This document shows, piece after piece, positions 1-64,000 of a stretch of 64,000 nt of DNA (the stretch's first letter is position 1; every line of letters begins with the position of its first letter). The position numbers and the translations under genes were made by a program. The notes beneath the pieces are model-generated. The model was given only the letters and a program-made list of their open reading frames with translations. It did no database searches and was not told the DNA's origin. Source of the stretch: Phycisphaeraceae bacterium (lineage in GTDB: Bacteria; Planctomycetota; Phycisphaerae; Phycisphaerales; SM1A02); contig CP054178.1 of the NCBI GenBank assembly GCA_015709595.1, positions 3,353,205 to 3,417,204 on the forward strand, in the 5' to 3' direction.

Positions 1-7
1 CCACATC

Positions 8-880
8 ATGCGCGTCTACCTCAACGGCGATATTCTCGATTCAGAACGGGCGGCCATCAGCCCGTTCGACCGCGGATTTCTCTTTGGCGACGGCGTCTAT
101 GAGGCCGTGCTCTTCTTCAACCGCGTGGGTGTGGGAATGGAACTGCACGTCGAGCGGCTGGGACGCAGTCTCGACCGCGCGGGCATCACGGGGTTCGACC
201 CGTCCACGTTTCACGACATCGCCCGCGATCTGCTGGCGGACTCCGGAATCGACAACGCCATGATCTACCTGCAGGTGACGCGGGGCGTACAGATGCCGCG
301 CAAGCACCTGCCCGGGCCGCGCATGACCCCCACCGTCTTCGCCTACGCCAACCCCGTCGCGGGGCTGGAGAGCATGCGCGAGCCGCAATCCATCCGTTGC
401 GTCATCGTGCCGGATGATCGCTGGGCCCACTGCGCCATCAAGTCCACCAGTCTCATCGCCAACGTGCTGGCGGGCATGGAAGGCGCACGGCGCGACGCGG
501 ATGAAGTCATCCAGCACCGGGGCGGCTGGATCACCGAGGGCGCGATGAGCAACGTATTCGTCGTGCGCCGCAACGTCGTCCTCACGCCGCCCGATGACGC
601 CTACCCGTCGATCCTCTCCGGCGTGATGCGGCGCATGCTCCTCGATGCGGCGGCGGGTTCGCGGTTCCGCGTCGAAGTGCGACCCGTCCACATCGATGAA
701 GTGCGGCAGGCGGACGAGGCCTTCATCACCTCCAGCCGACGCCTGCTCGACGCCGTCACGTCCATCGACGGCAGCCCCGTGGGCGCGGGGGCGGTCGGAC
801 CCGTCACGCGGGGGCTGTTCGACCTGCTGCGGGCCAGGGTCGCGGAGCAGTGCGCGGTCCACCTACAATCCTGTCCATGA
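8..880 (+). CDS. dat: D-amino-acid aminotransferase (PLP fold type IV)
   Basis: This is a pyridoxal-phosphate transaminase of fold type IV, 290 residues, full family length. The residues that define Bacillus D-amino-acid aminotransferase fall at the same numbers here: Y31 in GDGVYE, the R98/H100 carboxylate trap in MPRKHLPG, Schiff-base lysine K145 in AIKSTSL, and E177 in ITEGAMSN. It probably interconverts D-alanine and D-glutamate for peptidoglycan. Branched-chain aminotransferase or aminodeoxychorismate lyase are the alternatives, but the trap residues favour the D-specific enzyme. Its TGA overlaps the ATG of the pantothenate kinase gene (ATGA), so the two are probably co-translated. The start is 7 bases from the window edge, so its promoter is not visible. 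Confidence 0.85.
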   Translation: MRVYLNGDILDSERAAISPFDRGFLFGDGVYEAVLFFNRVGVGMELHVERLGRSLDRAGITGFDPSTFHDIARDLLADSGIDNAMIYLQVTRGVQMPRKHLPGPRMTPTVFAYANPVAGLESMREPQSIRCVIVPDDRWAHCAIKSTSLIANVLAGMEGARRDADEVIQHRGGWITEGAMSNVFVVRRNVVLTPPDDAYPSILSGVMRRMLLDAAAGSRFRVEVRPVHIDEVRQADEAFITSSRRLLDAVTSIDGSPVGAGAVGPVTRGLFDLLRARVAEQCAVHLQSCP

Positions 881-1686
881 CCAGCACCCGGCTGTCGTTC
901 ATCGGCCTGAACATCGGCAACACACGCACCCAGATCGGGCGTTTCGTGGACGGCGCGCCGACCGCCGAGCGCAAGATCGACAACGCCGACGTGCGGCTGG
1001 TGCTCGCCGCGGTGCTCGAGGAGTGCCGGGCGCTGGGCGGCGAAGGGCGCACCATCGTCGTGGTGGCCTCCGTCAACGACCGCGTCGCCTCGCAGGTCGA
1101 GTCGGGGCTGGCGGACACCGGCAAGGTCGATCTCTACCGGATCGGCGAGGACCTGCCGGTGCCCATCGGCACGCGGCTCGACCCGGAGACGATCACGGGC
1201 GTCGATCGGCTGCTCAACGCCGCCGCCGCCTTCGCGGTGATGAAGCAGGCGTGCGTGATCGTGGACGCGGGCACCGCCGTCACGGTGGACTTCGTGGACG
1301 GCGAGGGCACGTTTCATGGCGGGGCCATCGCGCCGGGCGCCCGCATGCAACTGAAGTCGATGCACGGGGGCACGGCGGCGCTGCCCGAGCTCGACTTCCG
1401 CGCTCCGGACGACGAGCCCTTCGGACGCAACACCGCCCAGGCCATGCTGCAGGGCGTGTTCCACGGCATCCGCGGGCTGGTGTGGAAACTGGTCGAGCGG
1501 TACGCCGAATCGTACGGCGCCTTCCCGCCCGTCATCGCCACGGGTGGGGACGCGGCGACGCTCTTCCAGGGCGACGGGCTGGTGGATCGCATCGTGCCCG
1601 ATCTCACCCTGCGAGGAATGGCCGAGGCGGTGCGGCAGTCGCTCGATTCGCCGAACGATGAAGCGGCGACCCATGACCACGGCTGA
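877..1686 (+). CDS. coaX: Type III pantothenate kinase
   Basis: It phosphorylates pantothenate, the first step of coenzyme A synthesis. The 269 residues show the ASKHA-fold motifs of the type III family: the N-terminal phosphate loop NIGNTRTQIG (residues 12-21), GVDRLLNAA (108-116) and the second phosphate loop VDAGTAVTVDF (129-139). The ATG at 877 is preferred over an upstream in-frame codon at 850 because the protein then begins just before the first motif and overlaps the upstream stop as ATGA. Oddly, the first residue of the usual D-x-G-N-T motif is Asn12 instead of Asp. A TACAAT hexamer lies 7 bases before the ATG and could be a minor internal promoter. Confidence 0.9.
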   Translation: MTSTRLSFIGLNIGNTRTQIGRFVDGAPTAERKIDNADVRLVLAAVLEECRALGGEGRTIVVVASVNDRVASQVESGLADTGKVDLYRIGEDLPVPIGTRLDPETITGVDRLLNAAAAFAVMKQACVIVDAGTAVTVDFVDGEGTFHGGAIAPGARMQLKSMHGGTAALPELDFRAPDDEPFGRNTAQAMLQGVFHGIRGLVWKLVERYAESYGAFPPVIATGGDAATLFQGDGLVDRIVPDLTLRGMAEAVRQSLDSPNDEAATHDHG

Positions 1687-2728
1687 CCCCCGCAAGCCCC
1701 CATCACACGGCCCGGTGCAGGCCTGGTGCGCCACGTCCCGGCAGCCCGGCGCAGTGGCGGTGATCGAACTGGCGGGCGACGTGGCGCCGCTGCTGGAGCG
1801 TCTCACCCGGGTGCAGCCGCCGGGCGTGGGCGCCGTTCGACTGGCGGATCTGGCTGGAATCGACCGCGGACTGGTGATCCGGCTGGCGGATGATCGCGCC
1901 GCCATCACGCCGCACGGCGGTCTCCGCATCGTCGAGCGATTGCTGGAGCGGCTCCGCGCCGCGGGCGCGCTCGTGGATCGTTCCGAGTCAATCGACCCGA
2001 CGCGGTTGTACCCGGAGGCATCCGATCGCTGCGAGGCACTCGCCCTGGCCGCCATCAGTCGCGCGGCCAGCCCGATGGCGATCGACCTGCTCATGCGGCA
2101 GCCGGATCGCTGGCGACGGTGGGCGGCCGCGAATGGCGATCGACCGACCGACGACGACCTTTCACGCTCGTTGCGGCTCAACCGGCTGCTCACTCCTCCC
2201 CTGGTTGTGGTCGTGGGGCTGCCCAACGTGGGCAAGAGCACGCTGACCAACCGCCTGGCGGGACGCCGCGTGTCGATCGAGGCCGATCTGCCGGGCACCA
2301 CACGGGATTACGTCGCCGCCCGAATTGATCTCGCGGGGCTGGTGGTGAACTGGATCGACACGCCGGGTCTGCTGGAGAAGCCGGGTGAGGCGGACGCCGC
2401 GGCGCTCACCACGGCCGGTCGCATCATCGAACAGGTCGACCTGCTCATTGCACTGACCGACCACGAGCAACCCTGGCCGACGCTGCCCCGTCAAGCGGAT
2501 CTGCGTGTGGCAAACAAGGCCGATCGGTGCTCAAGGGAGGACGCGGATATCTCCATCAGCGCGTTGAACGGAAGGAACGTCGAGGTTCTTGTCAGCGCGG
2601 TCGCGGAGCGTCTCGTTCCGCGCGTGGATCGAGAGCACCCCGGCGTCTGGGTCTTTGACGTTCGGCTGGTTGATGGTTCGTTCCGTCACCTGCCGCAACA
2701 GGGCGCACAAGAAACGACCCGGCCTTGA
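1673..2728 (+). CDS. Shortened MnmE/TrmE-like GTPase
   Basis: A 351-residue protein with the architecture of the tRNA-modifying GTPase MnmE, but about 100 residues shorter. The N-terminal part (about 20-120) resembles the MnmE dimerisation and folate-binding domain (PGAVAVIELAG). The GTPase domain is intact: G1 GLPNVGKS (182-189), G2 GTTRD (208-212), G3 DTPG (229-232), G4 NKAD (281-284), G5 SALNG (296-300). The helical domain is reduced, and the C-terminal cysteine motif (CxGKFC type) needed for tRNA U34 modification is absent; the protein ends in GAQETTRP. It is therefore probably not a standard MnmE. The start may be 1673 or the in-frame ATG at 1658; both overlap the end of coaX. Confidence 0.7.
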   Translation: MTTADPRKPPSHGPVQAWCATSRQPGAVAVIELAGDVAPLLERLTRVQPPGVGAVRLADLAGIDRGLVIRLADDRAAITPHGGLRIVERLLERLRAAGALVDRSESIDPTRLYPEASDRCEALALAAISRAASPMAIDLLMRQPDRWRRWAAANGDRPTDDDLSRSLRLNRLLTPPLVVVVGLPNVGKSTLTNRLAGRRVSIEADLPGTTRDYVAARIDLAGLVVNWIDTPGLLEKPGEADAAALTTAGRIIEQVDLLIALTDHEQPWPTLPRQADLRVANKADRCSREDADISISALNGRNVEVLVSAVAERLVPRVDREHPGVWVFDVRLVDGSFRHLPQQGAQETTRP

Positions 2729-2738
2729 AGCCGGGTCG
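2715..2738 (-). terminator. Hairpin terminator between convergent genes
   Basis: A perfect 9-bp GC-rich stem (CGACCCGGC paired with GCCGGGTCG) with a 6-base loop lies between the convergent GTPase and sigma-factor genes and overlaps the GTPase stop codon. On the minus strand it is followed by GTTTCTTG, a short T-rich tail, so it fits best as the terminator of the sigma-factor transcript. The plus-strand side has no T run. Confidence 0.6.
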
Positions 2739-2767
2739 GATCGGGTACGAAACAAAAGGCCGTCGCG

Positions 2768-3883
2768 TCAGTAGAGGTCATCCTCATCCGCCGCACCGGG
2801 GTCGATGCCCTGTTCGGCAAGAAGCTGCTCGGCCTTCTCAGCGGCGTTGGCCTCCAGGGCGAGCCGGATCTTCTCCAGCGCCTTGTTCTGGATCTGGCGC
2901 ACCCGCTCCTTGGTCACGCCGATGATCTGGCCGACCTGCTCGAGGGTGAGCGGCTCCTGATTCTCCGGCAGGTCGATGCCGAAGCGGTGGTGGATGACCG
3001 TCTGCTCCACGTCGGTGAGGTCGGCGTCATTGTTGAGGACGACATGCTTGACCTCTTCCGCCGACTCCAGCTCGTGCTGGCGGCGCAGCGTCTCGAGGTG
3101 GTTGGACTTCTCGAGCGCGGGGTCGAAGTCGGTGGGGAAGCGCTGCCGGTACTTGCTCAGCTTCATGCCCTGACGGCTGAAGGCCTTGAGAATCGCCCGG
3201 CAGGCGTACGTGGAGAACTTGAAGCCGCGGCCGCAGTCGAACTTGTCCACCGAACGCAGCAGAGCCATGTTGCCCTCGCTGACGAGGTCGGCGAAGTCCA
3301 CCTCGCTCATGCGGGTGCGCTTGGCCATCGCCAGCACCAGGGCCAGGTTGGTCTCCGCGATCTGCTCACGATACCTCACTGCGGTGCGGTACCACTTGAG
3401 CACTTCGCGGGCCTGCTCGGGCGTGGGCTCGTTGCCGGCCACGACCTTCTGCAGTTCGCGCACGCGGAAGCGGGCGTAGTTGTACTGCAGGAAGAGCACG
3501 CGCTCCTCCGCGCCGGTGAGCAGAACCGTACCCGCGTTCTTAAGCGACCGGCTGCTCGACGGCGCCAGGTCGTCCATCAGCGGGCGGTACCACGACACGT
3601 CCGGGCGCTGCACGGGCGGGGCGTCGTCGTAGATGGTCTTCTCGGCGTTGGGCTTGCGGAACTCCTCGCTGTCGATGTAGTCCATCTCCTTGGCGAGGAT
3701 CTTGCGCAGCAGGCGCTCCTCCCGTGCCGAAAGGGCCAGGTTGGTGCGGCCTGCGGCGGTGCGAGGCGCGACCGACCCGGAGCCGGACTCACCGCGCAGC
3801 GAAACCTGCTTCCGCTGGCGCATGCGATGGAGTGGGGAGTCCTTGGCGATCATGGTCGGGCCAATCAGGGTCTGCGTGCTCAT
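2768..3883 (-). CDS. RNA polymerase sigma factor, sigma-70 family
   Basis: A 371-residue sigma factor. Region 2 spans about residues 178-240 (NLALVLAMAKR, DLVSEGNMALLRSVDKFD, GFKFSTYACRAI) and includes the -10 recognition helix. Region 4 spans about 290-345 (LTLEQVGQIIGVTKERVRQ), the -35-binding helix-turn-helix. The stretch between them (about 241-288) is too short for a normal region 3 and does not look like one. The first 110 residues are poorly conserved and basic/serine-rich at the start. This resembles group 2/3 RpoD-like factors of planctomycetes rather than the housekeeping factor or an ECF factor. The gene stands alone with a hairpin terminator after it. Which promoters it reads is unknown. 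Confidence 0.85.
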   Translation of the reverse strand: MSTQTLIGPTMIAKDSPLHRMRQRKQVSLRGESGSGSVAPRTAAGRTNLALSAREERLLRKILAKEMDYIDSEEFRKPNAEKTIYDDAPPVQRPDVSWYRPLMDDLAPSSSRSLKNAGTVLLTGAEERVLFLQYNYARFRVRELQKVVAGNEPTPEQAREVLKWYRTAVRYREQIAETNLALVLAMAKRTRMSEVDFADLVSEGNMALLRSVDKFDCGRGFKFSTYACRAILKAFSRQGMKLSKYRQRFPTDFDPALEKSNHLETLRRQHELESAEEVKHVVLNNDADLTDVEQTVIHHRFGIDLPENQEPLTLEQVGQIIGVTKERVRQIQNKALEKIRLALEANAAEKAEQLLAEQGIDPGAADEDDLY

Positions 3884-3969
3884 GGGAATCCGATCAGTCG
3901 AACGTGGCGTCCCCGTCCGCCAGACAGGGGCGGACGGTACCTGGAACGCTGTTTCGGACCTGACCGAGG

Positions 3970-3998
3970 GTTATACGGAGGGGGTTCCTCCGTGTTCT
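3970..3998 (-). promoter_or_regulatory. Candidate sigma-factor promoter with operator-like palindrome
   Basis: On the minus strand a TATAAC -10 (3975-3970) sits 17 bases from an AGAACA -35-like hexamer (3998-3993), about 90 bases before the sigma-factor ATG. A perfect 7+7 inverted repeat ACGGAGG-N5-CCTCCGT (3975-3993) fills almost exactly the spacer, where a repressor could act. The -35 match is weak, so this is tentative. Confidence 0.35.
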
Positions 3999-4009
3999 CG
4001 ATGCGACCC

Positions 4010-4022
4010 TAGAATGATTCTA
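4010..4022. repeat. Short perfect inverted repeat in a 362-base gene-free stretch
   Basis: TAGAAT-G-ATTCTA is a perfect 6+6 inverted repeat upstream of the sigma gene. The surrounding gap 3884-4245 carries no convincing gene on either strand. It also holds TCTTC (4164-4168), GAAGATG (4175-4181) and CATCTTC (4193-4199), which can form two mutually exclusive hairpins just beyond the ndk stop codon and may form its terminator. The rest shows nothing recognisable. Confidence 0.3.
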
Positions 4023-4245
4023 ATGAGTCGCCGAGTATTCCGAAAGGGCTGGGAAAGGTGAAAAGATGGGAAATCCACCGTCCGGCGACCCTTTCGGCTC
4101 GATCCAGTGCCGTCAGCCATTCCCTTCAACCATACCCTATACGAGGGTGGTGCGCCAATAGATTCTTCGGCGCAGAAGATGATTTTCCGTCACATCTTCA
4201 GGAATGACTCGTTCATGCCGAATCTTTGGAGCGACCAGACCGGCC

Positions 4246-4716
4246 CTACTCCGCCTTCCCCCCGCTCAGGTCGTACACCCACCCCTCGATCGCCCGCGGG
4301 CCATCGAACAGCCCGCCGTCCGGGAAAAACAGCCCCAGCTCCTTCTGGGCGGCTTCCGGGCTGTCCGACCCGTGGATCAGGTTGAACGAGTTGGACACCC
4401 CGAAGTCACCTCGGATCGTCCCCGGCTCGGCCTTGGACCCGAAGGTCGCCCCCATCATCTTGCGGCAGATGGCGATAGCCCCCAGCCCCCGAACCGCCAG
4501 CACCAGCACGGGGGCGCTGGTCATGAACCGTACCAGGCCCTCGTAGAAGGGCTTGCCCTTGTGCGGCTCGTAGTGGCGGGCCGCCAGGTCGGCGGTGATC
4601 CGCATCATCTTGCAGCCCACGATCTGCAGACCCTTGTCCTCGAAGCGGCTCACAATGCGGCCCATCAGGCCCCGCTGTACGGCGTCGGGCTTGAGAATGA
4701 TCAGCGTCGTTTCCAT
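4246..4716 (-). CDS. ndk: Nucleoside diphosphate kinase
   Basis: It transfers the gamma-phosphate from ATP to nucleoside diphosphates through a phosphohistidine. The 156 residues match the family length. The opening METTLIILKPDAVQRG holds the conserved lysine, and the active-site histidine is H115 in SFNLIHGSDSPE. The ATG at 4716 is chosen because the family begins within a few residues of LIILKPDA; the open frame runs further upstream but that part has no family similarity. The gene is monocistronic and divergent from top6B. Confidence 0.95.
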   Translation of the reverse strand: METTLIILKPDAVQRGLMGRIVSRFEDKGLQIVGCKMMRITADLAARHYEPHKGKPFYEGLVRFMTSAPVLVLAVRGLGAIAICRKMMGATFGSKAEPGTIRGDFGVSNSFNLIHGSDSPEAAQKELGLFFPDGGLFDGPRAIEGWVYDLSGGKAE

Positions 4717-4756
4717 CGGATTGGCCTCGTCTCTCGCGAAAAGGTGTTGGACGCAG

Positions 4757-4785
4757 AGCATAGGAGGCGAGGTTCGATGATCCAA
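4757..4785 (-). promoter_or_regulatory. Candidate ndk promoter
   Basis: On the minus strand TTGGAT (4785-4780) and TATGCT (4762-4757) are 17 bases apart, about 40 bases before the ndk ATG. The same TATGCT -10 with a TTGG-type -35 and the same spacing precedes the DNRLRE gene at 49034. This is a match by eye only. Confidence 0.4.
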
Positions 4786-4939
4786 CCGTTCATCCGGCCG
4801 CGACGCCGCGCCGGACCAGTTCTCGGGTAATCCTGCGGACAATCCATGTCCGTGGCCGACCACTACGGCTGGAGGGCGTATGATGGTCGTGTGCCACGGA
4901 TTGGCGTCGCACATCCGCCCAAGCCACGGAGGGACACGG

Positions 4940-7324
4940 ATGTCCACCCTGCTCCTCGAACCCAAGGAACTCATGCCCAAGGCCGCTACGCCCACGCGAT
5001 CCCCACGACCTGACAAGCCCCGCGCCACCGCCGAAACCATGGCGACGAAGCAGCGGGAAATTTCCGTCTCCGAGTTCTTCGCCAAGAACCGGCACCTGTT
5101 GGGCTTCGACAACCCGCGCAAGGCGATGCTGACCACGGTCAAGGAGGCCGTGGACAACTCCTTGGATGCCTGCGAGGAAGCCGGTATTCTGCCCGACATC
5201 ACGGTCATCATTGAGGATCTGCAGCCCGACCGACCGGCCAGCGCCAAGTCCAGCCGCTACCGCGTCACCATCATCGACAACGGGCCGGGCATTGTGCGCA
5301 AGCAGGTGGAGCACATCTTCGGGCGGCTTCTCTACGGCTCGAAGTTCCACCGGCTCAAGATGTCACGCGGGCAGCAGGGCATCGGCATCTCGGCGGCGGG
5401 CATGTACGGGCTGCTCACCACGGGCCGGCCCATGGTCATCCACACCCGGCCCGGGGCCAGGAAGGAAGCCCACCACATCGAGCTGGCGATGAACACCAAG
5501 ACCAACCGCGCCGAGGTCACGGTGGATGACATCACGCAGGACTTCCCCCCCGCCCGATTCGCCGACCTGACGCCCGGCTCCCGCGAGCTGGCCGCGGCTG
5601 GGCAGTTCCTCAGCCCGGAAGTCTACCGCTCGGGCACCAGCGTCACGGTGGAACTGGAGGGCAAGTACCAGCGCGGCCGGGGCAGCGTGGATGAGTTCCT
5701 CGAACTCACCGCCATCGCCAATCCGCACGCGCGGATCACCTTCGTCCCGCCGTCGCGGATCAGTACGGACGAGGAGGACGCCCCGCTCCTCAAGCGTGGC
5801 GCCGTGAAGGCCAGCTCACCATCGGTCCCCTCGGGATCGGGCGAAGCATCGGCGATCGAAACAGCGGGCGAATCCCCCACCGCTCCGCCTGAACCGGCTT
5901 CCACCACCGAAACCGGCGGCATCACGATCTTCCCGCGAGGCGTCGAGGCCCTGCCCACCGAAACCAAGGAAATCCAGCCCCACCCCAAGGGTGTCGAGCT
6001 TGGCACGCTGCTGCAGATGATGAAGGAAGCCGAGGCCGAGCGGGCCAACTACTCGCTCTTCAACTTCCTGCAGGACAAATTCTGCCGGGTGTCGGCGGCG
6101 ACCGCGGGCTCACTCTGCCGCGCCATCGGCGTCACCACGCGCACGCGCGTGGGCGAGATCGACCCGCGCCAGGCGGAAGCCCTGTACAAGCAGATTCAGG
6201 ACGTGCGGCTCCCTCCGCCGCCGACTGATTGCCTTGCACCCATTGGCGTGCGCAACCTGCTGGCGGGTCTGCTCAAGGGCGTGAAGGCCGAGTTCTACGC
6301 CGCCAGTTCGCGCAACCCGGATATCTACCGGGGTCGCCCGTTCCAGATCGAGGCGGCCATCGCCTTCGGAGGCGACCTGCCCGCGGATGAACCGGCCCGC
6401 GTCATCCGCTTCGCCAACCGCGTTCCGCTGCAGTATCAGCAGTCGGCGTGCTCCTCGTTCAAGGCGGTGCTCGACACCAACTGGCGCAACTACGACCTGC
6501 AGCAGCCGCGAGGCGGCGCGCCGGTGGGACCGCTCGTCGTCATGATCCACATGGCCAGCGTGTGGGTGCCCTTCACCAGCGAGAGCAAGGAGGCCATCGC
6601 CGACTACGACGAAATCCGCAAGGAGATGAAGTTGGCCCTGCAGGAATGCGGCCGCAAACTGGGCGTCTACCTGCGCAAACGCGCCAAGATGCGCCGCGAG
6701 GGCGAGCGCCGCGACGTTTTCCAGAAGTACATCGGCGAGATCGCCAAGGCCGTCAACGCCATCACGGGCGTCGACGCCAAGCGCTTCTACGACGCCCTGC
6801 TGGATCAGGCGAAGAGAAAGACCGCCATCGCCGACCTGCAGCTCGACGAGGACGGTCAGCCCATCCGCGACGAGCCGGACCCCGATCAGGAGGGCGTCAT
6901 CATCGTCGAGTCCGGGGGGGCGGTGGAGTCCGTGACGCCTCGGTCCGCCGAGTCATCCGATGAGCCGGGATCGGCGGCAACTCCCGCGCCAGGCCGGCCC
7001 GGGAAGCGCCGTCGGGGCAAGCCGGTCGATGACAACCCGACGCTGCTCGACGCCGAACCGGAGCGAACGCGCCTTGGCGCCTCGCGCGACAGGCGCCGCG
7101 CCAACGAGCCGTTGAAGCGCCGCTCCCCGCGCGTCCCCAACCGCGAGAGCGGCACGTCTCCTTCGCCGACCGCACCGGATCACGGCGGACCAACTGCCTC
7201 GTCCTCGGCATCGCCTGAGTCGGCGGGGTCATCCGCACCCCCCGCGCCCCCCGTCAAGCGCAAGATCAAGACGAAGCTGGTCAACGGCACACTGGTTCCC
7301 GTTGGTGACGAGCAGTTGTTCTGA
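4940..7324 (+). CDS. top6B: DNA topoisomerase VI subunit B
   Basis: ATPase subunit of a type IIB topoisomerase, which moves one duplex through another with subunit A. GHKL ATPase motifs are clear: VKEAVDNSLDA (67-77, with the Mg-binding Asn), IDNGPGI (112-118) and GQQGIGISAAG (144-154). An H2TH domain follows at about 352-420 and the transducer at about 430-640, with the conserved lysine switch in WVPFTSESKEA. At 794 residues it is longer than archaeal homologues: a low-complexity insert at about 280-345 and a charged, Pro/Ser/Arg-rich tail from about 660 account for it. The ATG at 4940 has GGAGGG 6 bases upstream, so it beats the earlier ATG at 4880. A TATGAT -10-like hexamer lies at 4879-4884. 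Subunit A follows after 50 bases. Confidence 0.93.
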   Translation: MSTLLLEPKELMPKAATPTRSPRPDKPRATAETMATKQREISVSEFFAKNRHLLGFDNPRKAMLTTVKEAVDNSLDACEEAGILPDITVIIEDLQPDRPASAKSSRYRVTIIDNGPGIVRKQVEHIFGRLLYGSKFHRLKMSRGQQGIGISAAGMYGLLTTGRPMVIHTRPGARKEAHHIELAMNTKTNRAEVTVDDITQDFPPARFADLTPGSRELAAAGQFLSPEVYRSGTSVTVELEGKYQRGRGSVDEFLELTAIANPHARITFVPPSRISTDEEDAPLLKRGAVKASSPSVPSGSGEASAIETAGESPTAPPEPASTTETGGITIFPRGVEALPTETKEIQPHPKGVELGTLLQMMKEAEAERANYSLFNFLQDKFCRVSAATAGSLCRAIGVTTRTRVGEIDPRQAEALYKQIQDVRLPPPPTDCLAPIGVRNLLAGLLKGVKAEFYAASSRNPDIYRGRPFQIEAAIAFGGDLPADEPARVIRFANRVPLQYQQSACSSFKAVLDTNWRNYDLQQPRGGAPVGPLVVMIHMASVWVPFTSESKEAIADYDEIRKEMKLALQECGRKLGVYLRKRAKMRREGERRDVFQKYIGEIAKAVNAITGVDAKRFYDALLDQAKRKTAIADLQLDEDGQPIRDEPDPDQEGVIIVESGGAVESVTPRSAESSDEPGSAATPAPGRPGKRRRGKPVDDNPTLLDAEPERTRLGASRDRRRANEPLKRRSPRVPNRESGTSPSPTAPDHGGPTASSSASPESAGSSAPPAPPVKRKIKTKLVNGTLVPVGDEQLF

Positions 7325-7374
7325 CCGTCGCCTTCCATCCGCACCTAGACGCCCCCAATCGCACCTGAGCAATC

Positions 7375-8517
7375 ATGGCCAAGACCAGCACCAAGCAGCG
7401 CGGCACGCCCAAGGTCAAACTTACTCCCGCCGATCGGGCGACAAAGGAGCGCATCGAGTCGCTGGCGCAGGGCGTGGTGAAGGCCACCATGTCGAGCCGC
7501 GAGCCGATGATTTCGATCCCGATGCGGTCGCGCGGCAACACCATCTGGAACCGCAAGCGGGGCATTCTGGAAATGGGCGACGCGCGGGCCGAGCGGCAGT
7601 TGTTCAACCTCAACCAGGCCAAGCAGTTCATGCAGACCATGCTGCACGCCGCGACGATCAAGGATCTCATCGACGCGGGCAAGACTTCCAGTCTCCGCGG
7701 CGTGTTCTACAAGGCCAAGCACACCGTGGCGGGCACGAAGGAGAACACGTTCGACACGCAGGACGAGAGCGACCCGATCCTCGAAGACCTCGAAGTGACG
7801 CTGGAGGCGCTGCGCGAGGAGCTGCACATCTTCGCCGAGCCGCGGGGGGCGATGGTGGGCAACATTACCATCATCGACAAGGGGGATGAGATCAACTGTC
7901 GGCGGATGGGCACCGGCGGGTATCAGATTCCCAGCATCGTCGAGCCGGACATCATCCAGTTCAAGAAATGCGAGGCGAAGTTCGTCCTCCACGTCGAGAA
8001 GGGCACGGTCTGGCAACGATTCAACGAGGATCGATTCTGGGAGAAGCACAACTGCATCCTGACGCATGGCGCCGGGCAGCCCCCTCGCGGCGTGCGCCGC
8101 CTGCTGCAGCGATTCAACCAGGAGCTGAAACTGCCGATCATCTGCCTGCTCGACTGCGATCCCTGGGGTCACTACATCTACTCGGTCATCAAGCAGGGAT
8201 CGATCTCGCTGGCGTTCGAGTCCTCGCGCCTGGCGATCCCCCAGGCCAGGTTCCTGGGCATCCGCGCCAAGGACTACGAGCAGTGCGAGTTGTCCGAAGC
8301 GGTGAAGATCGCGCTCTCGGACAACGACATCAAGCGGGCCAGGGAGATCGCCGCCTACCCCTGGTTCGAAGGGCACAAGGGCTGGAAGCGCGAGATCGAG
8401 CACCTGCTGCGCAACGGCTTCAAGATGGAGGTCGAATCACTCATCACCAAGGACATCTCCTACGTCACCGAGGTCTACGTGCCGGAGCGGCTGAAGGCGC
8501 GGGACTGGCTCGATTGA
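7375..8517 (+). CDS. top6A: DNA topoisomerase VI subunit A (Spo11-like)
   Basis: DNA-cleaving subunit of topoisomerase VI, homologous to eukaryotic Spo11. In 380 residues it has the winged-helix (CAP) domain with the catalytic tyrosine Y112 in SSLRGVFYKAKHT, followed by the Toprim domain with the metal ligands E208 in LHVEKGT and D260/D262 in LDCDPWGHYI. Archaeal enzymes usually have YY at the catalytic site; here it is FY, as in yeast Spo11, and the attacking second tyrosine is kept. It lies directly after top6B in the same direction and the two should form an A2B2 complex. Its presence in a bacterium is unusual but the gene looks intact. Confidence 0.95.
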   Translation: MAKTSTKQRGTPKVKLTPADRATKERIESLAQGVVKATMSSREPMISIPMRSRGNTIWNRKRGILEMGDARAERQLFNLNQAKQFMQTMLHAATIKDLIDAGKTSSLRGVFYKAKHTVAGTKENTFDTQDESDPILEDLEVTLEALREELHIFAEPRGAMVGNITIIDKGDEINCRRMGTGGYQIPSIVEPDIIQFKKCEAKFVLHVEKGTVWQRFNEDRFWEKHNCILTHGAGQPPRGVRRLLQRFNQELKLPIICLLDCDPWGHYIYSVIKQGSISLAFESSRLAIPQARFLGIRAKDYEQCELSEAVKIALSDNDIKRAREIAAYPWFEGHKGWKREIEHLLRNGFKMEVESLITKDISYVTEVYVPERLKARDWLD

Positions 8518-8548
8518 GGTGAGTCAGACAGAGCGTCGGCATGTCAAC

Positions 8549-8578
8549 TTGCTCGACGCCCCCGATTTCGGATATCAT
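8549..8578 (+). promoter_or_regulatory. Candidate promoter of the ANTAR regulator
   Basis: TTGCTC (8549-8554) and TATCAT (8573-8578) are 18 bases apart. This would give a 5' leader of about 50 bases before the ATG at 8637, so the regulator may be transcribed separately from top6A. Confidence 0.45.
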
Positions 8579-8636
8579 GGCGACTCCCAGCAGGGGCGTT
8601 CCGCGGGGGGCGGTCGAGCAGGGGAGAACTAATTCC

Positions 8637-9275
8637 ATGGTGGTGATGACAATGGACGAGCCCGTACAGGCACCCGTGCGAACCACGCTGCCCGCGAAGC
8701 CGCAGCGCATCCTGGTGGCGGATGATGAACACCTCGTGGCCGCCGGCCTGAGAAGCAGTCTGATGGAGCTGGGCTTCGTCGTCATCGGACCGGCTTCGGA
8801 TGGCGATCACGCCATCGAACTGGCCCGATCACAGAAGCCGGACATGGCGCTGCTCGACATCCGGATGCCCAACAAGGACGGCATCGCCACGGGCGAGGTG
8901 CTGGCGCGGCAGTTCGGCATTCCCGTGGTGATCGTGTCCGCCTTCTCCGATCCCGACTACCTGGAGGCGTGCAACAGGTTTCAGACCTTCGGCTTCCTGC
9001 TCAAGCCCGTGACGCAGGACGAGTTGCGCGTGACCATCGACATCGCCTGGGGCCGCTACCGCGATTACCTCGAGGAGCGGGGCAACGTCGAGCGGCTCAA
9101 GGTGCGCCTCGAAGATCGACGCATCATCGAGCAGGCCAAGTGGCTTCTGGTCAACAAGAAAGGCATTACGGAACCGGACGCCATGCGGCTGCTTCAACGG
9201 CAGGCAAGGAACAATCGACGCACCCTTGTCGATGTCGCCAAGTCGCTCATCGAGAACGATCAGCTGCTCGGTTGA
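8637..9275 (+). CDS. Response regulator with ANTAR RNA-binding output domain
   Basis: A 212-residue two-component regulator that probably acts on RNA. The receiver domain (about 24-140) has the acidic pocket D29/D30 in VADDEH, phospho-acceptor D74 in ALLDIRMP and K123 in FLLKPV. The C-terminal part (about 150-212, EDRRIIEQAKWLLVNKKGI, then AMRLLQRQARNNRRTLVDVAKS) matches the three-helix ANTAR domain. In known family members (AmiR, NasR, EutV) this domain binds twin hexaloop hairpins to prevent transcription termination. The ATG at 8637 follows GGGGAG with 10 bases between; upstream ATGs fall in the leader. A partner kinase could be the one encoded at 9903-10805, but that is only proximity. 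Confidence 0.88.
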   Translation: MVVMTMDEPVQAPVRTTLPAKPQRILVADDEHLVAAGLRSSLMELGFVVIGPASDGDHAIELARSQKPDMALLDIRMPNKDGIATGEVLARQFGIPVVIVSAFSDPDYLEACNRFQTFGFLLKPVTQDELRVTIDIAWGRYRDYLEERGNVERLKVRLEDRRIIEQAKWLLVNKKGITEPDAMRLLQRQARNNRRTLVDVAKSLIENDQLLG

Positions 9276-9298
9276 TCCGCTGGAGATGGCCGGACCGT

Positions 9299-9886
9299 TC
9301 AAGCCGCGCGGCGTACGGTCCTGACGATGCTCGGCGCCTGGTCCTGCGCCACCACCTGCCAGCGGCTCCATTTCGCGGAGCACTCCGGACAACGCACCAC
9401 GCCGGCCTCGGGGTCCGACGCCAGTTGTCCGCGCAGGTCGTACCCGCAGCGACGACAGTTGGACGTCGGATGCACCAGGGTGTACCCGTAGCTCATGCAC
9501 AGCGCGATGAAGCCCCACGACGCCGCCACCGCGGTGACCACGGCGGGATCACGCACCCCCGCGTACCATACGCTCCCGCTGACCATCAGCCCGCCGAAGA
9601 GCATCGTCCACCAGAAGCCCGGATCAAGCAGCATCCGACCGACCCGGCGCGAGTGCCGATTGATCGACATCGATCGCAATTCGCGGCTCAACGTGGACGC
9701 CAGGGCGGCATGGTTGAACGAATGCGCCCACAGCCATCCCGTATAGCCCACGATCACGAAACTGGCGATCGCGATCTGCGGACTGCCCTGCCAGAGATAC
9801 AGGGGGATGGCGGCGCTGACGCCCAGCACCAGGCCGACAAGGGATGGGGACAGGCCGCCGACTGGCTCTTCCGCGGGTGGCATCAT
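9299..9886 (-). CDS. Membrane protein with C-terminal zinc ribbon
   Basis: A 195-residue protein of unknown function with about four hydrophobic segments (roughly 15-32, 38-55, 90-106, 115-135). They are followed by a cytoplasmic zinc-ribbon-like pair: C144 and C147 in CRRCGYDLRGQ, and C166 and C169 in CPECSAKW. The CxxCGYxLRG...CPECG pattern is common in planctomycete proteins of unknown role. The gene overlaps nothing but begins 17 bases before the end of the kinase gene's spacer, in the same direction, and is probably the last gene of a pckA-independent or pckA-linked leftward unit. Confidence 0.6.
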   Translation of the reverse strand: MMPPAEEPVGGLSPSLVGLVLGVSAAIPLYLWQGSPQIAIASFVIVGYTGWLWAHSFNHAALASTLSRELRSMSINRHSRRVGRMLLDPGFWWTMLFGGLMVSGSVWYAGVRDPAVVTAVAASWGFIALCMSYGYTLVHPTSNCRRCGYDLRGQLASDPEAGVVRCPECSAKWSRWQVVAQDQAPSIVRTVRRAA

Positions 9887-9902
9887 GGCCCCCTTTCATC
9901 GG

Positions 9903-10805
9903 TCAGATCGGCAAGGCCGTTTGGAGACGCGGCAGCCGCAGACAGAAGTCGCTCCCCCGCCCCGGTTCAGATTGCAGGGTCAGGCGTCCGCTGTGCTCTT
10001 CCGCGATGCGTCGGGCGATCGGCAGCCCCAGTCCCGTCCCCCCGGCTCGTCCGGTAACATAGGGGCGGAAAATAGCTTCCTGACGCTCTTTCTCGATCCC
10101 CGGTCCCGTGTCTATGACGTGAACGCACACATCGTCGCCCTGGGGCTCGACGCGGATCATCAGCTCCCCGATCCGTGCCCGCGGATCACGGTCCGCCGGC
10201 GCGGCGCGCGACATGGCCTGCACCGCGTTGAGCATCAGGTTGAGCAGGGCCTGCTTGAACAGCCCCTCATCCACCTTCGCCATCACCGGGTGCGCCGGCA
10301 TCTGCGTGCGCAGCAGCACGCCCGCGCGGTCGCACTGGGGCAGAAAGAAGTCGCTCAACTCGTCGCAGATCGCCACCACGTCCTTGGGCTGCGGGTCAAG
10401 CTTGAACCGACCGGCGAACTGCAGAAAGTCGGTGAGAATGTCGCGCAGTCGCTCGGCCTCACGCTTGAGCGAGTCCAGCCGTCGGCCCAGACGCTCCTTC
10501 TGATCCTGCGGCAGCGACGAGTCCGCCAGACCCTCGGCCAGCAGCTGGGCATTCAGCCCGATCGTGGAAAGCGGGTTCTTGATTTCGTGGGCCAGGCCGC
10601 CGGTCATGGAGCCCAGTTCCGCCAGCCGCTCCGCCTCGTGGGCGCGCCGCTCCGCCGCCCTGGCGCGGCGTTCGCCCTGGCGCAGCAGCAGCCGCACGAT
10701 GGGCAGCATGACCACGATGGCGAGAATGGCCCCGAGGAGGGCCCAGAAGAAGGGATGCACGGGGGGCTCCGCGGTTGATCCACCGACCTGATCGAAGGTC
10801 AGCAT
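9903..10805 (-). CDS. Membrane-anchored sensor histidine kinase
   Basis: A 300-residue kinase with a single transmembrane helix (about 19-41), a short charged coiled stretch, a dimerisation/phospho-acceptor domain with H73 in GGLAHEIKNPLSTIG, and a HATPase domain with N box LLNLMLNAVQAM, G1 VIDTGPGIE and G2 GTGLGLPIARRI. The HEIKNPL box is of the NtrB/class I type. There is no recognisable periplasmic or PAS sensor domain, so the signal may be sensed in the membrane or through a partner. No response regulator is directly adjacent; the ANTAR regulator at 8637-9275 is the nearest and is on the other strand. Confidence 0.9.
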   Translation of the reverse strand: MLTFDQVGGSTAEPPVHPFFWALLGAILAIVVMLPIVRLLLRQGERRARAAERRAHEAERLAELGSMTGGLAHEIKNPLSTIGLNAQLLAEGLADSSLPQDQKERLGRRLDSLKREAERLRDILTDFLQFAGRFKLDPQPKDVVAICDELSDFFLPQCDRAGVLLRTQMPAHPVMAKVDEGLFKQALLNLMLNAVQAMSRAAPADRDPRARIGELMIRVEPQGDDVCVHVIDTGPGIEKERQEAIFRPYVTGRAGGTGLGLPIARRIAEEHSGRLTLQSEPGRGSDFCLRLPRLQTALPI

Positions 10806-10836
10806 CGTACCGCGCGATCAGTCGCCGAACGTGCGC

Positions 10837-12414
<1,578 letters not shown>

Positions 12415-12571
12415 GGGGGTGACATCCTCAGGGGTGGGAGCCGGGTCGGCCGACTCGCGGCGATGACCGGGCAGAGCGCTCGCGAAGGGTTCGAGGCGTA
12501 GAAACGTGTCCGCTTGGTCGATTCCCCGCGGTACCGAAGGCCGTCCATGCCGAGCGGCGTGACGCGACCCG

Positions 12572-12600
12572 ACGATATTCCCGCCCCCCCGATTGGACAA
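12572..12600 (-). promoter_or_regulatory. Candidate pckA promoter
   Basis: On the minus strand TTGTCC (12600-12595) and TATCGT (12577-12572) are 17 bases apart, giving a leader of about 150 bases before the pckA ATG. The same TATCGT -10 is seen upstream of tRNA-His. Weak consensus match. Confidence 0.35.
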
Positions 12601-12623
12601 GCGACCCAGCGCCTCTTCAGCCG

Positions 12624-12652
12624 TTGATCCGTCGCCCCTCCCTTCATATCGT
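12624..12652 (+). promoter_or_regulatory. Candidate tRNA-His promoter
   Basis: TTGATC (12624-12629) and TATCGT (12647-12652) are 17 bases apart, placing a start site about 25 bases before the tRNA. Each hexamer matches 4 of 6 consensus bases. The rest of the 12415-12684 gap shows nothing else recognisable. Confidence 0.35.
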
Positions 12653-12684
12653 TTGGCTTCGCCGGCCCTTGCGGGCAGGTCGAT

Positions 12685-12758
12685 GGCGACCGTAGCTCAG
12701 TTGGTAGAGCATCGGGTTGTGGTCCCGAGAGTCGCGGGTTCGAATCCCGTCGGTCGCC
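12685..12758 (+). tRNA. tRNA-His (anticodon GTG)
   Basis: All arms fold: acceptor GCGACCG with CGGTCGC, D stem GCTC/GAGC, anticodon stem TCGGG/CCCGA with loop TTGTGGT (anticodon GTG), and T arm GCGGG-TTCGAAT-CCCGT. An extra G at 12685 can pair with the C at 12758, the G-1:C73 pair that histidyl-tRNA synthetase requires. The 3' CCA is not encoded. Confidence 0.97.
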
Positions 12759-12802
12759 CTTTCGTGTCCTCGTCGCCGCGATACCGTTCCTAGCATGGCA
12801 CG

Positions 12803-13618
12803 ATGCGATTCGCGGCCATCCAGCACGATATCACCTGGGAGGACAAGCCCGCCAACCACCGCACGGTGGAGCGGATGCTGGTCGAGGCCAACGTGCCAGC
12901 AGGTGCGTTTGTTGTCCTGCCCGAACTGGGCGACACCGGATTCTCGTTCAACCTCGACCGCATCGTGGACGACCAGTCCCTTGCCTGGGGACGCCAGGCC
13001 GCCCGGCGCTTCGGTATCTGCCTGCAGGTTGGCCACGCCCAGCGCGGACCGGACGGGCGCGGCCGCAACGCCGCCACGGTCATCACGCCGGACGGGGCCA
13101 TCCTCGCCACCTATCACAAGGTCCATCCCTTCAGTTACAGCCGCGAGATCGACTTCTACGCCGGCGGCGACCACATCGACCTGATCGATGTGGGAGGTGT
13201 CACCATCTGCCCCATGATCTGCTACGACCTGCGCTTTCCCGAGTTGTGGCGCCTCGCCGCCCGCGAAGGGGCGGAGGTTTTTACTATCGGGGCCTCCTGG
13301 CCCACGGGACGGCAGCAGCACTGGCGTGCCCTGCTCATCGCGCGGGCCATTGAGAACCAGGCCTACGTTGTCGCCGTCAACAGGGTCGGCAGCGATCCGA
13401 ATCTCACCTACACCGGCGGATCGATCATCGTCTCTCCCAAGGGCGAAGTGGTCACCGAGGGCGGAGCGGAGGCGTCGGTGCTGACGGCCGAACTCGACCT
13501 TGCCGCCCTGCGCGCGTGGCGGCGCGATTTCCCGGCGTTGCAGGACATCCGACAGGGGGCGCTTGGCAGTTTCCAGGTTCGCCGGTCGGCGGCGCGAACG
13601 GCGACCACGATGGGCTGA
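12803..13618 (+). CDS. Nitrilase-superfamily amidase (omega-amidase/Nit2-like)
   Basis: A 271-residue carbon-nitrogen hydrolase. The catalytic triad is complete: E41 in VLPELGDTGF, K106 in TYHKVHPFSY and C140 in PMICYDLRFPELWR. The second glutamate region and the dimer core are at normal spacing. The CYDLRFPELWR block and the short length resemble omega-amidase/Nit2-type enzymes, which hydrolyse alpha-ketoglutaramate or deaminated glutathione; the substrate cannot be fixed from sequence. It lies 44 bases after tRNA-His and could be read from the same transcript. Confidence 0.85.
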   Translation: MRFAAIQHDITWEDKPANHRTVERMLVEANVPAGAFVVLPELGDTGFSFNLDRIVDDQSLAWGRQAARRFGICLQVGHAQRGPDGRGRNAATVITPDGAILATYHKVHPFSYSREIDFYAGGDHIDLIDVGGVTICPMICYDLRFPELWRLAAREGAEVFTIGASWPTGRQQHWRALLIARAIENQAYVVAVNRVGSDPNLTYTGGSIIVSPKGEVVTEGGAEASVLTAELDLAALRAWRRDFPALQDIRQGALGSFQVRRSAARTATTMG

Positions 13619-13631
13619 TCGACTTCGCACC

Positions 13632-13659
13632 TTGCTGGTCAAGCGGCAAGTCCTACACT
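13632..13659 (+). promoter_or_regulatory. Candidate promoter of the ClC gene
   Basis: TTGCTG (13632-13637) and TACACT (13654-13659) are 16 bases apart, about 30 bases before the GTG start at 13691. Confidence 0.4.
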
Positions 13660-13690
13660 CTGCGTTCACACGTCGGCAGGAACCCGGCCC

Positions 13691-15511
13691 GTGCCCGAAC
13701 CGCTCCCACGCCGCCTGCGCCCGCTCATCATGCGCCTCGGCTTCGAGCGCGAGTGGTATCTCGTGTTCGTGGCCGCCGCGATCGGGCTGCTCATGGGGGG
13801 CGTGGCGACGGCCTTTATCCTGCCCCTGCGCTGGGTGGAGCACTTCGCCTCCGGTTCCGAGGCCTCCACCACGCTCTACACGCTGGTCGCCATTTCGCCC
13901 GCAATCGGCGGGCTGCTGGCGGGCGTCGCCATTCAACTCATCGGCGCCGGCCAGCATGGGTCAGGCGTCTCCGCGGTCATGTACGCGGTCTACCGCGAAA
14001 AGGCCCGCGTGCCTCTTCGTACCGCGTTCCGCAAGTGGATCGCATCGACGCTCACCATCGGCTCCGGCGGCTCGGCCGGAGCCGAAGGGCCGATCGTCAC
14101 CATCGGCTCGACCATCGGCTCCAACCTCGGCCGCTGGCTGCGCACCAACCCGCAGAACACCGCCACTCTGCTGGGCTGCGGGGCGGCGGCGGGCATCAGC
14201 TCCGTCTTCAACGCGCCCATCGCGGGCATCTTCTTCGTGCTTGAAATCCTGCTCCGCGATTTCTCCCTCCGCACCATCACCCCCATCGTGGTCGCGTCGG
14301 TCCTTTCCGCGGCCTTCACGCAGACCATGCTGGGGCAGATGGAGCCGCTCTTTCCCGTCACGGCCCAGACCTTCAGCAACGCCGACTACTTCGGCGTTGA
14401 GGAAGTCCCCAACTTCTTCCTTCTCGGCATCGTGTGCGGCGTGTTCGCCCCCCTGTTCATCCGGGCCTTGTTCTTCACGGATGGACTGTTCGGACGCCTG
14501 CCTGTTCCAACCTGGCTCAAGCCCGCCATCGGCGGCGGCCTGCTCGGCCTGCTCGGCCTGGCGTACCTGCTGGTCATCCGCCCGCCCACGCCCATGCCGG
14601 ACTTCTTCGGCAACGGCTACCCCGCCATCCAGAACCTGCTCGACTCGGCCACCTACTTCCGCGACCCGGACAACACCGTGCTGAAGCCGGTGGGCTGGCT
14701 CATCGTCACCCTGTTCACCATCACCGCGCTGAAGGCCATCGGCACCTGCCTCACCATCGGCTCGGGCGGCGCGGGCGGGATGTTCGCCCCGTCGCTGCTC
14801 CTGGGCGCGGGCGTGGGCGGCACCTTCGGCGTCGTCGTCTATCACCTCGGCTGGCTGCCGGCCGCCAGCCCCGCGATGTACGCCCTGGTCGGCATGGGGG
14901 CGATGGTCGCCAGCACCACCCACGCCCCGCTGACGGGCATCCTCATCGTCTACGAGGTGACCAAGAGCGAACAGATCATCCTGCCGCTCATGCTCACCGC
15001 GGTGATCAGCGTGGTGGTGGCGCGGCTCATCGCCCGTGACAGCGTCTACACATGGAAACTCACGCAACTGGGCCTGCGGCTGGGCGCCATGAGCGACCTG
15101 ACGATCCTGCGCCGCCTGACCGTTTCCGACGTACCGCTGGCCGAGGCCGTGTGCGTGCATGCCAACGACTCCGCCCAGCGGCTGCTCGACCTGAGCGAGC
15201 GACACGCGGCCAGCGACTTCGTGGTCATCGATGACCACGGCGCCTACTCGGGCATGGTCGTCGGCGCCGATCTGCGCACCGCCATGCTGCAGCGCGAGGC
15301 CATTCCGCTGCTGCTGGTCGGCGAGCTTCAGCGCACCGACCTGCCGACCGTCACGCCCGATGAGCCGCTGGACGTGGTGCTGGACAAGTTCAGCCAGCAC
15401 GATGTTCATGGCCTGGCGGTGCTGCACGGCCCCAACCTCGATCGCATTCGCGGGCTCATCACGCGCGACCGCCTGATGCGCCGTTACCAGGAAGCGCTGC
15501 TCGAGGACTAG
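13691..15511 (+). CDS. ClC-family chloride channel/antiporter with CBS domains
   Basis: A 606-residue membrane protein. The ClC core (about 20-440) has the three anion-site motifs: GSGVS at 90-94 (usually GSGIP), GAEGP at 130-134 with the gating glutamate E132, and GGAGGMFAPS further on (GxFxP type). The gating glutamate argues for H+/Cl- exchange or gated conductance rather than an open pore. Two CBS domains follow at about 460-606 (VSDVPLAEAVCV and LPTVTPDEPLDVVLDKF), which usually sense adenine nucleotides. The start is GTG with AGGAA a few bases upstream; the next ATG, at 13730, is also possible. Confidence 0.9.
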   Translation: MPEPLPRRLRPLIMRLGFEREWYLVFVAAAIGLLMGGVATAFILPLRWVEHFASGSEASTTLYTLVAISPAIGGLLAGVAIQLIGAGQHGSGVSAVMYAVYREKARVPLRTAFRKWIASTLTIGSGGSAGAEGPIVTIGSTIGSNLGRWLRTNPQNTATLLGCGAAAGISSVFNAPIAGIFFVLEILLRDFSLRTITPIVVASVLSAAFTQTMLGQMEPLFPVTAQTFSNADYFGVEEVPNFFLLGIVCGVFAPLFIRALFFTDGLFGRLPVPTWLKPAIGGGLLGLLGLAYLLVIRPPTPMPDFFGNGYPAIQNLLDSATYFRDPDNTVLKPVGWLIVTLFTITALKAIGTCLTIGSGGAGGMFAPSLLLGAGVGGTFGVVVYHLGWLPAASPAMYALVGMGAMVASTTHAPLTGILIVYEVTKSEQIILPLMLTAVISVVVARLIARDSVYTWKLTQLGLRLGAMSDLTILRRLTVSDVPLAEAVCVHANDSAQRLLDLSERHAASDFVVIDDHGAYSGMVVGADLRTAMLQREAIPLLLVGELQRTDLPTVTPDEPLDVVLDKFSQHDVHGLAVLHGPNLDRIRGLITRDRLMRRYQEALLED

Positions 15512-15538
15512 CGATCGCGCGCGATGGAGGCGCTCCGA

Positions 15539-15985
15539 ATGACCGATGGCCGCCCATCCCGGCGCTTCCCGCGGACGATGCGGCTGACGCACGATCAGGA
15601 GTTCCAGCACGTCTTCGATGGACAGGTGCGCCATGCCGTGGGCCCGGTCGTCGTCTATGGCCGACCCAATGGACTGGAATGCTCGCGGCTCGGGCTGACC
15701 GTTTCCCGCCGCGTGGGAGGAGCGGTCCTGCGAAACCGCATCAAGCGGCTGCTGCGCGAGAGCTTCCGGCTCGACCGTCATACATGGCCGGCGTCGTATG
15801 ATCTGGTGATCGTGGTGAGGCCGCATCACATCCGGACGTTGGACGACTACCGGGCAGCCCTCACCGCGGCCGTCGCCTCGATCCACGAGCAATGGACGAA
15901 ACACCGACCAGCCAGAACGAAGTCGTCGCCGCCCGAGGCGTCGGGACGGACCACGCCCCCACCCTCGCCGCCCGGTTCGGCGTGA
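15539..15985 (+). CDS. rnpA: Ribonuclease P protein component
   Basis: Protein cofactor of RNase P, which matures the 5' ends of tRNAs. The family signature [13 protein letters not shown] is present, preceded by the [15 protein letters not shown] strand. The start at 15539 is chosen over the ATG at 15524 because GGAGG (15526-15530) lies 8 bases before it and would be inside the gene otherwise. The last 25 residues are Pro/Ser-rich and lie in the overlap with yidD. The usual upstream neighbour rpmH is not here; the ClC gene precedes it by 27 bases. Confidence 0.93.
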
Positions 15986-16194
15986 TGGTCGTGCGGCTCT
16001 ACCAGGCGACGCTCGGCCCGTTCCTGGGAGGCCATTGCCGATATCAGCCCACCTGCTCGCACTACGCCATCGACGCGCTGCGAAGCCACGGACTCCTTCG
16101 CGGCATGTGGCTGACGGGCCGGCGCCTGCTCCGCTGTCACCCATGGGGCGGCGTGGGGTACGACCCCGTACCTCCGCGCCGAACGGCGCGATGA
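15892..16194 (+). CDS. yidD: Membrane protein insertion efficiency factor YidD
   Basis: A 100-residue protein with the YidD signature: an amphipathic helix ([14 protein letters not shown]), then [19 protein letters not shown] and [17 protein letters not shown], which hold the conserved cysteines and the HPW motif. YidD assists YidC-dependent insertion of inner-membrane proteins. The gene overlaps the 3' end of rnpA by 94 bases in another frame, an arrangement known from other bacteria. yidC is not visible immediately downstream, which is unusual. Confidence 0.93.
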
Positions 16195-16231
16195 AGTCGC
16201 GGCTTGGCGCGTTCGTCCCCTACCCTTGTGC

Positions 16232-16894
16232 ATGAGCCGCAGCTATCCGCCAGCGATTCTCTGCATCGGGCGCAACTACGCCGACCACGCCGCCGAGATG
16301 GGCGGCAAGCCGGATGAGCGACCGATGCTCTTCATGAAGAACCCGGCCAGTGTGACTGGCGACGGCGATCCGATCGTCATTCCACCCATCTGCCTCGAGA
16401 ACGGACCACAGGTGGACTACGAAGGCGAACTGGCCGTCGTGCTCGCCAGAGACGTGCGTGATGCTCCCGAGGCGGAAGCGCTCGCGTGCGTGGCGGGGTA
16501 CGCGGCCTCCAATGACGTGAGCGCCAGGTGGTGGCAGAAGCAGGGCTCGGGCGGTCAGTTCGTGCGCGGCAAGAGCTTCGACACGTTCTGCCCGATCGGT
16601 CCGATCGCACCCGTCGGTCGAGTGCCTGACCCGCAGCGACTCACGCTCGTGACCCGGCTGAACGGAGAGGTGGTGCAGCGGGCCTCGACGGCGACGATGA
16701 TCTTCCCCGTCGCACGGCTGATCGCCGAACTGAGCCGGGGCACCACCCTGCTGGCGGGTACGATCATCCTGACTGGCACGCCATCCGGCGTCGGGGCGGC
16801 GCGGACCCCACCCCGATTCCTGCGCGACGGAGACCGGGTGGAAGTGGAGATCGAAGGCGTGGGGCGCGTTCGCAACCCCGTGCGCGGCGGATGA
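16232..16894 (+). CDS. Fumarylacetoacetate hydrolase family protein
   Basis: A 220-residue enzyme of the FAH superfamily (acylpyruvase, hydratase or oxaloacetate tautomerase type). The opening CIGRNYADHAAEMG, the metal ligands E64 and E66 in VDYEGELAVV, D95 in ASNDVSARWW, the lysine in RGKSFDTFCP, and the closing TGTPSGVG are family landmarks. The exact substrate is unknown; the short length favours the YcgM/FAHD1 acylpyruvase group. ATG at 16232 is preferred to the TTG two codons upstream. A short spacer separates it from the convergent gene at 16946. Confidence 0.88.
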   Translation: MSRSYPPAILCIGRNYADHAAEMGGKPDERPMLFMKNPASVTGDGDPIVIPPICLENGPQVDYEGELAVVLARDVRDAPEAEALACVAGYAASNDVSARWWQKQGSGGQFVRGKSFDTFCPIGPIAPVGRVPDPQRLTLVTRLNGEVVQRASTATMIFPVARLIAELSRGTTLLAGTIILTGTPSGVGAARTPPRFLRDGDRVEVEIEGVGRVRNPVRGG

Positions 16895-16945
16895 ACGATC
16901 CATCTCAGCCCACGCTCGGCCGTCCGCACGAAGCGGCAACGACGT

Positions 16946-18934
16946 TCACCGTCCCGGCTGGGGGCCGACCGGACCGCCGCCCGATTGCTGCTGCTGTTCA
17001 ATGAGCCGCTGCCGGGCCACCGCCTCGCGATACTGAGCCAGGCCCGGCGGCTCGGGCAGCAGGGCGTTCATCGGCAGGGCCGAAAGGGGCGAGTTGTTGA
17101 TCTGGTTGACGAGCGAGGGCTGGATCTCATCGTAGATCTGCACCTTCATGGCGTCGGGCGTGTGCAGGTTGTAGATGCGCAGCCGCTCATCCAGCGGGAT
17201 GGTGGTATTCATCATGATGCTGATGTACACCGCCCGCTCAACCTGCGAGAGCGAGTTGATGATGCCGTTGATGCGGGCCTCGCCGAACTTGTTGATGAAG
17301 TTGTTGTACTCGTTGACCCGGAAGTACGTGAGCACCTCGTTGGCGAACTTCTTGGCTTCCTCGTACAGCTCCGGTCGACCCTTGGCCAGGCCCATGCGGA
17401 TGCCGTAGTAAAGCGACAGCTGCACGTCGGTGGTGGCCACGTGGGGCTGCTGGTCGTACTCGTCGAGGGTCTCGCGCTTGACGAAGACGTCGAGCGGAAC
17501 CGCGTACTTGGTGTTGGGCACCAGTCCGCCCGTACCGTAGAGCGAATCGAGCCGGCGCAGCAGCGTCTCCGCGTCCTCGCGATAACCCATGCGATAGAGC
17601 TCGCGGATGGACGAACCGAGGAAGTTCTCGTGGAAGGCGATGAATGTATCCGGCCCCCAGCCCTTGACCCAGTGGTACTTCTTGTACAGGTGCTCGAAGA
17701 AGCGGTCCGCCACCATGACCCATCGCAGGTCGGGCAGCCGGTCCGGCATGTCGTTGGACATGGGGTCGAAGGTGATCTGGCTGAAGCGCGACAGCTCCTG
17801 CATGGCGTTGGCCGACAGCCGGTCGTTGTTGAGCACCTTGGCGATGTCATCCTCGTTCATGTAGCGGATTTCGGCCTTCTTCGCGCCGAGCATGGCCCAG
17901 TACAGCGTGTGGGCGCAGCCGTGCCGCCAGTCGATCGGACCCCAGTCGCGGGTGAGTTCGTACATGTACTGGGCGTCCATGTTGTAGGACTCACGCAGCA
18001 CCTTCTTGCGCAGATGGGCGATCAGCGTGTCCCACGCCTCGGCGAACCTGGGATCAGCCGCGATTTCGTCGAAGGCGACGAAGAATCGCCCCTCCATCCG
18101 TCCCTGCGAGGCGACTTCGCGGGTCAGCCGCTCCGCCTGCAGCGTTCGTGCGTACCACGAGGTCTTGAGGGTTGACCAGTCCGCGTACGCGAAGAGCAGT
18201 TCTCGATCGAGTCCGAAGCGGAAGATCTGGTCGTAGGGCGCCAGGTTGGCCCGCAGCGTACTGACCAGTTCAGCGACGGCGGGCGTGCGGCGGATCGCGT
18301 CCTCCAGGGTCTCCGGCGCGTCGGCGACCTTCTTGATCCACGCGGTGCGCTCGGCGTGATCCCAGGGCGGCGCGCCCAGCAGGCGATGCCACTCGCGGCA
18401 ATGCTCCTTCTTGTAGTACAGGTGGGCGTCGTCCGACACGCCCTCCATCTTGTGCATGAAGTAGTAGGCGACTTCCCGGTACAGCTCGACGTTGTTGGGG
18501 TTGTTCGGGATTCCCTTGAGCCGGATGAGGTCGATGCCCTTGCGCACCCATTCCCAGCGCTCCTGCTGGGTATGCGTGGCCACCGAGATGTTGTACGCCA
18601 TGTTGTGCCCCTGCATCGCCCACACCTGGGCGAAACGGGGCTGCATGGTGGTGATGAGTTCGGCCAGCGTATTGGCCTCGTAGAAGAGGCCGCGATCCTT
18701 CATGCGCTGCGCACGAATCCACAGAATGTCGACGATGATCCCCTTCAGCGCGCCGATGGCGTTGCCCAGCACGACCTCCGGCGGGGCGTTTTCGATCGCC
18801 ACGTCGGTGTACCGGAGCACGTGCCGCTCCGACTGCTCGTTGATGCCCGGCAGCATCATCCCCGCGCCCGTGAGCGCCAGGACCATGACCAGCAGCGCCG
18901 AGGCCTGGATGATTCGATTGTGGACCATCGCCAA
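16946..18934 (-). CDS. Large membrane-anchored protein of unknown function
   Basis: A 662-residue protein I cannot assign to a characterised family. An N-terminal hydrophobic helix (about 12-32, ALLVMVLALTGAGMMLPG) looks like a signal anchor. The rest is hydrophilic and rich in aromatic residues, with helical stretches that resemble degenerate TPR-like repeats (AQVWAMQGHNMAYNISVA; ELYREVAYYFMHKMEG). A Gln/Gly/Pro-rich tail closes it. It is the last gene of a leftward block after an ABC ATPase and permease, 11 bases after the permease, so it may be the extracytoplasmic or accessory part of that exporter. It is a conserved-looking, intact gene. Confidence 0.6.
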   Translation of the reverse strand: MAMVHNRIIQASALLVMVLALTGAGMMLPGINEQSERHVLRYTDVAIENAPPEVVLGNAIGALKGIIVDILWIRAQRMKDRGLFYEANTLAELITTMQPRFAQVWAMQGHNMAYNISVATHTQQERWEWVRKGIDLIRLKGIPNNPNNVELYREVAYYFMHKMEGVSDDAHLYYKKEHCREWHRLLGAPPWDHAERTAWIKKVADAPETLEDAIRRTPAVAELVSTLRANLAPYDQIFRFGLDRELLFAYADWSTLKTSWYARTLQAERLTREVASQGRMEGRFFVAFDEIAADPRFAEAWDTLIAHLRKKVLRESYNMDAQYMYELTRDWGPIDWRHGCAHTLYWAMLGAKKAEIRYMNEDDIAKVLNNDRLSANAMQELSRFSQITFDPMSNDMPDRLPDLRWVMVADRFFEHLYKKYHWVKGWGPDTFIAFHENFLGSSIRELYRMGYREDAETLLRRLDSLYGTGGLVPNTKYAVPLDVFVKRETLDEYDQQPHVATTDVQLSLYYGIRMGLAKGRPELYEEAKKFANEVLTYFRVNEYNNFINKFGEARINGIINSLSQVERAVYISIMMNTTIPLDERLRIYNLHTPDAMKVQIYDEIQPSLVNQINNSPLSALPMNALLPEPPGLAQYREAVARQRLIEQQQQSGGGPVGPQPGR

Positions 18935-18945
18935 TCCTCCGGTGC

Positions 18946-21000
18946 TCAGCCCTGACCGCTGTAGGTGGCCAGTTCGCGGTCACGGAACGCCAGGTAGCCC
19001 AGCACCAGCGCCAGACCGTTCCACAGAATGCCGAGCTGACCGAACGCCCGGATCACCCCCCGCCACGCGATGAGCCGCCCTTCCACCAGCTGCCCCGTCG
19101 GATCGAACTGCCCGAACGGTTCGAACAGATAGACCATCACCGTGGCGATGGCCTTGATGACCACCCGGTCGATGCGCCACGCGCTGGGGATATGGAACTC
19201 CTGCAGGGAGTCGGCCAGGAACGGCCCGATCGTGGCGGCGAGAAAGATCGTCAGCGACGTCATGCACGCCACGGGGAAACTCAACGTGGTGGCGCAGGCG
19301 ATGCCCAGCATGGCCAGGAAGGCCAGCTTCACCCACATCACCAGCATGGCGCGGAAGTAGTTGCCCTCGAAGGTGCCCGCGATGAACAGCACCTCCAGAT
19401 CCTCCGGGTCGAAATTCAGTGAGTAAGGCGTGTTCGGGCCGGGCACCACGTCCCCAGTCTCAGGGTCGATGAAGCCGTTGACCACGCCCAGCGTCAGGGT
19501 GCCGGCGTCCTCCGCGTGGTCGCTGATCGCCGTGGGATACATGGTCAGGAAGTCGCTCATCGTCGGCACGTACTCGCGCTGGATGGGTCCGCCGGTCCAG
19601 CGGCCGTTCTTCTTGACGATGAAGGTGATGGGATGCCTCTCGTGCGTGCTGTCCTCGTGATAGTGAATGCGATAGCGGAGCTTGAGCGTCAATCCGCGGC
19701 GCTGGGCCTCTCCGAGTCCCTCGAACCGATACTCCTGCATCATCCCGGCGGGAATGATGCGCTGCCGCTGGTAGTGCTCCTGCTGGAGCTTCCTGGCCAG
19801 TTCACGCCGCTCCGTCTGCTCGTTGCGCAGACCCTGCTGAATCTCCTGCATCACCGTAAAGTCGTTGGCGATGCGGCGATCAACCTCCTCCCACAGTGCG
19901 TCGCGATCCAGGGGCTTGTAGGCGGGATACACAGCGACTCGCGCCGCCAGCACCTCGGTTTCCACGGCGCGGCGGTCCAGCTCGTTCTGCGCGGGCAGGT
20001 CGCGCAGGAACTGCACGAAGGTGAAGATGGACACGCCCGCCACCAGCAGCAGCACCAGGTTGACGGTCACGATGCCCAGCCATTTGCCCAGCAGGTAGCG
20101 GGCGCGGGTCACCGGCTTGGTCATCAGCTGCCAGATCTGACGGTCGCGGATCTCGTGCGACACGGTGGCGCAGGAGAGAAAAATCGTCATCAGCGCCGCC
20201 AGGTAGAACGTGGCCCCCATGCTGTTGCTGATGAACGACTGGATGCGGTAACGCAGGGCGTTCTCCGACGACACCATCGCGGGAATGAGCGGCAACAGCA
20301 GCAGCAGCACCACGATGAAGAACACCGACACCCGCAGCCGCACCGACTCCTTCACCACCGTGTGTGCGATGGAGCATATCTGATTGGGAGCGCGCAGCGA
20401 CACCAGGGCGAGGCGGATGAGCATGATGAACGTGAACGAGAGCAGGCCGATGCCCGCCACCGCCAGCGCCGATTGCGGCCGGTTGATCGCCAGCAGCAGC
20501 CAGGTCAGCCCCCCCGCGCCGAGCAGCACGAACAGCGCGGCAAGAGCCGCCTCCATCCATACCACCAGGGCCAGCCACGCCATGGCCACGACCATCGCGC
20601 CCCACGCCCGTCCGGGCGTCTCCACGAAGGCCAGAGGCATCCACCACGGCTTCTGGCCGTCCACCAGGAACGACGCCAGCATCCGCAGGTCCGACTCGGA
20701 GCGGGACTGCTCCAGTCGCGAGCGGATCTCGCCACGCATGGCCTGGCTGCCATACACGCGACCGTTGAGTTCCGTGGTTCCCTTGTTGGCCAGTTCGTCG
20801 GCCATGGTCTGACCGAGTTGGGGCGTCATGAACGCCTGCACCAGGGCCTGTCGCTGCGACGCCAGATCATGGGCCGTGGTGACGACGGGCACAAAGTACG
20901 CCAGCGCCAGCAGTGCCGCGATGATCGAGGCGATCCACTTGAAACGCCTCGACTGCTGCATCATCGCCAGCCGGCGATAGACATGGACGAGCATGTTCAC
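18946..21000 (-). CDS. ABC-2 type transporter permease with large insert
   Basis: A 684-residue membrane protein, the likely partner of the ATPase encoded just upstream (their ends overlap by 4 bases). It begins with a helix at about 23-43, then a periplasmic stretch, then helix groups at about 125-215, 228-330 and 545-680. The segment HEIRDRQIWQLMTKPVTRARYLLGKWLG is typical of ABC-2 and GldG-type permeases. A hydrophilic domain of roughly 200 residues (about 335-545), charged and coiled at first, lies between the membrane halves and should be extracytoplasmic. The substrate is unknown. Confidence 0.8.
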   Translation of the reverse strand: MNMLVHVYRRLAMMQQSRRFKWIASIIAALLALAYFVPVVTTAHDLASQRQALVQAFMTPQLGQTMADELANKGTTELNGRVYGSQAMRGEIRSRLEQSRSESDLRMLASFLVDGQKPWWMPLAFVETPGRAWGAMVVAMAWLALVVWMEAALAALFVLLGAGGLTWLLLAINRPQSALAVAGIGLLSFTFIMLIRLALVSLRAPNQICSIAHTVVKESVRLRVSVFFIVVLLLLLPLIPAMVSSENALRYRIQSFISNSMGATFYLAALMTIFLSCATVSHEIRDRQIWQLMTKPVTRARYLLGKWLGIVTVNLVLLLVAGVSIFTFVQFLRDLPAQNELDRRAVETEVLAARVAVYPAYKPLDRDALWEEVDRRIANDFTVMQEIQQGLRNEQTERRELARKLQQEHYQRQRIIPAGMMQEYRFEGLGEAQRRGLTLKLRYRIHYHEDSTHERHPITFIVKKNGRWTGGPIQREYVPTMSDFLTMYPTAISDHAEDAGTLTLGVVNGFIDPETGDVVPGPNTPYSLNFDPEDLEVLFIAGTFEGNYFRAMLVMWVKLAFLAMLGIACATTLSFPVACMTSLTIFLAATIGPFLADSLQEFHIPSAWRIDRVVIKAIATVMVYLFEPFGQFDPTGQLVEGRLIAWRGVIRAFGQLGILWNGLALVLGYLAFRDRELATYSGQG

Positions 21001-22220
21001 GATGAACCGCCCTTTCCACTCTTGTCATCATCCAGAAGCGACTGGATGACCGACTGATCCACGTCCGCCGGCTTGTCCGGCACGCGCGACACTTCCACGG
21101 CGCGGGGCTGCTCGGGGGCCTGGCTGGCGCGAAGCAGCTGCGAGAGCACTTCCTCGCTCTCGCGTGCGGCGGCCTGACGACGCTCGGCCTCGCGATCGGT
21201 CGCCTCCACGATCTTGGCGCGTCGGGGCTCGTCGCGGCCCTGCACCAGCGTCGAGATCAGGTCTTCCTGGGACGCGGAAGCGTGGGTATCCTCCGTTCGC
21301 AGAAACTCCGCCGTGCCCGAGCCCATGCGGGCGCCGGAGGTCTCCACCTGCTCCTGCCGCGCCCGCTCGACGATGTCCATGAACAGTTGCTCGAGCCGTT
21401 GGCGCGGCGCCTCGACGCTTTCGATGGCCGCACCCTCCTCCTCGCGCAGCACCTGCTCGATGCGCGCGATCGTCTGCGGCTTGAGCCGTGGCGTTCGAAT
21501 CACCGTGCTGGACGTGTCGGCCAGCAGTTCGGTGGTGGTGCCCGCGGCGCGAATCTTGCCGCCATAGAGCATGACCACGCGATCGCACACGTCCTCCACA
21601 TCCGCCAGCAGGTGCGAACTGAGAAGAATTGTCTTGCCCCTGCGTCCGAGGTCGAGAATCAGATCCTTGACCTGACGGGTGCCGATGGGGTCGAGGCCGG
21701 AGGTCGGTTCATCGAGGATAAGAAAGTCCGGGTCATTGATCAGCGCCTGAGCGATGCCCACGCGCCGCTGCATGCCCTTGGAGAACTCACCCACCGGCCT
21801 GTGGGCCACCTGCGACAGACCCACCATGTCCAGCAGCTGATCGATGCGCTTCAGCCGCGTACGCCTGTCCAGCCCGAACAGCTTGCCGTAGTAGTCCAGC
21901 GTCTCGCGCGAGGTGAGGAACCGGTAGAGATACGATTCCTCGGGCAGGAAGCCGATGCGGCGCTTGATCGACACCTCGGTGGGCTGCTTGCCGAACACCG
22001 ACAGGTGCCCGCGCGTCACGTGCAGCAACCCCAGGATCATCTTGATGGTGGTGGACTTGCCCGAACCGTTGGGGCCGAGCAGGCCGAATATCTCGCGCGG
22101 GCGGATGTCGAAGTCGATGTTGTCAACCGCCTTGGCCTTGGTGCGGAACCAGAAATCCCGGAAGACCTTGGTCAGGCCCACCGCGTGGACAACGAGAGAG
22201 TCTGTGTTCGGGCTGACCAT
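20997..22220 (-). CDS. ABC transporter ATP-binding protein with long C-terminal tail
   Basis: A 407-residue ABC ATPase. The nucleotide-binding domain fills about residues 10-235: Walker A GLLGPNGSGKST, signature FSKGMQRR, Walker B FLILDEPTSGLDP and switch histidine in LLSSHLLAD. It belongs to the CcmA/multidrug-exporter group that pairs with ABC-2 permeases. After it comes a 170-residue tail rich in Glu, Arg, Gln and Ala that is likely helical (EQLFMDIVERARQEQ; EATDREAERRQAAARE) and has no counterpart in ordinary members. It follows the SPFH genes after 28 bases and overlaps the permease start. Confidence 0.92.
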   Translation of the reverse strand: MVSPNTDSLVVHAVGLTKVFRDFWFRTKAKAVDNIDFDIRPREIFGLLGPNGSGKSTTIKMILGLLHVTRGHLSVFGKQPTEVSIKRRIGFLPEESYLYRFLTSRETLDYYGKLFGLDRRTRLKRIDQLLDMVGLSQVAHRPVGEFSKGMQRRVGIAQALINDPDFLILDEPTSGLDPIGTRQVKDLILDLGRRGKTILLSSHLLADVEDVCDRVVMLYGGKIRAAGTTTELLADTSSTVIRTPRLKPQTIARIEQVLREEEGAAIESVEAPRQRLEQLFMDIVERARQEQVETSGARMGSGTAEFLRTEDTHASASQEDLISTLVQGRDEPRRAKIVEATDREAERRQAAARESEEVLSQLLRASQAPEQPRAVEVSRVPDKPADVDQSVIQSLLDDDKSGKGGSS

Positions 22221-22248
22221 GTGTCACCTGCCGTGCGTGCGGTTGCGT

Positions 22249-23760
22249 TCAGTTGCCCTGACGTGGCGGGTTCCGTCCGGCCACGCCCTCATCCGTGAGA
22301 TTCAGGCGTCGGTTGATCTCGCGCTCGAAGAGGCGCGGGTCATACGTGCCGCGCAGGCCCGTGGCGGCGGCGGCCTCCGCCTCGCGCCGCTGCTGGTCGG
22401 CCTTACGGCGCAGCTGGCTGATCTCCGCGTCGCTCTTGAAGTTCACGTTGACCGCCAGCACCTGCTGCGGCATGCGGAAGATCTCAATTTCCCGTTTGCC
22501 CAGGGCCTTGCGATAGGCGTCCAGCCACTCCTTGCGGAGGACGAACTCGGGATTGGCCTTGTACTGCGGATACAGGGCGGTGAAGCGCCGGGCATGGGCT
22601 CCGATCTTGGTCCTGATTTCCTGCTCGTACGCCTTGGCCAGGGCGATGACCTGGGAAACCTCGCCTCCCATGCGATCACTCTGCAGCATGGTGTCGATCG
22701 CCCGCAGCAGCGAATCCGCCTCGGGCGACGCCTCACCCCGGTCCGACGCCGCCAGCACCACCGACTCGTATCGCTCGATCAGATCGAGGAGTTCCTGGTG
22801 ATTCTCCCCAGCCGTTTCCGCCAGGCGGGTGTTGGCGTCGGTGCGGGCCTTGGCGATGGCGTTCTGGGCCTCGGCGCGGCTTCGTCCGAGGTTGCCCATG
22901 ATGGTGTGAATGGCCAGCGGGGGCTTCACGTTGACCACCTGCACGCGATCCAGCCGAATGCCGCAGTTCAGATCGTTGAGCAGCGCCTGGGCGTCGCGCT
23001 GAATCTCGGCGGCCAGCGCCTCGCCCTGCTCGAGGATGGTGTCCAGGCGCATCCGCGCCGCGGCATGCACCACGCCCCGCTGCAGCGCGTTGCGCACGAT
23101 GCGCTGCGCGTCCTCGGGACGCGCCACCGTGTTCACAAACTGACGGGCCACGTCGATCTGGTACGTGGCCTGCAGTTGCAGGTGCCCCAGTCCGTCCTCC
23201 AGCAGGATCAGACCATCGCGGTTCGGCCCCAGCCCGGGGGTGATGCCGTCGAAGAACTTGACGTTGGGCGCGGCGTCCTCGAAGGTGCGATCACGACCAA
23301 TCAGCCGGTTGGGCCAGAACGTCTCCAGAATGCTCACCGCCCCGCGCTGCTCCAGCACCACGAACTCGGCGATGGGGTAGGGCCAGGTGACCTTCAAGCC
23401 GGGAGTCAGTCCATCATCCTCGCCGGCGATCTCGCCGAACACCGTGAGCACGCCGGTCTGCGAATCCTCGATGCTGCGGAACCCGGAGACGAAGAACAGC
23501 ACCACGAGAATGGCGATGACCAGCTGCAGCACCCGGTAGCTCAGCCGCAGCGCGTCGGCCAGCGACTGATTCGCCGGGTCCATCGCCTCGCGCAGGATGG
23601 ACGCGGAGCCGGCCTCCGACCGGACAATGAACTCCGCCGACGCGGCCCGACGCGGATGGGAAGGCGTGCTCGGCGCCTCGTCGCCCTCGATGGGCACCGC
23701 GCCCGGCTCTGAACCCGGCTGTTGATCCGGCGTGTTGTTCAGTTCATCCGCCATGTTCAA
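22249..23760 (-). CDS. SPFH/Band 7 membrane protein (HflK-like)
   Basis: A 503-residue protein with an acidic, proline-rich N-terminus, one transmembrane helix (about 78-95, LQLVIAILVVLFFVSGF) and an SPFH domain (about 96-300; IEDSQTGVLTVFGEI, GLKVTWPYPI). A long helical region follows (about 300-480). HflK and HflC form a membrane cage around the FtsH protease in other bacteria; this and the next two proteins are related but diverged, and no ftsH gene is present. The start overlaps the stop of the upstream SPFH gene by 4 bases, so translation is probably coupled. Confidence 0.8.
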   Translation of the reverse strand: MNMADELNNTPDQQPGSEPGAVPIEGDEAPSTPSHPRRAASAEFIVRSEAGSASILREAMDPANQSLADALRLSYRVLQLVIAILVVLFFVSGFRSIEDSQTGVLTVFGEIAGEDDGLTPGLKVTWPYPIAEFVVLEQRGAVSILETFWPNRLIGRDRTFEDAAPNVKFFDGITPGLGPNRDGLILLEDGLGHLQLQATYQIDVARQFVNTVARPEDAQRIVRNALQRGVVHAAARMRLDTILEQGEALAAEIQRDAQALLNDLNCGIRLDRVQVVNVKPPLAIHTIMGNLGRSRAEAQNAIAKARTDANTRLAETAGENHQELLDLIERYESVVLAASDRGEASPEADSLLRAIDTMLQSDRMGGEVSQVIALAKAYEQEIRTKIGAHARRFTALYPQYKANPEFVLRKEWLDAYRKALGKREIEIFRMPQQVLAVNVNFKSDAEISQLRRKADQQRREAEAAAATGLRGTYDPRLFEREINRRLNLTDEGVAGRNPPRQGN

Positions 23761-24812
23761 CCACCTCGATTCGCGGATTCCTGCCCGCCCGTTCCGGTAC
23801 GATCAGACGCCACATCACGTTCCTCGCGATCCTCCGGCTGCAGCGTCGCCGATCGCGGCCGCGCCGGCAGGTTGCGCAGCACGTCGTCCTCCGGCAGGGG
23901 CACGCCGGCGCCGCGCGGCTGATTGAGCAGGTGCAGCGGCGCGATGGTCGTGGGCAGGAAGATCGTGGTGTGTCCCGAGGTGATCTCAGTGAGCGCGTCA
24001 AGCCAGATCAGGAACACCGCGAACTCCGGATCCTCGCTCATCGTCCGCACGGAGTCACCGGCCAGGGCGTCGCCCTTGGCCCGCAGCTCGAAGGCCAGAC
24101 GGTTGGCGTAGGCAAGAATCTTGGCCGACTTGGCGTTGGCGTCGCTGGTGATGGCGGCGGCGGCCGAGTCGCCCTTGTCGCGCTCGATCTGCGCCCGCAA
24201 TTCACGCTCCTGCTGCATGCGCTCCACCACGCTCTTGGTGGTCTCCACGGGCAGGATGATCTGGCTCAGCCCGACCTGCTGCACGTCGATGCCCAGTTCA
24301 CGCAGCCCCCGCCCGCCCTGCTTCTCCGCCATCAGCCGCTCGTGAATGCGCTTCTCGGCCTCCGCCAGCCGCGTGTTGCGCCCGATCAGGTCGCTGAAGT
24401 TGAACTCGCTGACGGCGGCCATGGCGTTGCGGAGCCGTCCCTCCATCTGCGATCGGGCGTCCTCCATTGAGCCGAAGTTGTCGTGGAAGTTGCGGATTCC
24501 CTCTCCTTCCGCGTCGTTCGCCACGCGCCACATGGCGAAGGCCTGCACCACCACCTGCAGCCCGTCCCTGGTGGCCTGCGTCTCCAAACGCGACTCCACC
24601 ATTTGAAGCCGCCGATCGAGCATCTTGACCGACTGCACCGGGTACGGCAGTTTCACGTGCAGCCCGGGATCGACCTGCACGCGGCTGGCCTTGCCGAACG
24701 TGGTGACGATGGCCACGTCGCTGAAGCGCACGGAGTACGTCATGCTGTACCCCAGCAGCGCCACGAGCAGTCCCGCCCCGATGCCAAGTGCCGTGAGTGT
24801 GTTGCGTTTCAT
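23757..24812 (-). CDS. SPFH/Band 7 membrane protein (HflC-like)
   Basis: A 351-residue protein with an N-terminal helix (about 8-26, TALGIGAGLLVALLGYSM) and an SPFH domain that starts with VRFSDVAIVTTFGKAS and GLHVKLPYPVQSV, the HflC pattern. A charged helical segment (about 195-255, MQQERELRAQIERDKGDSA) follows, as in HflC. The Pro/Arg-rich tail is extra. The ATG at 24812 is chosen because it opens directly into the membrane helix and overlaps the upstream stop as ATGA; the longer open frame upstream is the upstream gene in another frame. It should form a complex with its two SPFH neighbours. Confidence 0.85.
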   Translation of the reverse strand: MKRNTLTALGIGAGLLVALLGYSMTYSVRFSDVAIVTTFGKASRVQVDPGLHVKLPYPVQSVKMLDRRLQMVESRLETQATRDGLQVVVQAFAMWRVANDAEGEGIRNFHDNFGSMEDARSQMEGRLRNAMAAVSEFNFSDLIGRNTRLAEAEKRIHERLMAEKQGGRGLRELGIDVQQVGLSQIILPVETTKSVVERMQQERELRAQIERDKGDSAAAAITSDANAKSAKILAYANRLAFELRAKGDALAGDSVRTMSEDPEFAVFLIWLDALTEITSGHTTIFLPTTIAPLHLLNQPRGAGVPLPEDDVLRNLPARPRSATLQPEDREERDVASDRTGTGGQESANRGG

Positions 24813-27022
24813 TGCTTGGCCGCGTCCTTCCTGTCCTGACTGATCGACTCGAGGAAACTCATCGCCGCATCCTCCTGCAGGATCGATACGTCGATGTTGA
24901 ACTTCGACGGGTCGATGCCGAGGATGTACTTGCGCGGACTCTGGAGCACGTACTTGAGCGTGTCCATGGTGAGAAATTCCCGGTAGATTCTGGGGTTGGC
25001 GCTGTACGGCGCCAGGCGGCCCCGGAAGCGCTGCACGCGCGCGTCGTCCAGCAGGGCCTTCACCCACAGGTCGCTGCGGGCCTGCAGCACCACGCGCGAC
25101 ACCTCGCCGCCCGAGGCGATCATGGCGTCGGCCAGTGCGGCCTCGCGGGCGGCGACCTGCTCGGCCGGGGCGTTCAACTGGCGCATGCCCTCGATCTCGG
25201 CGATCATCGCCTCGAGGCGGCGCAGGTTGTCCTCCCCGCCCACGCGCGTGGTGTAGATCGACGCCGCCTGACGGCTGGCCTCGGCACGCTTCTTCTCGCT
25301 GCCCACCAGGTTGTAGCTGAGCACCTCGAAGGTCTTGGCGGCGTCGCCCGCCGGGCGAATCCACGGGTTGAGCACCGCCACCACCTCCACGCCGGCGTCC
25401 ACGTCGGGCCGGTCAAAGGCGGCCTGAACGCGCCGTCGCAGTTCCTCGCTCATCCTCGCCCGATCCTCGGAAACGATGCGATCGAGATCCTGCTGGGCCA
25501 GGTACTGCGTGATTTCGCGCAGGGCGATGGCCTTCAGCGCGCGCTCACGCATCTGCAGCGGCTGCCGCCGCGCCACCGCCTCGCTGGAGAAGTTGAGGAA
25601 CTTGAGCAATCCTCCATCGGGCCGGATGCGATAGTGCAGCACAAAGTCCGCCTCGATGAGGGCGAAACCCTCGCGCACCACCTGCTCGGCGGCCTCTTCG
25701 GCCTGCGTGGGCTCGTCCGGCTCTGCGGTCTCGATGGCGGTCGGCGGCTCGACCGGCGTCTGGGCGGCGCCGGAGGCGGCCGGACGCTCGGACCGATGCG
25801 ACGACGTGGACACGATAAACGGCTCGATGCCCAGGTTGGGGTCGATCTGCGTGGTCCACAGCACCGGCTCGACGCGAAACGCCGCCGGCTCGCGCAGCGG
25901 AGGCGTCAGTTGCAGCGCCCGGATGCGCGTGACGTCGTACACCTCCGCCGACTCGAAGGGCCAGGGCCACTTCACCATCAGGCCCGGACCGTACGATTCA
26001 TCGCCCACGATCTCACCCCCGCGCGTGCGCACCGCCTGCTGGTGCGGCTCGACGATGACCAGCGAGTTGAGCACCACCAGCACCAGCACGGCCAGCGCCA
26101 CCAGTTTCCATGCGACGCGCAGCAGCAGCTGGTATCCCCACGAACTGGTGATGTCGAAGCCGAACTGGTAGTTGATCGCCTCATTGATGGATCGGACGAT
26201 CGAGTCCGGCGCGGAAAGCAGACTCAGCAGCCGACTGTCGAAGGCGGGGCGAGGCACTTCGCCCACGCGGCGCGGGCGATAGAGGTTCAGCAGGAAGTTG
26301 AGAATCGTCTCGGCGGCGAAGACGAGCATGAAGTACAGCACGCCCCGCGCAATCCAGCTCAGAACGACGGTGTTCTCGAAGTAGGTGAAGATGAAGCCCG
26401 CCGCCGTCGCCAGCATGACCACGGCGTTGCCGACCATGTAGCCCGCCCCGCCGCGCAGGTTCTGCCACGCCGGCTGGCGCGCCATGCCCGCCACGAAACG
26501 GGAGAAGATGAACGAAACCGCCGCCACGCCCAGGCAGATGGCCAGCGTCCAGCCGCGGAACCTGGCGTCTGCGATGGTGAAGTCGAAGTTCCCCTCGTAG
26601 CCGGGCGACTGGTGGATGCTCATCAGCCACAGCCAGCGACCCGCGACGACCGTCAGGGCCACAATGATCGCCCAGCTGAAGATGGGCGACATCCACTTGT
26701 ACATCTGTTCAAGCCGCCTGGAGGCGACGCGGAACTCGGTGACCTCCGTCTCGAAGGCCGACCCATGGCCCGCCAGGCGCTGGGCCTGCAGTTCATCGCT
26801 CTCCAGCGCCTCCAGCCGCTCCAGCCGGTGCTGGTGGAACAGAATTACCAGGCACAGCCAGACCGGAACGCCCACCAGCGCGTACCCGGAGGCGAAGAGG
26901 ATCGTCGTGTCCCCGGCGACGATGCCGAACACCAGCAGCAGAAGCCCGATGGCGGCCTGAAGGGTCAATCCGAAGACGGCGACCCGCGTGGCGCGCTGAT
27001 AGGCGATGTGGTCGATCCGCAT
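24809..27022 (-). CDS. Polytopic membrane protein fused to an SPFH domain
   Basis: A 737-residue fusion, first gene of the SPFH/ABC block. The N-terminal half has about seven hydrophobic segments (for instance 15-35, 38-58, 112-130, 156-175, 200-216, 222-240, 297-315), an arrangement foreign to HflK/HflC. The C-terminal half from about residue 318 (VIVEPHQQAVRTRGGEIV, GPGLMVKWPWPFE) is an SPFH domain with a low-complexity insert (about 400-440). The ATG at 27022 has AGAGG 6 bases upstream and begins just before the first helix. The role is unknown; its co-transcription suggests a membrane scaffold for the exporter or a protease. Confidence 0.75.
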   Translation of the reverse strand: MRIDHIAYQRATRVAVFGLTLQAAIGLLLLVFGIVAGDTTILFASGYALVGVPVWLCLVILFHQHRLERLEALESDELQAQRLAGHGSAFETEVTEFRVASRRLEQMYKWMSPIFSWAIIVALTVVAGRWLWLMSIHQSPGYEGNFDFTIADARFRGWTLAICLGVAAVSFIFSRFVAGMARQPAWQNLRGGAGYMVGNAVVMLATAAGFIFTYFENTVVLSWIARGVLYFMLVFAAETILNFLLNLYRPRRVGEVPRPAFDSRLLSLLSAPDSIVRSINEAINYQFGFDITSSWGYQLLLRVAWKLVALAVLVLVVLNSLVIVEPHQQAVRTRGGEIVGDESYGPGLMVKWPWPFESAEVYDVTRIRALQLTPPLREPAAFRVEPVLWTTQIDPNLGIEPFIVSTSSHRSERPAASGAAQTPVEPPTAIETAEPDEPTQAEEAAEQVVREGFALIEADFVLHYRIRPDGGLLKFLNFSSEAVARRQPLQMRERALKAIALREITQYLAQQDLDRIVSEDRARMSEELRRRVQAAFDRPDVDAGVEVVAVLNPWIRPAGDAAKTFEVLSYNLVGSEKKRAEASRQAASIYTTRVGGEDNLRRLEAMIAEIEGMRQLNAPAEQVAAREAALADAMIASGGEVSRVVLQARSDLWVKALLDDARVQRFRGRLAPYSANPRIYREFLTMDTLKYVLQSPRKYILGIDPSKFNIDVSILQEDAAMSFLESISQDRKDAAKQ

Positions 27023-27351
27023 GAACAACCTCTGACAGGCGGGTATCCAGGAAACGGGGCTGATCCGTCGCGCCCCGTGGGCCGGACCCGGCCCATCGAC
27101 GCCGAATCCGGAAACGCAAGGCGACAGCAAAGCACCATCGGACGCCCCCGGTCAAGCGTGGGCGGCCGGAGAAGACATGGTTCCCGGACCAGGCCGGGAA
27201 ACGGAAAAACACCTCCGGCGCGGCCGAGGTGCGAACTTCCGACCATCGCACTACGTATCAGCGCGTCCCAGGTTCACGGCGGCGTCCTTTTTTTCGCGGA
27301 CGGATGGATTGGCCACCTCCCGGCTTGCATTCCCGCTCGGCGGGGGCTTTC

Positions 27352-27417
27352 ATGGCAACCGTCCAGCCGCTCATGTCTTCCCGCCCGAACCGGTCCGGCG
27401 GAACCCGTCATGCTTGA
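27352..27417 (+). CDS. Possible 21-residue upstream ORF in a 387-base divergent intergenic region
   Basis: The gap 27023-27409 separates the SPFH block from the divergent permease gene. In it a GGGGG ribosome site precedes an ATG at 27352 whose 21-codon frame ends at TGA 27415-27417, 8 bases inside the permease gene (ATGCTTGA). It may couple translation of the permease, which has a weak ribosome site of its own. A small hairpin (CCCGC/GCGGG, 27332-27344) and a run of seven Ts near 27290 are the only other features seen. Confidence 0.25.
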   Translation: MATVQPLMSSRPNRSGGTRHA

Positions 27418-28648
27418 ACAGACGCTCGCCATCGTCCGCAACACGTTCTTCGAGAGCATCCGCCAGCCGATCGTGCTGGTGCTGCTGATCGCCGCCACTC
27501 TGCTGCTCATCATCGCCAACGTCACATCGACCTTCACCATGGCGGATGACCAGAAGATGCTCATCGACATCGGGCTGGCGACGGTGTTCGCCTTCGGGGC
27601 CCTGCTGGCGGCCTTCATCGCCTCCAACGTGCTGACGCGTGAGATCGAGAACCGCACGGTGCTGACGGTGGTCTCCAAGCCGGTGGGACGCCCCCTGTTC
27701 GTCATCGGCAAGTACCTGGGCGTGGCCCTGGCCATTCTGGTCGCCTCGGCGTACATGGCCTTCGTCTTCATGCTGGTGGAGCGGCACGGGGTTCTGCAGA
27801 CCACGCGCGACCCGTACCACTACCCGGTCATCGTCTTCGGACTGGTCGCGGCCTTGATCGCCATCTCGGTGAGCGTGTGGTGCAACTACTTCTACGGCAA
27901 GGTGTTCGCCAGCACCATGGTGCTGACCGCCACTCCCCTGGCCGGCCTGGCCTACCTGCTGTCGCTGCTGTTCAAGCACGACTTCACGTTCGTCGCCAAC
28001 CTGCCGCGAGAGTTCAACGCCAACCTGTGGAAGGGCATCATTGTGCTGGTGACCGCCAACATGGTGCTCACCGCGGTGGCCATCACCGTCTCCACCCGCG
28101 CCAACCAGGTGATGACTGTGGTCGTCACGCTCTTTCTGTTCGTCGGGGGAATGATGTCGGACCATCTGTTCGGCAGCCGCCTCTTCCTCCGGGAGCAGGC
28201 GGTTGCGATGAACCGCGCCGTGGCCGAGGACGAAGCGGTGCGCCTGAACGTGAACCTCAAGATCGTGCGCGTGGACGGCATCGAGACGGGCGGCCAGCGC
28301 GAAATCATCGTCGTCAACGATCAGACGTACCGTGAACTGACCGCCAACCAGCGGGCGGACCTTCTCTCCGGCGCCCGCTCCCCCGCGGAGCTGGGGCTGC
28401 GGACGCCCGACTTCGCCTTCGTCTGGAGTCATCTGCGAACCTTCGGAGAGAAGTTCCGCTACCTGCTGGGGCGATTCGGGTACGCCGTCATGCCCAACTT
28501 CCAGGTGCTCTGGCTGTCCGACGCGGTGACGCAGGACCACGTCATCCCCACCACGTACGTGGTGCGGGTGCTCAACTACGCGGCGCTGGTGATCGTGGCC
28601 ATTCTCTCGGTCGCGGTCATCCTGTTCCAGCGACGCGAAGTAGGGTGA
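27410..28648 (+). CDS. ABC-2 type transporter permease
   Basis: A 412-residue membrane protein. After a short lead (MLEQTLAIVRNTFFESIRQ) come about six helices in the first 260 residues and a last one near the C-terminus (about 385-405), with a hydrophilic domain of about 120 residues before it. LTREIENRTVLTVVSKPVGRP mirrors the HEIRDRQIWQLMTKPVTRA segment of the permease at 18946-21000, so both are members of the same family. No ATPase gene adjoins it on its strand; it may use the divergently encoded ATPase. The long open frame upstream of 27410 is antisense to the SPFH gene and is not coding. Confidence 0.8.
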   Translation: MLEQTLAIVRNTFFESIRQPIVLVLLIAATLLLIIANVTSTFTMADDQKMLIDIGLATVFAFGALLAAFIASNVLTREIENRTVLTVVSKPVGRPLFVIGKYLGVALAILVASAYMAFVFMLVERHGVLQTTRDPYHYPVIVFGLVAALIAISVSVWCNYFYGKVFASTMVLTATPLAGLAYLLSLLFKHDFTFVANLPREFNANLWKGIIVLVTANMVLTAVAITVSTRANQVMTVVVTLFLFVGGMMSDHLFGSRLFLREQAVAMNRAVAEDEAVRLNVNLKIVRVDGIETGGQREIIVVNDQTYRELTANQRADLLSGARSPAELGLRTPDFAFVWSHLRTFGEKFRYLLGRFGYAVMPNFQVLWLSDAVTQDHVIPTTYVVRVLNYAALVIVAILSVAVILFQRREVG

Positions 28649-28655
28649 CGAGTAC

Positions 28656-29270
28656 TCAGATCACCTGGCGATCGAAGTCGCTCCAGGACGCCACTTCCCT
28701 TCGAATCCTGGCGCGGCTGAACCAGATCATCAGAAACACCGGCAGAACCAGCCCCCACACGCCGAAGATCAGCGGGTTGAGGGTCTGCATGGTCTGCTCG
28801 AACGGCGTCAGGACGATGCCGGCTTCATCCATGCGCTTCGTGGTCACACCGCCCATGTAAAGGGCCACGCCCACGGAGCCGCACACGAACAGCGCCTTGG
28901 CGATCGACCACAGCATGCAGGATCGTCCCGTCCACCCCTTCCGCATCGTCAACCCGATCCCGTTGATCAGAAGCCATCCCGCCAATGCCAGCCCCACGAT
29001 CGCCAGCGCCAGGGTGAGCGCCATGAAGTCGCGCAGAAGCTCCGTCTGCAGCTCGAGCTTGTCCAACTCCTCACGGGGCATGTTGCCCTGCTGAGCCATC
29101 GCGAGGAACCGCTCCATCATGAACTGCGAACCCGCCTGAACGCACGTGCAACCCAGCCCGCAGATTCCCAGCACGATGGCGATGATGCCGATCACTTTCG
29201 GCCAGGCGGACTGCTGCCCCAGATCGTCGGCGATCGCGCCGGGATCCATTGGTGGCGACATGGTGCTCAT
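28656..29270 (-). CDS. Small polytopic membrane protein, unknown function
   Basis: A 204-residue protein with about four hydrophobic segments (25-46, 80-103, 120-140, 163-182) and a short basic tail. Cysteines in GICGLGCTCVQAG fall in the first helix. No family is recognised. The start at 29270 is well supported by AAGGAGAA three bases before the ATG. It ends 7 bases from the convergent permease gene. Confidence 0.5.
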   Translation of the reverse strand: MSTMSPPMDPGAIADDLGQQSAWPKVIGIIAIVLGICGLGCTCVQAGSQFMMERFLAMAQQGNMPREELDKLELQTELLRDFMALTLALAIVGLALAGWLLINGIGLTMRKGWTGRSCMLWSIAKALFVCGSVGVALYMGGVTTKRMDEAGIVLTPFEQTMQTLNPLIFGVWGLVLPVFLMIWFSRARIRREVASWSDFDRQVI

Positions 29271-29350
29271 GGATTCTCCTTGTCAGGTTGATGCGGTGGA
29301 ACCGACCACGCAATCTCATGACTTGTAGGGGAAACGGACCTTGTTGTCTT

Positions 29351-29374
29351 GTCCCGTCGGCATTCCGGCGGGAC
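29351..29374 (-). terminator. Hairpin after pheS
   Basis: A 10-bp stem (GTCCCGTCGG with CCGGCGGGAC, one G-T pair) with a 4-base loop lies between the pheS stop and the next leftward gene. It has no T run on the minus strand, so it may be a Rho-assisted terminator or only an RNA stabiliser. Confidence 0.4.
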
Positions 29375-29401
29375 ATTCGAGTCCTCTCACGGTCCATCCC
29401 G

Positions 29402-30385
29402 TCAGAACTGACGCAGAAACCTGGCGTCGTTCTCGAACAGCCAGCGGATGTCGGGAATGCCATAGCGCCGCATGGCGATGCGCTCGATGCCCAGCCCGAA
29501 GGCGAAGCCGGTCCACTGCTCCGGGTCATATCCGACGGCGCGGAAGACGTTGGGATCAACCATGCCGCACCCCCCCAGCTCCACCCACTGCCATTGCCCC
29601 TTCACCTGCATCTTCATGTCCACTTCCGCGGACGGCTCGGTGAAGGGGAAGAACGAGGGCCGCATGCGCACTTCCGCCTCCGGGCCGAAGTATGAACGCG
29701 CGAACTGAAACAGCGTCGTCTTCAGGTCCACCATCGACACGCCCCGATCAACGTACAACCCCTCCACCTGGTGGAACATGCTGAAGTGCGTGGCGTCATG
29801 CGTGTCCGGTCGGTAGACGCGTCCGCAGGCGATGACCTTGATGGGCGGCGGTGACTTCTCCATGGCGCGTATCTGCACCGTGGACGTCTGCGTGCGCAGA
29901 AGCCGCCCGCCTCCCATGTAGAAGTTGTCCGTCGACTCCCTCGCCGGGTGGTTCTCGGGAATGTTCAGCGCCGTGAAGTTGTGCCACTCATCCTCGACCT
30001 CAGGGCCTTCGGCGATTGCGAAGCCCATGCGCGCAAAGACGTCGGTGATCTCGTCGATCGTTCGACTGAGAATGTGCCGTCGCCCCAGCCCCTGCTCCAG
30101 CCCCGGCTCGGTGACGTCAATGGCGGGTCCGCTCATCGCGGGGCGTCCGACCGCCTGACGCCGCTGCTCGAACGCTCCTTCCAGCGCGGCCTTGACCTCG
30201 TTGAGCCGTTTGCCCACGAGCGGCTTCTCGTCCCTGGGCACGTCCTTGAGCATGGGCATCAGGGCCTTGAGTCGGCCGTTCGTGCCCAGGAACCGAATGC
30301 GCCAGGCCTCGAGCGCCTCCGCATCGCCCGCTGACTCAAGAGCGGCAAGCCCCTCACGTTCCAGTTCATTGACCGCGTCGAGCAT
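29402..30385 (-). CDS. pheS: Phenylalanyl-tRNA synthetase alpha subunit
   Basis: Catalytic subunit of the alpha2-beta2 synthetase that charges tRNA-Phe. The 327 residues contain the N-terminal coiled coil (about 1-85), then class II motif 2 (VYRPDTHDATHFSMFHQVEG), the phenylalanine pocket (PSFFPFTEPSAEVD; WVELGGCGMVDPNV) and motif 3 (GFAFGLGIERIAMRRYGI). The ATG at 30385 gives the normal start. pheT is not adjacent. A -10-like TACACT ends 6 bases before the ATG, so the transcript may be leaderless. Confidence 0.96.
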   Translation of the reverse strand: MLDAVNELEREGLAALESAGDAEALEAWRIRFLGTNGRLKALMPMLKDVPRDEKPLVGKRLNEVKAALEGAFEQRRQAVGRPAMSGPAIDVTEPGLEQGLGRRHILSRTIDEITDVFARMGFAIAEGPEVEDEWHNFTALNIPENHPARESTDNFYMGGGRLLRTQTSTVQIRAMEKSPPPIKVIACGRVYRPDTHDATHFSMFHQVEGLYVDRGVSMVDLKTTLFQFARSYFGPEAEVRMRPSFFPFTEPSAEVDMKMQVKGQWQWVELGGCGMVDPNVFRAVGYDPEQWTGFAFGLGIERIAMRRYGIPDIRWLFENDARFLRQF

Positions 30386-30391
30386 GGGCAG

Positions 30392-30418
30392 AGTGTAGGC
30401 GAACCCGTGCGGCGTCAA
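30392..30418 (-). promoter_or_regulatory. Candidate leaderless promoter of pheS
   Basis: On the minus strand TTGACG (30418-30413) and TACACT (30397-30392) are 15 bases apart; the -10 ends 6 bases before the pheS ATG. Transcription should start at or next to the start codon, and no ribosome-binding site is visible. Confidence 0.45.
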
Positions 30419-30557
30419 CCCCCGAACGCGCCTCCCAGATGTCAACGCTTGCCGGGGTCATCCAAGTCATCCATGTTCCGTCAACCCGCGACCCGAACTG
30501 ACACACCGGCCCGTGACGGATTGGACACTTCTCCCGGAGGCACTGCGGAGCATTGTC

Positions 30558-31001
30558 ATGCCCGAATCCCGCGAACCCAGGCGATTCCTGCGCACGCGCG
30601 ATCTGTTCGGCTTCCTCGCCGTGCTCCTGATGGGCGCAGCGCTCATCTACACGGCTCTCTCACGCGAGGCGTCCACCGCCAGTCTTTCACTCGCGGCCTT
30701 CCTGTTGGCGGGGTTGCTCCTGCTGACGGGCTACGGCGGCGCCTACTTCCTCGACCGGCTGAGCCAGAAATACCGAGCCCTCAGTTCCAAGAAGCACCGC
30801 CCCATTGTGCTCGGCGGGCTCATTGTGCTGGCGATCGTCGGCGGCGTGCTGTTTGTGCGTGAACCGAAGCGCGCCATGGCCGGCATCCGCGAAACCACCG
30901 CGCAGGTGGTGGACTTCGTCGATCGCCAGCGCGCCCACTTCGGACTGCCCGGACCGGAGAACTCGGCGCCGACGGCTCAGAAGTCGTCGCACGCGCGGTA
31001 G
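30558..31001 (+). CDS. Small membrane protein, unknown function
   Basis: A 147-residue protein with three hydrophobic segments (about 15-34, 41-62 and 83-102) separated by short basic loops, and a hydrophilic C-terminal tail that could be cytoplasmic (TTAQVVDFVDRQRAHFG). No family is recognised. The ATG at 30558, with GGAG 8 bases upstream, is preferred to the GTG at 30513. Its 3' end overlaps the convergent gene by 25 bases. Confidence 0.5.
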   Translation: MPESREPRRFLRTRDLFGFLAVLLMGAALIYTALSREASTASLSLAAFLLAGLLLLTGYGGAYFLDRLSQKYRALSSKKHRPIVLGGLIVLAIVGGVLFVREPKRAMAGIRETTAQVVDFVDRQRAHFGLPGPENSAPTAQKSSHAR

Positions 31002-31903
31002 GCGTCGATCACCGCCCTTTCGCCTTCCTTGCCGCCCCGGCTGTTGCCGTGCTCCATGCCCATCACGCCGGTGAATCCCTTGCGGTGAATGTGGCGGAAG
31101 ATGTTTCGGTAGTTGATCTCACCCGTGGTCGGCTCGGCACGGCCGGGGTTGTCACCCATCTGGAAGTAGGCGATTTCGCTCCACGCCAGGTCGATATTGG
31201 GAATCAGGTTTCCCTCGGTGATCTGCTGGTGATACAGATCGTCAAGAATCTTGCAGGCGGGGCTGTTGACGGCGCGGCAGATGTTGAAGGCCTGGGGAAC
31301 CCCCGTCAGGAACATGCCGGGATGATCGCGCCACGGGTTGAGCGGCTCGAGCACCATCACCAGCCCGTGCGGCTCGAAGATTTCCGCCCCGCGCCGCAGG
31401 CACTCGACCACGTTGGCGGTCTGATAGTCCATCTCCAGCCGGGGCACGGTCGTGCCCGGCACCACCGTCATCCAGGTTGCGTTGACTCGCTGGGCCACCT
31501 CCACCGCCTTGCGGCACTCCTCGACGAACTTCTCGCGGGCATCCTGCTTGCCGCTGGCGAGCGTCTGCCCCCATGCGGTCCCCATGTTGACCACGAACAC
31601 GCCCATCATGATCCCCAGGTCTGTCATGGCCTTGGCCAGCCGCTCCTGCTCCTCCACGGATCGGCCCGCCATGCCGTTGTCCTCCCAGGCGGAGAAGCCC
31701 TCGTCCGCCGCGAACTTGAGCTGATCCACCAGGTCGTCTCCAGCGTGGTTGCGGAACATGCCGAAGTGCGGCGCGTACTTGAGTTTGAACGGACCACCAC
31801 GTTGAACTGCGGACTGAGCGACCGAGGGGGAAGAACCCACGCCCGTCACCACGGTGGCGGAACCGACGGCGGCGGCGGTTGACAGAAAATTGCGGCGGTT
31901 CAT
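30977..31903 (-). CDS. Tat-exported xylose-isomerase-like TIM-barrel protein (hydroxypyruvate isomerase-like)
   Basis: A 308-residue protein. The N-terminus MNRRNFLSTAAAVGSATVV carries a twin-arginine signal (residues 3-4) followed by a hydrophobic stretch, so it is probably exported folded. The rest is an AP endonuclease 2/xylose isomerase TIM barrel. Metal-site candidates are the glutamate in MVLEPLNPW, the aspartate in CKILDDLYHQQ and the glutamate in GVMGMEHG. It resembles hydroxypyruvate isomerase-like proteins that are abundant in planctomycetes. The substrate is unknown. ATG 31903 has GGAG 8 bases upstream and puts RR where a Tat signal needs it. Confidence 0.8.
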   Translation of the reverse strand: MNRRNFLSTAAAVGSATVVTGVGSSPSVAQSAVQRGGPFKLKYAPHFGMFRNHAGDDLVDQLKFAADEGFSAWEDNGMAGRSVEEQERLAKAMTDLGIMMGVFVVNMGTAWGQTLASGKQDAREKFVEECRKAVEVAQRVNATWMTVVPGTTVPRLEMDYQTANVVECLRRGAEIFEPHGLVMVLEPLNPWRDHPGMFLTGVPQAFNICRAVNSPACKILDDLYHQQITEGNLIPNIDLAWSEIAYFQMGDNPGRAEPTTGEINYRNIFRHIHRKGFTGVMGMEHGNSRGGKEGERAVIDAYRACDDF

Positions 31904-32032
31904 GGGGGCATCTCCGGTGGAACGTGGGGCATCCTGACTTGAGACAGGCACAGCATAGGGGAACAGGCCGGTCCGATGGAAGGTTCCATCGGTCTGGAGC
32001 GGTGACTTGATGGCGACGACCTGGAAGCCCGA

Positions 32033-32060
32033 TTGACCCCCCCTGTGGGAGCCCTACAAT
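32033..32060 (+). promoter_or_regulatory. Strong-looking sigma-70-type promoter
   Basis: TTGACC (32033-32038) and TACAAT (32055-32060) are 16 bases apart, each 5 of 6 to consensus. No protein start follows closely; the next gene on this strand is tRNA-Gln about 270 bases on. The promoter therefore probably drives tRNA-Gln and the genes behind it, or a separate small RNA. Confidence 0.6.
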
Positions 32061-32337
32061 CGGCACTCCCTCATCAGGGGCCGTCGGTCATGATCTGAGA
32101 AGCCGCCGGACAGGAACACAGGCCAGGCGCCTGTGCCACTGCACCGCAAGGGGTTTCGACGAGAGGGGCCGCATGGGGCGTCCGGTTGCGGCTGGGATGC
32201 TCCCGCCTTGAGGGTCAGCCGCGGATTCTGCCTTCGGCCGGTGCCGAACGCCGAACCGCGACAGCGTTCGGTTTCCCCGCTTGGCGGGGCTGGAGTTCGG
32301 TGCGTGGGCCGGCGGTCGTGAAGCGATCTCCGCCGAT
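32061..32337 (+). other. Structured leader between promoter and tRNA-Gln, no gene recognised
   Basis: No convincing coding frame on either strand. Three perfect hairpins can be drawn: CACAGGC-N5-GCCTGTG (32117-32135), CCGAACGC-N12-GCGTTCGG (32244-32271) and CCCCGC-TTG-GCGGGG (32275-32289). The first has the look of a short interspersed palindrome. It may be the processed leader of the tRNA transcript or an uncharacterised RNA. No known riboswitch, RNase P, SRP or tmRNA pattern was found. The remaining part of the gap (31904-32032) shows nothing. Confidence 0.35.
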
Positions 32338-32408
32338 TGGCCCGTGGTGTAACGGTAGCACCCCAGATTTTGGTTCTGGTTGTCCTGGTTCGAATCCAGG
32401 CGGGTCAG
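32338..32408 (+). tRNA. tRNA-Gln (anticodon TTG)
   Basis: Acceptor TGGCCCG pairs with CGGGTCA with one G-T pair; D stem GTGT/GCAC, anticodon stem CCAGA/TCTGG with loop TTTTGGT (anticodon TTG), and T arm CCTGG-TTCGAAT-CCAGG all form. The discriminator is G and the CCA is not encoded. The next gene starts 26 bases on, so the tRNA is probably cut from a longer messenger. Confidence 0.96.
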
Positions 32409-32433
32409 TTCCACGGCTGGCGGCGGACAAGGC

Positions 32434-33222
32434 GTGCAGCACACTCAACCATCATCCCGACAGACGAGCAGCCGCCGGGTCGCGGGGGTCATCCTCGCCG
32501 CCGGCAAGGGTACGCGCATGCCGGGCGACCTGCCCAAGGTGGCGCACCTGGTGGCCGACCGGCCGATGGTGGCGTGGGTGGTGGACGCGGTGAGGGAGGT
32601 TGGCGCCGATCCGATCGTGCTCATCGTCGGGTATCGGCAGGAGGTCATCCGCTCGCTGGTCCAGGGCGATGACGACATCGTGTTCGCGGTTCAATCCGAA
32701 CAACTCGGCACCGCCCACGCCGTGGAGAGCGCCCGCTCCGTGCTGGCGGGCTTCGATGGCGACGTGTTCGTGCTGGCCGGCGACGGACCGCTGATCCGCC
32801 CGGAGACGCTTCGCACCCTGCTGGAGCGACATCGCTCCACCGGCGCGGCGGCCACGCTGGCCACCTCCGTCATCCCCGACCCCACGGGCTACGGGCGGAT
32901 CGTGCGCGACCCGGCGGGACGCTTCGAGCAGATCGTGGAGCACAAGAACGCCACGCCCGAGCAGCGAGCCATCCGCGAGGTCAACCCCAGTTACTACTGC
33001 TTCGACGCCCGCCGACTCTTCGACGCTCTCCCTCGCGTATCGCGCGACGCCGTGTCGGGTGAGTATTACCTGACGGACGTGCCGGCGCTTCTCAAGCGCG
33101 AAGGGCGCCGTGTGGAAGTGATCGACGCGGTGCCGCCAGAGGACGTGCTGTCCATCAACACCGAGCCGCAGCGACAGGAAGTGGAGCGGATTCTGCAGCA
33201 GCGTCTGGAGGTGCCGCGATGA
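32434..33222 (+). CDS. Single-domain sugar-phosphate nucleotidyltransferase (GlmU N-domain-like)
   Basis: A 262-residue nucleotidyltransferase with the Rossmann-like signature GVILAAGKGTRMPG, then PKVAHLV, the QLGTAHAV base-binding segment, the metal site VLAGDGPLI and the EVNPSYYCFDARRLF block typical of GlmU uridyltransferase domains. GlmU normally has a second, left-handed beta-helix acetyltransferase domain; here it is missing, so acetylation must come from elsewhere or the substrate differs. The open frame runs back into tRNA-Gln, but the GTG at 32434 is the only start after the tRNA and before the nucleotide motif. Its stop overlaps prs by 4 bases, the usual glmU-prs neighbourhood. Confidence 0.82.
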   Translation: MQHTQPSSRQTSSRRVAGVILAAGKGTRMPGDLPKVAHLVADRPMVAWVVDAVREVGADPIVLIVGYRQEVIRSLVQGDDDIVFAVQSEQLGTAHAVESARSVLAGFDGDVFVLAGDGPLIRPETLRTLLERHRSTGAAATLATSVIPDPTGYGRIVRDPAGRFEQIVEHKNATPEQRAIREVNPSYYCFDARRLFDALPRVSRDAVSGEYYLTDVPALLKREGRRVEVIDAVPPEDVLSINTEPQRQEVERILQQRLEVPR

Positions 33223-34202
33223 GCGCCGCCGACCGCGATGTGCTGAAGATCTTCGCCGGTCGCGCGGGGCGCGCCCTGGCGCAGGCCATGTGCGATCACC
33301 TCGAACTGCCCCTGGGCAAGGCCAGCGTGGAGACCTTCCCGGACGGCGAAGTGATCGTGAAGGTGGATGAGGACGTGCGCGGCCGGGATTGCTTCGTGGT
33401 GCAATCCACCAGCGACCCCGTCAACGCCAACCTGATGGAGCTGCTCATCTTCATCGACTGCCTGCGGCGGGCCAGCGCCAAGCGCATCACCGCGGTGATT
33501 CCCTATTACGGGTACGCGCGGCAGGACCGCAAGGACGAGGGCCGCGTGCCCATCACCGCCAAGCTGGTGGCGAACCTCATCACCGCCGCTGGGGCGGATC
33601 GCGTGCTGTGCATGGACCTGCACGCGGCGCAGATCCAGGGGTTCTTCGACATTCCCGTCGATCATCTGGCCGCGGCGCCGGTGTTCTTCCAGTACTTCGT
33701 CGATCACCGGCCCGACTACGGCGACCTGGTGCTGGTCAGCCCGGACGTGGGCAATGTGAAGGTGGCCAAGGGCTTCGCCACCATGCTTGACGCCGACCTG
33801 GCCATCATCGACAAGCGCCGCGTCTCGGGCGACCGCGTCGCCAGCAGCACGCTGATCGGCGATGTGCGGGGGCGCACCGTGCTCATGTTCGACGACCTGA
33901 TCTCCACCGCCGGCACGGTGTGCGAGGCGGCTCGCCTGGTGATGGAGCAGGGCGCCACGGACGTGATCGCCGCCGCCACCCACGCCGTCATGGTCGGTCT
34001 GGCGCTGGAGCGGCTCAACGAGTCTCCCATCAGCCAGGTCATCGTGACCGACACGATTCCCAACGGCGAGCGGCTCAAGCCGATCCAGCACAAGCTTCAG
34101 ATTCTCTCGGTGGCGCACCTGCTGGGGCAGGCGGTCCACCGCATTCACCACGACATGTCCATTTCCGCGCTGTTCCGCGAGATCGGCGCCACCAAGCGAT
34201 AG
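33219..34202 (+). CDS. prs: Ribose-phosphate pyrophosphokinase
   Basis: It makes PRPP from ribose 5-phosphate and ATP; PRPP feeds purine, pyrimidine, histidine and tryptophan synthesis. The 327 residues include the flexible catalytic loop (YYGYARQDRK), the divalent-metal signature DLHAAQIQGFFD and the PRPP loop MFDDLISTAGT. It overlaps the upstream nucleotidyltransferase (ATGA) and is followed by rplY after 46 bases. PRPP is also the substrate of HisG encoded at 41.2 kb. Confidence 0.97.
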   Translation: MSAADRDVLKIFAGRAGRALAQAMCDHLELPLGKASVETFPDGEVIVKVDEDVRGRDCFVVQSTSDPVNANLMELLIFIDCLRRASAKRITAVIPYYGYARQDRKDEGRVPITAKLVANLITAAGADRVLCMDLHAAQIQGFFDIPVDHLAAAPVFFQYFVDHRPDYGDLVLVSPDVGNVKVAKGFATMLDADLAIIDKRRVSGDRVASSTLIGDVRGRTVLMFDDLISTAGTVCEAARLVMEQGATDVIAAATHAVMVGLALERLNESPISQVIVTDTIPNGERLKPIQHKLQILSVAHLLGQAVHRIHHDMSISALFREIGATKR

Positions 34203-34248
34203 AACCCAGACGCACTCGAATCACCGTATTCCGGACGAGGAGCCCATC

Positions 34249-34896
34249 ATGGCACACGAGACACCCACCATCACCGCCCACACGCGCGACCGGCTCGGTA
34301 CGCGCTACGCAAGACGGCTGCGCTCCGCCGGCCGCCTGCCCGCCGTGATCTACGGCCACCAGCAGGATCCCATCTCCGTCAGCGTGGACGAGAAGGAGAC
34401 GCTCATCCATCTGCGGCGCGGCGCGCACCTGCTCAACGTCAAGATCGAGGGAGGCCCCACCGAAACCTGCCTGGTGAAGGACGTGCAGTTCGGCTACTTG
34501 GGCGACAACGTCGTGCATCTGGACTTCACCCGGGTGGACCTGGAGGAAGAGGTCGAAGTGGCCGTCCACCTGCACTTCGTGGGCCAGCCGGAAGAGGCCA
34601 AGAAGCCCGGCGCGGTGCTCAACACCCACATGACCGAACTCGAAGTCATCTGCAAGGCCGGTGAGATTCCCTCCGAGATCAAGGTCGACCTGAGCAAGAT
34701 GGTCGGCGAGACGCTCACGGTGGCCGACCTGGTGCTGCCGCCCGGCGTGCGGGCGGCGGAAAGTCCCGAGTCCTTCGTCGTCCACATCACCTTCGTGGCC
34801 GAGGAGGAGGCGGTGGGCGAGCAGGCCGAGGTCGCCGGCGCCGCCGAGCCGGAGGTCATCACCGAGAAGAAGGCCGAACCCGCCGCCGAGGAGTGA
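34249..34896 (+). CDS. rplY: Ribosomal protein bL25, CTC long form
   Basis: A 215-residue 5S-rRNA-binding protein of the 50S subunit. The L25 domain covers about 1-95 (RLGTRYARRLRSAGRLPAVIYG) and the TL5/CTC beta domain about 96-190 (VHLHFVGQPEEAKKPGAVLN). The tail is acidic and Ala/Glu-rich. GAGGAG lies just before the ATG. The gene sits between prs and pth, the standard order. Confidence 0.95.
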   Translation: MAHETPTITAHTRDRLGTRYARRLRSAGRLPAVIYGHQQDPISVSVDEKETLIHLRRGAHLLNVKIEGGPTETCLVKDVQFGYLGDNVVHLDFTRVDLEEEVEVAVHLHFVGQPEEAKKPGAVLNTHMTELEVICKAGEIPSEIKVDLSKMVGETLTVADLVLPPGVRAAESPESFVVHITFVAEEEAVGEQAEVAGAAEPEVITEKKAEPAAEE

Positions 34897-34905
34897 TTCA
34901 GCGTC

Positions 34906-35481
34906 ATGAAACTGGTCGTCGGACTGGGCAATCCCGGACCCGAGTACGACGGAACCCGGCACAACGTCGGGTTCGAGGTGCTCGATCGACTGGCGCGACG
35001 CTTCGCGCCAGAGGCGACCGCGCGCTCACGCTTTCACGGGGCGTGCAAGGAGGCGGAACTGGGGGGTCAGCGCGTTCTGCTCCTCAAGCCCACCACCTAC
35101 ATGAATCGCTCGGGTCTGGCCGTGGCCGAGGCCGTGCGCTTCCACAAGATCGACCACACCGTCGATCTGCTGGTGGTGGTGGACGATGTGGCGCTGGAGT
35201 GCGGGGTCATCCGGCTCAGGCCGGAGGGTTCGGCGGGCGGACACAACGGGCTCTCCGACGTGGAGCGCCTGCTGGGTACGTCCGTCTACCCTCGGCTGCG
35301 CATCGGGATCGACGGTCCGGGCCAGATCCCGCAGAAGGACTACGTGCTGGGGCGCTTCCGCCCCGATCAGCGCGAGCGACTGGAGCCCGCGCTGGACGCC
35401 GCGACCGACGCCGTGGTGTGCTGGGCGCGTTTCGGCATTCAGGAAGCCATGAATCGTTACAACCGCAGGAACACCGCTTAG
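34906..35481 (+). CDS. pth: Peptidyl-tRNA hydrolase
   Basis: It releases tRNA from stalled peptidyl-tRNA. The 191 residues show the family blocks: VVGLGNPGPEYDGTRHNVGF with the catalytic histidine, KPTTYMNRSG with the substrate-gripping asparagine, VVVDDVAL and GSAGGHNGLSDVERLLG. It starts 9 bases after rplY and ends 12 bases before rpsF, so it belongs to the translation operon. Confidence 0.97.
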   Translation: MKLVVGLGNPGPEYDGTRHNVGFEVLDRLARRFAPEATARSRFHGACKEAELGGQRVLLLKPTTYMNRSGLAVAEAVRFHKIDHTVDLLVVVDDVALECGVIRLRPEGSAGGHNGLSDVERLLGTSVYPRLRIGIDGPGQIPQKDYVLGRFRPDQRERLEPALDAATDAVVCWARFGIQEAMNRYNRRNTA

Positions 35482-35493
35482 AACGGAACTGAC

Positions 35494-35943
35494 ATGACCA
35501 CAGAAGCAACACGCATCGACACGTACGAGGGGCTTTTCCTCTTCCCGCAGGCGGCCGCGGCCGACCTGGGCGCCACGGTGGATCACGTGAAGGAGATTCT
35601 CCGCCGGGCCGACGCCGAGGTGCTCGCGCTCACCAAGTGGGACGAGCGTCGACTGGCCTACGACATCCGTGGCAACAAGCGCGGGCTGTATCTGCTGGCC
35701 TACTTCAAGGCCCCCCGCCACAAGCTGGCCGGGCTGGAACGCGACTGCAACCTGTCGGAGCGCATGCTCCGATCGCTGGTCATTCGCGCGGACCACGTGA
35801 CGCCCGAGCAGATCAAGCTGGCCGACGGCCGCGAGAAGCTGGCTGACGAGATCAAGCTGCGGGCCAAGGAAGCGGCCAAGGCCGCCGCGGAGGGCGCCAC
35901 GGTGACGGCCGTCGCCCAGGTGGAGGAGTCCGCCGAGGCCTGA
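35494..35943 (+). CDS. rpsF: Ribosomal protein bS6
   Basis: A 149-residue 30S protein. The core (about 9-100) has the bS6 fold landmarks YEGLFLFP, TKWDERRLAYDIRGNKRGLYLLAYF and NLSERMLRSLVIR. A 50-residue Lys/Ala/Glu-rich tail extends beyond the usual end. bS6 normally pairs with bS18 (rpsR) on the platform; rpsR is not in this cluster. Confidence 0.95.
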   Translation: MTTEATRIDTYEGLFLFPQAAAADLGATVDHVKEILRRADAEVLALTKWDERRLAYDIRGNKRGLYLLAYFKAPRHKLAGLERDCNLSERMLRSLVIRADHVTPEQIKLADGREKLADEIKLRAKEAAKAAAEGATVTAVAQVEESAEA

Positions 35944-36001
35944 TCCCGCTCGCGCCCCGTTTCAGGTATGCTGACGGCTCCATCCCCACCGGAGGTGACG
36001 T

Positions 36002-36466
36002 ATGGCCGGCAACTTCAACAAGGTCTTCCTCATGGGCAACCTCACGCGCGATCCCGAGGTGCGCGTCACGCCCAACAACTTCACCGTGTGCAAGTTCGGC
36101 CTGGCGGTCAACCGCTACTGGTTCGACAAGAACGCCAATGAACGCCGCGAGGAAGTGACCTTCGTCGATTGCGAGGCGTGGGGCCGCACCGCGGAGAACA
36201 TCGGCAAGTTCTTCGCCAAGGGGCGTCCCATCTTCATTGAGGGTCGTCTGCGACTGGACCAGTGGGAGGACAAGGAAGGCGGCAAACGTTCACGGCTGCT
36301 GGTCGTCGCCGAGGAGTTTCAGTTCGTCGACTCCAAGGGTGGCGGCTCAAGTGGCGGCGGACCGGAAGGTGGATCATCCCGTCCTGTCGCCCGTGCCGCG
36401 GCTCCCGCCGCCGGCGACTACGGCGCCGCGCACGAACCCATCGCCGAGGACGATATCCCGTTCTAA
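36002..36466 (+). CDS. ssb: Single-stranded DNA-binding protein
   Basis: A 154-residue SSB. The OB fold (about 4-108) starts with FNKVFLMGNLTRDPEVR and includes FVDCEAWGRTAENIGKFFAKG. It is followed by a Gly/Ser/Pro-rich linker and the acidic tip EDDIPF that docks replication and repair partners. GGAGG 8 bases before the ATG supports the start. It lies between rpsF and rplI as in many bacteria. The next 163 bases to rplI are pyrimidine-rich and carry no gene. Confidence 0.96.
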   Translation: MAGNFNKVFLMGNLTRDPEVRVTPNNFTVCKFGLAVNRYWFDKNANERREEVTFVDCEAWGRTAENIGKFFAKGRPIFIEGRLRLDQWEDKEGGKRSRLLVVAEEFQFVDSKGGGSSGGGPEGGSSRPVARAAAPAAGDYGAAHEPIAEDDIPF

Positions 36467-36629
36467 GGAGAAGGCGCCGGACATCCGTCATCGGGCAACC
36501 GACTGCCGGAGATCACCCCGACCTCAGCATTCACTCCACTCCATCACTTCGCGTTTCATCAGTTCACTCTCCCATCTCCCGCTGGGGCGGCAACCCCGCT
36601 CCTAACTTCCACAGAAGGACAGCACCATC

Positions 36630-37313
36630 ATGGCCAAGAAGTCACTTGAACTGCTCCTGATCGAAAACGTCGAGAATCTGGGCATCGTGGGCGACGTCGT
36701 CAAGGTCCGCAGCGGCTACGCCCGCAACTTTCTGCTGCCGCACGGGCTGGCCGAAGCGCCCACCAAGAAGCGGCTCGCGGAACTGCAGGAGCGCCGCAAG
36801 CGCGTGCAGGAGGAACTGGCTCAGCAGCGCCAGGCGCGCGTGGCCCTGCATGCCCGCATGGCGGGGCTGGAGGTCCGCATCACGCGATCGTGCAACGATC
36901 AGGGCATGCTCTACGGCTCTGTGTCGCAGCGCGACATCTCCGACGCCCTCATCGAGGCCGGGTACGACGTGCCCATCCGCGCCGTCCGTCTCGGTCAGCC
37001 CATCAAGCGCGTGGGCGACTACCACGTGCCCATCCAGTTTGAGCGCGACCTGCGCTGCGACATCACGCTCCATGTCGATCCGGATCACGCCATCGGCGAG
37101 GAGCGCGAGGAGATGGAGTTCGACAACGAGGGCAACCTGATCCGCAATCCCAAGCCGAAGGCCGACAAGGGGGCCGAGTCCGCCGAGGAATCCCCCGCCG
37201 CGGACAAGGCCAAGCCGGACAAGCCCGCCAAGGGCCGGTCGTCCGCCGAGCCCGAAGCGGAGGCCAAGCCGGCCAAGGCCGCTCGCAAGAAGGACAAGGC
37301 CGCCGCGGAATGA
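36630..37313 (+). CDS. rplI: Ribosomal protein bL9 with long charged tail
   Basis: A 227-residue 50S protein. The N-terminal domain opens with LELLLIENVENLGIVGDVVKVRSGYARN, the connecting helix spans about 45-75, and the C-terminal domain about 76-165 (GSVSQRDISDALIEAGYDV). The last 60 residues are an added Lys/Ala/Glu/Pro-rich tail, not found in typical bL9 (about 150 residues). AGAAGGA precedes the ATG. It is the last gene of the operon and is followed by a strong terminator. Confidence 0.95.
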   Translation: MAKKSLELLLIENVENLGIVGDVVKVRSGYARNFLLPHGLAEAPTKKRLAELQERRKRVQEELAQQRQARVALHARMAGLEVRITRSCNDQGMLYGSVSQRDISDALIEAGYDVPIRAVRLGQPIKRVGDYHVPIQFERDLRCDITLHVDPDHAIGEEREEMEFDNEGNLIRNPKPKADKGAESAEESPAADKAKPDKPAKGRSSAEPEAEAKPAKAARKKDKAAAE

Positions 37314-37345
37314 CGCCGCCGATGGATCGATGACCAACGATCACC

Positions 37346-37372
37346 ACGCCCGGCCACGAGCCGGGCGTTTTT
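37346..37372 (+). terminator. Rho-independent terminator after rplI
   Basis: A perfect 9-bp stem, ACGCCCGGC with GCCGGGCGT, and a 5-base loop are followed directly by five Ts. It closes the tRNA-Gln to rplI transcription unit. Confidence 0.93.
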
Positions 37373-37394
37373 ATTCCGTACGTCCGTCAGCGGT

Positions 37395-37757
37395 TCAGGG
37401 AGACAGCGCCTCGACCGCGTCATCCCGCGTGTCGTGAATGGTGACGCGCGAATCCAGACGCATCATCTTGAACAGTTTTCTCAGATCGGGCGTCAACCCG
37501 CACAGGGCCAGACGCCCCCGACGATCCTCGACCAGCGCCTGGGCCACCACGATCGCCCCCAGCATGGACGAGGACAGGAACTCCGTCTTCTCGAAGTTGA
37601 TGACGACCACGGGGTGCGGGGCGGCCTTGATCGCCTCGTTCAGTTCGCCGGAGACGCGCTGCACGTGCTCCGGCTCCACCAGGCGCCGGTCGAGCATGGT
37701 CAGAATCGTCACGGATTGATCCGTCGTCAGGCGCAGCGTGGTGTAGGACGAGGGCAT
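37395..37757 (-). CDS. STAS-domain protein (anti-sigma factor antagonist type)
   Basis: A 120-residue single-domain protein of the SpoIIAA/RsbV class. The phosphorylation loop EFLSSSMLGAIVVAQ holds the conserved serine that a kinase such as RsbW/SpoIIAB would modify. GGGGAGAG precedes the ATG by 5 bases. No anti-sigma kinase or matching sigma factor is adjacent, so its partner must be encoded elsewhere; a role in sigma-factor or kinase control is inferred from the family. Confidence 0.85.
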   Translation of the reverse strand: MPSSYTTLRLTTDQSVTILTMLDRRLVEPEHVQRVSGELNEAIKAAPHPVVVINFEKTEFLSSSMLGAIVVAQALVEDRRGRLALCGLTPDLRKLFKMMRLDSRVTIHDTRDDAVEALSP

Positions 37758-37840
37758 GGGCTCTCTCCCCGCGAACTCGTTGATCCGACATGGTATCAGG
37801 ATTCATCCGATCGGTCATCGGTGGACAACCGGTCCGGCGG

Positions 37841-38851
37841 TTACCGCCCCGCGAAGATTTCGCTCAGGATCCGGTAGACCAGCTTGGCCGCGATGAAGTC
37901 GCATGAGTGCAGACCCGCCGTGGGCAGCAGCTCCACCACGTCAAAGGCCACGATGCGCCGACGCGCGACCACGCGGCGGATCAGTTCGTTCACCTCGTAC
38001 CAGTCCAGCCCCCCCGGCTCGGGCGTGCCCGTGGCGGGCATGATCGACGGGTCGAGACCATCCAAGTCGATGGTCAGGTACACGTCATCGGTGAGCAGAT
38101 CGACCACGCGGTCCATCCACGACCGATCAGGGCTGCCGGCGATCTCGTGGGCGAAGAAGACGCGGGCGCGATCCATGGATCGCGTCTCCTCGGCGTCGAA
38201 GGCGCGGATGCCCACCTGCACGATGGGGCACCACTCACGGGCGCGGGCCATGACGCAGGCGTGGTTGTGCGTCGACCCCATGTAGGATTCGCGGGTGTCG
38301 CCGTGCGCGTCGATCTGCAGCACCGACATGCCCCGATGGCGTCTGGCGCAGGCGCGGATCGCGCCGATCGAGACGGAGTGCTCGCCTCCCAGTACGACCG
38401 GAAGTTGCGCCCGGTCCAGCGCGCCGTTGACGCGCTGCTCCACCAGGTCGGCCAGGCGCTCCGGCGGCCCCTTGTCCTCGATGGGCGGTTCGGTGTGGAT
38501 GCCCCGTCGGTACATCTCCGTCCCGGTGGGAATGTCGTAGAACTCAACCGTGCCCGACGCCTCCAGCAGGGCGCGAGGCCCGCGATCCGCACCCTTGTGG
38601 TAGGTGCTTGTTTCGTCATACGGCACGGGGATGATGGACACGGCCGAAGTGTCACGTCCGGTGTAGCGCGGCTCGATGGCCAGGAAGTCCGGGTAGCGCG
38701 CCGTCGGCGCGACTGCGGACGCTGTTTTCTGCCGTCGCCCGGCGGCTGATGCGCCGTTCCGTCCGGACGCGGCGCGTTTCGCGGAAGCGCGGCGGACGGG
38801 CTTCTTGGCGGACCTGGGAGACGATGTGGATCGCGTTGTCTTGCGTGCCAT
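37841..38851 (-). CDS. speB: Agmatinase-family ureohydrolase with basic N-terminal tail
   Basis: It splits agmatine to putrescine and urea. The binuclear manganese site is visible in GGEHSVSIGA, QIDAHGDTRESY and TIDLDGLDPS. Residues 1-46 form an extra tail full of Lys, Arg, Ser and Ala (SAKKPVRRASAKRAASGR), unlike normal agmatinases and reminiscent of histone H1-like tails. The ATG at 38851 is preferred because the open frame further upstream is not basic-tail-like and runs towards speA. Agmatinase is favoured over arginase or guanidinobutyrase because speA lies 60 bases upstream on the same strand. Confidence 0.88.
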   Translation of the reverse strand: MARKTTRSTSSPRSAKKPVRRASAKRAASGRNGASAAGRRQKTASAVAPTARYPDFLAIEPRYTGRDTSAVSIIPVPYDETSTYHKGADRGPRALLEASGTVEFYDIPTGTEMYRRGIHTEPPIEDKGPPERLADLVEQRVNGALDRAQLPVVLGGEHSVSIGAIRACARRHRGMSVLQIDAHGDTRESYMGSTHNHACVMARAREWCPIVQVGIRAFDAEETRSMDRARVFFAHEIAGSPDRSWMDRVVDLLTDDVYLTIDLDGLDPSIMPATGTPEPGGLDWYEVNELIRRVVARRRIVAFDVVELLPTAGLHSCDFIAAKLVYRILSEIFAGR

Positions 38852-38911
38852 GAGGAAACAATCACCGCGCGGAACAGATGTCAGAGTGTCAGACGCCAAG
38901 TCGAAGACGGA

Positions 38912-40876
<1,965 letters not shown>

Positions 40877-40883
40877 GGTCGGG

Positions 40884-40889
40884 ATTGTA
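40884..40889 (-). promoter_or_regulatory. Candidate -10 element of speA
   Basis: On the minus strand TACAAT ends 7 bases before the speA ATG, so a transcript starting there would have almost no leader. No good -35 hexamer is found 15-18 bases upstream, so support is weak. Confidence 0.3.
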
Positions 40890-41035
40890 CCCGGTGTCGG
40901 CGTTCGGCACGCCCCGCGAATCCCGCGAATCATCCTCGCCGCGGCTGCCCGCCGCCCCCCTGCTCCAGTCCACAGGTTGCGGCCAGGTGAGGCCGGAGCG
41001 CATGCATTCGGAGCAAGTTCCGCCGTACATCGCCT

Positions 41036-41063
41036 TTGACTCTGCGCCAATCCATGTCATAAT
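41036..41063 (+). promoter_or_regulatory. Histidine operon promoter
   Basis: TTGACT (41036-41041) and CATAAT (41058-41063) are 16 bases apart, each 5 of 6 to consensus, and the -10 is extended by TG at 41055-41056. Transcription should start near 41070, at or just before the leader peptide ATG at 41072. Confidence 0.75.
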
Positions 41064-41071
41064 CGCTGTCG

Positions 41072-41152
41072 ATGCTCACCACGGTCCGCCATCACGCCCA
41101 CCATCATCGCGCCCACGGGCGCCGGCTGATGGTGCGCGAGCGGACTGCCTGA
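41072..41152 (+). CDS. hisL: Histidine operon leader peptide
   Basis: A 26-codon frame that encodes histidine at codons 7, 8, 10, 11, 12 and 15 (HHAHHHRAH at residues 7-15) and ends in TGA at 41150-41152. Such a concentration of regulatory codons just before a terminator and a biosynthetic operon is the hallmark of ribosome-mediated attenuation, known from the enterobacterial his operon. When charged tRNA-His is scarce the ribosome would stall here. An in-frame TAA at 41060-41062 excludes an earlier start. No ribosome-binding site is present, and the ATG lies within a few bases of the predicted transcript start. Confidence 0.85.
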   Translation: MLTTVRHHAHHHRAHGRRLMVRERTA

Positions 41153-41211
41153 CCCCACCCCCCACTGGCAGACCATCCCACCGACGCCGGCCCCGGCGTC
41201 GGCTGTTTTTT
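41109..41211 (+). promoter_or_regulatory. Histidine attenuator with terminator and antiterminator
   Basis: The terminator is CCGACGCCGG with CCGGCGTCGG (41181-41202), followed by CTG and six Ts (41206-41211), 37 bases before hisG. A competing antiterminator can form between 41117-41126 (GGGCGCCGGC) and 41186-41194 (GCCGGCCCC): nine pairs with one bulged C. A third hairpin, GCGCC-CACG-GGCGC (41109-41122), shields the first antiterminator strand and overlaps the last leader His codon. Stalling on the histidine codons would open that hairpin and allow antitermination. This gives the full 1:2, 2:3, 3:4 arrangement. Confidence 0.82.
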
Positions 41212-41248
41212 GCTTCCATCATCCCGTCTCCACGATTCAGTCCCATCC

Positions 41249-42124
41249 ATGACACCCGCCCAACAGCCCGGCATCCTTCGTTTCGCCCTGCCCAAAGGCC
41301 GCATGCAGGACAACGTTCTGCGCCTGCTTGATGACGCGGGCGTGAAGGTGCGTCTGGGCCAGCGGGAGTACCGCCCCACCATCTCGCTGCCCGGCTTCGA
41401 AACCAAGTTTCTCAAGCCGCAGAACATCGTGGAGATGCTCGACACCGGCTCGCGCGACCTGGGCTTCGCCGGAGCCGACTGGGTGGCGGAGCTCGGCGCG
41501 GGCGTGGTGGAGCTGCTCGACACCGGGTTGGATCCCGTTCACCTGGTGGCCGCGGGGCCCACGGGCCTGCTCGTCAACGGGCAACTACCAGTGCAGGAAC
41601 TGCTGGTCGCCTCGGAGTACGAATCGCTCACGCGGCAGTGGATCGCCCGGAATGGACTGAACGCCCGGTTCGTACGGTCGTTCGGCGCCACAGAGGTCTT
41701 CCCTCCCGAGGACGCCGACCTGATCGTGGACAACTCCGCCACCGGTTCGACGCTGGTCGCCAACGGGTTGACCATCGTCGATACGCTGATGACTTCCTCG
41801 ACGCGGCTCTACGCGCACCCGCGGGCGCTTGAAGATGGGGCCAAGCGCGAACGGATCGATCACCTGGTGCTGCTGCTGAAGTCCGTGCTCGAAGCCCGTC
41901 GACGCGTCATGCTGGAGGTCAACGTGACCCGCGACAACCTGGAGCAGGTTGTGGCGGTCCTGCCCTGCATGCGCGAGCCGACCATCGCCTCACTCCACGG
42001 CGACACGGGTTTCGCCGTCAAGGCCGCGGTGCCGCGGGCCGACCTGCCCACATTGATTCCCGCCATCAAGCAGGCGGGTGGGACGGACATCGTCATCTCC
42101 CAGACCACGCAGATTGTTCCATGA
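41249..42124 (+). CDS. hisG: ATP phosphoribosyltransferase, long form
   Basis: First enzyme of histidine synthesis, joining PRPP and ATP. At 291 residues it is the long form, with the two catalytic lobes (RFALPKGRMQDNV; the PRPP-binding stretch DLIVDNSATGSTLVANG) and the C-terminal ACT-like regulatory domain (about 215-291, LMLEVNVTRDNLEQVV) that binds histidine for feedback inhibition, so HisZ is not needed. The ATG at 41249 fits the family; the open frame starts earlier inside the attenuator. No clear ribosome site is seen. Confidence 0.96.
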   Translation: MTPAQQPGILRFALPKGRMQDNVLRLLDDAGVKVRLGQREYRPTISLPGFETKFLKPQNIVEMLDTGSRDLGFAGADWVAELGAGVVELLDTGLDPVHLVAAGPTGLLVNGQLPVQELLVASEYESLTRQWIARNGLNARFVRSFGATEVFPPEDADLIVDNSATGSTLVANGLTIVDTLMTSSTRLYAHPRALEDGAKRERIDHLVLLLKSVLEARRRVMLEVNVTRDNLEQVVAVLPCMREPTIASLHGDTGFAVKAAVPRADLPTLIPAIKQAGGTDIVISQTTQIVP

Positions 42125-43275
42125 CACGACGGAACACCTTTCCCGCCGATTCGCCCGCAGCCGCTTCCATCGCGGCGCTCCGGCCCGCGTTCGACGCGGG
42201 GCTGGTCAAACCGTACACGGCCCATCGGCCCCACTCGGGCGACGCGGCGCAGCGCTCCGGCGCGCGGACCGTTGACCTGTTCCTCGACGCCAACGAGGGC
42301 GCGTCTCCGCCCCGCGAGGTGATGGAGGCCCTGGCGACCGTTTCACCCGACGTGCTGCGCCGCTACCCCAGCGCCAGGCCGCTGGAGCAGCGTCTGGCCC
42401 GGCTGCTCAACCTGCCCGATGCGAATGTGCTCGTCACCGCGGGAGGCGACGACGCCCTGGATCGCTGCTGCCGGACCATGCTCGGCCCGGGACTGGAACT
42501 GCTGCTGCCCACGCCCTCGTTCGAGATGATCCCCCGCTACGCGCGGCTGCGCGGCGGCGCCGTGATCGACGTTCCGTGGGGACGCGGCCCTTTCCCCACG
42601 TCGGCGATGCTCGATCGCATCACGCCAGTCACGCGGCTGATCGCCATTGTGTCACCCAACAACCCGACCGGGTCGGTCGCCGCCGCCGATGATCTGCGCC
42701 GACTCTCGGCCGCCGCGCCGCACGCGCTGCTGCTGGTCGATCTGGCCTACACCGAGTTCGCCGATGTTGATCTCACGCCCGTTGCGCTTTCGCTGCCCAA
42801 CGCCGTCATCGTGCGTACGTTCTCCAAGGCATTCGGCCTGGCGGGCCTTCGCGTGGGATACGCCGCGTCGTCCAACGCCGACGTCATCACCTGGCTTCGA
42901 TCGGTGGGCAACCCCTATGCCGCGTCGAGCGTGTCACTGGCGGTGGCGGAGGCGTGTCTGGACCTGGGAACGGGGCGAAGGTCGCCATACTTCGATCACG
43001 TCCGCCGCGAGCGCGTGGCGCTGGCCGAGATGTTGGCTGCTCGCGGCGCCAGACCGTATCCGTCCCAGGCCAACTTTGTGCTGGCGGAAGTGAACGATCC
43101 AGCCGGGCTGCGGGCCTCGCTGGCGGCCAAGGGCATCGCCATCCGAACGTTTCCGAGTGCACCGGGACTGGAGCAGGCGGTTCGCATCACGTGCCCGGGT
43201 GATGCGGGGGCGTTTGAGCGACTGACGCGCGCGATCGCTGATTGGCGCGCCGACGTTGCATCGAATCAACTCTGA
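42121..43275 (+). CDS. hisC: Histidinol-phosphate aminotransferase
   Basis: PLP enzyme of fold type I that converts imidazole-acetol phosphate to histidinol phosphate. Of 384 residues, the Schiff-base lysine is K236 in TFSKAFGLAGLRVGY, with D207 and Y210 in LVDLAYTEF and the PNNPTG loop at 179-184. An N-terminal extension of about 45 residues precedes the family start. The ATG overlaps the hisG stop (ATGA), and the position in the operon supports HisC over other aminotransferases of the same fold. Confidence 0.93.
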   Translation: MTRRNTFPADSPAAASIAALRPAFDAGLVKPYTAHRPHSGDAAQRSGARTVDLFLDANEGASPPREVMEALATVSPDVLRRYPSARPLEQRLARLLNLPDANVLVTAGGDDALDRCCRTMLGPGLELLLPTPSFEMIPRYARLRGGAVIDVPWGRGPFPTSAMLDRITPVTRLIAIVSPNNPTGSVAAADDLRRLSAAAPHALLLVDLAYTEFADVDLTPVALSLPNAVIVRTFSKAFGLAGLRVGYAASSNADVITWLRSVGNPYAASSVSLAVAEACLDLGTGRRSPYFDHVRRERVALAEMLAARGARPYPSQANFVLAEVNDPAGLRASLAAKGIAIRTFPSAPGLEQAVRITCPGDAGAFERLTRAIADWRADVASNQL

Positions 43276-43291
43276 CGACCAAGGACTCATC

Positions 43292-43885
43292 ATGTCTCCA
43301 CCACGTACCGCAACGATCGAGCGAACCACGCGCGAGACGAGCATCCGACTTGCGTTGAACCTCGATGGCGGGGGCGATGTCACCATCTCCACCGGCCTTG
43401 GCTTCTTCGACCACATGCTCCACGCCCTGGCATATCACGCCCGGTTTGACTTGTCGTTGACCTGCCAGGGTGACCTGCGCGTGGATGACCATCACACGGT
43501 GGAGGACGTGGGACTGGTGCTGGGCGACGCCATCAATCAGTCCCTGGGTGACCGCGTTGGAATCAGGCGATTCGCCCACGCCTACGCCCCGCTTGATGAA
43601 GCCCTGGCGCGGTGCGTGATTGATCTCTCCGGCCGCCCATGTGCTGCGGTGAATCTCGACCTGCGCTGGCGCGTGGTCGGCGACACGTCCAGTGAGAATC
43701 TCACGCATTTCTTCCTGTCGTTTGCGACGACCGTGCGAGGCGCCCTGCACGTGGACGTGCTGCGCGGCGAGAATGACCACCACCGCGCCGAGGCGGCGTT
43801 CAAGGCGACTGCGCTGGCGCTGCGCGCCGCCGTGGCCCGCGATGACAGGCCCGCGGGAGTTCCCAGTACGAAGGGGACGCTGTAG
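43292..43885 (+). CDS. hisB: Imidazoleglycerol-phosphate dehydratase
   Basis: It dehydrates imidazoleglycerol phosphate to imidazole-acetol phosphate with two manganese ions. The 197 residues are a stand-alone IGPD domain with the duplicated metal motifs FFDHMLHALAYHA / DDHHTVEDVG and ENDHHRAEAAFKA. The phosphatase domain of bifunctional enterobacterial HisB is absent. The start at 43292 is chosen because the family begins at RTATIERTTRETSI; the frame opens earlier within hisC. Confidence 0.96.
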   Translation: MSPPRTATIERTTRETSIRLALNLDGGGDVTISTGLGFFDHMLHALAYHARFDLSLTCQGDLRVDDHHTVEDVGLVLGDAINQSLGDRVGIRRFAHAYAPLDEALARCVIDLSGRPCAAVNLDLRWRVVGDTSSENLTHFFLSFATTVRGALHVDVLRGENDHHRAEAAFKATALALRAAVARDDRPAGVPSTKGTL

Positions 43886-43944
43886 ACCGCCGAGGCGTTT
43901 CTCGGCTGTCGGATTCGGATTCCCATGCTCAGCGCACGCCTCCC

Positions 43945-44565
43945 ATGACCCCCATCGCACCCATCATGATCGCCCGGACGGGCGCCGCAAACGTCGCCTC
44001 GGTACGCGCCATGCTCCAGCGGCTGGACATGGAAGCGACGGTAACAAGCGACGCCGCCGCCATCGCCACGGCGCCGGCTGTGATTCTGCCCGGCGTCGGC
44101 TCGTTCGGAGCGGCGATGTCGGAGATCGAGCCAAACGGAATTGCCCGGGCGATTCGGGATCGCGTTACGTGGGATCGGCCCCTGCTCGCCATCTGCCTGG
44201 GGCTGCAACTGCTGGCGGAGTCGAGCGAGGAGTCGCCGGGAGTCAATGGGCTGGGCGTACTTCCGACGCGCGTCACGCGATTCCCCGAGCCGCTGCGGGC
44301 GCCGCATTTCGGGTGGAACATGGTCACGTCGGACGACTCCGGTGGGCTCATCGAGCCGGGATACGCCTACTTCGCCAACTCGTATCGGCTGACCAGCGCG
44401 CCGCCCGGCTGGTATTCCGCGTGGACGGACTATGGCGGACCATTCGTCGCCGCGATTGAGCGAGGCAACGTGCTGGCGTGCCAGTTTCATCCGGAACTGT
44501 CCGGCCCGTGGGGACAATCGCTGATCGAGCGATGGCTGCGTCGCGCGGGGGTGCAGACGTGTTGA
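43945..44565 (+). CDS. hisH: Imidazole glycerol phosphate synthase glutaminase subunit
   Basis: It releases ammonia from glutamine for HisF. The class I amidotransferase triad is present: C84 in LAICLGLQLL, and His and Glu in CQFHPELSG. The oxyanion strand PGVGSFGAA is normal. The N-terminal strand, usually IVDYGxGN, reads IARTGAANVASV, so the DYG part is lost. ATG 43945 is listed; the next one at 43966 aligns better with the usual start. It follows hisB after 59 bases and overlaps hisF by 7. Confidence 0.93.
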   Translation: MTPIAPIMIARTGAANVASVRAMLQRLDMEATVTSDAAAIATAPAVILPGVGSFGAAMSEIEPNGIARAIRDRVTWDRPLLAICLGLQLLAESSEESPGVNGLGVLPTRVTRFPEPLRAPHFGWNMVTSDDSGGLIEPGYAYFANSYRLTSAPPGWYSAWTDYGGPFVAAIERGNVLACQFHPELSGPWGQSLIERWLRRAGVQTC

Positions 44566-45353
44566 CCAGGCGTGTCATCCCCTGCCTCGACGTGCGCGAC
44601 GGGCGCGTGGTCAAGGGCATCCGCTTCGCCGGTCTGCGGGACGCGGGTGATCCGGCGGCCCTGGCCGCCTGCTACGAGCGGCAGGGCGCGGATGAACTGG
44701 TGATGCTCGACGTCAGCGCCACCACCGAGGGGCGCGCCGCCGCCATTCAGACGGTGCGGGCGATTCGATCCGTCATCTCCATTCCCCTCACCGTCGGTGG
44801 CGGCGTGCGCTCGGTGTCGCACGCGCGGGATCTGCTCGAAGCCGGCGCGGACAAGGTGGCCGTCAACACCGCCGCCACCGATCGACCGGAGATTCTCCGA
44901 GAACTGGCCCGGCAATTCGGCACGCAGTGTACGGTGATCGCCATCGACGCGGCGCGGCGTGCAGAAGAAACCAGCGGAACGTCGTCACCCTGGCAGGTCA
45001 TGATCCGCTCCGGCACGGTCCGCCTCGATCTGGACGCTTTGGAATGGGCTCGCACCGCCGCATCGCTCGGCGCGGGTGAGATACTGCTCACCAGCTGGGA
45101 CCGTGACGGTACGCGATCCGGCTACGATCTGGACCTGATCACCGCCGTCAGCCGGGCAGTTCGCATACCCGTCATCGCCTCCGGCGGAGCGGCGATGCCG
45201 CTGCATCTGGTGGAAGCCCTCGACGCGGGCGCGGAAGCGGTTCTGGCCGCGTCGATCTTTCACGACGGCCAGCACACCGTGGCCGACGTCAAGCAGGCGC
45301 TCGCCCGTGCCGGTGTGCCGGTGCGTCTGGAGCACTGGGGAGCCGGCACATGA
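44559..45353 (+). CDS. hisF: Imidazole glycerol phosphate synthase cyclase subunit
   Basis: A TIM-barrel enzyme that forms imidazoleglycerol phosphate and AICAR with HisH. Catalytic aspartates are in IPCLDVRDGRVVKG and VIAIDAARR; the phosphate-binding loops are LTVGGGVRS and VIASGGAAM. The GTG at 44559 gives the family-standard N-terminus (xLTRRVIPCLDV) and overlaps the hisH stop; the open frame extends upstream but there it is hisH in another frame. 264 residues, the expected size. The stop overlaps the next gene (ATGA). Confidence 0.95.
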   Translation: MLTRRVIPCLDVRDGRVVKGIRFAGLRDAGDPAALAACYERQGADELVMLDVSATTEGRAAAIQTVRAIRSVISIPLTVGGGVRSVSHARDLLEAGADKVAVNTAATDRPEILRELARQFGTQCTVIAIDAARRAEETSGTSSPWQVMIRSGTVRLDLDALEWARTAASLGAGEILLTSWDRDGTRSGYDLDLITAVSRAVRIPVIASGGAAMPLHLVEALDAGAEAVLAASIFHDGQHTVADVKQALARAGVPVRLEHWGAGT

Positions 45354-46597
45354 TCGTTCCCTCGATTGACCTGATGGACGGGCAGGCCGTGCAACTCGTG
45401 GGCGGGCGTGAAAAGGCGCTCGACGCCGGTGATCCGCGTCCCATTGCGAGGCGCTTCGGGCTGGCGGGCGAGGTGGCGGTGATCGATCTGGACGCCGCCC
45501 TTGGACAGGGCTCCAACGCAACGCTCGTCACCGAGATCCTCGACCTGGCCCGCTGCCGCGTGGGCGGTGGCATCCGCGATGTTGACACGGCCATCCGCTG
45601 GCTCGATGCCGGCGCGGCCAGGGTGATCCTGGGTACCGCGGCGACCCCGGACGTGCTCTCGAAGCTCCCCCGCGATCGGGTGATCGCCGCGCTCGACGCC
45701 GTGCATGGCGAGGTGGTCGTGCATGGCTGGCGCACCAGGACGGGCCGGAGCGTGACCGAGCGCCTGAGTGAACTGAGTCCATATGTGGGTGGCTTCCTGG
45801 TCACGTTCGTCGAACGCGAAGGGCGATTGCAGGGCATCGACCTCGACGCCGCCGCCCGACTTCGCGAGGCGTGCGGCGACGGGTGCTCTCTCACCGTGGC
45901 CGGCGGGGTCACGACGATCCAGGAGATCGCCGCACTGGATGCGCTGGGCATCGACGCCCAGGTGGGCATGGCGCTGTACACCGACCGAATGCATCTGGCG
46001 GACGCCATCGCGGCGCGCCTGATCACCAGGGCTGATGAGACGCTCTGGCCCACCGTGATCGTGGATGAGCTGGGCGTTGCGCTGGGTCTGGCGTGGTCGA
46101 ACGTCGAGTCCCTCCGCCGCGCCGTCGAAACGCGGCGCGGCGTCTACTGGTCGCGCTCACGGGGGGCGTTGTGGGAGAAGGGCACGACCTCCGGCGACAC
46201 GCAGGAACTGCTGGCGATCGACCTGGACTGCGACCGCGACTGCCTGCGCTTCACGGTACGTCAGCATGGCAGGGGGTTCTGTCACACCGGCGCACGGACC
46301 TGCTGGGGCGAGGACGCGGGGTTGCCCCGACTGGTCCGGCGCCTTCGTGACCGGCTGGAGCACGCTCCGCCCGGCTCGTACACGCGCCGCCTGTTCGATG
46401 CCCCTGATCTGCTGCGGAAGAAACTGCTTGAGGAGGCGGAGGAACTGGCCGAGGCGCCGGACCGTGACAACGCCGCGTGGGAGACCGCCGACTTGCTCTA
46501 TTTCGCGCTGGCCGCCATGATCCGTCGCGGCGCCGCGCTCGAGGACGTGATGCGCCACCTCGACCGACGGGCGCTCAAGGTGACGCGCCGCGATTGA
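45350..46597 (+). CDS. hisAIE: Fused HisA-HisI-HisE: isomerase, cyclohydrolase and pyrophosphohydrolase
   Basis: One 415-residue frame carries three enzymes. Residues 1-230 are a HisA TIM barrel (catalytic D7 in PSIDLMDG, second acid D116, phosphate loops CRVGGGIRD and TVAGGVTT). Residues 231-325 are the HisI cyclohydrolase: WSRSRGALWEKGTTSGDTQ, DLDCDRDC and GFCHTGARTC, with zinc cysteines C294, C311 and C318. Residues 326-415 are the HisE pyrophosphohydrolase (KLLEEAEELAEA; ETADLLYFALAAM). Together they perform the second, third and fourth steps after HisG. HisI-HisE fusions are common; addition of HisA at the front is not a usual arrangement. No frameshift or stop separates the parts. Confidence 0.93.
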   Translation: MIVPSIDLMDGQAVQLVGGREKALDAGDPRPIARRFGLAGEVAVIDLDAALGQGSNATLVTEILDLARCRVGGGIRDVDTAIRWLDAGAARVILGTAATPDVLSKLPRDRVIAALDAVHGEVVVHGWRTRTGRSVTERLSELSPYVGGFLVTFVEREGRLQGIDLDAAARLREACGDGCSLTVAGGVTTIQEIAALDALGIDAQVGMALYTDRMHLADAIAARLITRADETLWPTVIVDELGVALGLAWSNVESLRRAVETRRGVYWSRSRGALWEKGTTSGDTQELLAIDLDCDRDCLRFTVRQHGRGFCHTGARTCWGEDAGLPRLVRRLRDRLEHAPPGSYTRRLFDAPDLLRKKLLEEAEELAEAPDRDNAAWETADLLYFALAAMIRRGAALEDVMRHLDRRALKVTRRD

Positions 46598-46618
46598 CGA
46601 TGCCCAAGCGAGCCAGCC

Positions 46619-47896
46619 ATGTTCCGACGAGTCGCACTGGATGACCTGCTTCGACGCCGTGCCGCAACGCTTGATGACGAGACGTTCCGCGTCGCCGGCG
46701 CCATCGTGGATGACGTGCGCGAGCGCGGCGAGACGGCCCTGCGAGAGCACGCTTTCCGCTTCGGCGACCTGAGCGCGGCGGACGAACCCCTGACCCTCGA
46801 ACGCGGGCAACTGGAGCGATCGCTGTCCTCGCTCGACGCCGAGTCACGCGGCGTGCTGGAGCGCGCGGCGGAGCGCATCCGCCGCTTCGCGCAACATCAA
46901 CGCGCATCGCTGCAGGATCTCACCGTCTGCGTACCCGGCGGCCAGGCGGGGCATCGTTTCGTACCCGTCGAGGTTGCGGGCTGCTATGCGCCGGGGGGGC
47001 GATACCCGCTTCCGTCCTCCCTGCTGATGACGGTCATTCCCGCCCGCGTGGCGGGCGTGGAGCAGGTGATCGCCGCTTCGCCCCGTCCTTCATCCATCAC
47101 GCAGGCGGCGGCGGCCATCGCCGGGGCGGATCACCTCCTCATCATCGGCGGGGCGCAGGCCATTGCCGCGCTCTCCTGCGGCTGCGCGGGGTTGCCCCCC
47201 TGCGATGTCATCGTCGGTCCCGGCAATCGGTGGGTCACCGCCGCCAAGCATGTTGCGTCGCGCTTCGCACGCATCGACATGCTCGCGGGACCGTCGGAAC
47301 TGCTGGTCATCGCCGATGACTCCGCAGACCCGTCGCTCGTGGCGGCGGACCTGCTGGCCCAGGCGGAGCATGACGAGGACGCCCTGCCGATCCTCGTCGC
47401 CCTGGGACGTGGAACGGCGGAGCGCATCGTCGAGCAGGTGCGCCGGCGATTGATCAAACTTCCCTTCCCCGCGACGGCCCGCATCGCGCTCTCCAACGGG
47501 GGCTGGATCAGTGCGGAGAATGAGGAGGAGGCCGTTTCCATCAGTGACGCGATTGCGCCCGAACACCTGCAGGTCTGCACGCGCCATTCCGAGGAGTTGG
47601 CCGCGCGCCTGCGGCACTATGGCGCCATCTTCATCGGCGAGCGCGCCGCGGAAGTGTTCGGCGACTACGGCATCGGACCGAATCACACCCTGCCCACCGG
47701 CGGGGTGGCGCGTCACAGCGCGGGGCTGTCCGTACTGCACTTCCTGCGCCCGCTGACGTTCCTGCGCTTCGATGACTCGCCCCAATCCATCGCGGACGCC
47801 GAAGCCATCGCCCGCGATGCCGCCGCGATGGCCCGAATGGAGGGGCTGGAGGCCCACGCCCGCGCGGCGGAAGCGCGAATCACGGCCCGATCGTGA
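46619..47896 (+). CDS. hisD: Histidinol dehydrogenase
   Basis: It oxidises histidinol to histidine in two NAD-dependent steps. The 425 residues are of normal length, with VAGCYAPGGRYPLPSSLLM, DVIVGPGNRWVTAAK, DMLAGPSELLVIAD, the zinc ligands in QAEHDEDA and the catalytic Glu-His pair in DAIAPEHLQV, and GPNHTLPTGG. It is the last gene of the his operon, 21 bases after hisAIE. Its 3' end overlaps the convergent gene by 17 bases. The operon contains no histidinol-phosphate phosphatase. Confidence 0.96.
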   Translation: MFRRVALDDLLRRRAATLDDETFRVAGAIVDDVRERGETALREHAFRFGDLSAADEPLTLERGQLERSLSSLDAESRGVLERAAERIRRFAQHQRASLQDLTVCVPGGQAGHRFVPVEVAGCYAPGGRYPLPSSLLMTVIPARVAGVEQVIAASPRPSSITQAAAAIAGADHLLIIGGAQAIAALSCGCAGLPPCDVIVGPGNRWVTAAKHVASRFARIDMLAGPSELLVIADDSADPSLVAADLLAQAEHDEDALPILVALGRGTAERIVEQVRRRLIKLPFPATARIALSNGGWISAENEEEAVSISDAIAPEHLQVCTRHSEELAARLRHYGAIFIGERAAEVFGDYGIGPNHTLPTGGVARHSAGLSVLHFLRPLTFLRFDDSPQSIADAEAIARDAAAMARMEGLEAHARAAEARITARS

Positions 47897-49034
47897 CCCA
47901 GATCACCTGATCCTGCCGCGCCTGCCAGACCGGAGCGATCGTGAAGGCGATGGCGTTGCACTGCAGGAGCAGCTTCATCCGCCGGGAGCCGTTCTCGATG
48001 TACCGCCCGGGATTGGACGTGATGCGCACATCGATCACGCCGTCCGCCGTGGGCAGAATGCGCGCATCCACCTGAACGTACTGCTGTGCATCGAAGTCAT
48101 AGCACAGCAGCCGCTGTTGAATGTTGTTGACGCTGGCGTGCGATTCGACGCGCACCACGATTTCGGATGGGTTCTCAACCGGCGATTGTCCGCCGACCTC
48201 GATCTGCACCGGCGGCACCGCCGATGTGCGGAACACGTCCGGGCGCGTCACCAGCCGAAGATCGTCGCTTTCGTGCAGATCGGCCAGGCCGCCTGAAACC
48301 GGGAGGCCGCGGAGTCGCGTGAACGCATCCGGCAGCACGCGAGCGGCGGGCAGGTAGTCGATCGTCAGCCGGGGACGATTCGCCTGTGTGGGGTGCTCGC
48401 GCGAATCGAACCGTTTGGCGGTGGTTGTGGTGCTTTCGTCGCCGATCACGATCCATCCGAAGTTCGAACCCGGGTTGTCCAGCCACGCCTGCACGTCCGC
48501 CACCATGGCGGGCGTCGATCCCCACACATAGGCGCCCAGTCCCCCGACCACGCGGCTGGCGCTGGCCGCAGCAACGTAATCTCCACCGGGCTGAGTCCAG
48601 AACACCGTGTCGTGGAAACGGTGCAGCCAGGTGGCGTCGCCCGGCTCGGCGGTCGTGCCGTCGCCTTCCTCGCCGAAGGCGTCCGACGGTCCCTCGCCCC
48701 AGTCGCTCAGCAAACGGTGAATCGACACAGTCCGATTGCCCGCGCGTGTGCGCGACATGTTCAGACGCAGGGTCACGCCGGTGATGACCGAGCCGGGCGG
48801 CACGGCACCGGCTACGTCGAATCGCAGCAACCCGCGCCGGACGCCATCCACCTGCTGACCAGTCCGCCCGGCGAAGAACCGCTGTCCCGCGCCGTTGCTC
48901 ACATCCCCTGCCGGCCGCTCGTACAGCGTGTTGTCCCGGTCGGCGACCAGCACCACCTGGTCGGCCCGGGCGCTCGCCGGCCCCCCCGTCGCCAGCACTG
49001 ACACGAAAACCGCCGCGACCAACCCATAACGCAT
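47880..49034 (-). CDS. Secreted DNRLRE-domain protein
   Basis: A 384-residue exported protein. A signal peptide fills the first 23 or so residues (YGLVAAVFVSVLATGGPASA-R). The next 210 residues are a beta-sandwich DNRLRE-type domain (GLLRFDVAGAVPPGSVITG, LRLNMSRTRAGNRTVSIHRL, WGEGPSDAFGEEG, RPRLTIDYLP), a module often found in planctomycete and surface proteins, thought to act in binding or cell-surface attachment. The remaining part (about 250-384) is beta-rich and unassigned. GGAG precedes the ATG by 10 bases. The 199-base stretch between it and the next gene upstream holds its promoter. Confidence 0.78.
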   Translation of the reverse strand: MRYGLVAAVFVSVLATGGPASARADQVVLVADRDNTLYERPAGDVSNGAGQRFFAGRTGQQVDGVRRGLLRFDVAGAVPPGSVITGVTLRLNMSRTRAGNRTVSIHRLLSDWGEGPSDAFGEEGDGTTAEPGDATWLHRFHDTVFWTQPGGDYVAAASASRVVGGLGAYVWGSTPAMVADVQAWLDNPGSNFGWIVIGDESTTTTAKRFDSREHPTQANRPRLTIDYLPAARVLPDAFTRLRGLPVSGGLADLHESDDLRLVTRPDVFRTSAVPPVQIEVGGQSPVENPSEIVVRVESHASVNNIQQRLLCYDFDAQQYVQVDARILPTADGVIDVRITSNPGRYIENGSRRMKLLLQCNAIAFTIAPVWQARQDQVIWVTIGP

Positions 49035-49065
49035 GACCGATGAACTCCTCTCTGCCCGCCGGTCA

Positions 49066-49094
49066 AGCATACCTCGGAGGAACGGAAGAGCCAA
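49066..49094 (-). promoter_or_regulatory. Candidate promoter of the DNRLRE gene
   Basis: On the minus strand TTGGCT (49094-49089) and TATGCT (49071-49066) are 17 bases apart, about 32 bases before the ATG. It closely resembles the candidate ndk promoter. It separates this gene from the long operon upstream. Confidence 0.45.
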
Positions 49095-49233
49095 GACAAA
49101 GGGGCGTCGGATTTCGGTCTGCTCCGACCAGAGCCCTCGCTCCGGCACATCTGACCGTTCGTCCAGAAATGATTGCTGAACGCTTCTGTCGCGCCTTTCC
49201 CGCTCTCTTCCCCAGTCCCCCCCATTCCCCTTC

Positions 49234-50499
49234 TCACCCACCGACCCCGACGAGCGGGGCCCCGTGCGGCAGCGGGCCGGGGATGTCAGCAAACTCGCGC
49301 ACGGCGGCGAAGAGCGGCTCGAAGTCCTTGGAGACATTGCCGATCAGGCAGTCGGTCATGTCGCCGCGCAGATGCGGGTGTTTCTTGAGGACGGCGGCGA
49401 AGCTGAAGCCGTGGTCATAGAAGGCGTAGACCAGCCGCCGCATGGCCTCGATGCCCTGGCAGAAACGGCGGCCGTAGTCGGCGAAGCGTCCGGCGGAGAC
49501 ATCTCCAGCCCGGAGGGCGGCGTCGATGGCGTCGGCGGCCATCCAGCCGGACTGCAGCGCCAGGAAGACGCCCGAGGAGAACACCGGGTCGAGAAAGCCG
49601 AAGGCGTCGCCCACCAGCACCAGCCCATCGCGGGCGCAGTGGCGCGAGCGATAGGAATAATCGCCCGTCACCTTGCACGGCTCGGTCTTCACGCCGGGGG
49701 CGACATGGTCGCTGATCCACGGCTGAATGTCGATCTCGCGGGCGAAGATGGCGTCCGGATCGCGCGGGCCGCGATAGAGGTAGTCACGATCGGCCACAAT
49801 GCCCACGCTCACGATGTCGTCGGGCAGCGGGATGTACCAGAACCAGCCCTTGTCGGGCACATAGGCGACCGTGGTGGCGCCCTCATCAATGCCGGGGTCG
49901 CGCTTCGCCCCCTTGAAGTAGGACCAGATGGCGATCTTCTTCAGATGCGGGTCAGCGAGGCGCCAATCGTGACGGGCGGCGCTGAAGTGGTCGCGCCCGG
50001 TGGCGTCGACGATGATGGCGGCGCGGAGATCCTCCTCGCGCCCGTCGCGCGAGCGGACGCGCACGCCGGCCACGCGGGACCCATCCATGATGAGCTCGCG
50101 GGCGGCAGTCTCGAAACGGATTTCCGCGCCTTTTTCACAGGCGTTGTCGGCGAGGAACTGGTCGAAATCGGCGCGAACGACCTGCCAGGTGCGGGCGCAG
50201 TCGTGATCGGTGTGCTGGAAGAAGTAGAAGGGTGTGCTGACCGTGCCATCCAGCCCGACGAACTGCACGCTGTGCTTCCTGACCGTGAACGGAGCGGCAT
50301 CCAGCTTGTCGATCAGCCCCAGCCGGTTGAGGGGGAACCAGGCATAGGGAATGATGGACTCGCCGATGTGATAACGCGGGAAGCGCTCCTTCTCCACCAC
50401 GAGCACGCGATACCCCATCTCGGCGAGCAGGGCGGAGACGGTGGAGCCGGCGGGTCCGGCGCCGAGAACAATGACATCGTGATCGTTGGCGTGGGTCAT
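49234..50499 (-). CDS. Flavin-dependent halogenase-like FAD oxidoreductase
   Basis: A 421-residue flavoprotein. The FAD-binding GAGPAGSTVSALLAEMG (13-29) is followed by RFPRYHIGES (39-48), the family-typical GDAFGFLDPVFSSGVFLA and, most tellingly, GWFWYIPLPD, which contains the WxWxIP motif of flavin-dependent halogenases. A lysine in VRKHSVQF lies roughly where the active-site lysine is found. Relatives include CmlS-type halogenases but also reductases and monooxygenases, so halogenation is an inference. It is the last gene of the 14-gene run and overlaps the chorismate-lyase-like gene by 4 bases. Confidence 0.78.
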   Translation of the reverse strand: MTHANDHDVIVLGAGPAGSTVSALLAEMGYRVLVVEKERFPRYHIGESIIPYAWFPLNRLGLIDKLDAAPFTVRKHSVQFVGLDGTVSTPFYFFQHTDHDCARTWQVVRADFDQFLADNACEKGAEIRFETAARELIMDGSRVAGVRVRSRDGREEDLRAAIIVDATGRDHFSAARHDWRLADPHLKKIAIWSYFKGAKRDPGIDEGATTVAYVPDKGWFWYIPLPDDIVSVGIVADRDYLYRGPRDPDAIFAREIDIQPWISDHVAPGVKTEPCKVTGDYSYRSRHCARDGLVLVGDAFGFLDPVFSSGVFLALQSGWMAADAIDAALRAGDVSAGRFADYGRRFCQGIEAMRRLVYAFYDHGFSFAAVLKKHPHLRGDMTDCLIGNVSKDFEPLFAAVREFADIPGPLPHGAPLVGVGG

Positions 50500-51104
50500 G
50501 AGGTGCTGCCGAGTATTCGCCCGTCACGCGGGATCGGATTCGGGGTCGCGGCCGTCGTCGGAGGCAGGATTTCCACCACCTCGGCCAAGCGGCGGCCAGA
50601 GGCATCCAGTAGAAGATTATGGCGCCCGTGGAGCATTCGTCCCTCGGCGATGGTGAACGCCCGGGCGGTGATGACATCCGCCGCGACGCGGAAGAACGCC
50701 CCGGGACGGCAGGTGTAGTCGATGCGGTGACGCTTGAGAATCGCCCCCAGCGGAAGCACGCAGGCGATGATCTCCTCGCGGGCCGGCGGATCGAAGGCCG
50801 CCAGGTCGATCTCGATGGCGCCGTACTCGACCACGCGCTCACCGGGATCGGTCACCAGCACCACCTGCCGGTTGAGCCGGTCGCCCTGACGCCGCATGCC
50901 CAGCACGCGCACCCGCAGCACCGAGTTCCAGAAGGACTCGAGCGTGGAGGTCATGTCCTGGTCGTGGACGAGCAGGGATCGATCCGGCTCGGGCAGTCGT
51001 TCACCCGCCAGCGGTTCGACGGGCGGAATGGCCAGACCGGAGTCGGCGTAGAAGCCCTCCAGCGGGGAGAGCAGATTCGCGATGCGCTGCACCAGGGGAG
51101 TCAT
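50496..51104 (-). CDS. Chorismate lyase (UbiC)-like protein
   Basis: A 202-residue protein. The pattern LLVHDQDMTSTLESFWNSVL near residue 45 matches the opening of the UbiC/DUF98 fold, and the closing LAEVVEILPP matches the strand with the catalytic glutamate of UbiC (ELFLP). The middle (VEYGAIEIDLAAF; IACVLPLGAILKRHRIDY) fits too. UbiC converts chorismate to 4-hydroxybenzoate and pyruvate. Divergence is high, so another hydroxybenzoate product or a binding role is possible. It overlaps both neighbours by 4 bases. The adjacent PaaK-like ligase would be a natural acceptor of a hydroxybenzoate. Confidence 0.6.
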   Translation of the reverse strand: MTPLVQRIANLLSPLEGFYADSGLAIPPVEPLAGERLPEPDRSLLVHDQDMTSTLESFWNSVLRVRVLGMRRQGDRLNRQVVLVTDPGERVVEYGAIEIDLAAFDPPAREEIIACVLPLGAILKRHRIDYTCRPGAFFRVAADVITARAFTIAEGRMLHGRHNLLLDASGRRLAEVVEILPPTTAATPNPIPRDGRILGSTS

Positions 51105-52441
51105 GAGCGGTTCCCCTCCGCGGCTGGTTCGCGCGCCAGCCGCACCCAGCGGCGGGCCTTCATCTCAAAGCGCGGCAACTGGCCCGCCGGTACGGCAACC
51201 ACGTCGATCCGCAGATTCCACGTGTCACGGAAGGCCTTGGCGAGACGACGGCAGAGGTCGGGGCCTTCGGCGGCGACACCGGACGCCGGCTCGATGAGAA
51301 TGCGCATCTCGTCCAGTGCGCCGCGCGAGTCAATCTCCACGCGGTACTCCTGGATGTCTGGGAATCGATGCACGATTTCATCCACCGCGCTGGGAAAGAG
51401 GTTGACGCCGCGCAGGAACACCATGTCATCCGCGCGACCCAGGATGCCGCCCGTCAGCGTCATGAGCGTGCGGCCGCAGGCGCAGGGCTCGCCGCGCCGC
51501 CATCGCTCGTCGAGACGGACCAGATCCCCCGTTCGATACCGGAACAGGGGCATTCCGATGCGGCCCAGCGGGGTGAGCACGAGTTCGCCCTCGTGCTGCT
51601 CGCCCGCGATCGGCTCACCCGTGACGGGGTGGATGACTTCGGCGAGATAGTGCGACTCCATCACGTGCAGCGTCGTGGGCCGGTCCGGGCATTCGTAGGT
51701 GACGGGGCCGACTTCGGTCATGCCGTGGTGATCGACCACGCGCGCCGTGGGCCAGAGGGCGTGGAGGCGTTCCCGCACGGCGGGAATCGAACCGCCCGGC
51801 TCTCCGGCGACGATGATCCGCCTGACCGCAGCGCGACTGAGGTCGATGCCTTCCTCCCGCGCCACTTCACCCAGCCGGATTGCGTACGTGGGGGTGCAGA
51901 GCAGCACCGTGACATCGTTGGCCAGCATGGCGCGCAACCGCGTCACGCTGTTCATCGACCCACCCGGAATGGTGAGGCAGCCGATCTGCAGCGCCGCCTC
52001 GAAGGCCATCCAGAAGCCGATGAAGGGACCGAAGGAGAAGGCCGCGAAGACTCGGTCCGCCGCGGTCACGCCTGCCGCCGCGTACACCTGCTTCCACCCG
52101 TCAAGCAGCCAGGCCCAGTCGCCGGGCGTATCAAGCCAGCGCAGCGGGGAACCGGTGGTGGAACTGGTCTGGTGCAGTCGCGTAAAGCGGGTGAGTGGAA
52201 ACGTGACGTTGCTGCCGTACGGTGGATGGGCCTGCTGATCCACCGCGATTTCGTACTTGGTGGTGAGAGGCATGCGGCGGGAGAACTCCGTCAGGTCGGA
52301 CAACCCCGCCGCCAGCCCGGCGGTTCGCAGGCGCGCGGTCTGGAAGTGGTTGCCGGGGATCACCTCGGCGATGAGGCGCCGCAGACGGTCGAGTTGATGG
52401 TGCTCGATCGCCGCCCTCGGTTGGCGGGAGAGATCCATCAT
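51101..52441 (-). CDS. Phenylacetate-CoA ligase family adenylate-forming enzyme
   Basis: A 446-residue ANL-superfamily ligase of the PaaK group. The ATP loop is HQTSSTTGSPLRW; HHGMTEVGPV and YRTGDLVRLD complete the adenylation site; GRADDMVFLRGVNLFPSAVDE is the PaaK-specific hinge and C-terminal domain start. A CACGR knuckle precedes it, as in PaaK. It should activate an aromatic acid to its adenylate and CoA thioester. The best candidate substrate is the product of the overlapping chorismate-lyase-like gene, which is an inference from position. Confidence 0.85.
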   Translation of the reverse strand: MMDLSRQPRAAIEHHQLDRLRRLIAEVIPGNHFQTARLRTAGLAAGLSDLTEFSRRMPLTTKYEIAVDQQAHPPYGSNVTFPLTRFTRLHQTSSTTGSPLRWLDTPGDWAWLLDGWKQVYAAAGVTAADRVFAAFSFGPFIGFWMAFEAALQIGCLTIPGGSMNSVTRLRAMLANDVTVLLCTPTYAIRLGEVAREEGIDLSRAAVRRIIVAGEPGGSIPAVRERLHALWPTARVVDHHGMTEVGPVTYECPDRPTTLHVMESHYLAEVIHPVTGEPIAGEQHEGELVLTPLGRIGMPLFRYRTGDLVRLDERWRRGEPCACGRTLMTLTGGILGRADDMVFLRGVNLFPSAVDEIVHRFPDIQEYRVEIDSRGALDEMRILIEPASGVAAEGPDLCRRLAKAFRDTWNLRIDVVAVPAGQLPRFEMKARRWVRLAREPAAEGNRS

Positions 52442-52992
52442 CGATCAGCGATCCGTTGCGCGGTCGTGGAATGCGTCGTCGTAGCATGCACCGGCGCGGC
52501 CGGTGGACGGTACAGCGTCACCAGCATACCCCCCGCCGCCGCCAGCACGATGCCCAGGTAGAAGGGCCAGCGGATCGCGCCCGCGCCCCCCGCCGGCGGG
52601 TGCATGAGCATGGCGATGACGGCGTTGACGATGGGCGCCCCCGCGAAGATGATCGACATGACCACCGCGGGGCTGCCCTTGGCGCCGAAGGCCAGCAGCA
52701 CGCCGAACGCCCCCACCGCACCGACCACGCCGGCGATGAGCGACCAGAGAACGCCCTTCATCGGCATGGTCCACGTCGCGCCGCCGACGACCAGCATCCC
52801 CAGAGGCGCAAGCACGGCGATCAGAAAGTACGCCACGCCCACCCACAGGAAGGCCTTGTAGCGCCCGTTGACGGGGTCGCCCATCGATACCTGCCCGGTG
52901 TGCAGGAACACGCCGTACAGTCCCCAGCAGGCCACGGTCATCAGGGCGAACCAGACCCAGGTCATGCTTGAATGGGCCACGTTGTCAGGCAT
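52438..52992 (-). CDS. EamA/DMT-type small membrane protein
   Basis: A 184-residue protein with about five hydrophobic helices (10-30, 46-69, 78-100, 106-126 and 138-158), matching one half of a drug/metabolite transporter (single EamA repeat). GAVGAFGVLLAFGAKGSPAVVMSIIFAGAP is the EamA-like helix pair. It could export the pathway product or an intermediate; a dimer would be needed. The tail is hydrophilic. The start overlaps the thioesterase stop by 8 bases. Confidence 0.7.
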   Translation of the reverse strand: MPDNVAHSSMTWVWFALMTVACWGLYGVFLHTGQVSMGDPVNGRYKAFLWVGVAYFLIAVLAPLGMLVVGGATWTMPMKGVLWSLIAGVVGAVGAFGVLLAFGAKGSPAVVMSIIFAGAPIVNAVIAMLMHPPAGGAGAIRWPFYLGIVLAAAGGMLVTLYRPPAAPVHATTTHSTTAQRIADR

Positions 52993-53452
52993 GGGGGCGT
53001 ATCCTCATCACATCGGCGTCGGGAGCAATCTGCAGAAGTCGATTCACGTCGTCGGGCATGGGCGCCGCGCGGGGACGGTCCTGACCCGCCTTCTGCGTCA
53101 CGTAGACGACGGTCATCGTGCCGCGGGCGCAGAGGGCCTCATCGGGCGCCGCGCCGCGGCGGAGAAAGTCGATGGTGTACGTCATTGACTTGTTCGTCTT
53201 GCCGGTGATGCGCAGGTGCAGGTCCACCTCGTCCTGGTAGCGCAGGGGGCGGCGGTAGTCGCACGCCGCGCTCACGCGCACCCACCCCGCCATCTCCGGA
53301 CCGTGCTGCGAATGAACCGACAGCCCCAATGAACGGAAGAAGGCGTGCTCGGTGGCTTCCATGATGCGGAAGTAGTTGGCGAAGTGCATGATGCCCGCCA
53401 TGTCGGTGTCGGCGAACTCGACCAGACGGGATGTGCGGAACTCATGGGGCAT
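52985..53452 (-). CDS. Hotdog-fold acyl-CoA thioesterase (4HBT/YbgC family)
   Basis: A 155-residue single hotdog domain. The motif VEFADTDMAGIMHFANYFRIMEA holds the catalytic aspartate (DTD) and the histidine typical of 4-hydroxybenzoyl-CoA thioesterase and YbgC. In this cluster it could hydrolyse an aroyl-CoA made by either ligase. The ATG follows the glycosyltransferase stop by two bases, so they are on one transcript. Confidence 0.83.
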   Translation of the reverse strand: MPHEFRTSRLVEFADTDMAGIMHFANYFRIMEATEHAFFRSLGLSVHSQHGPEMAGWVRVSAACDYRRPLRYQDEVDLHLRITGKTNKSMTYTIDFLRRGAAPDEALCARGTMTVVYVTQKAGQDRPRAAPMPDDVNRLLQIAPDADVMRIRPHA

Positions 53453-53454
53453 GA

Positions 53455-54822
53455 TCAGTGTGTGCCGGCGGAGACCGGCGACGCGACCCCCGCATGGGGC
53501 GAGAGGTCCGCAGCGGCGGCGGGCGAAGGAGCCATCTTACAGACCTCGGCCACGTCGCGGGCCATGCGCTCGGACGTGAATCGTTCGCGCGCCGCGTGGA
53601 ACCCCTGCGCCGCGAGCCGCCGGGCGGCGTCATGATCGAGCAGCAGTCGCTCCAGGGCGTCGGCGAGTGAACCGGGATCATTCGGCTCGCACAGCGTGCC
53701 GCCGCCGGTCGCCTCGATCAACTCCGGGAAGGCCCCGTGTCGCGGCTGGACCACCGGCGCCCCCGCCGCCATCGCTTCGATGACGTACAACCCGAACGCC
53801 TCGCCGTACGTGGCGGGTGCGGAGAAGAGATCGAGCGATGCAAGATGGACCAGTTTCTGTTCACGGGAGAGGTTGGGGTGAAATGACGAATCAGCCGCGA
53901 ACCCCGCCTCGGCCAGCCGCGTCTGCATCTGCGACGCGAGTCGGCGATCCGGCTTGAGCATGACGCCCGCGACGCGCAGCTTCGCATGTGGGACACGGCC
54001 GCGCTGTCGCAACTGGATGAATGCTTCAACGAGCGTGATCAGTCCCTTCTCTTCGCACATGCGCGCCAGGAATCCGATGACCGGCGCCTCCGGATTTCGC
54101 GGCCACGAAGGCAGTGAGGTCGGGAACCCGTCGAAGTCGATGCCGTTGTATACCACGTGGACCTGACGCTCACGCAACCCCAACCGCCCTCGCATCACGT
54201 CCGCGTAGTACCCGCTGACGGCGATGAAAGCATCCACACCCGCCGCCCTCTCGCGTACGAGCGACCACGCCTGCCGTGACGCGGCGACGGGCAGGGCGTC
54301 AAGGAAAGCGTCCTCTCCCTGCAGCGTGCAGATGACGCGGCAACCCATGGCCTCACGCAGTGGGCGGGCCAGCCCGATCAGCAGGGCGTTGCAGAGGATG
54401 ATGACATCCGGCCGCTCACCGGACTTCTTCAGCCAGTCGATCAGTCGCGCCAGTTCCCACTGTTGCCGCCCGTCGGACCCGCGCAGCATGGAAAGCGTCA
54501 TGTCGGCGTGCGACGCAGCGTCCGTCATGTCGCCCATCCTGGAAGACCATCGCAGCAGGCGGGGGGCGTCCATCCAGCGGCGCAGAAAGCCGGGCAGCCG
54601 CCGCATCCACGGATGCTTGTGCTGCAGGTAGAGGTTGATGCCCCCCATGTGAACACGCTCGCGGCGGGGAAGCGGCGACTCCTCCAACTGGAACGGCAGG
54701 TACAGTGGCACGATCGACGCCTCGTGCCCCAGCCGGCGCAACGCGGCGCTCAATGCATGATCGCGCAGGCAGTTGCCGCAGTAGAAGTGGCCGGTGCCGG
54801 GTGTGAGCTGAAGGATGCGCAT
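53455..54822 (-). CDS. Glycosyltransferase family 4 protein
   Basis: A 455-residue GT-B glycosyltransferase. The N-terminal domain begins LTPGTGHFYCGNCLRDHALS, and the C-terminal domain has the nucleotide-sugar site GFLARMCEEKGLITLVEA and EAFGLYVIEAMAAGAPVV (the E-x7-E retaining motif). The first glycine loop reads GTGHFYCG, an unusual variant. Donor and acceptor are unknown; it may glycosylate the cluster product or a lipid. The start at 54822 is the only ATG that opens into the first beta strand (MRILQLTPG). Confidence 0.85.
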   Translation of the reverse strand: MRILQLTPGTGHFYCGNCLRDHALSAALRRLGHEASIVPLYLPFQLEESPLPRRERVHMGGINLYLQHKHPWMRRLPGFLRRWMDAPRLLRWSSRMGDMTDAASHADMTLSMLRGSDGRQQWELARLIDWLKKSGERPDVIILCNALLIGLARPLREAMGCRVICTLQGEDAFLDALPVAASRQAWSLVRERAAGVDAFIAVSGYYADVMRGRLGLRERQVHVVYNGIDFDGFPTSLPSWPRNPEAPVIGFLARMCEEKGLITLVEAFIQLRQRGRVPHAKLRVAGVMLKPDRRLASQMQTRLAEAGFAADSSFHPNLSREQKLVHLASLDLFSAPATYGEAFGLYVIEAMAAGAPVVQPRHGAFPELIEATGGGTLCEPNDPGSLADALERLLLDHDAARRLAAQGFHAARERFTSERMARDVAEVCKMAPSPAAAADLSPHAGVASPVSAGTH

Positions 54823-54841
54823 GGATCGGCCGGGCACCGCA

Positions 54842-56185
54842 TCACGCATAACGCGCGTGACGGTGGCGATCAAGGAAGAAATCATGAAGCAGCCGGTCCA
54901 CCTGCAGCAGCCCACGACGAGTGAGCTCGATGACGCCGTTGCGGACGTTCAACAGACCGGCCTGTTCGTGTTTTCGCAGCGGCTCCGCGAAGCGATTCGT
55001 CACATCAACGTCGAACTTGTCGCGGAAGTATGACGTGCCCACGCGGCCCAGCTTCATCTGCAGGATGAACTCCCGGATCAGACGCTCCTCATCGGTGAGC
55101 GCCATGGCCCGGTGGATGGGAAGCCGGCCTGATTCGATCATGACCAGGTACGGGTCAAAGTTGTGCTCGTTCTGAAAGTGAACGCCCGCCAGGTGGGAGA
55201 ACGATGACACGCCGATGCCCAGCATGTCCGCGCCCGTCCACAGCGCATCGCGGTAGAGAAACTTGACGTGCCGGTCCTTCACCGCGGTATACGCGCTGCC
55301 GATCGAGTAGCCCGCCTGCTCCAGCCGCGCGAACGCCTCGCTCACCCAACGGCGCTTGGTCTCCCAGTCGGCGACCGGGGCTACTTCCGTCCCGCCGTCC
55401 TTCATGCGACGGTAGATGGTGGTGTTGAAGGGTACCTCGAGCTGGTAGATCGTGACGCTCTCCGGCGCGAGCCGGATCGTCTCCTCAATGCAGCGTTTCC
55501 AGTTCTCCTCCGTCTCTCCAACCATGCCGGCGATCAGGTCAATGTTGACCTGCGGAAAGCCGACTTCGCGGGCGACCTCATAGGCGCGAAAGATCTCCCT
55601 GGCGCGGTGGGCCCGGTTGTTCAGTTCGAGGATCTGCGGATCGAAGTTCTCCACGCCCAGCGAGAGCCGCGTCACGCCCATCTCCCGCAAGGCCCGGATC
55701 TTCTTCTCCTGCAGCGTGCCCGGCTCGCATTCGAAGGCGATCTCCTCCGCCCCTGCCCACGACAGATGCGACTGCAGCCCGCCGAAGAGATACTGCAACT
55801 GCTCCACCGACAGGTAGGATGGAGTGCCGCCCCCGAAGTAGATGAACTTCAGCCGCCGACCCTTGATGTACGGCCGCGAGGCGTACTGCGCCATCTCCGC
55901 GATCACCGCATCGAGATAACGCTTGATCTCCTTGGCGTTCTTGTCGGTATAGACCTTGAAATAGCAGAAGTCGCAGCGTTTGCGGCAGAAAGGGATGTGC
56001 GTGTACAACCCAAGCGGGGTGTCCGGCGCGGGGCGGTCGAGCAGCCGGTGGACCGTCTCCGTCGCCTCCGTCGTCCAGAACGAGAAGGGCGGATAGTTGG
56101 CCACGAAGTAGTTGCCGGCGGTGGTCTTCTCCTTCGACTCGGCCGTCGGAAGCACGGGCAGCGGCGTTGAGGCGCTGTCGGTCAT
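54842..56185 (-). CDS. Radical SAM enzyme of the HemN/HemW family
   Basis: A 447-residue radical SAM protein. The cluster motif is C67-x3-C71-x2-C74 in HIPFCRKRCDFCYF, followed by GGGTPS at 118-123 and the family stretch LSLGVENFDPQILELNNR. The C-terminal domain is of the HemN type. The residue after the third cysteine is Tyr, not the x-Cys seen in true oxygen-independent coproporphyrinogen oxidase, so it resembles HemW or substrate-modifying relatives and may not act in haem synthesis. It overlaps the beta-propeller gene by 4 bases. Confidence 0.83.
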   Translation of the reverse strand: MTDSASTPLPVLPTAESKEKTTAGNYFVANYPPFSFWTTEATETVHRLLDRPAPDTPLGLYTHIPFCRKRCDFCYFKVYTDKNAKEIKRYLDAVIAEMAQYASRPYIKGRRLKFIYFGGGTPSYLSVEQLQYLFGGLQSHLSWAGAEEIAFECEPGTLQEKKIRALREMGVTRLSLGVENFDPQILELNNRAHRAREIFRAYEVAREVGFPQVNIDLIAGMVGETEENWKRCIEETIRLAPESVTIYQLEVPFNTTIYRRMKDGGTEVAPVADWETKRRWVSEAFARLEQAGYSIGSAYTAVKDRHVKFLYRDALWTGADMLGIGVSSFSHLAGVHFQNEHNFDPYLVMIESGRLPIHRAMALTDEERLIREFILQMKLGRVGTSYFRDKFDVDVTNRFAEPLRKHEQAGLLNVRNGVIELTRRGLLQVDRLLHDFFLDRHRHARYA

Positions 56186-57537
56186 GGCGCCTTCCTTCCT
56201 GATTCAGGCGCGTTCGGCGCGCCGAAGGCGTACACCCGCCCGTCGTTGGCACCCACGATGACCATCCCCCCGGCCACCGCGGGCGACGAATATACCGGCT
56301 GCCCGATCTCGTAGCTCCACAACTCCCGCCCGTCGGCCAACGACACCATGTACAGACGCCCGTCGCCCGAGCCGAAGATGACCTTGTCGCCCACGATGAC
56401 CGGCGAGCCGTCGATCTTGCGCCGGGTGGAGAACGTCCAGATCACGTCGCCCGACTCGCGTTTCACGCAATGAACCAGTTTGTCGCGCCCGGCGAAGACC
56501 ACCCGATCCGCCGCAAGCGCGGGAGCCGCGTAGAACGGAAACCGCGACTGCTGATATCGCCACGCGACCCGTTCGGCGTCCAGGTCCACGCGCACGAACT
56601 CGTTGGCCATGTGGCCGACGTAGACCTGTGACCCATCCACAGCCACCGCCCCGGCCATGTTGGCCTCGTCGCCGACGAACACCTTGCGAATGAACGCGCC
56701 GTCCGTCGCCCTGACTTCGTGGACATAGCGGTCGCAGCCGCCGAAGATGATGCGATCTCCCGCCACTGCGGGTACGGCGTTGATGCGCTCCTCGGTCAGA
56801 TAGGTCCACTTCACCTCGCCCGTCGCCGCGTCAAAGGCGTAAAGCTTGTTGTCGAAACTGCCCACGATGATGAGCGTGGTTTCGTCGTTCACCTTCACCC
56901 AGTTCGCGCCCCCCACTACCTTGTCATCGGTTTCATGTTTCCATCGCAGCGAGCCGGTGGCGGCGTCGAGGGCGTAGAAGAAGAAGTCACCCGAGCCCAC
57001 GTACACCGTGCCATCATGCACCAGCGGCGGCGCCTCGATCATCTCGCCCGTCTCGAACGTCCACACCGGGGCGCCGGTAGCAAGGTCGATGCAGTGAAGC
57101 TTCATGTCGTCGCAACCGACGTAGACGCGCCCGCCGCCGGCTACCGGCGATGAGGCGATGGACTTGCCCGCATCGTACGTCCAGCGGAGCGTCAGTCGGT
57201 CAGGCAGCGAACCGGATGCAAAGCCGGAAAGCCGCTGATCCCCCCGCGCGACGGGCCAATCGGCGACGGGGTTCGATTCCGCCCGCGGCGTCGGCGCGGC
57301 CGTACCGCCCCCGGGGGGATCGAACTCGGCGATTGACCGGATTCCCGCGTGGGTGGAACTGAAGAAACTGGAAGGCCATGTCAAGCACATCGCGCCGCTG
57401 CTCACAGCGGCTCCCGCCAGCAACGCCAGCTTGGGCAGGTGGATGCAACTCATGGCTCGAATCGCGTCATCATAGCCCCCGGCTCCCGCTGCCCGTCTTA
57501 CCGACGAACGCTCCGATGGATTCGACTCTTCCGGCAT
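56182..57537 (-). CDS. PQQ-like beta-propeller protein, exported
   Basis: A protein of 451 residues (from 57537) or 423 (from 57453). It has seven or eight repeats of the AxDxxTGxxxWxF type (CIDLATGAPVWTFETG; ALDAATGSLRWKHET; AFDAATGEVKWTYLTE; CVKRESGDVIWTFST; VSLADGRELWSYEIG) and so folds as a quinoprotein-type propeller, like BamB. A hydrophobic segment (LPKLALLAGAAVSSGAM) is a signal peptide or anchor. ATG 57537 overlaps the alcohol dehydrogenase stop as TAATG, while ATG 57453 puts the signal segment at the N-terminus; the choice is open. It has no PQQ-dehydrogenase catalytic motif that I can see. Confidence 0.78.
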   Translation of the reverse strand: MPEESNPSERSSVRRAAGAGGYDDAIRAMSCIHLPKLALLAGAAVSSGAMCLTWPSSFFSSTHAGIRSIAEFDPPGGGTAAPTPRAESNPVADWPVARGDQRLSGFASGSLPDRLTLRWTYDAGKSIASSPVAGGGRVYVGCDDMKLHCIDLATGAPVWTFETGEMIEAPPLVHDGTVYVGSGDFFFYALDAATGSLRWKHETDDKVVGGANWVKVNDETTLIIVGSFDNKLYAFDAATGEVKWTYLTEERINAVPAVAGDRIIFGGCDRYVHEVRATDGAFIRKVFVGDEANMAGAVAVDGSQVYVGHMANEFVRVDLDAERVAWRYQQSRFPFYAAPALAADRVVFAGRDKLVHCVKRESGDVIWTFSTRRKIDGSPVIVGDKVIFGSGDGRLYMVSLADGRELWSYEIGQPVYSSPAVAGGMVIVGANDGRVYAFGAPNAPESGRKAP

Positions 57538-58721
57538 TACGCCAATGGAGCGGCCACTCCCGCGCCCAAGGCCGCCCGGTACAGCATGGCGAACTCCCTC
57601 GCTGTCACCGGGCGTGGATTGAACTGCGCGGTCCATTGCTTCGCGGCCCCTTGCGCGAGCGCATCAATGTCCCGCTCCTGGACGCCGCATCCGCTCAGCG
57701 TGTTCGGCAGATCGGTTTGGATGAGCACCCGCTCCAGCCAGGTGACGAGCACCGAGACGGCTGCGTCCGCGCCGCCATCAGGCGAAGCCAGTCCGCCGGT
57801 CCTGGCCAACTCGGCGTAGCCATCGCGCGTTGAGGGATCCTGGGCATTGAACCGCACCACGTGAGGCAGGAGCAGCCCCACCGCGTGACCGTGGATCACG
57901 TTGAAAGACGCCGTGAGCGGGTTGGCCATGGAATGCGCGGCGCCGAGCATGCTGTGCTCAATGGCGGCGCCGGCCCAGCAAGCGGCGAGCATCATGCCGC
58001 CCATCGCCGCCACGTCGTCCGCCTGCTGCAGGATGGTCGGCAGGTTGGCGACGGCGAGTCGGAACGACTCGCGCGAGAACAGTCGGGACGCCTCCGTACG
58101 CTGACGGGTGACGGCCGTTTCCACCGCGTGAGCCACCGCGTCCAGCCCGGTGCAGGCGATGACTGACCGTGGCTGGGACACTGCCAGCAACGGATCGAGA
58201 ATCGCCATGCGGGCCAGGGCCTTGCGGTCGCCGCATGCCATCTTCTGATGCGTCCGCTCATCGGCGATCAGCGCGAACGACTGCATCTCGCTTCCGGTGC
58301 CTGTTGTCGTGGGGACGGCGATGAATGGCAGCATCGGCTTCGTCGCCTTGCCCACGCCCCAGTAATCCGCCATGCGCCCACCGTTGGTGAGCAGGAAATT
58401 GCAGCCCTTGGCGCAGTCCATGCTGCTTCCACCGCCGAGGGCGACAATGAAATCAACCCTTGCCTCCCGCGCGGCGGATACGCATCGATCCACGTCCAGC
58501 GTTGTCGGGTTCTCTCGCACCTGGTCAAAGACCACGCACGACAAGCCCGCCTGCTCGATCGACCGCCTGGTGTGATCCGCGTGCCCGGCCTCCACAAGTC
58601 CGCGATCGGTGACCAGCAGCACGCGTGTGCCGCCCTGCTCGCGAGCGACCGCGCCCAGTCGATCCACCGATCCGGGACCAAAGATCACGCGCGTCGGAAT
58701 CTGAAATTCAAAGGGTGACAT
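57537..58721 (-). CDS. Iron-containing alcohol dehydrogenase
   Basis: A 394-residue group III alcohol dehydrogenase. The NAD loop is GGGSSMDCAK (97-106) and the metal ligands are D194 and H198 in GLDAVAHAVE, H263 in GAAHSMANPL and H277 in VIHGHAVG. Substrates in this family range from short alcohols to diols and lactaldehyde. Between an aldehyde dehydrogenase and a CoA-ligase-like gene it most likely interconverts an alcohol and aldehyde. It follows the aldehyde dehydrogenase after 53 bases. Confidence 0.92.
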   Translation of the reverse strand: MSPFEFQIPTRVIFGPGSVDRLGAVAREQGGTRVLLVTDRGLVEAGHADHTRRSIEQAGLSCVVFDQVRENPTTLDVDRCVSAAREARVDFIVALGGGSSMDCAKGCNFLLTNGGRMADYWGVGKATKPMLPFIAVPTTTGTGSEMQSFALIADERTHQKMACGDRKALARMAILDPLLAVSQPRSVIACTGLDAVAHAVETAVTRQRTEASRLFSRESFRLAVANLPTILQQADDVAAMGGMMLAACWAGAAIEHSMLGAAHSMANPLTASFNVIHGHAVGLLLPHVVRFNAQDPSTRDGYAELARTGGLASPDGGADAAVSVLVTWLERVLIQTDLPNTLSGCGVQERDIDALAQGAAKQWTAQFNPRPVTAREFAMLYRAALGAGVAAPLA

Positions 58722-58774
58722 GCGCTGTCAGCAATCGGCTCCTGGAGTCACGGCGGTGAAGTCCTCCGACTCGC

Positions 58775-60217
58775 TCACGCCATCTGAAACGCCCGCGCGC
58801 GGAACAGGAAATCCACCAGGTTCCCCTCGTGCGGCTGCATCCAGTTCAACCGCACCGTGGGGATGGGGCCGAGGTTGAGCCGGTCGATGTTGGTGGCGTC
58901 GAGGAGTTGGCGTCGGAACCCCTCATCCGCCGTGATGGCCGTGGCGACCAGCGTGTCGCCGATGCGTTCGATCATTTCCTGCCGCGGGCACTGCACCACG
59001 CTGACGAAGGGGAACATGTACTCGGTGTTGGCCAGTGTGCGCGTGGGGTTGTCGCAGGCGATCACCGTCGGGCGCAGATAGGCGCAGCGCTCGTGCGTGA
59101 TGAGGCGCGATCCGTCGCCGCCTTCGTGCTTCATTCGCCACGCGGCGGTCACATCATCCACCCCCGGCTCCGCCAGCCCGCGCTCGATGAGGGCGTTGAC
59201 GCCTTCGGCCTGCTCCTTCACCGTGAAGGCCGCGAGGACCGCGCCGGGGTCGTTCGGCGGCAACGGCGCAACGGGCCCCAGCCGCTCCGCCAGGGCCTCG
59301 GCGATGGCCCCGCCGTGGCGCGGCGTCCAGATGCCGGAGCAGTTGACGCAGGAGCGTCCGCTGTTGGAAAGTACGCTCTCGACCATCAGGTCGATGTAGT
59401 CTTCCCATCGATCGGCGGCATCTTCGCCCAGGATGATCTTGCTGAACCCCGGTCCATGCACCTGCACGCGCGGGTTGCCGCGGTAGCGATCCACCGTCGC
59501 CGCCCCCCCGAAGAGCAGCGTCTTGCGGCCGTGCTCGACCACGGCGGCCCCGATGTCCGCGCCGCCGGGATAAATCGAAAAGGCCTGACGCGGAATACCC
59601 GCCTGGGCGAAGGCCTCGATCATGCGGAAGGGCGTCCAAGGTTCCTGCGGGCCTGGCTTGATGACCAGCCCTACCTGCAGCGCGGGCACCGGCAGCCACA
59701 GCCCATGCACGCCGGGCGAGTTGGAAGGCAGCACCATGCCCAGCACCGGCGACGCCGCCTGGTAACTGCGCATGACGCCGTTCTCTTCGCCGTACCCGCG
59801 CGAGAGGATGTGCGGGTCGAGCCCGCGCATCAGCGAGGCGAGGATGGCGCGCAGGTTGGTGAGCACGTAATGGAGTTTGTCCATGTTGGCCCGGCACAGC
59901 CGCTCGGGAAGCCCGGTGGTCGCCGACTGGCTGCGGACGAACTGCTCGGGCGTCTGCTTGCCGTCCCCGGCGGGCAGTTCGGCGTCCATGAACAGGTCCG
60001 CCGCTCTGCCGAGGCGGTCGATCAGGTCGAGCGGATCGAGCGTCAGCAGCGCTTCGCGGGCGGCCGCGGCCCGGCGCATGTCGCGCGCCACCAGACCGGG
60101 ATTGGTGCGAGAAATCTCGGCGATCGGCTCGCCCGTGGCGAAGTGGACCACGTTGTCCACATCGAGACTGCGGTACGGCTCGCCCCAGCGCAGGATGGGA
60201 AAGTGCGTGGCGCTCAT
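58775..60217 (-). CDS. Aldehyde dehydrogenase family protein, ELGGK glutamate absent
   Basis: A 480-residue ALDH-fold protein. The cofactor stretch VLPSNSPGVHG and VIKPGPQEPWTPF with K187, and the catalytic cysteine region NSGRSCVNCSG (C290; C293 nearby) are present. The position of the general base, normally in ELGGK, reads VHGPGFSK, so the Glu is missing. In CoA-acylating dehydrogenases this Glu is also absent, so a reductive or acylating role (thioester to aldehyde) is suggested. ATG 60217 has GGGGAG 5 bases upstream. The gene follows the adenylate-forming enzyme after 25 bases. Confidence 0.8.
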   Translation of the reverse strand: MSATHFPILRWGEPYRSLDVDNVVHFATGEPIAEISRTNPGLVARDMRRAAAAREALLTLDPLDLIDRLGRAADLFMDAELPAGDGKQTPEQFVRSQSATTGLPERLCRANMDKLHYVLTNLRAILASLMRGLDPHILSRGYGEENGVMRSYQAASPVLGMVLPSNSPGVHGLWLPVPALQVGLVIKPGPQEPWTPFRMIEAFAQAGIPRQAFSIYPGGADIGAAVVEHGRKTLLFGGAATVDRYRGNPRVQVHGPGFSKIILGEDAADRWEDYIDLMVESVLSNSGRSCVNCSGIWTPRHGGAIAEALAERLGPVAPLPPNDPGAVLAAFTVKEQAEGVNALIERGLAEPGVDDVTAAWRMKHEGGDGSRLITHERCAYLRPTVIACDNPTRTLANTEYMFPFVSVVQCPRQEMIERIGDTLVATAITADEGFRRQLLDATNIDRLNLGPIPTVRLNWMQPHEGNLVDFLFRARAFQMA

Positions 60218-60242
60218 GCGGTCTCCCCGGGGAACTGCGGCG

Positions 60243-61337
60243 TCAATACACCCCCTCCACGATCTTCTGTTCGTTCTGCTGGAACGGCCGCACGTCGCCG
60301 ACGCCGTCCCACGGGTACCGCTCGCAGGGCGGACGGCGCATGGCCTCATCTCGTTCGAGGAACCGCGGCATGAAGAACTCGTGCGTCAGCGTGGTCAGCT
60401 CCACGCGGCCCCATTCGCCGAAGTCGACCACGCGCTCCGGCTGCTTCGGGTCCACCACGCGCAGCACCGCACGGGGCTGCGGCGCGTGGTAGGTGATCGA
60501 GTACTGGTCCGCCGGGGTGAGCGGCTTGTGCGCCGCCAGACCCATCAGCGTGTTGCCGTAGGTGGGGACGAGTTGCGTACGGCCTTCGAGGACTTCCTCC
60601 ATCAGGAATCGCACGTACTGGGGCGACATGGACGTGCCGCCGCAGAACACGCCTTTGATGCCCGCGTCCGGGATGGAAATCTGCTCGCTCAGCGCCTCCA
60701 GCAGTTTGGGCGTGGTGAAGAGCGCACTCACCTGCCGGTGCTTGAGGATCGTCACCGCCTGATCGACTACGTGGGCCATGTACTGCCTGGCCTGGTCGAA
60801 CTGCTGGCTGGCAATGAGTTTCTTCACCCAGCGCGGATCGAGATCGACGAAGAAGCACGAGCAGCCGCGGAAATTGGCCAGGTGCTCGATCGCCAGGCGA
60901 AGTCGTCGCGGACCGGTAGGCCCCATCATCAGCCAGTAGTGATGGCGCGGAAACGCGGCATCATCCAGCGTTTCGGAGAACTGCTCGTAGTCGAACTTGT
61001 AGTCGTCCCACCCGATGCGCTGCTTGGGCATTCCCGTGGTGCCGCCCGTCTCGAAGATGGTGAACGGCCGTCCCTTGTAGGCGGCGGGGATCCATCGCTC
61101 GAGCGGCTCGGTGCGCAGCAGGTCGCCGTCAAAGTTGGGGAAACGCCGGATGTCGGCGAATGACCGGACTTCAGCCGCCGGGTTCCACCCGGCGCGTCTC
61201 GCCCAGTCGAGCCAGAACGGCGTGCCCGTCTCGGGTGAAAAGTGCCATCGCACGATGTCGCGCACATGGGCGTCGAGCCGGGCGCTTGCCTCCACGGCTC
61301 GTTGCTCAAGCCCGCTGGTGATTGTGGCCGCGCTCAT
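60243..61337 (-). CDS. Adenylate-forming enzyme, LuxE/PaaK-like
   Basis: A 364-residue protein of the ANL fold. The ATP-loop ETGGTTGMPKQR is clear and a second block TYGNTLMGLA fits the adenylation motif. It is about 80 residues shorter than the PaaK-like enzyme at 51101, with no evident C-terminal mobile domain, and its size resembles LuxE acyl-protein synthetase. It probably activates a carboxylic acid for the reductase encoded next. It overlaps the symporter gene by 4 bases (ATGA). Confidence 0.75.
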   Translation of the reverse strand: MSAATITSGLEQRAVEASARLDAHVRDIVRWHFSPETGTPFWLDWARRAGWNPAAEVRSFADIRRFPNFDGDLLRTEPLERWIPAAYKGRPFTIFETGGTTGMPKQRIGWDDYKFDYEQFSETLDDAAFPRHHYWLMMGPTGPRRLRLAIEHLANFRGCSCFFVDLDPRWVKKLIASQQFDQARQYMAHVVDQAVTILKHRQVSALFTTPKLLEALSEQISIPDAGIKGVFCGGTSMSPQYVRFLMEEVLEGRTQLVPTYGNTLMGLAAHKPLTPADQYSITYHAPQPRAVLRVVDPKQPERVVDFGEWGRVELTTLTHEFFMPRFLERDEAMRRPPCERYPWDGVGDVRPFQQNEQKIVEGVY

Positions 61338-62950
61338 CGACCCGGCTCCACGGTCGCCGTCGCCTTTTCGATGGCGAAGAACTTGTCGATCGTCGCCCGA
61401 CTCAGCGGCTTCGTGAGCAGCGATACGACGACCAGCGAAATCACCGACGCGGCGAAGACGAACGTGACCGCCATGACGCCGTTGACAAGATACTCCTCCG
61501 TGCCGGGATCCTTCTGCCCCAGGTAGCCCTTGTCGGTGAAGATCATGGCGTCGGAGAAGAACATCGCCCATACCACGGCGGTGGTGACCACGCAGGCGAT
61601 GGCCCCGGCTCTGGTGGTGCGCTTCCAGTAAATGGCGGCGAATACCAGGGGAAAGAGGGAGGCAAAGCCGGTGAAGCACCACACGCCGAGGTCAAAGACA
61701 TGCCCCGGATTCGTCAGCGAGATCAGGTAGGTCACGAACACCACGGCGATGACGAACCCGCGACCCAGCCACAGTCGCTGATGGTCGCTGAAACGGTCGC
61801 GGCCCGTGAGCGGAATCACCACGTCGTTGGTGAACATGCTGCCGATGCACACGAACTGCGAGTCGAGCGACGACATGATGGCCGCCAGCACGCCCGCCGC
61901 GAGCAGGCCGGTCAGCAGATCGGAAGCCACGTAGCGGTTGACCATCAGGCCCAGCACCGCGTTGGAGCTGGGCGGCGCCCGCAGCTCGCCCGCGCCGACC
62001 TTGGCCGCCGCCCAGATGCCGATCATGATGCAGGGAAGCCAGACGATCATGATGCACACCGGATGCGCGATGACCGTCAGCCGGAAGCTCTTGGCGCTGC
62101 GGGCCGTCAGCCAGTGCTGAAAGAGATGCGGGAACATGCCCACGGAGAGAGGAATAAAGCAGTAGGTGAGGAACTGCGCCTTGCCGATCATGCCTTCCCG
62201 CGCGGCCTTCTGCGGCGCGTGCTCGATGACCGCCTGCGACGCCGCCGACATGCCGCCCAGCGCATGGGCGATCATCACGAAGGCCACCACACCCATCACC
62301 ATGAATACCAACGTCTGGAACGTATTGGCCCACGCGGCGCTGCGCACCCCCCCGAAGAACACGTAGAACAGCACCACGCCGCTGATGACCAGCCCGGTCA
62401 GCCAGGTCGGCACCGAGCCGTTGGTGGAGGCGAACATTTCCGGGAACATGCCGCGCGTGACGCCGGTGATGAACGAACCAGCTCCGAGCAGACCGACCAG
62501 CAGGTAGGGAATGACCAGCAGTACGAGAATCGGGAACAGCAGGTAGCCCAGGGTGGGCGACTCGAACCGGTCGCGGAAGTACTGGATCTGCGTCACGTAG
62601 CCATAGCGCTTGCCGATGGCCCAGAGCTTGATGCCGATGAGGAAGAACACGCCGGCGTGAATCAGCCCCGACCACGAGGCCATCAACCCGTAGACGCCGA
62701 TGCCCAGGTCGAACGCCTTGCCGGTGGAGCCAACCAGTGCAAAGGCGGTCATGGTCGTACCGAACACGCTCATCAGCAGCATGAACGGGCCGATGGATCG
62801 GCTGGCGACGAAGAAGTCGCCGCTGGTGCCGCGAAAGGCGCGCGCCGAAACCAGACCCAGCACCACAAGCAGACCGAGATACGCACCGATGACGTAGAGC
62901 GGGACGACGGAAACCGGCGTGGTCGGCGGCGCCTGGGCAAGCAGCATCAT
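61334..62950 (-). CDS. Sodium:solute symporter family protein
   Basis: A 538-residue transporter of the SSS family with about 13 hydrophobic helices. The family stretches RSIGPFMLLMSVFGTTMTAFALVG and GVLAAIMSSLDSQFVCIGSMFTNDVV (SSS signature) are plain. Family members import sugars, amino acids, carboxylates or nucleosides with Na+. The DUF3311 gene upstream overlaps it by 4 bases. In this cluster it may take up the acid or alcohol used by the following enzymes. Confidence 0.9.
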   Translation of the reverse strand: MMLLAQAPPTTPVSVVPLYVIGAYLGLLVVLGLVSARAFRGTSGDFFVASRSIGPFMLLMSVFGTTMTAFALVGSTGKAFDLGIGVYGLMASWSGLIHAGVFFLIGIKLWAIGKRYGYVTQIQYFRDRFESPTLGYLLFPILVLLVIPYLLVGLLGAGSFITGVTRGMFPEMFASTNGSVPTWLTGLVISGVVLFYVFFGGVRSAAWANTFQTLVFMVMGVVAFVMIAHALGGMSAASQAVIEHAPQKAAREGMIGKAQFLTYCFIPLSVGMFPHLFQHWLTARSAKSFRLTVIAHPVCIMIVWLPCIMIGIWAAAKVGAGELRAPPSSNAVLGLMVNRYVASDLLTGLLAAGVLAAIMSSLDSQFVCIGSMFTNDVVIPLTGRDRFSDHQRLWLGRGFVIAVVFVTYLISLTNPGHVFDLGVWCFTGFASLFPLVFAAIYWKRTTRAGAIACVVTTAVVWAMFFSDAMIFTDKGYLGQKDPGTEEYLVNGVMAVTFVFAASVISLVVVSLLTKPLSRATIDKFFAIEKATATVEPGR

Positions 62951-63222
62951 GCCCCACCCCCCCTGCCGCCGCGCGTTCGGGCCGGACCTTCAAACTCATC
63001 CGCCCACGCCTCCAGGTGCTGCGGCCAGGCGAACTTCACCGCCAGGGCCCACACCATCGCGCAGGCCACCGAGAAGCAGGCGTGGTAGAACAGTCCCACG
63101 GGCACCACGCCCAGCACCAGCGTGACGTCGCCCCAGAACCAGACATCCTGGTGCAGCACCGCCAGCGCCAGGGCCGAACCCCACACCACCCAGAACATGC
63201 CCGACCGACGCGAGCCGTTCAT
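62947..63222 (-). CDS. DUF3311-type small membrane protein
   Basis: A 91-residue protein with two hydrophobic helices (about 10-24 and 30-63; VTLVLGVVPVGLFYHACFSV) and a short basic tail. Such proteins commonly precede SSS symporters in the same operon and may be a small partner subunit. It overlaps the symporter by 4 bases and the beta-propeller gene by 4. Confidence 0.75.
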   Translation of the reverse strand: MNGSRRSGMFWVVWGSALALAVLHQDVWFWGDVTLVLGVVPVGLFYHACFSVACAMVWALAVKFAWPQHLEAWADEFEGPARTRGGRGGGA

Positions 63223-64000
63223 TCAGGCGTCTCCTTGATGGCGAACAGATGCGTGTGCGTCTGCACGTAGAGAACTCCGTTGGCCGTGACCGGCGATGAG
63301 TACACCGGCGACATCATGTCAATCTCGTTGAGCAGTTGCAGCTCCTTCGACGCCGCGAGGATGGTGAGATAGCCGTCCTCGTTGCCGATGTACACCTTGC
63401 CATCCGCCACGAGCGGGGAACCCCAGATGTGCCCCTTGGTGTCGTGCCGCCAGTGCAGGTGGCCGGTTGCTGCGTCGAAGCAGTAGACGAATCCCGAGTA
63501 GTCGCCCACGTACAGCAGGCCATCCACCACCGCGGCCGTGGAAATCGAGCGGTTGATCAGGTTGTACGACCAGACGCCGTGCGTCGCGGTCACATCGCCC
63601 TTGCCGGTCGGATCGATGCAGACGATGTTGCCCGCGCCCTCGCCGTGCTCGGGATCCTGCCCGATGGCCACGTAGACCTTGCCGCCCGCGACGACGGGCG
63701 TGGCCAGCACTTCACTGGGGCCGGCCCGGGTGGCGTACTTGATGGGCTTGCCATCGCGCATGCGATACTCGGGCGGATTGGCGTCGAAGCGCCACACCTC
63801 GTCGAGGATCATGCGGCCGTCCTCGCCTTCCACCGGCTCGGGGGCGAAGGCGTACACCCACCCATCCGGCCCGCCGAAGATGCACAGCTTCAGGTCGCCC
63901 GATTCGAGCCAAGCCGGCGAGCTCCAGTTGCTGTGAAGGATTCGCTGCCCGGTGCCCGAATCCTCCTCGCCGATCAGTTCGCCGGTGATGGCGTTCAGTT
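63219..64000 (-). CDS. PQQ-like beta-propeller protein, 5' part outside the window
   Basis: The frame is open to the right edge, so at least 259 residues are visible and the N-terminus is missing. Repeats include CFDAATGHLHWRHDT, VYIGNEDGYLTILAA and NAITGELIGEEDSG. A GTG at 63857 is an internal valine, not the start, because propeller sequence continues upstream (SSPAWLESGDLKLCIFGGPD). It is the second propeller of the operon and probably exported. It lies upstream of and overlaps the DUF3311 gene. Confidence 0.85.
   Translation of the reverse strand, partial: LNAITGELIGEEDSGTGQRILHSNWSSPAWLESGDLKLCIFGGPDGWVYAFAPEPVEGEDGRMILDEVWRFDANPPEYRMRDGKPIKYATRAGPSEVLATPVVAGGKVYVAIGQDPEHGEGAGNIVCIDPTGKGDVTATHGVWSYNLINRSISTAAVVDGLLYVGDYSGFVYCFDAATGHLHWRHDTKGHIWGSPLVADGKVYIGNEDGYLTILAASKELQLLNEIDMMSPVYSSPVTANGVLYVQTHTHLFAIKETPE

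What the first reader, a model, noticed from the sequence alone, without database searches (positions are those of the whole stretch)
41036..41249. Complete His-codon attenuator in front of a planctomycete-like his operon
A sigma-70-type promoter, a 26-codon leader with six His codons within nine positions, a shielding hairpin, a nine-pair antiterminator (41117-41126 with 41186-41194) and a ten-pair terminator with six Ts all occur in order, 37 bases before hisG. Leader-peptide attenuation of his operons is described mainly in Proteobacteria; I am not aware of one described in this phylum. All elements are read from the sequence; their function is inferred.
Basis: partly seen in the sequence, partly recalled or inferred. 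Interest (0 to 1): 0.85.

Follow-up and report, generated by a model that had tools for sequence, protein, structure and literature searches.

The report
Leaderless histidine attenuator in Planctomycetota
In front of the histidine-making genes of a planctomycete lies a built-in switch, a tiny histidine-rich reading frame plus a transcription stop signal, which probably turns the genes on when histidine runs short; similar switches turn up in related genomes and in some genomes labelled as other phyla, and the tiny reading frame seems to begin at the very start of the RNA.

Summary
Promoter, 26-codon leader (six His in nine codons), shielding hairpin, antiterminator and terminator lie at the stated coordinates; no other short ORF in the window has five or more His in nine codons. 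In the window's order (class Phycisphaerae, Planctomycetota), 85 of 88 untruncated hisG upstream regions examined in two families hold a His-rich short ORF, against 0 of 34 examined in two other families with another HisG subfamily. The same HisG subfamily carries it in records labelled as eight phyla, mostly metagenome bins. The terminator covaries strongly; the antiterminator is conserved, but its covariation on a plain alignment is not significant. Simulated stalling on His codons favours the antiterminator, as in E. coli hisL. RF00514 His_leader does not match. The leader start codon lies 5-10 nt after the -10 box in 100 of 109 scored promoters and 0 of 118 have an SD-like motif, so the leader is probably translated from the RNA 5' end. 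Verdict: ribosome-mediated transcription attenuation, a new variant of a known kind; function is inferred. My paper searches found no his attenuator described in this phylum.

The parts
41036..41063 (+). sigma-70-type promoter: -35 TTGACT 41036-41041, -10 CATAAT 41058-41063, spacer 16
   Evidence: TTGAC within 44 nt upstream of the leader start in 93 of 118 leaders, about 2% expected from background
41072..41152 (+). leader peptide ORF, 26 codons, ATG to TGA; start codon 8 nt after the -10 box, so the transcript probably begins at or next to the ATG
41090..41116 (+). His codons 7, 8, 10, 11, 12 and 15 of the leader (sensor)
   Evidence: only run of this density in the window
41095..41138 (+). 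1:2 shielding hairpin: 41095-41106 (within the His codons) with 41127-41138
   Evidence: over 118 leaders own 1:2 pairing beats 2000 of 2000 swaps
41118..41133 (+). segment 2 (GCCGGC TGATGGT), antiterminator 5' side
41172..41194 (+). segment 3: ACCATC 41172-41177 (same sequence as in the His run) and GCCGGCCCC 41186-41194, antiterminator 3' side; the second part overlaps the terminator
41181..41211 (+). intrinsic terminator 41181-41202 followed by T6 41206-41211
   Evidence: stem conserved with two-sided changes in relatives
41249..42124 (+). hisG, first structural gene of the operon
42121..47896 (+). rest of the operon: hisC, hisB, hisH, hisF, hisA-hisI-hisE fusion, hisD (hisH, hisC and hisF named from Pfam domain plus order)

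Best explanation
A ribosome-mediated transcription attenuator of the his operon. RNA polymerase starts at or within a nucleotide or so of the leader ATG, and a ribosome loads on the 5' end of the nascent RNA without a Shine-Dalgarno sequence. With charged tRNA-His plentiful the ribosome crosses the His codons; segment 2 (GCCGGCTGATGGT) is then masked by the ribosome or pairs back with the vacated His codons (1:2), segment 3 is free, the GACGCCGG terminator forms and transcription stops before hisG. When tRNA-His is uncharged the ribosome stalls on the His run and holds segment 1, segment 2 pairs with ACCATC plus GCCGGC ahead of it (2:3), the terminator arm is taken and polymerase reads into hisG-C-B-H-F-A/I/E-D. 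Shown: anatomy, conservation, pairing potential. Inferred: transcription start, translation, stalling, termination and response to histidine.
For: All parts in order. f1/f2 upstream regions: 82 of 90 with 4 or more His in 9 codons, 85 of 90 with 3 or more (2 of the 90 cut by contig ends); f5/f6: 0 of 34 at either cut. In the His windows 687 of 713 in-frame CAN codons are CAT or CAC (the leaders were chosen for His, so partly built in). Own 2:3 duplex -23.7 kcal/mol against -17.6 with shuffled segment 2 (z below -1 in 94 of 118); own partners beat 2000 of 2000 swaps, likewise for 1:2. Triple changes U-A-U over segments 2-3-4 at one position in L049, L069, L071, L089, L184 and at another in L063. 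Terminator 99.2% paired, 24 two-sided cells, reached by 0 of 500 shuffles. Constrained folding, n = 118: terminator 5' arm already taken .79 when stalled on His (mean over His codons).47 with ribosome at stop.58 with none; stalled above stop in 106, above free in 93; window .77-.79 at the first five His codons.01 at the sixth.23 at stop.41 free. E. coli hisL, same method.68-.78.007.001. Promoter spacing and 0 of 118 SD-like motifs.
Against: No transcript or reporter data. On the MAFFT alignment of 40 leaders, chosen by me for typical geometry, the antiterminator is paired in 92.5% (helix 1) and 63.3% (helix 2) of cells but does not covary beyond shuffles (score reached by 46 of 500, both-sided pairs by 169 of 500). 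At equilibrium the window's terminator stays above .92 even when stalled, so the switch must be kinetic (E. coli hisL .999). Over 118, the equilibrium terminator falls only from .96 (stop) to .79 (stall mean). The window's leader runs 11 codons past the last His, against a median of 6, and its shielding at the stop codon is weaker than E. coli's. Swaps and shuffles do not control for relatedness. 13 of 118 have only 2-3 T in the 10 nt after the stem. Three f2 regions have largely lost the His run.
Confidence: 0.92

Rival explanations
1. Leader-peptide control acting through translation or through Rho: the stalled ribosome opens the hisG start or blocks Rho, and the hairpin with T-run is incidental.
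For: 13 of 118 leaders have weak T runs; mycobacterial Cys leaders have no obvious terminators (PMC1262725, passages).
Against: The terminator stem is the best conserved and best covarying part, the window has T6, and 46 nt separate the stem from the hisG start.
Confidence: 0.05
2. A small functional peptide or RNA in trans: the His-rich peptide binds a metal, or the terminated leader RNA or its peptide acts elsewhere, as described for rhizobial peTrpL and rnTrpL (PMC7298713, passages).
For: The peptide is strongly His-rich; a short, terminated, leaderless mRNA would be made, as with rnTrpL.
Against: Outside the His run the listed peptides differ widely in sequence and in length, 12-51 codons. 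All were found by searching upstream of hisG, so independence from hisG was not tested. It could be an added role rather than a replacement.
Confidence: 0.03
3. Chance: an ordinary terminator and a fortuitous His-rich ORF.
For: High-GC sequence yields hairpins easily; the fold z-score is a moderate -4.1.
Against: Recurs in 85 of 88 untruncated f1/f2 regions and in other families and phyla, not in 34 f5/f6 regions; the gene upstream, speA, is on the other strand.
Confidence: 0.01

Closest known systems
E. coli/Salmonella his operon attenuator (hisL; Rfam RF00514 His_leader)
   Same: His-codon leader peptide, alternative structures, intrinsic terminator before hisG; the same pattern in constrained folding
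   Different: RF00514 finds E. coli hisL (131.6 bits) but not the window or 15 relatives; start codon at the 5' end here, whereas E. coli hisL has a 5' UTR (recalled); other stems, with a GCCGGC core and ACCATC before the terminator
Rhizobial trpL attenuator (Sinorhizobium meliloti)
   Same: The RNA 5' end starts with the ATG of the leader ORF; transcription attenuation (PMC7298713, passages)
   Different: Trp, not His; Alphaproteobacteria; unrelated operon
Mycobacterial polycysteine leaderless short ORFs
   Same: Leaderless ORF with contiguous regulatory codons (PMC9031893, a passage citing Canestrari 2020, which I did not read)
   Different: Cys; described as regulating translation of downstream genes; no obvious terminators (PMC1262725, passages)
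Firmicutes His leader peptides (hisS/hisZ in bacilli; his genes in three lineages)
   Same: His-run leader peptide with terminator and antiterminator proposed (PMC2965389 and PMC9413887, passages)
   Different: Other phylum; no sequence comparison was made here

Membership tests
Ribosome-mediated (leader-peptide) transcription attenuator | short ORF rich in codons of the operon's amino acid upstream of the biosynthetic operon | tested here: met
Ribosome-mediated (leader-peptide) transcription attenuator | intrinsic terminator between leader ORF and first gene | tested here: met
Ribosome-mediated (leader-peptide) transcription attenuator | mutually exclusive antiterminator overlapping the terminator arm | tested here: met
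   pairing potential, swap test and triples; covariation on the plain alignment not significant
Ribosome-mediated (leader-peptide) transcription attenuator | ribosome position decides which structure forms | tested here: inconclusive
   constrained folding agrees with the E. coli control, but it is a model and equilibrium values do not switch in the window
Ribosome-mediated (leader-peptide) transcription attenuator | readthrough responds to charged tRNA-His | not testable with these tools
   needs transcript or reporter data
Rfam RF00514 His_leader | match to the covariance model | tested here: not met
   window 40900-41400 scanned to E = 10 and 15 relatives at gathering: no match; E. coli control matches
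T-box riboswitch | match to the Rfam T-box model | tested here: not met
   not among the matches
Leaderless leader-peptide attenuator | transcription start at the leader start codon, no SD | tested here: inconclusive
   -10 to start codon 5-10 nt in 100 of 109 scored promoters (118 looked at), 0 of 118 SD-like; no 5'-end data

The most novel reading that the evidence does not exclude
The window holds one member of an undescribed RNA class: a leaderless His attenuator with a shared GCCGGC/TGATGGTG core that goes with one HisG subfamily across eight or so phyla, by inheritance or transfer, and in which a copy of the His-codon sequence (ACCATC) placed before the terminator competes with the real His codons for segment 2. 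It would imply that polymerase and the first ribosome run coupled in Planctomycetota and in these other phyla.
Probability: 0.55. Interest if true: 0.72.

Novelty: new variant of a known kind. Interest (0 to 1): 0.62.

Why it matters
A 2010 survey stated that, to its authors' knowledge, leader-peptide systems were shown only in Proteobacteria and Actinobacteria (setting aside ermC) before it added His leaders in bacilli (PMC2965389, passages). A conserved His attenuator in Phycisphaerae, and probably elsewhere, widens that range. It offers a natural test of transcription-translation coupling in Planctomycetota, whose cell compartments have made coupling a question (recalled). A leaderless start would put the very first ribosome directly behind polymerase, a simple answer to the timing problem of attenuation. 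It also gives an annotation rule: His-rich ORFs of about 20 codons before this HisG subfamily.

Tried and rejected
Rfam to E = 10 on the window: seven hits, none of a fitting family or near its gathering score. Trp leader before the trpE-like genes and Leu leader before the one HMGL-like gene of the same genome: no convincing leader ORF in the loci read; no ilvB match to test. Genome-wide count of the terminator sequence as a control: the pattern was too strict and missed the known site itself, so says nothing. Genome-wide H-H-x-H-H-H codon patterns: 14 hits with this one; the others were not followed. HisG tree of 89 rows (quick method, 41 of 86 inner branches open): leader and no-leader rows are clustered and phyla are mixed; it cannot tell gain, loss or transfer.

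Rows dropped: 11 named loci taken as duplicates of fetched stretches (judged by equal contig length and peptide) and 9 doubtful rows (L131, L138, L167, L198, L208, L215, L223, L229, L244) before the 118; one search left out one long row (117) and two without the core (116). For one search, 10 odd rows were left out of 118 and I chose 40 of the other 108 for typical geometry, which favours good alignment. L095, L096 and L122 (2-3 His) were not counted as having a leader. Eight of the 98 f1/f2 hisG genes were not examined.

Considered and rejected: that every HisG gene of the order carries it (0 of 34 examined in f5/f6).

Full report
WHAT IS THERE. The sequence and the pattern scan give TTGACT-N16-CATAAT at 41036-41063, a 26-codon ORF at 41072-41152 with six His codons between 41090 and 41116, and a GC-rich hairpin 41181-41202 followed by six T at 41206-41211, 37 bases before the hisG ATG at 41249. 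An inverted-repeat search of 40850-41300 lists the competing pairings among its ten: 41095-41106 with 41127-41138 (shield), 41118-41126 with 41186-41194 and 41128-41143 with 41162-41177 (antiterminator), 41181-41190 with 41193-41202 (terminator). The RNA folds better than 200 of 200 shuffles. Of ORFs of 8-60 codons in the 64 kb, both strands, this is the only one with five or more His in nine codons; shuffled windows average 0.05. The operon behind it is hisG, hisC, hisB, hisH, hisF, a fused hisA-hisI-hisE and hisD; speA lies upstream on the other strand.

IN RELATIVES. hisG occurs in 152 of 400 genomes of the order: by my count 98 in families f1 and f2 and 54 in f5 and f6. I examined 90 of the 98 and 34 of the 54 (loci). 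A short ORF with at least four His in nine codons lies within 800 nt upstream of the HisG match in 82 of 90 f1/f2 and 0 of 34 f5/f6; with at least three His, 85 of 90 and 0 of 34. Two of the five misses are cut by contig ends; L095, L096 and L122 keep a similar ORF with 2-3 His. HisG of f5/f6 scores about 138-160 bits to Pfam HisG, that of f1/f2 about 98-130, two f2 matches lower: two subfamilies. In 40 regions from other orders of the class, seven have HisG under 120 bits and all seven have a four-His ORF by the cut; one (L131) I judged doubtful, being long and without a good terminator. Of the 33 above 120 bits, none reaches four His and one (L138) reaches three. In the phylum sample, 5 of 10 regions before HisG close to the A1 profile (320 bits or more) have it at four His, one has three, one is cut by a contig end, three have none or no convincing one; of 10 regions before other HisG, one has it (L260). 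By peptide, three of those five repeat loci of the next scan. A named-genome scan with A1 kept the best 80 of 366 loci; 40 of 80 have a four-His ORF, two of them doubtful. After duplicates and doubtful rows, 27 named leaders are labelled Planctomycetota 9, Myxococcota 5, Gemmatimonadota 3, Spirochaetota 3, Acidobacteriota 2, Pseudomonadota 2, Sumerlaeota 1, Armatimonadota 1, unassigned 1. The rows titled Geminicoccaceae have none. Nearly all carriers are metagenome bins, so single labels can be wrong. Order members share contig lengths with records titled Phycisphaerales, Phycisphaerae or Planctomycetota; since one record titled Phycisphaerales matches a genome of another order (L238 and L127), I place the window in class Phycisphaerae and leave the order unnamed.

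PROMOTER AND START. In 118 leaders (85 f1/f2, 6 class, 27 named), TTGAC lies within 44 nt upstream of the start codon in 93, with 89 occurrences at -33 to -40; the background rate predicts about 2% of sequences. In the 109 with a promoter score of 8 or more, the -10 box ends 5-10 nt before the start codon in 100. An SD-like motif at -18 to -3 occurs in 0 of 118; whether SD motifs are usual in these genomes was not tested. Since transcription usually starts about 7 nt after the -10 box (recalled), the leader RNA should begin at or within a few bases of the start codon. In the window the gap is 8 nt. Leaderless leader ORFs are known for rhizobial trpL (PMC7298713, passages) and mycobacterial Cys ORFs (PMC9031893, passage).

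ALTERNATIVE PAIRINGS. The consensus of 40 is His run - CGTGGCCGGGTGATGGTGT - CCAnCGACGCCGGCC - loop - GCCGGCGTT; several have ACCATCGACGCCGGC in full. TGATGGTG is complementary to His codons CACCATCA, and ACCATC before the terminator repeats that sequence, so segment 2 can pair back or ahead. Duplex energies: 2:3 own -23.7 against -17.6 for shuffled segment 2; 1:2 own -19.6 against -13.4; own partners beat 2000 of 2000 swaps in both cases. Triples of segments 2-3-4 read U-A-U at one position in L049, L069, L071, L089 and L184 and at another in L063 (pairing there was chosen by energy and leans towards complementarity). On the plain alignment the terminator is 99.2% paired with two-sided changes at three pairs (24 cells and the covariation score, 0 of 500 shuffles; number of such pairs, 17 of 500). 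The antiterminator's helices are 92.5% and 63.3% paired, and its covariation is not beyond the shuffles (46 of 500; cells paired 7 of 500). So conservation, not covariation, carries most of the antiterminator evidence.

RIBOSOME MODEL. With the ribosome footprint masked, the chance that the terminator's 5' arm is already taken before the 3' arm is made averages .79 for stalls on His codons.47 with the ribosome at the stop codon and .58 with no ribosome; stalled exceeds stop in 106 of 118 and free in 93 of 118. In the window it is .77-.79 on the first five His codons.01 on the sixth (the ribosome covers segment 2).23 at stop and .41 free. E. coli hisL gives .68-.78.007 and .001, so the method recognises a known attenuator and the window behaves alike with looser shielding. 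At equilibrium neither switches: terminator above .92 in the window and .999 in hisL in every state. A likely reason for the looser shielding is that the window's leader runs 11 codons past the last His against a median of 6; a TGA where most relatives end their leader, inside segment 2, stands out of frame at 41127-41129.

AGAINST KNOWN FAMILIES. RF00514 His_leader detects E. coli (131.6 bits) but nothing in the window or 15 relatives; no T-box match either. It works like the classical his attenuator but is not shown to belong to RF00514.

LITERATURE. Searches of the open PMC library returned, in listings, no description of a his attenuator in this phylum; on his operon leaders, leaderless leaders and Gemmatimonadetes showed none in their listings either (one search listed 15 of 47, 10 of 58). 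PMC4833913 (passages) concerns leader-gene spacing, Planctomycetes included, not his. PMC2965389 (passages) names Proteobacteria and Actinobacteria as the only earlier groups and adds bacilli; PMC9413887 (passages) adds three Firmicutes lineages. Vitreschak 2004 and Lopatovskaya 2010 were seen only as references and could hold earlier mentions.

VERDICT. The finding is real and the interpretation right; it is one case of a recurring element. I rate function as an attenuator at 0.92, the leaderless start at about 0.85, and novelty as a new variant of a known kind.

Noticed in passing
window 45350-46597: One ORF carries HisA (His_biosynth), HisI (PRA-CH) and HisE (PRA-PH) domains: a trifunctional HisA-HisI-HisE fusion.
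   Followed up: partly
family f1 of the window's genome: Only 5 of 37 genomes of the family have a hisG match (several genomes are incomplete), so histidine auxotrophy may be common there.
   Followed up: no
own genome G000: No TPP_enzyme_N (IlvB-type) match in a one-contig, 99% complete genome, while 14 of 14 control genomes have one: possibly a branched-chain amino acid auxotroph.
   Followed up: no
L260 (G674): A His-rich leader-like ORF (MTTILHVFHHCIHHHLRHSPERGSQVC) precedes a hisG of the other subfamily; possibly an independent leader.
   Followed up: no
L207, L218, L232: Three spirochaete-labelled leaders share a conserved tail (VAMIVIP or VTMIVIP) and nearly the same terminator, a tight local version of the element.
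   Followed up: partly
window 41127-41129: A TGA where many relatives end their leader, inside segment 2, is present but out of frame, so this leader runs on for 8 more codons; shielding at the stop is then weaker.
   Followed up: partly
window 12686-12759: A tRNA-His (GTG anticodon) gene lies in the same window.
   Followed up: no
L095, L096, L122 (f2): Leader-like ORFs with only 2-3 His beside a promoter-like sequence and a terminator-like hairpin: possible decay of the sensor.
   Followed up: no
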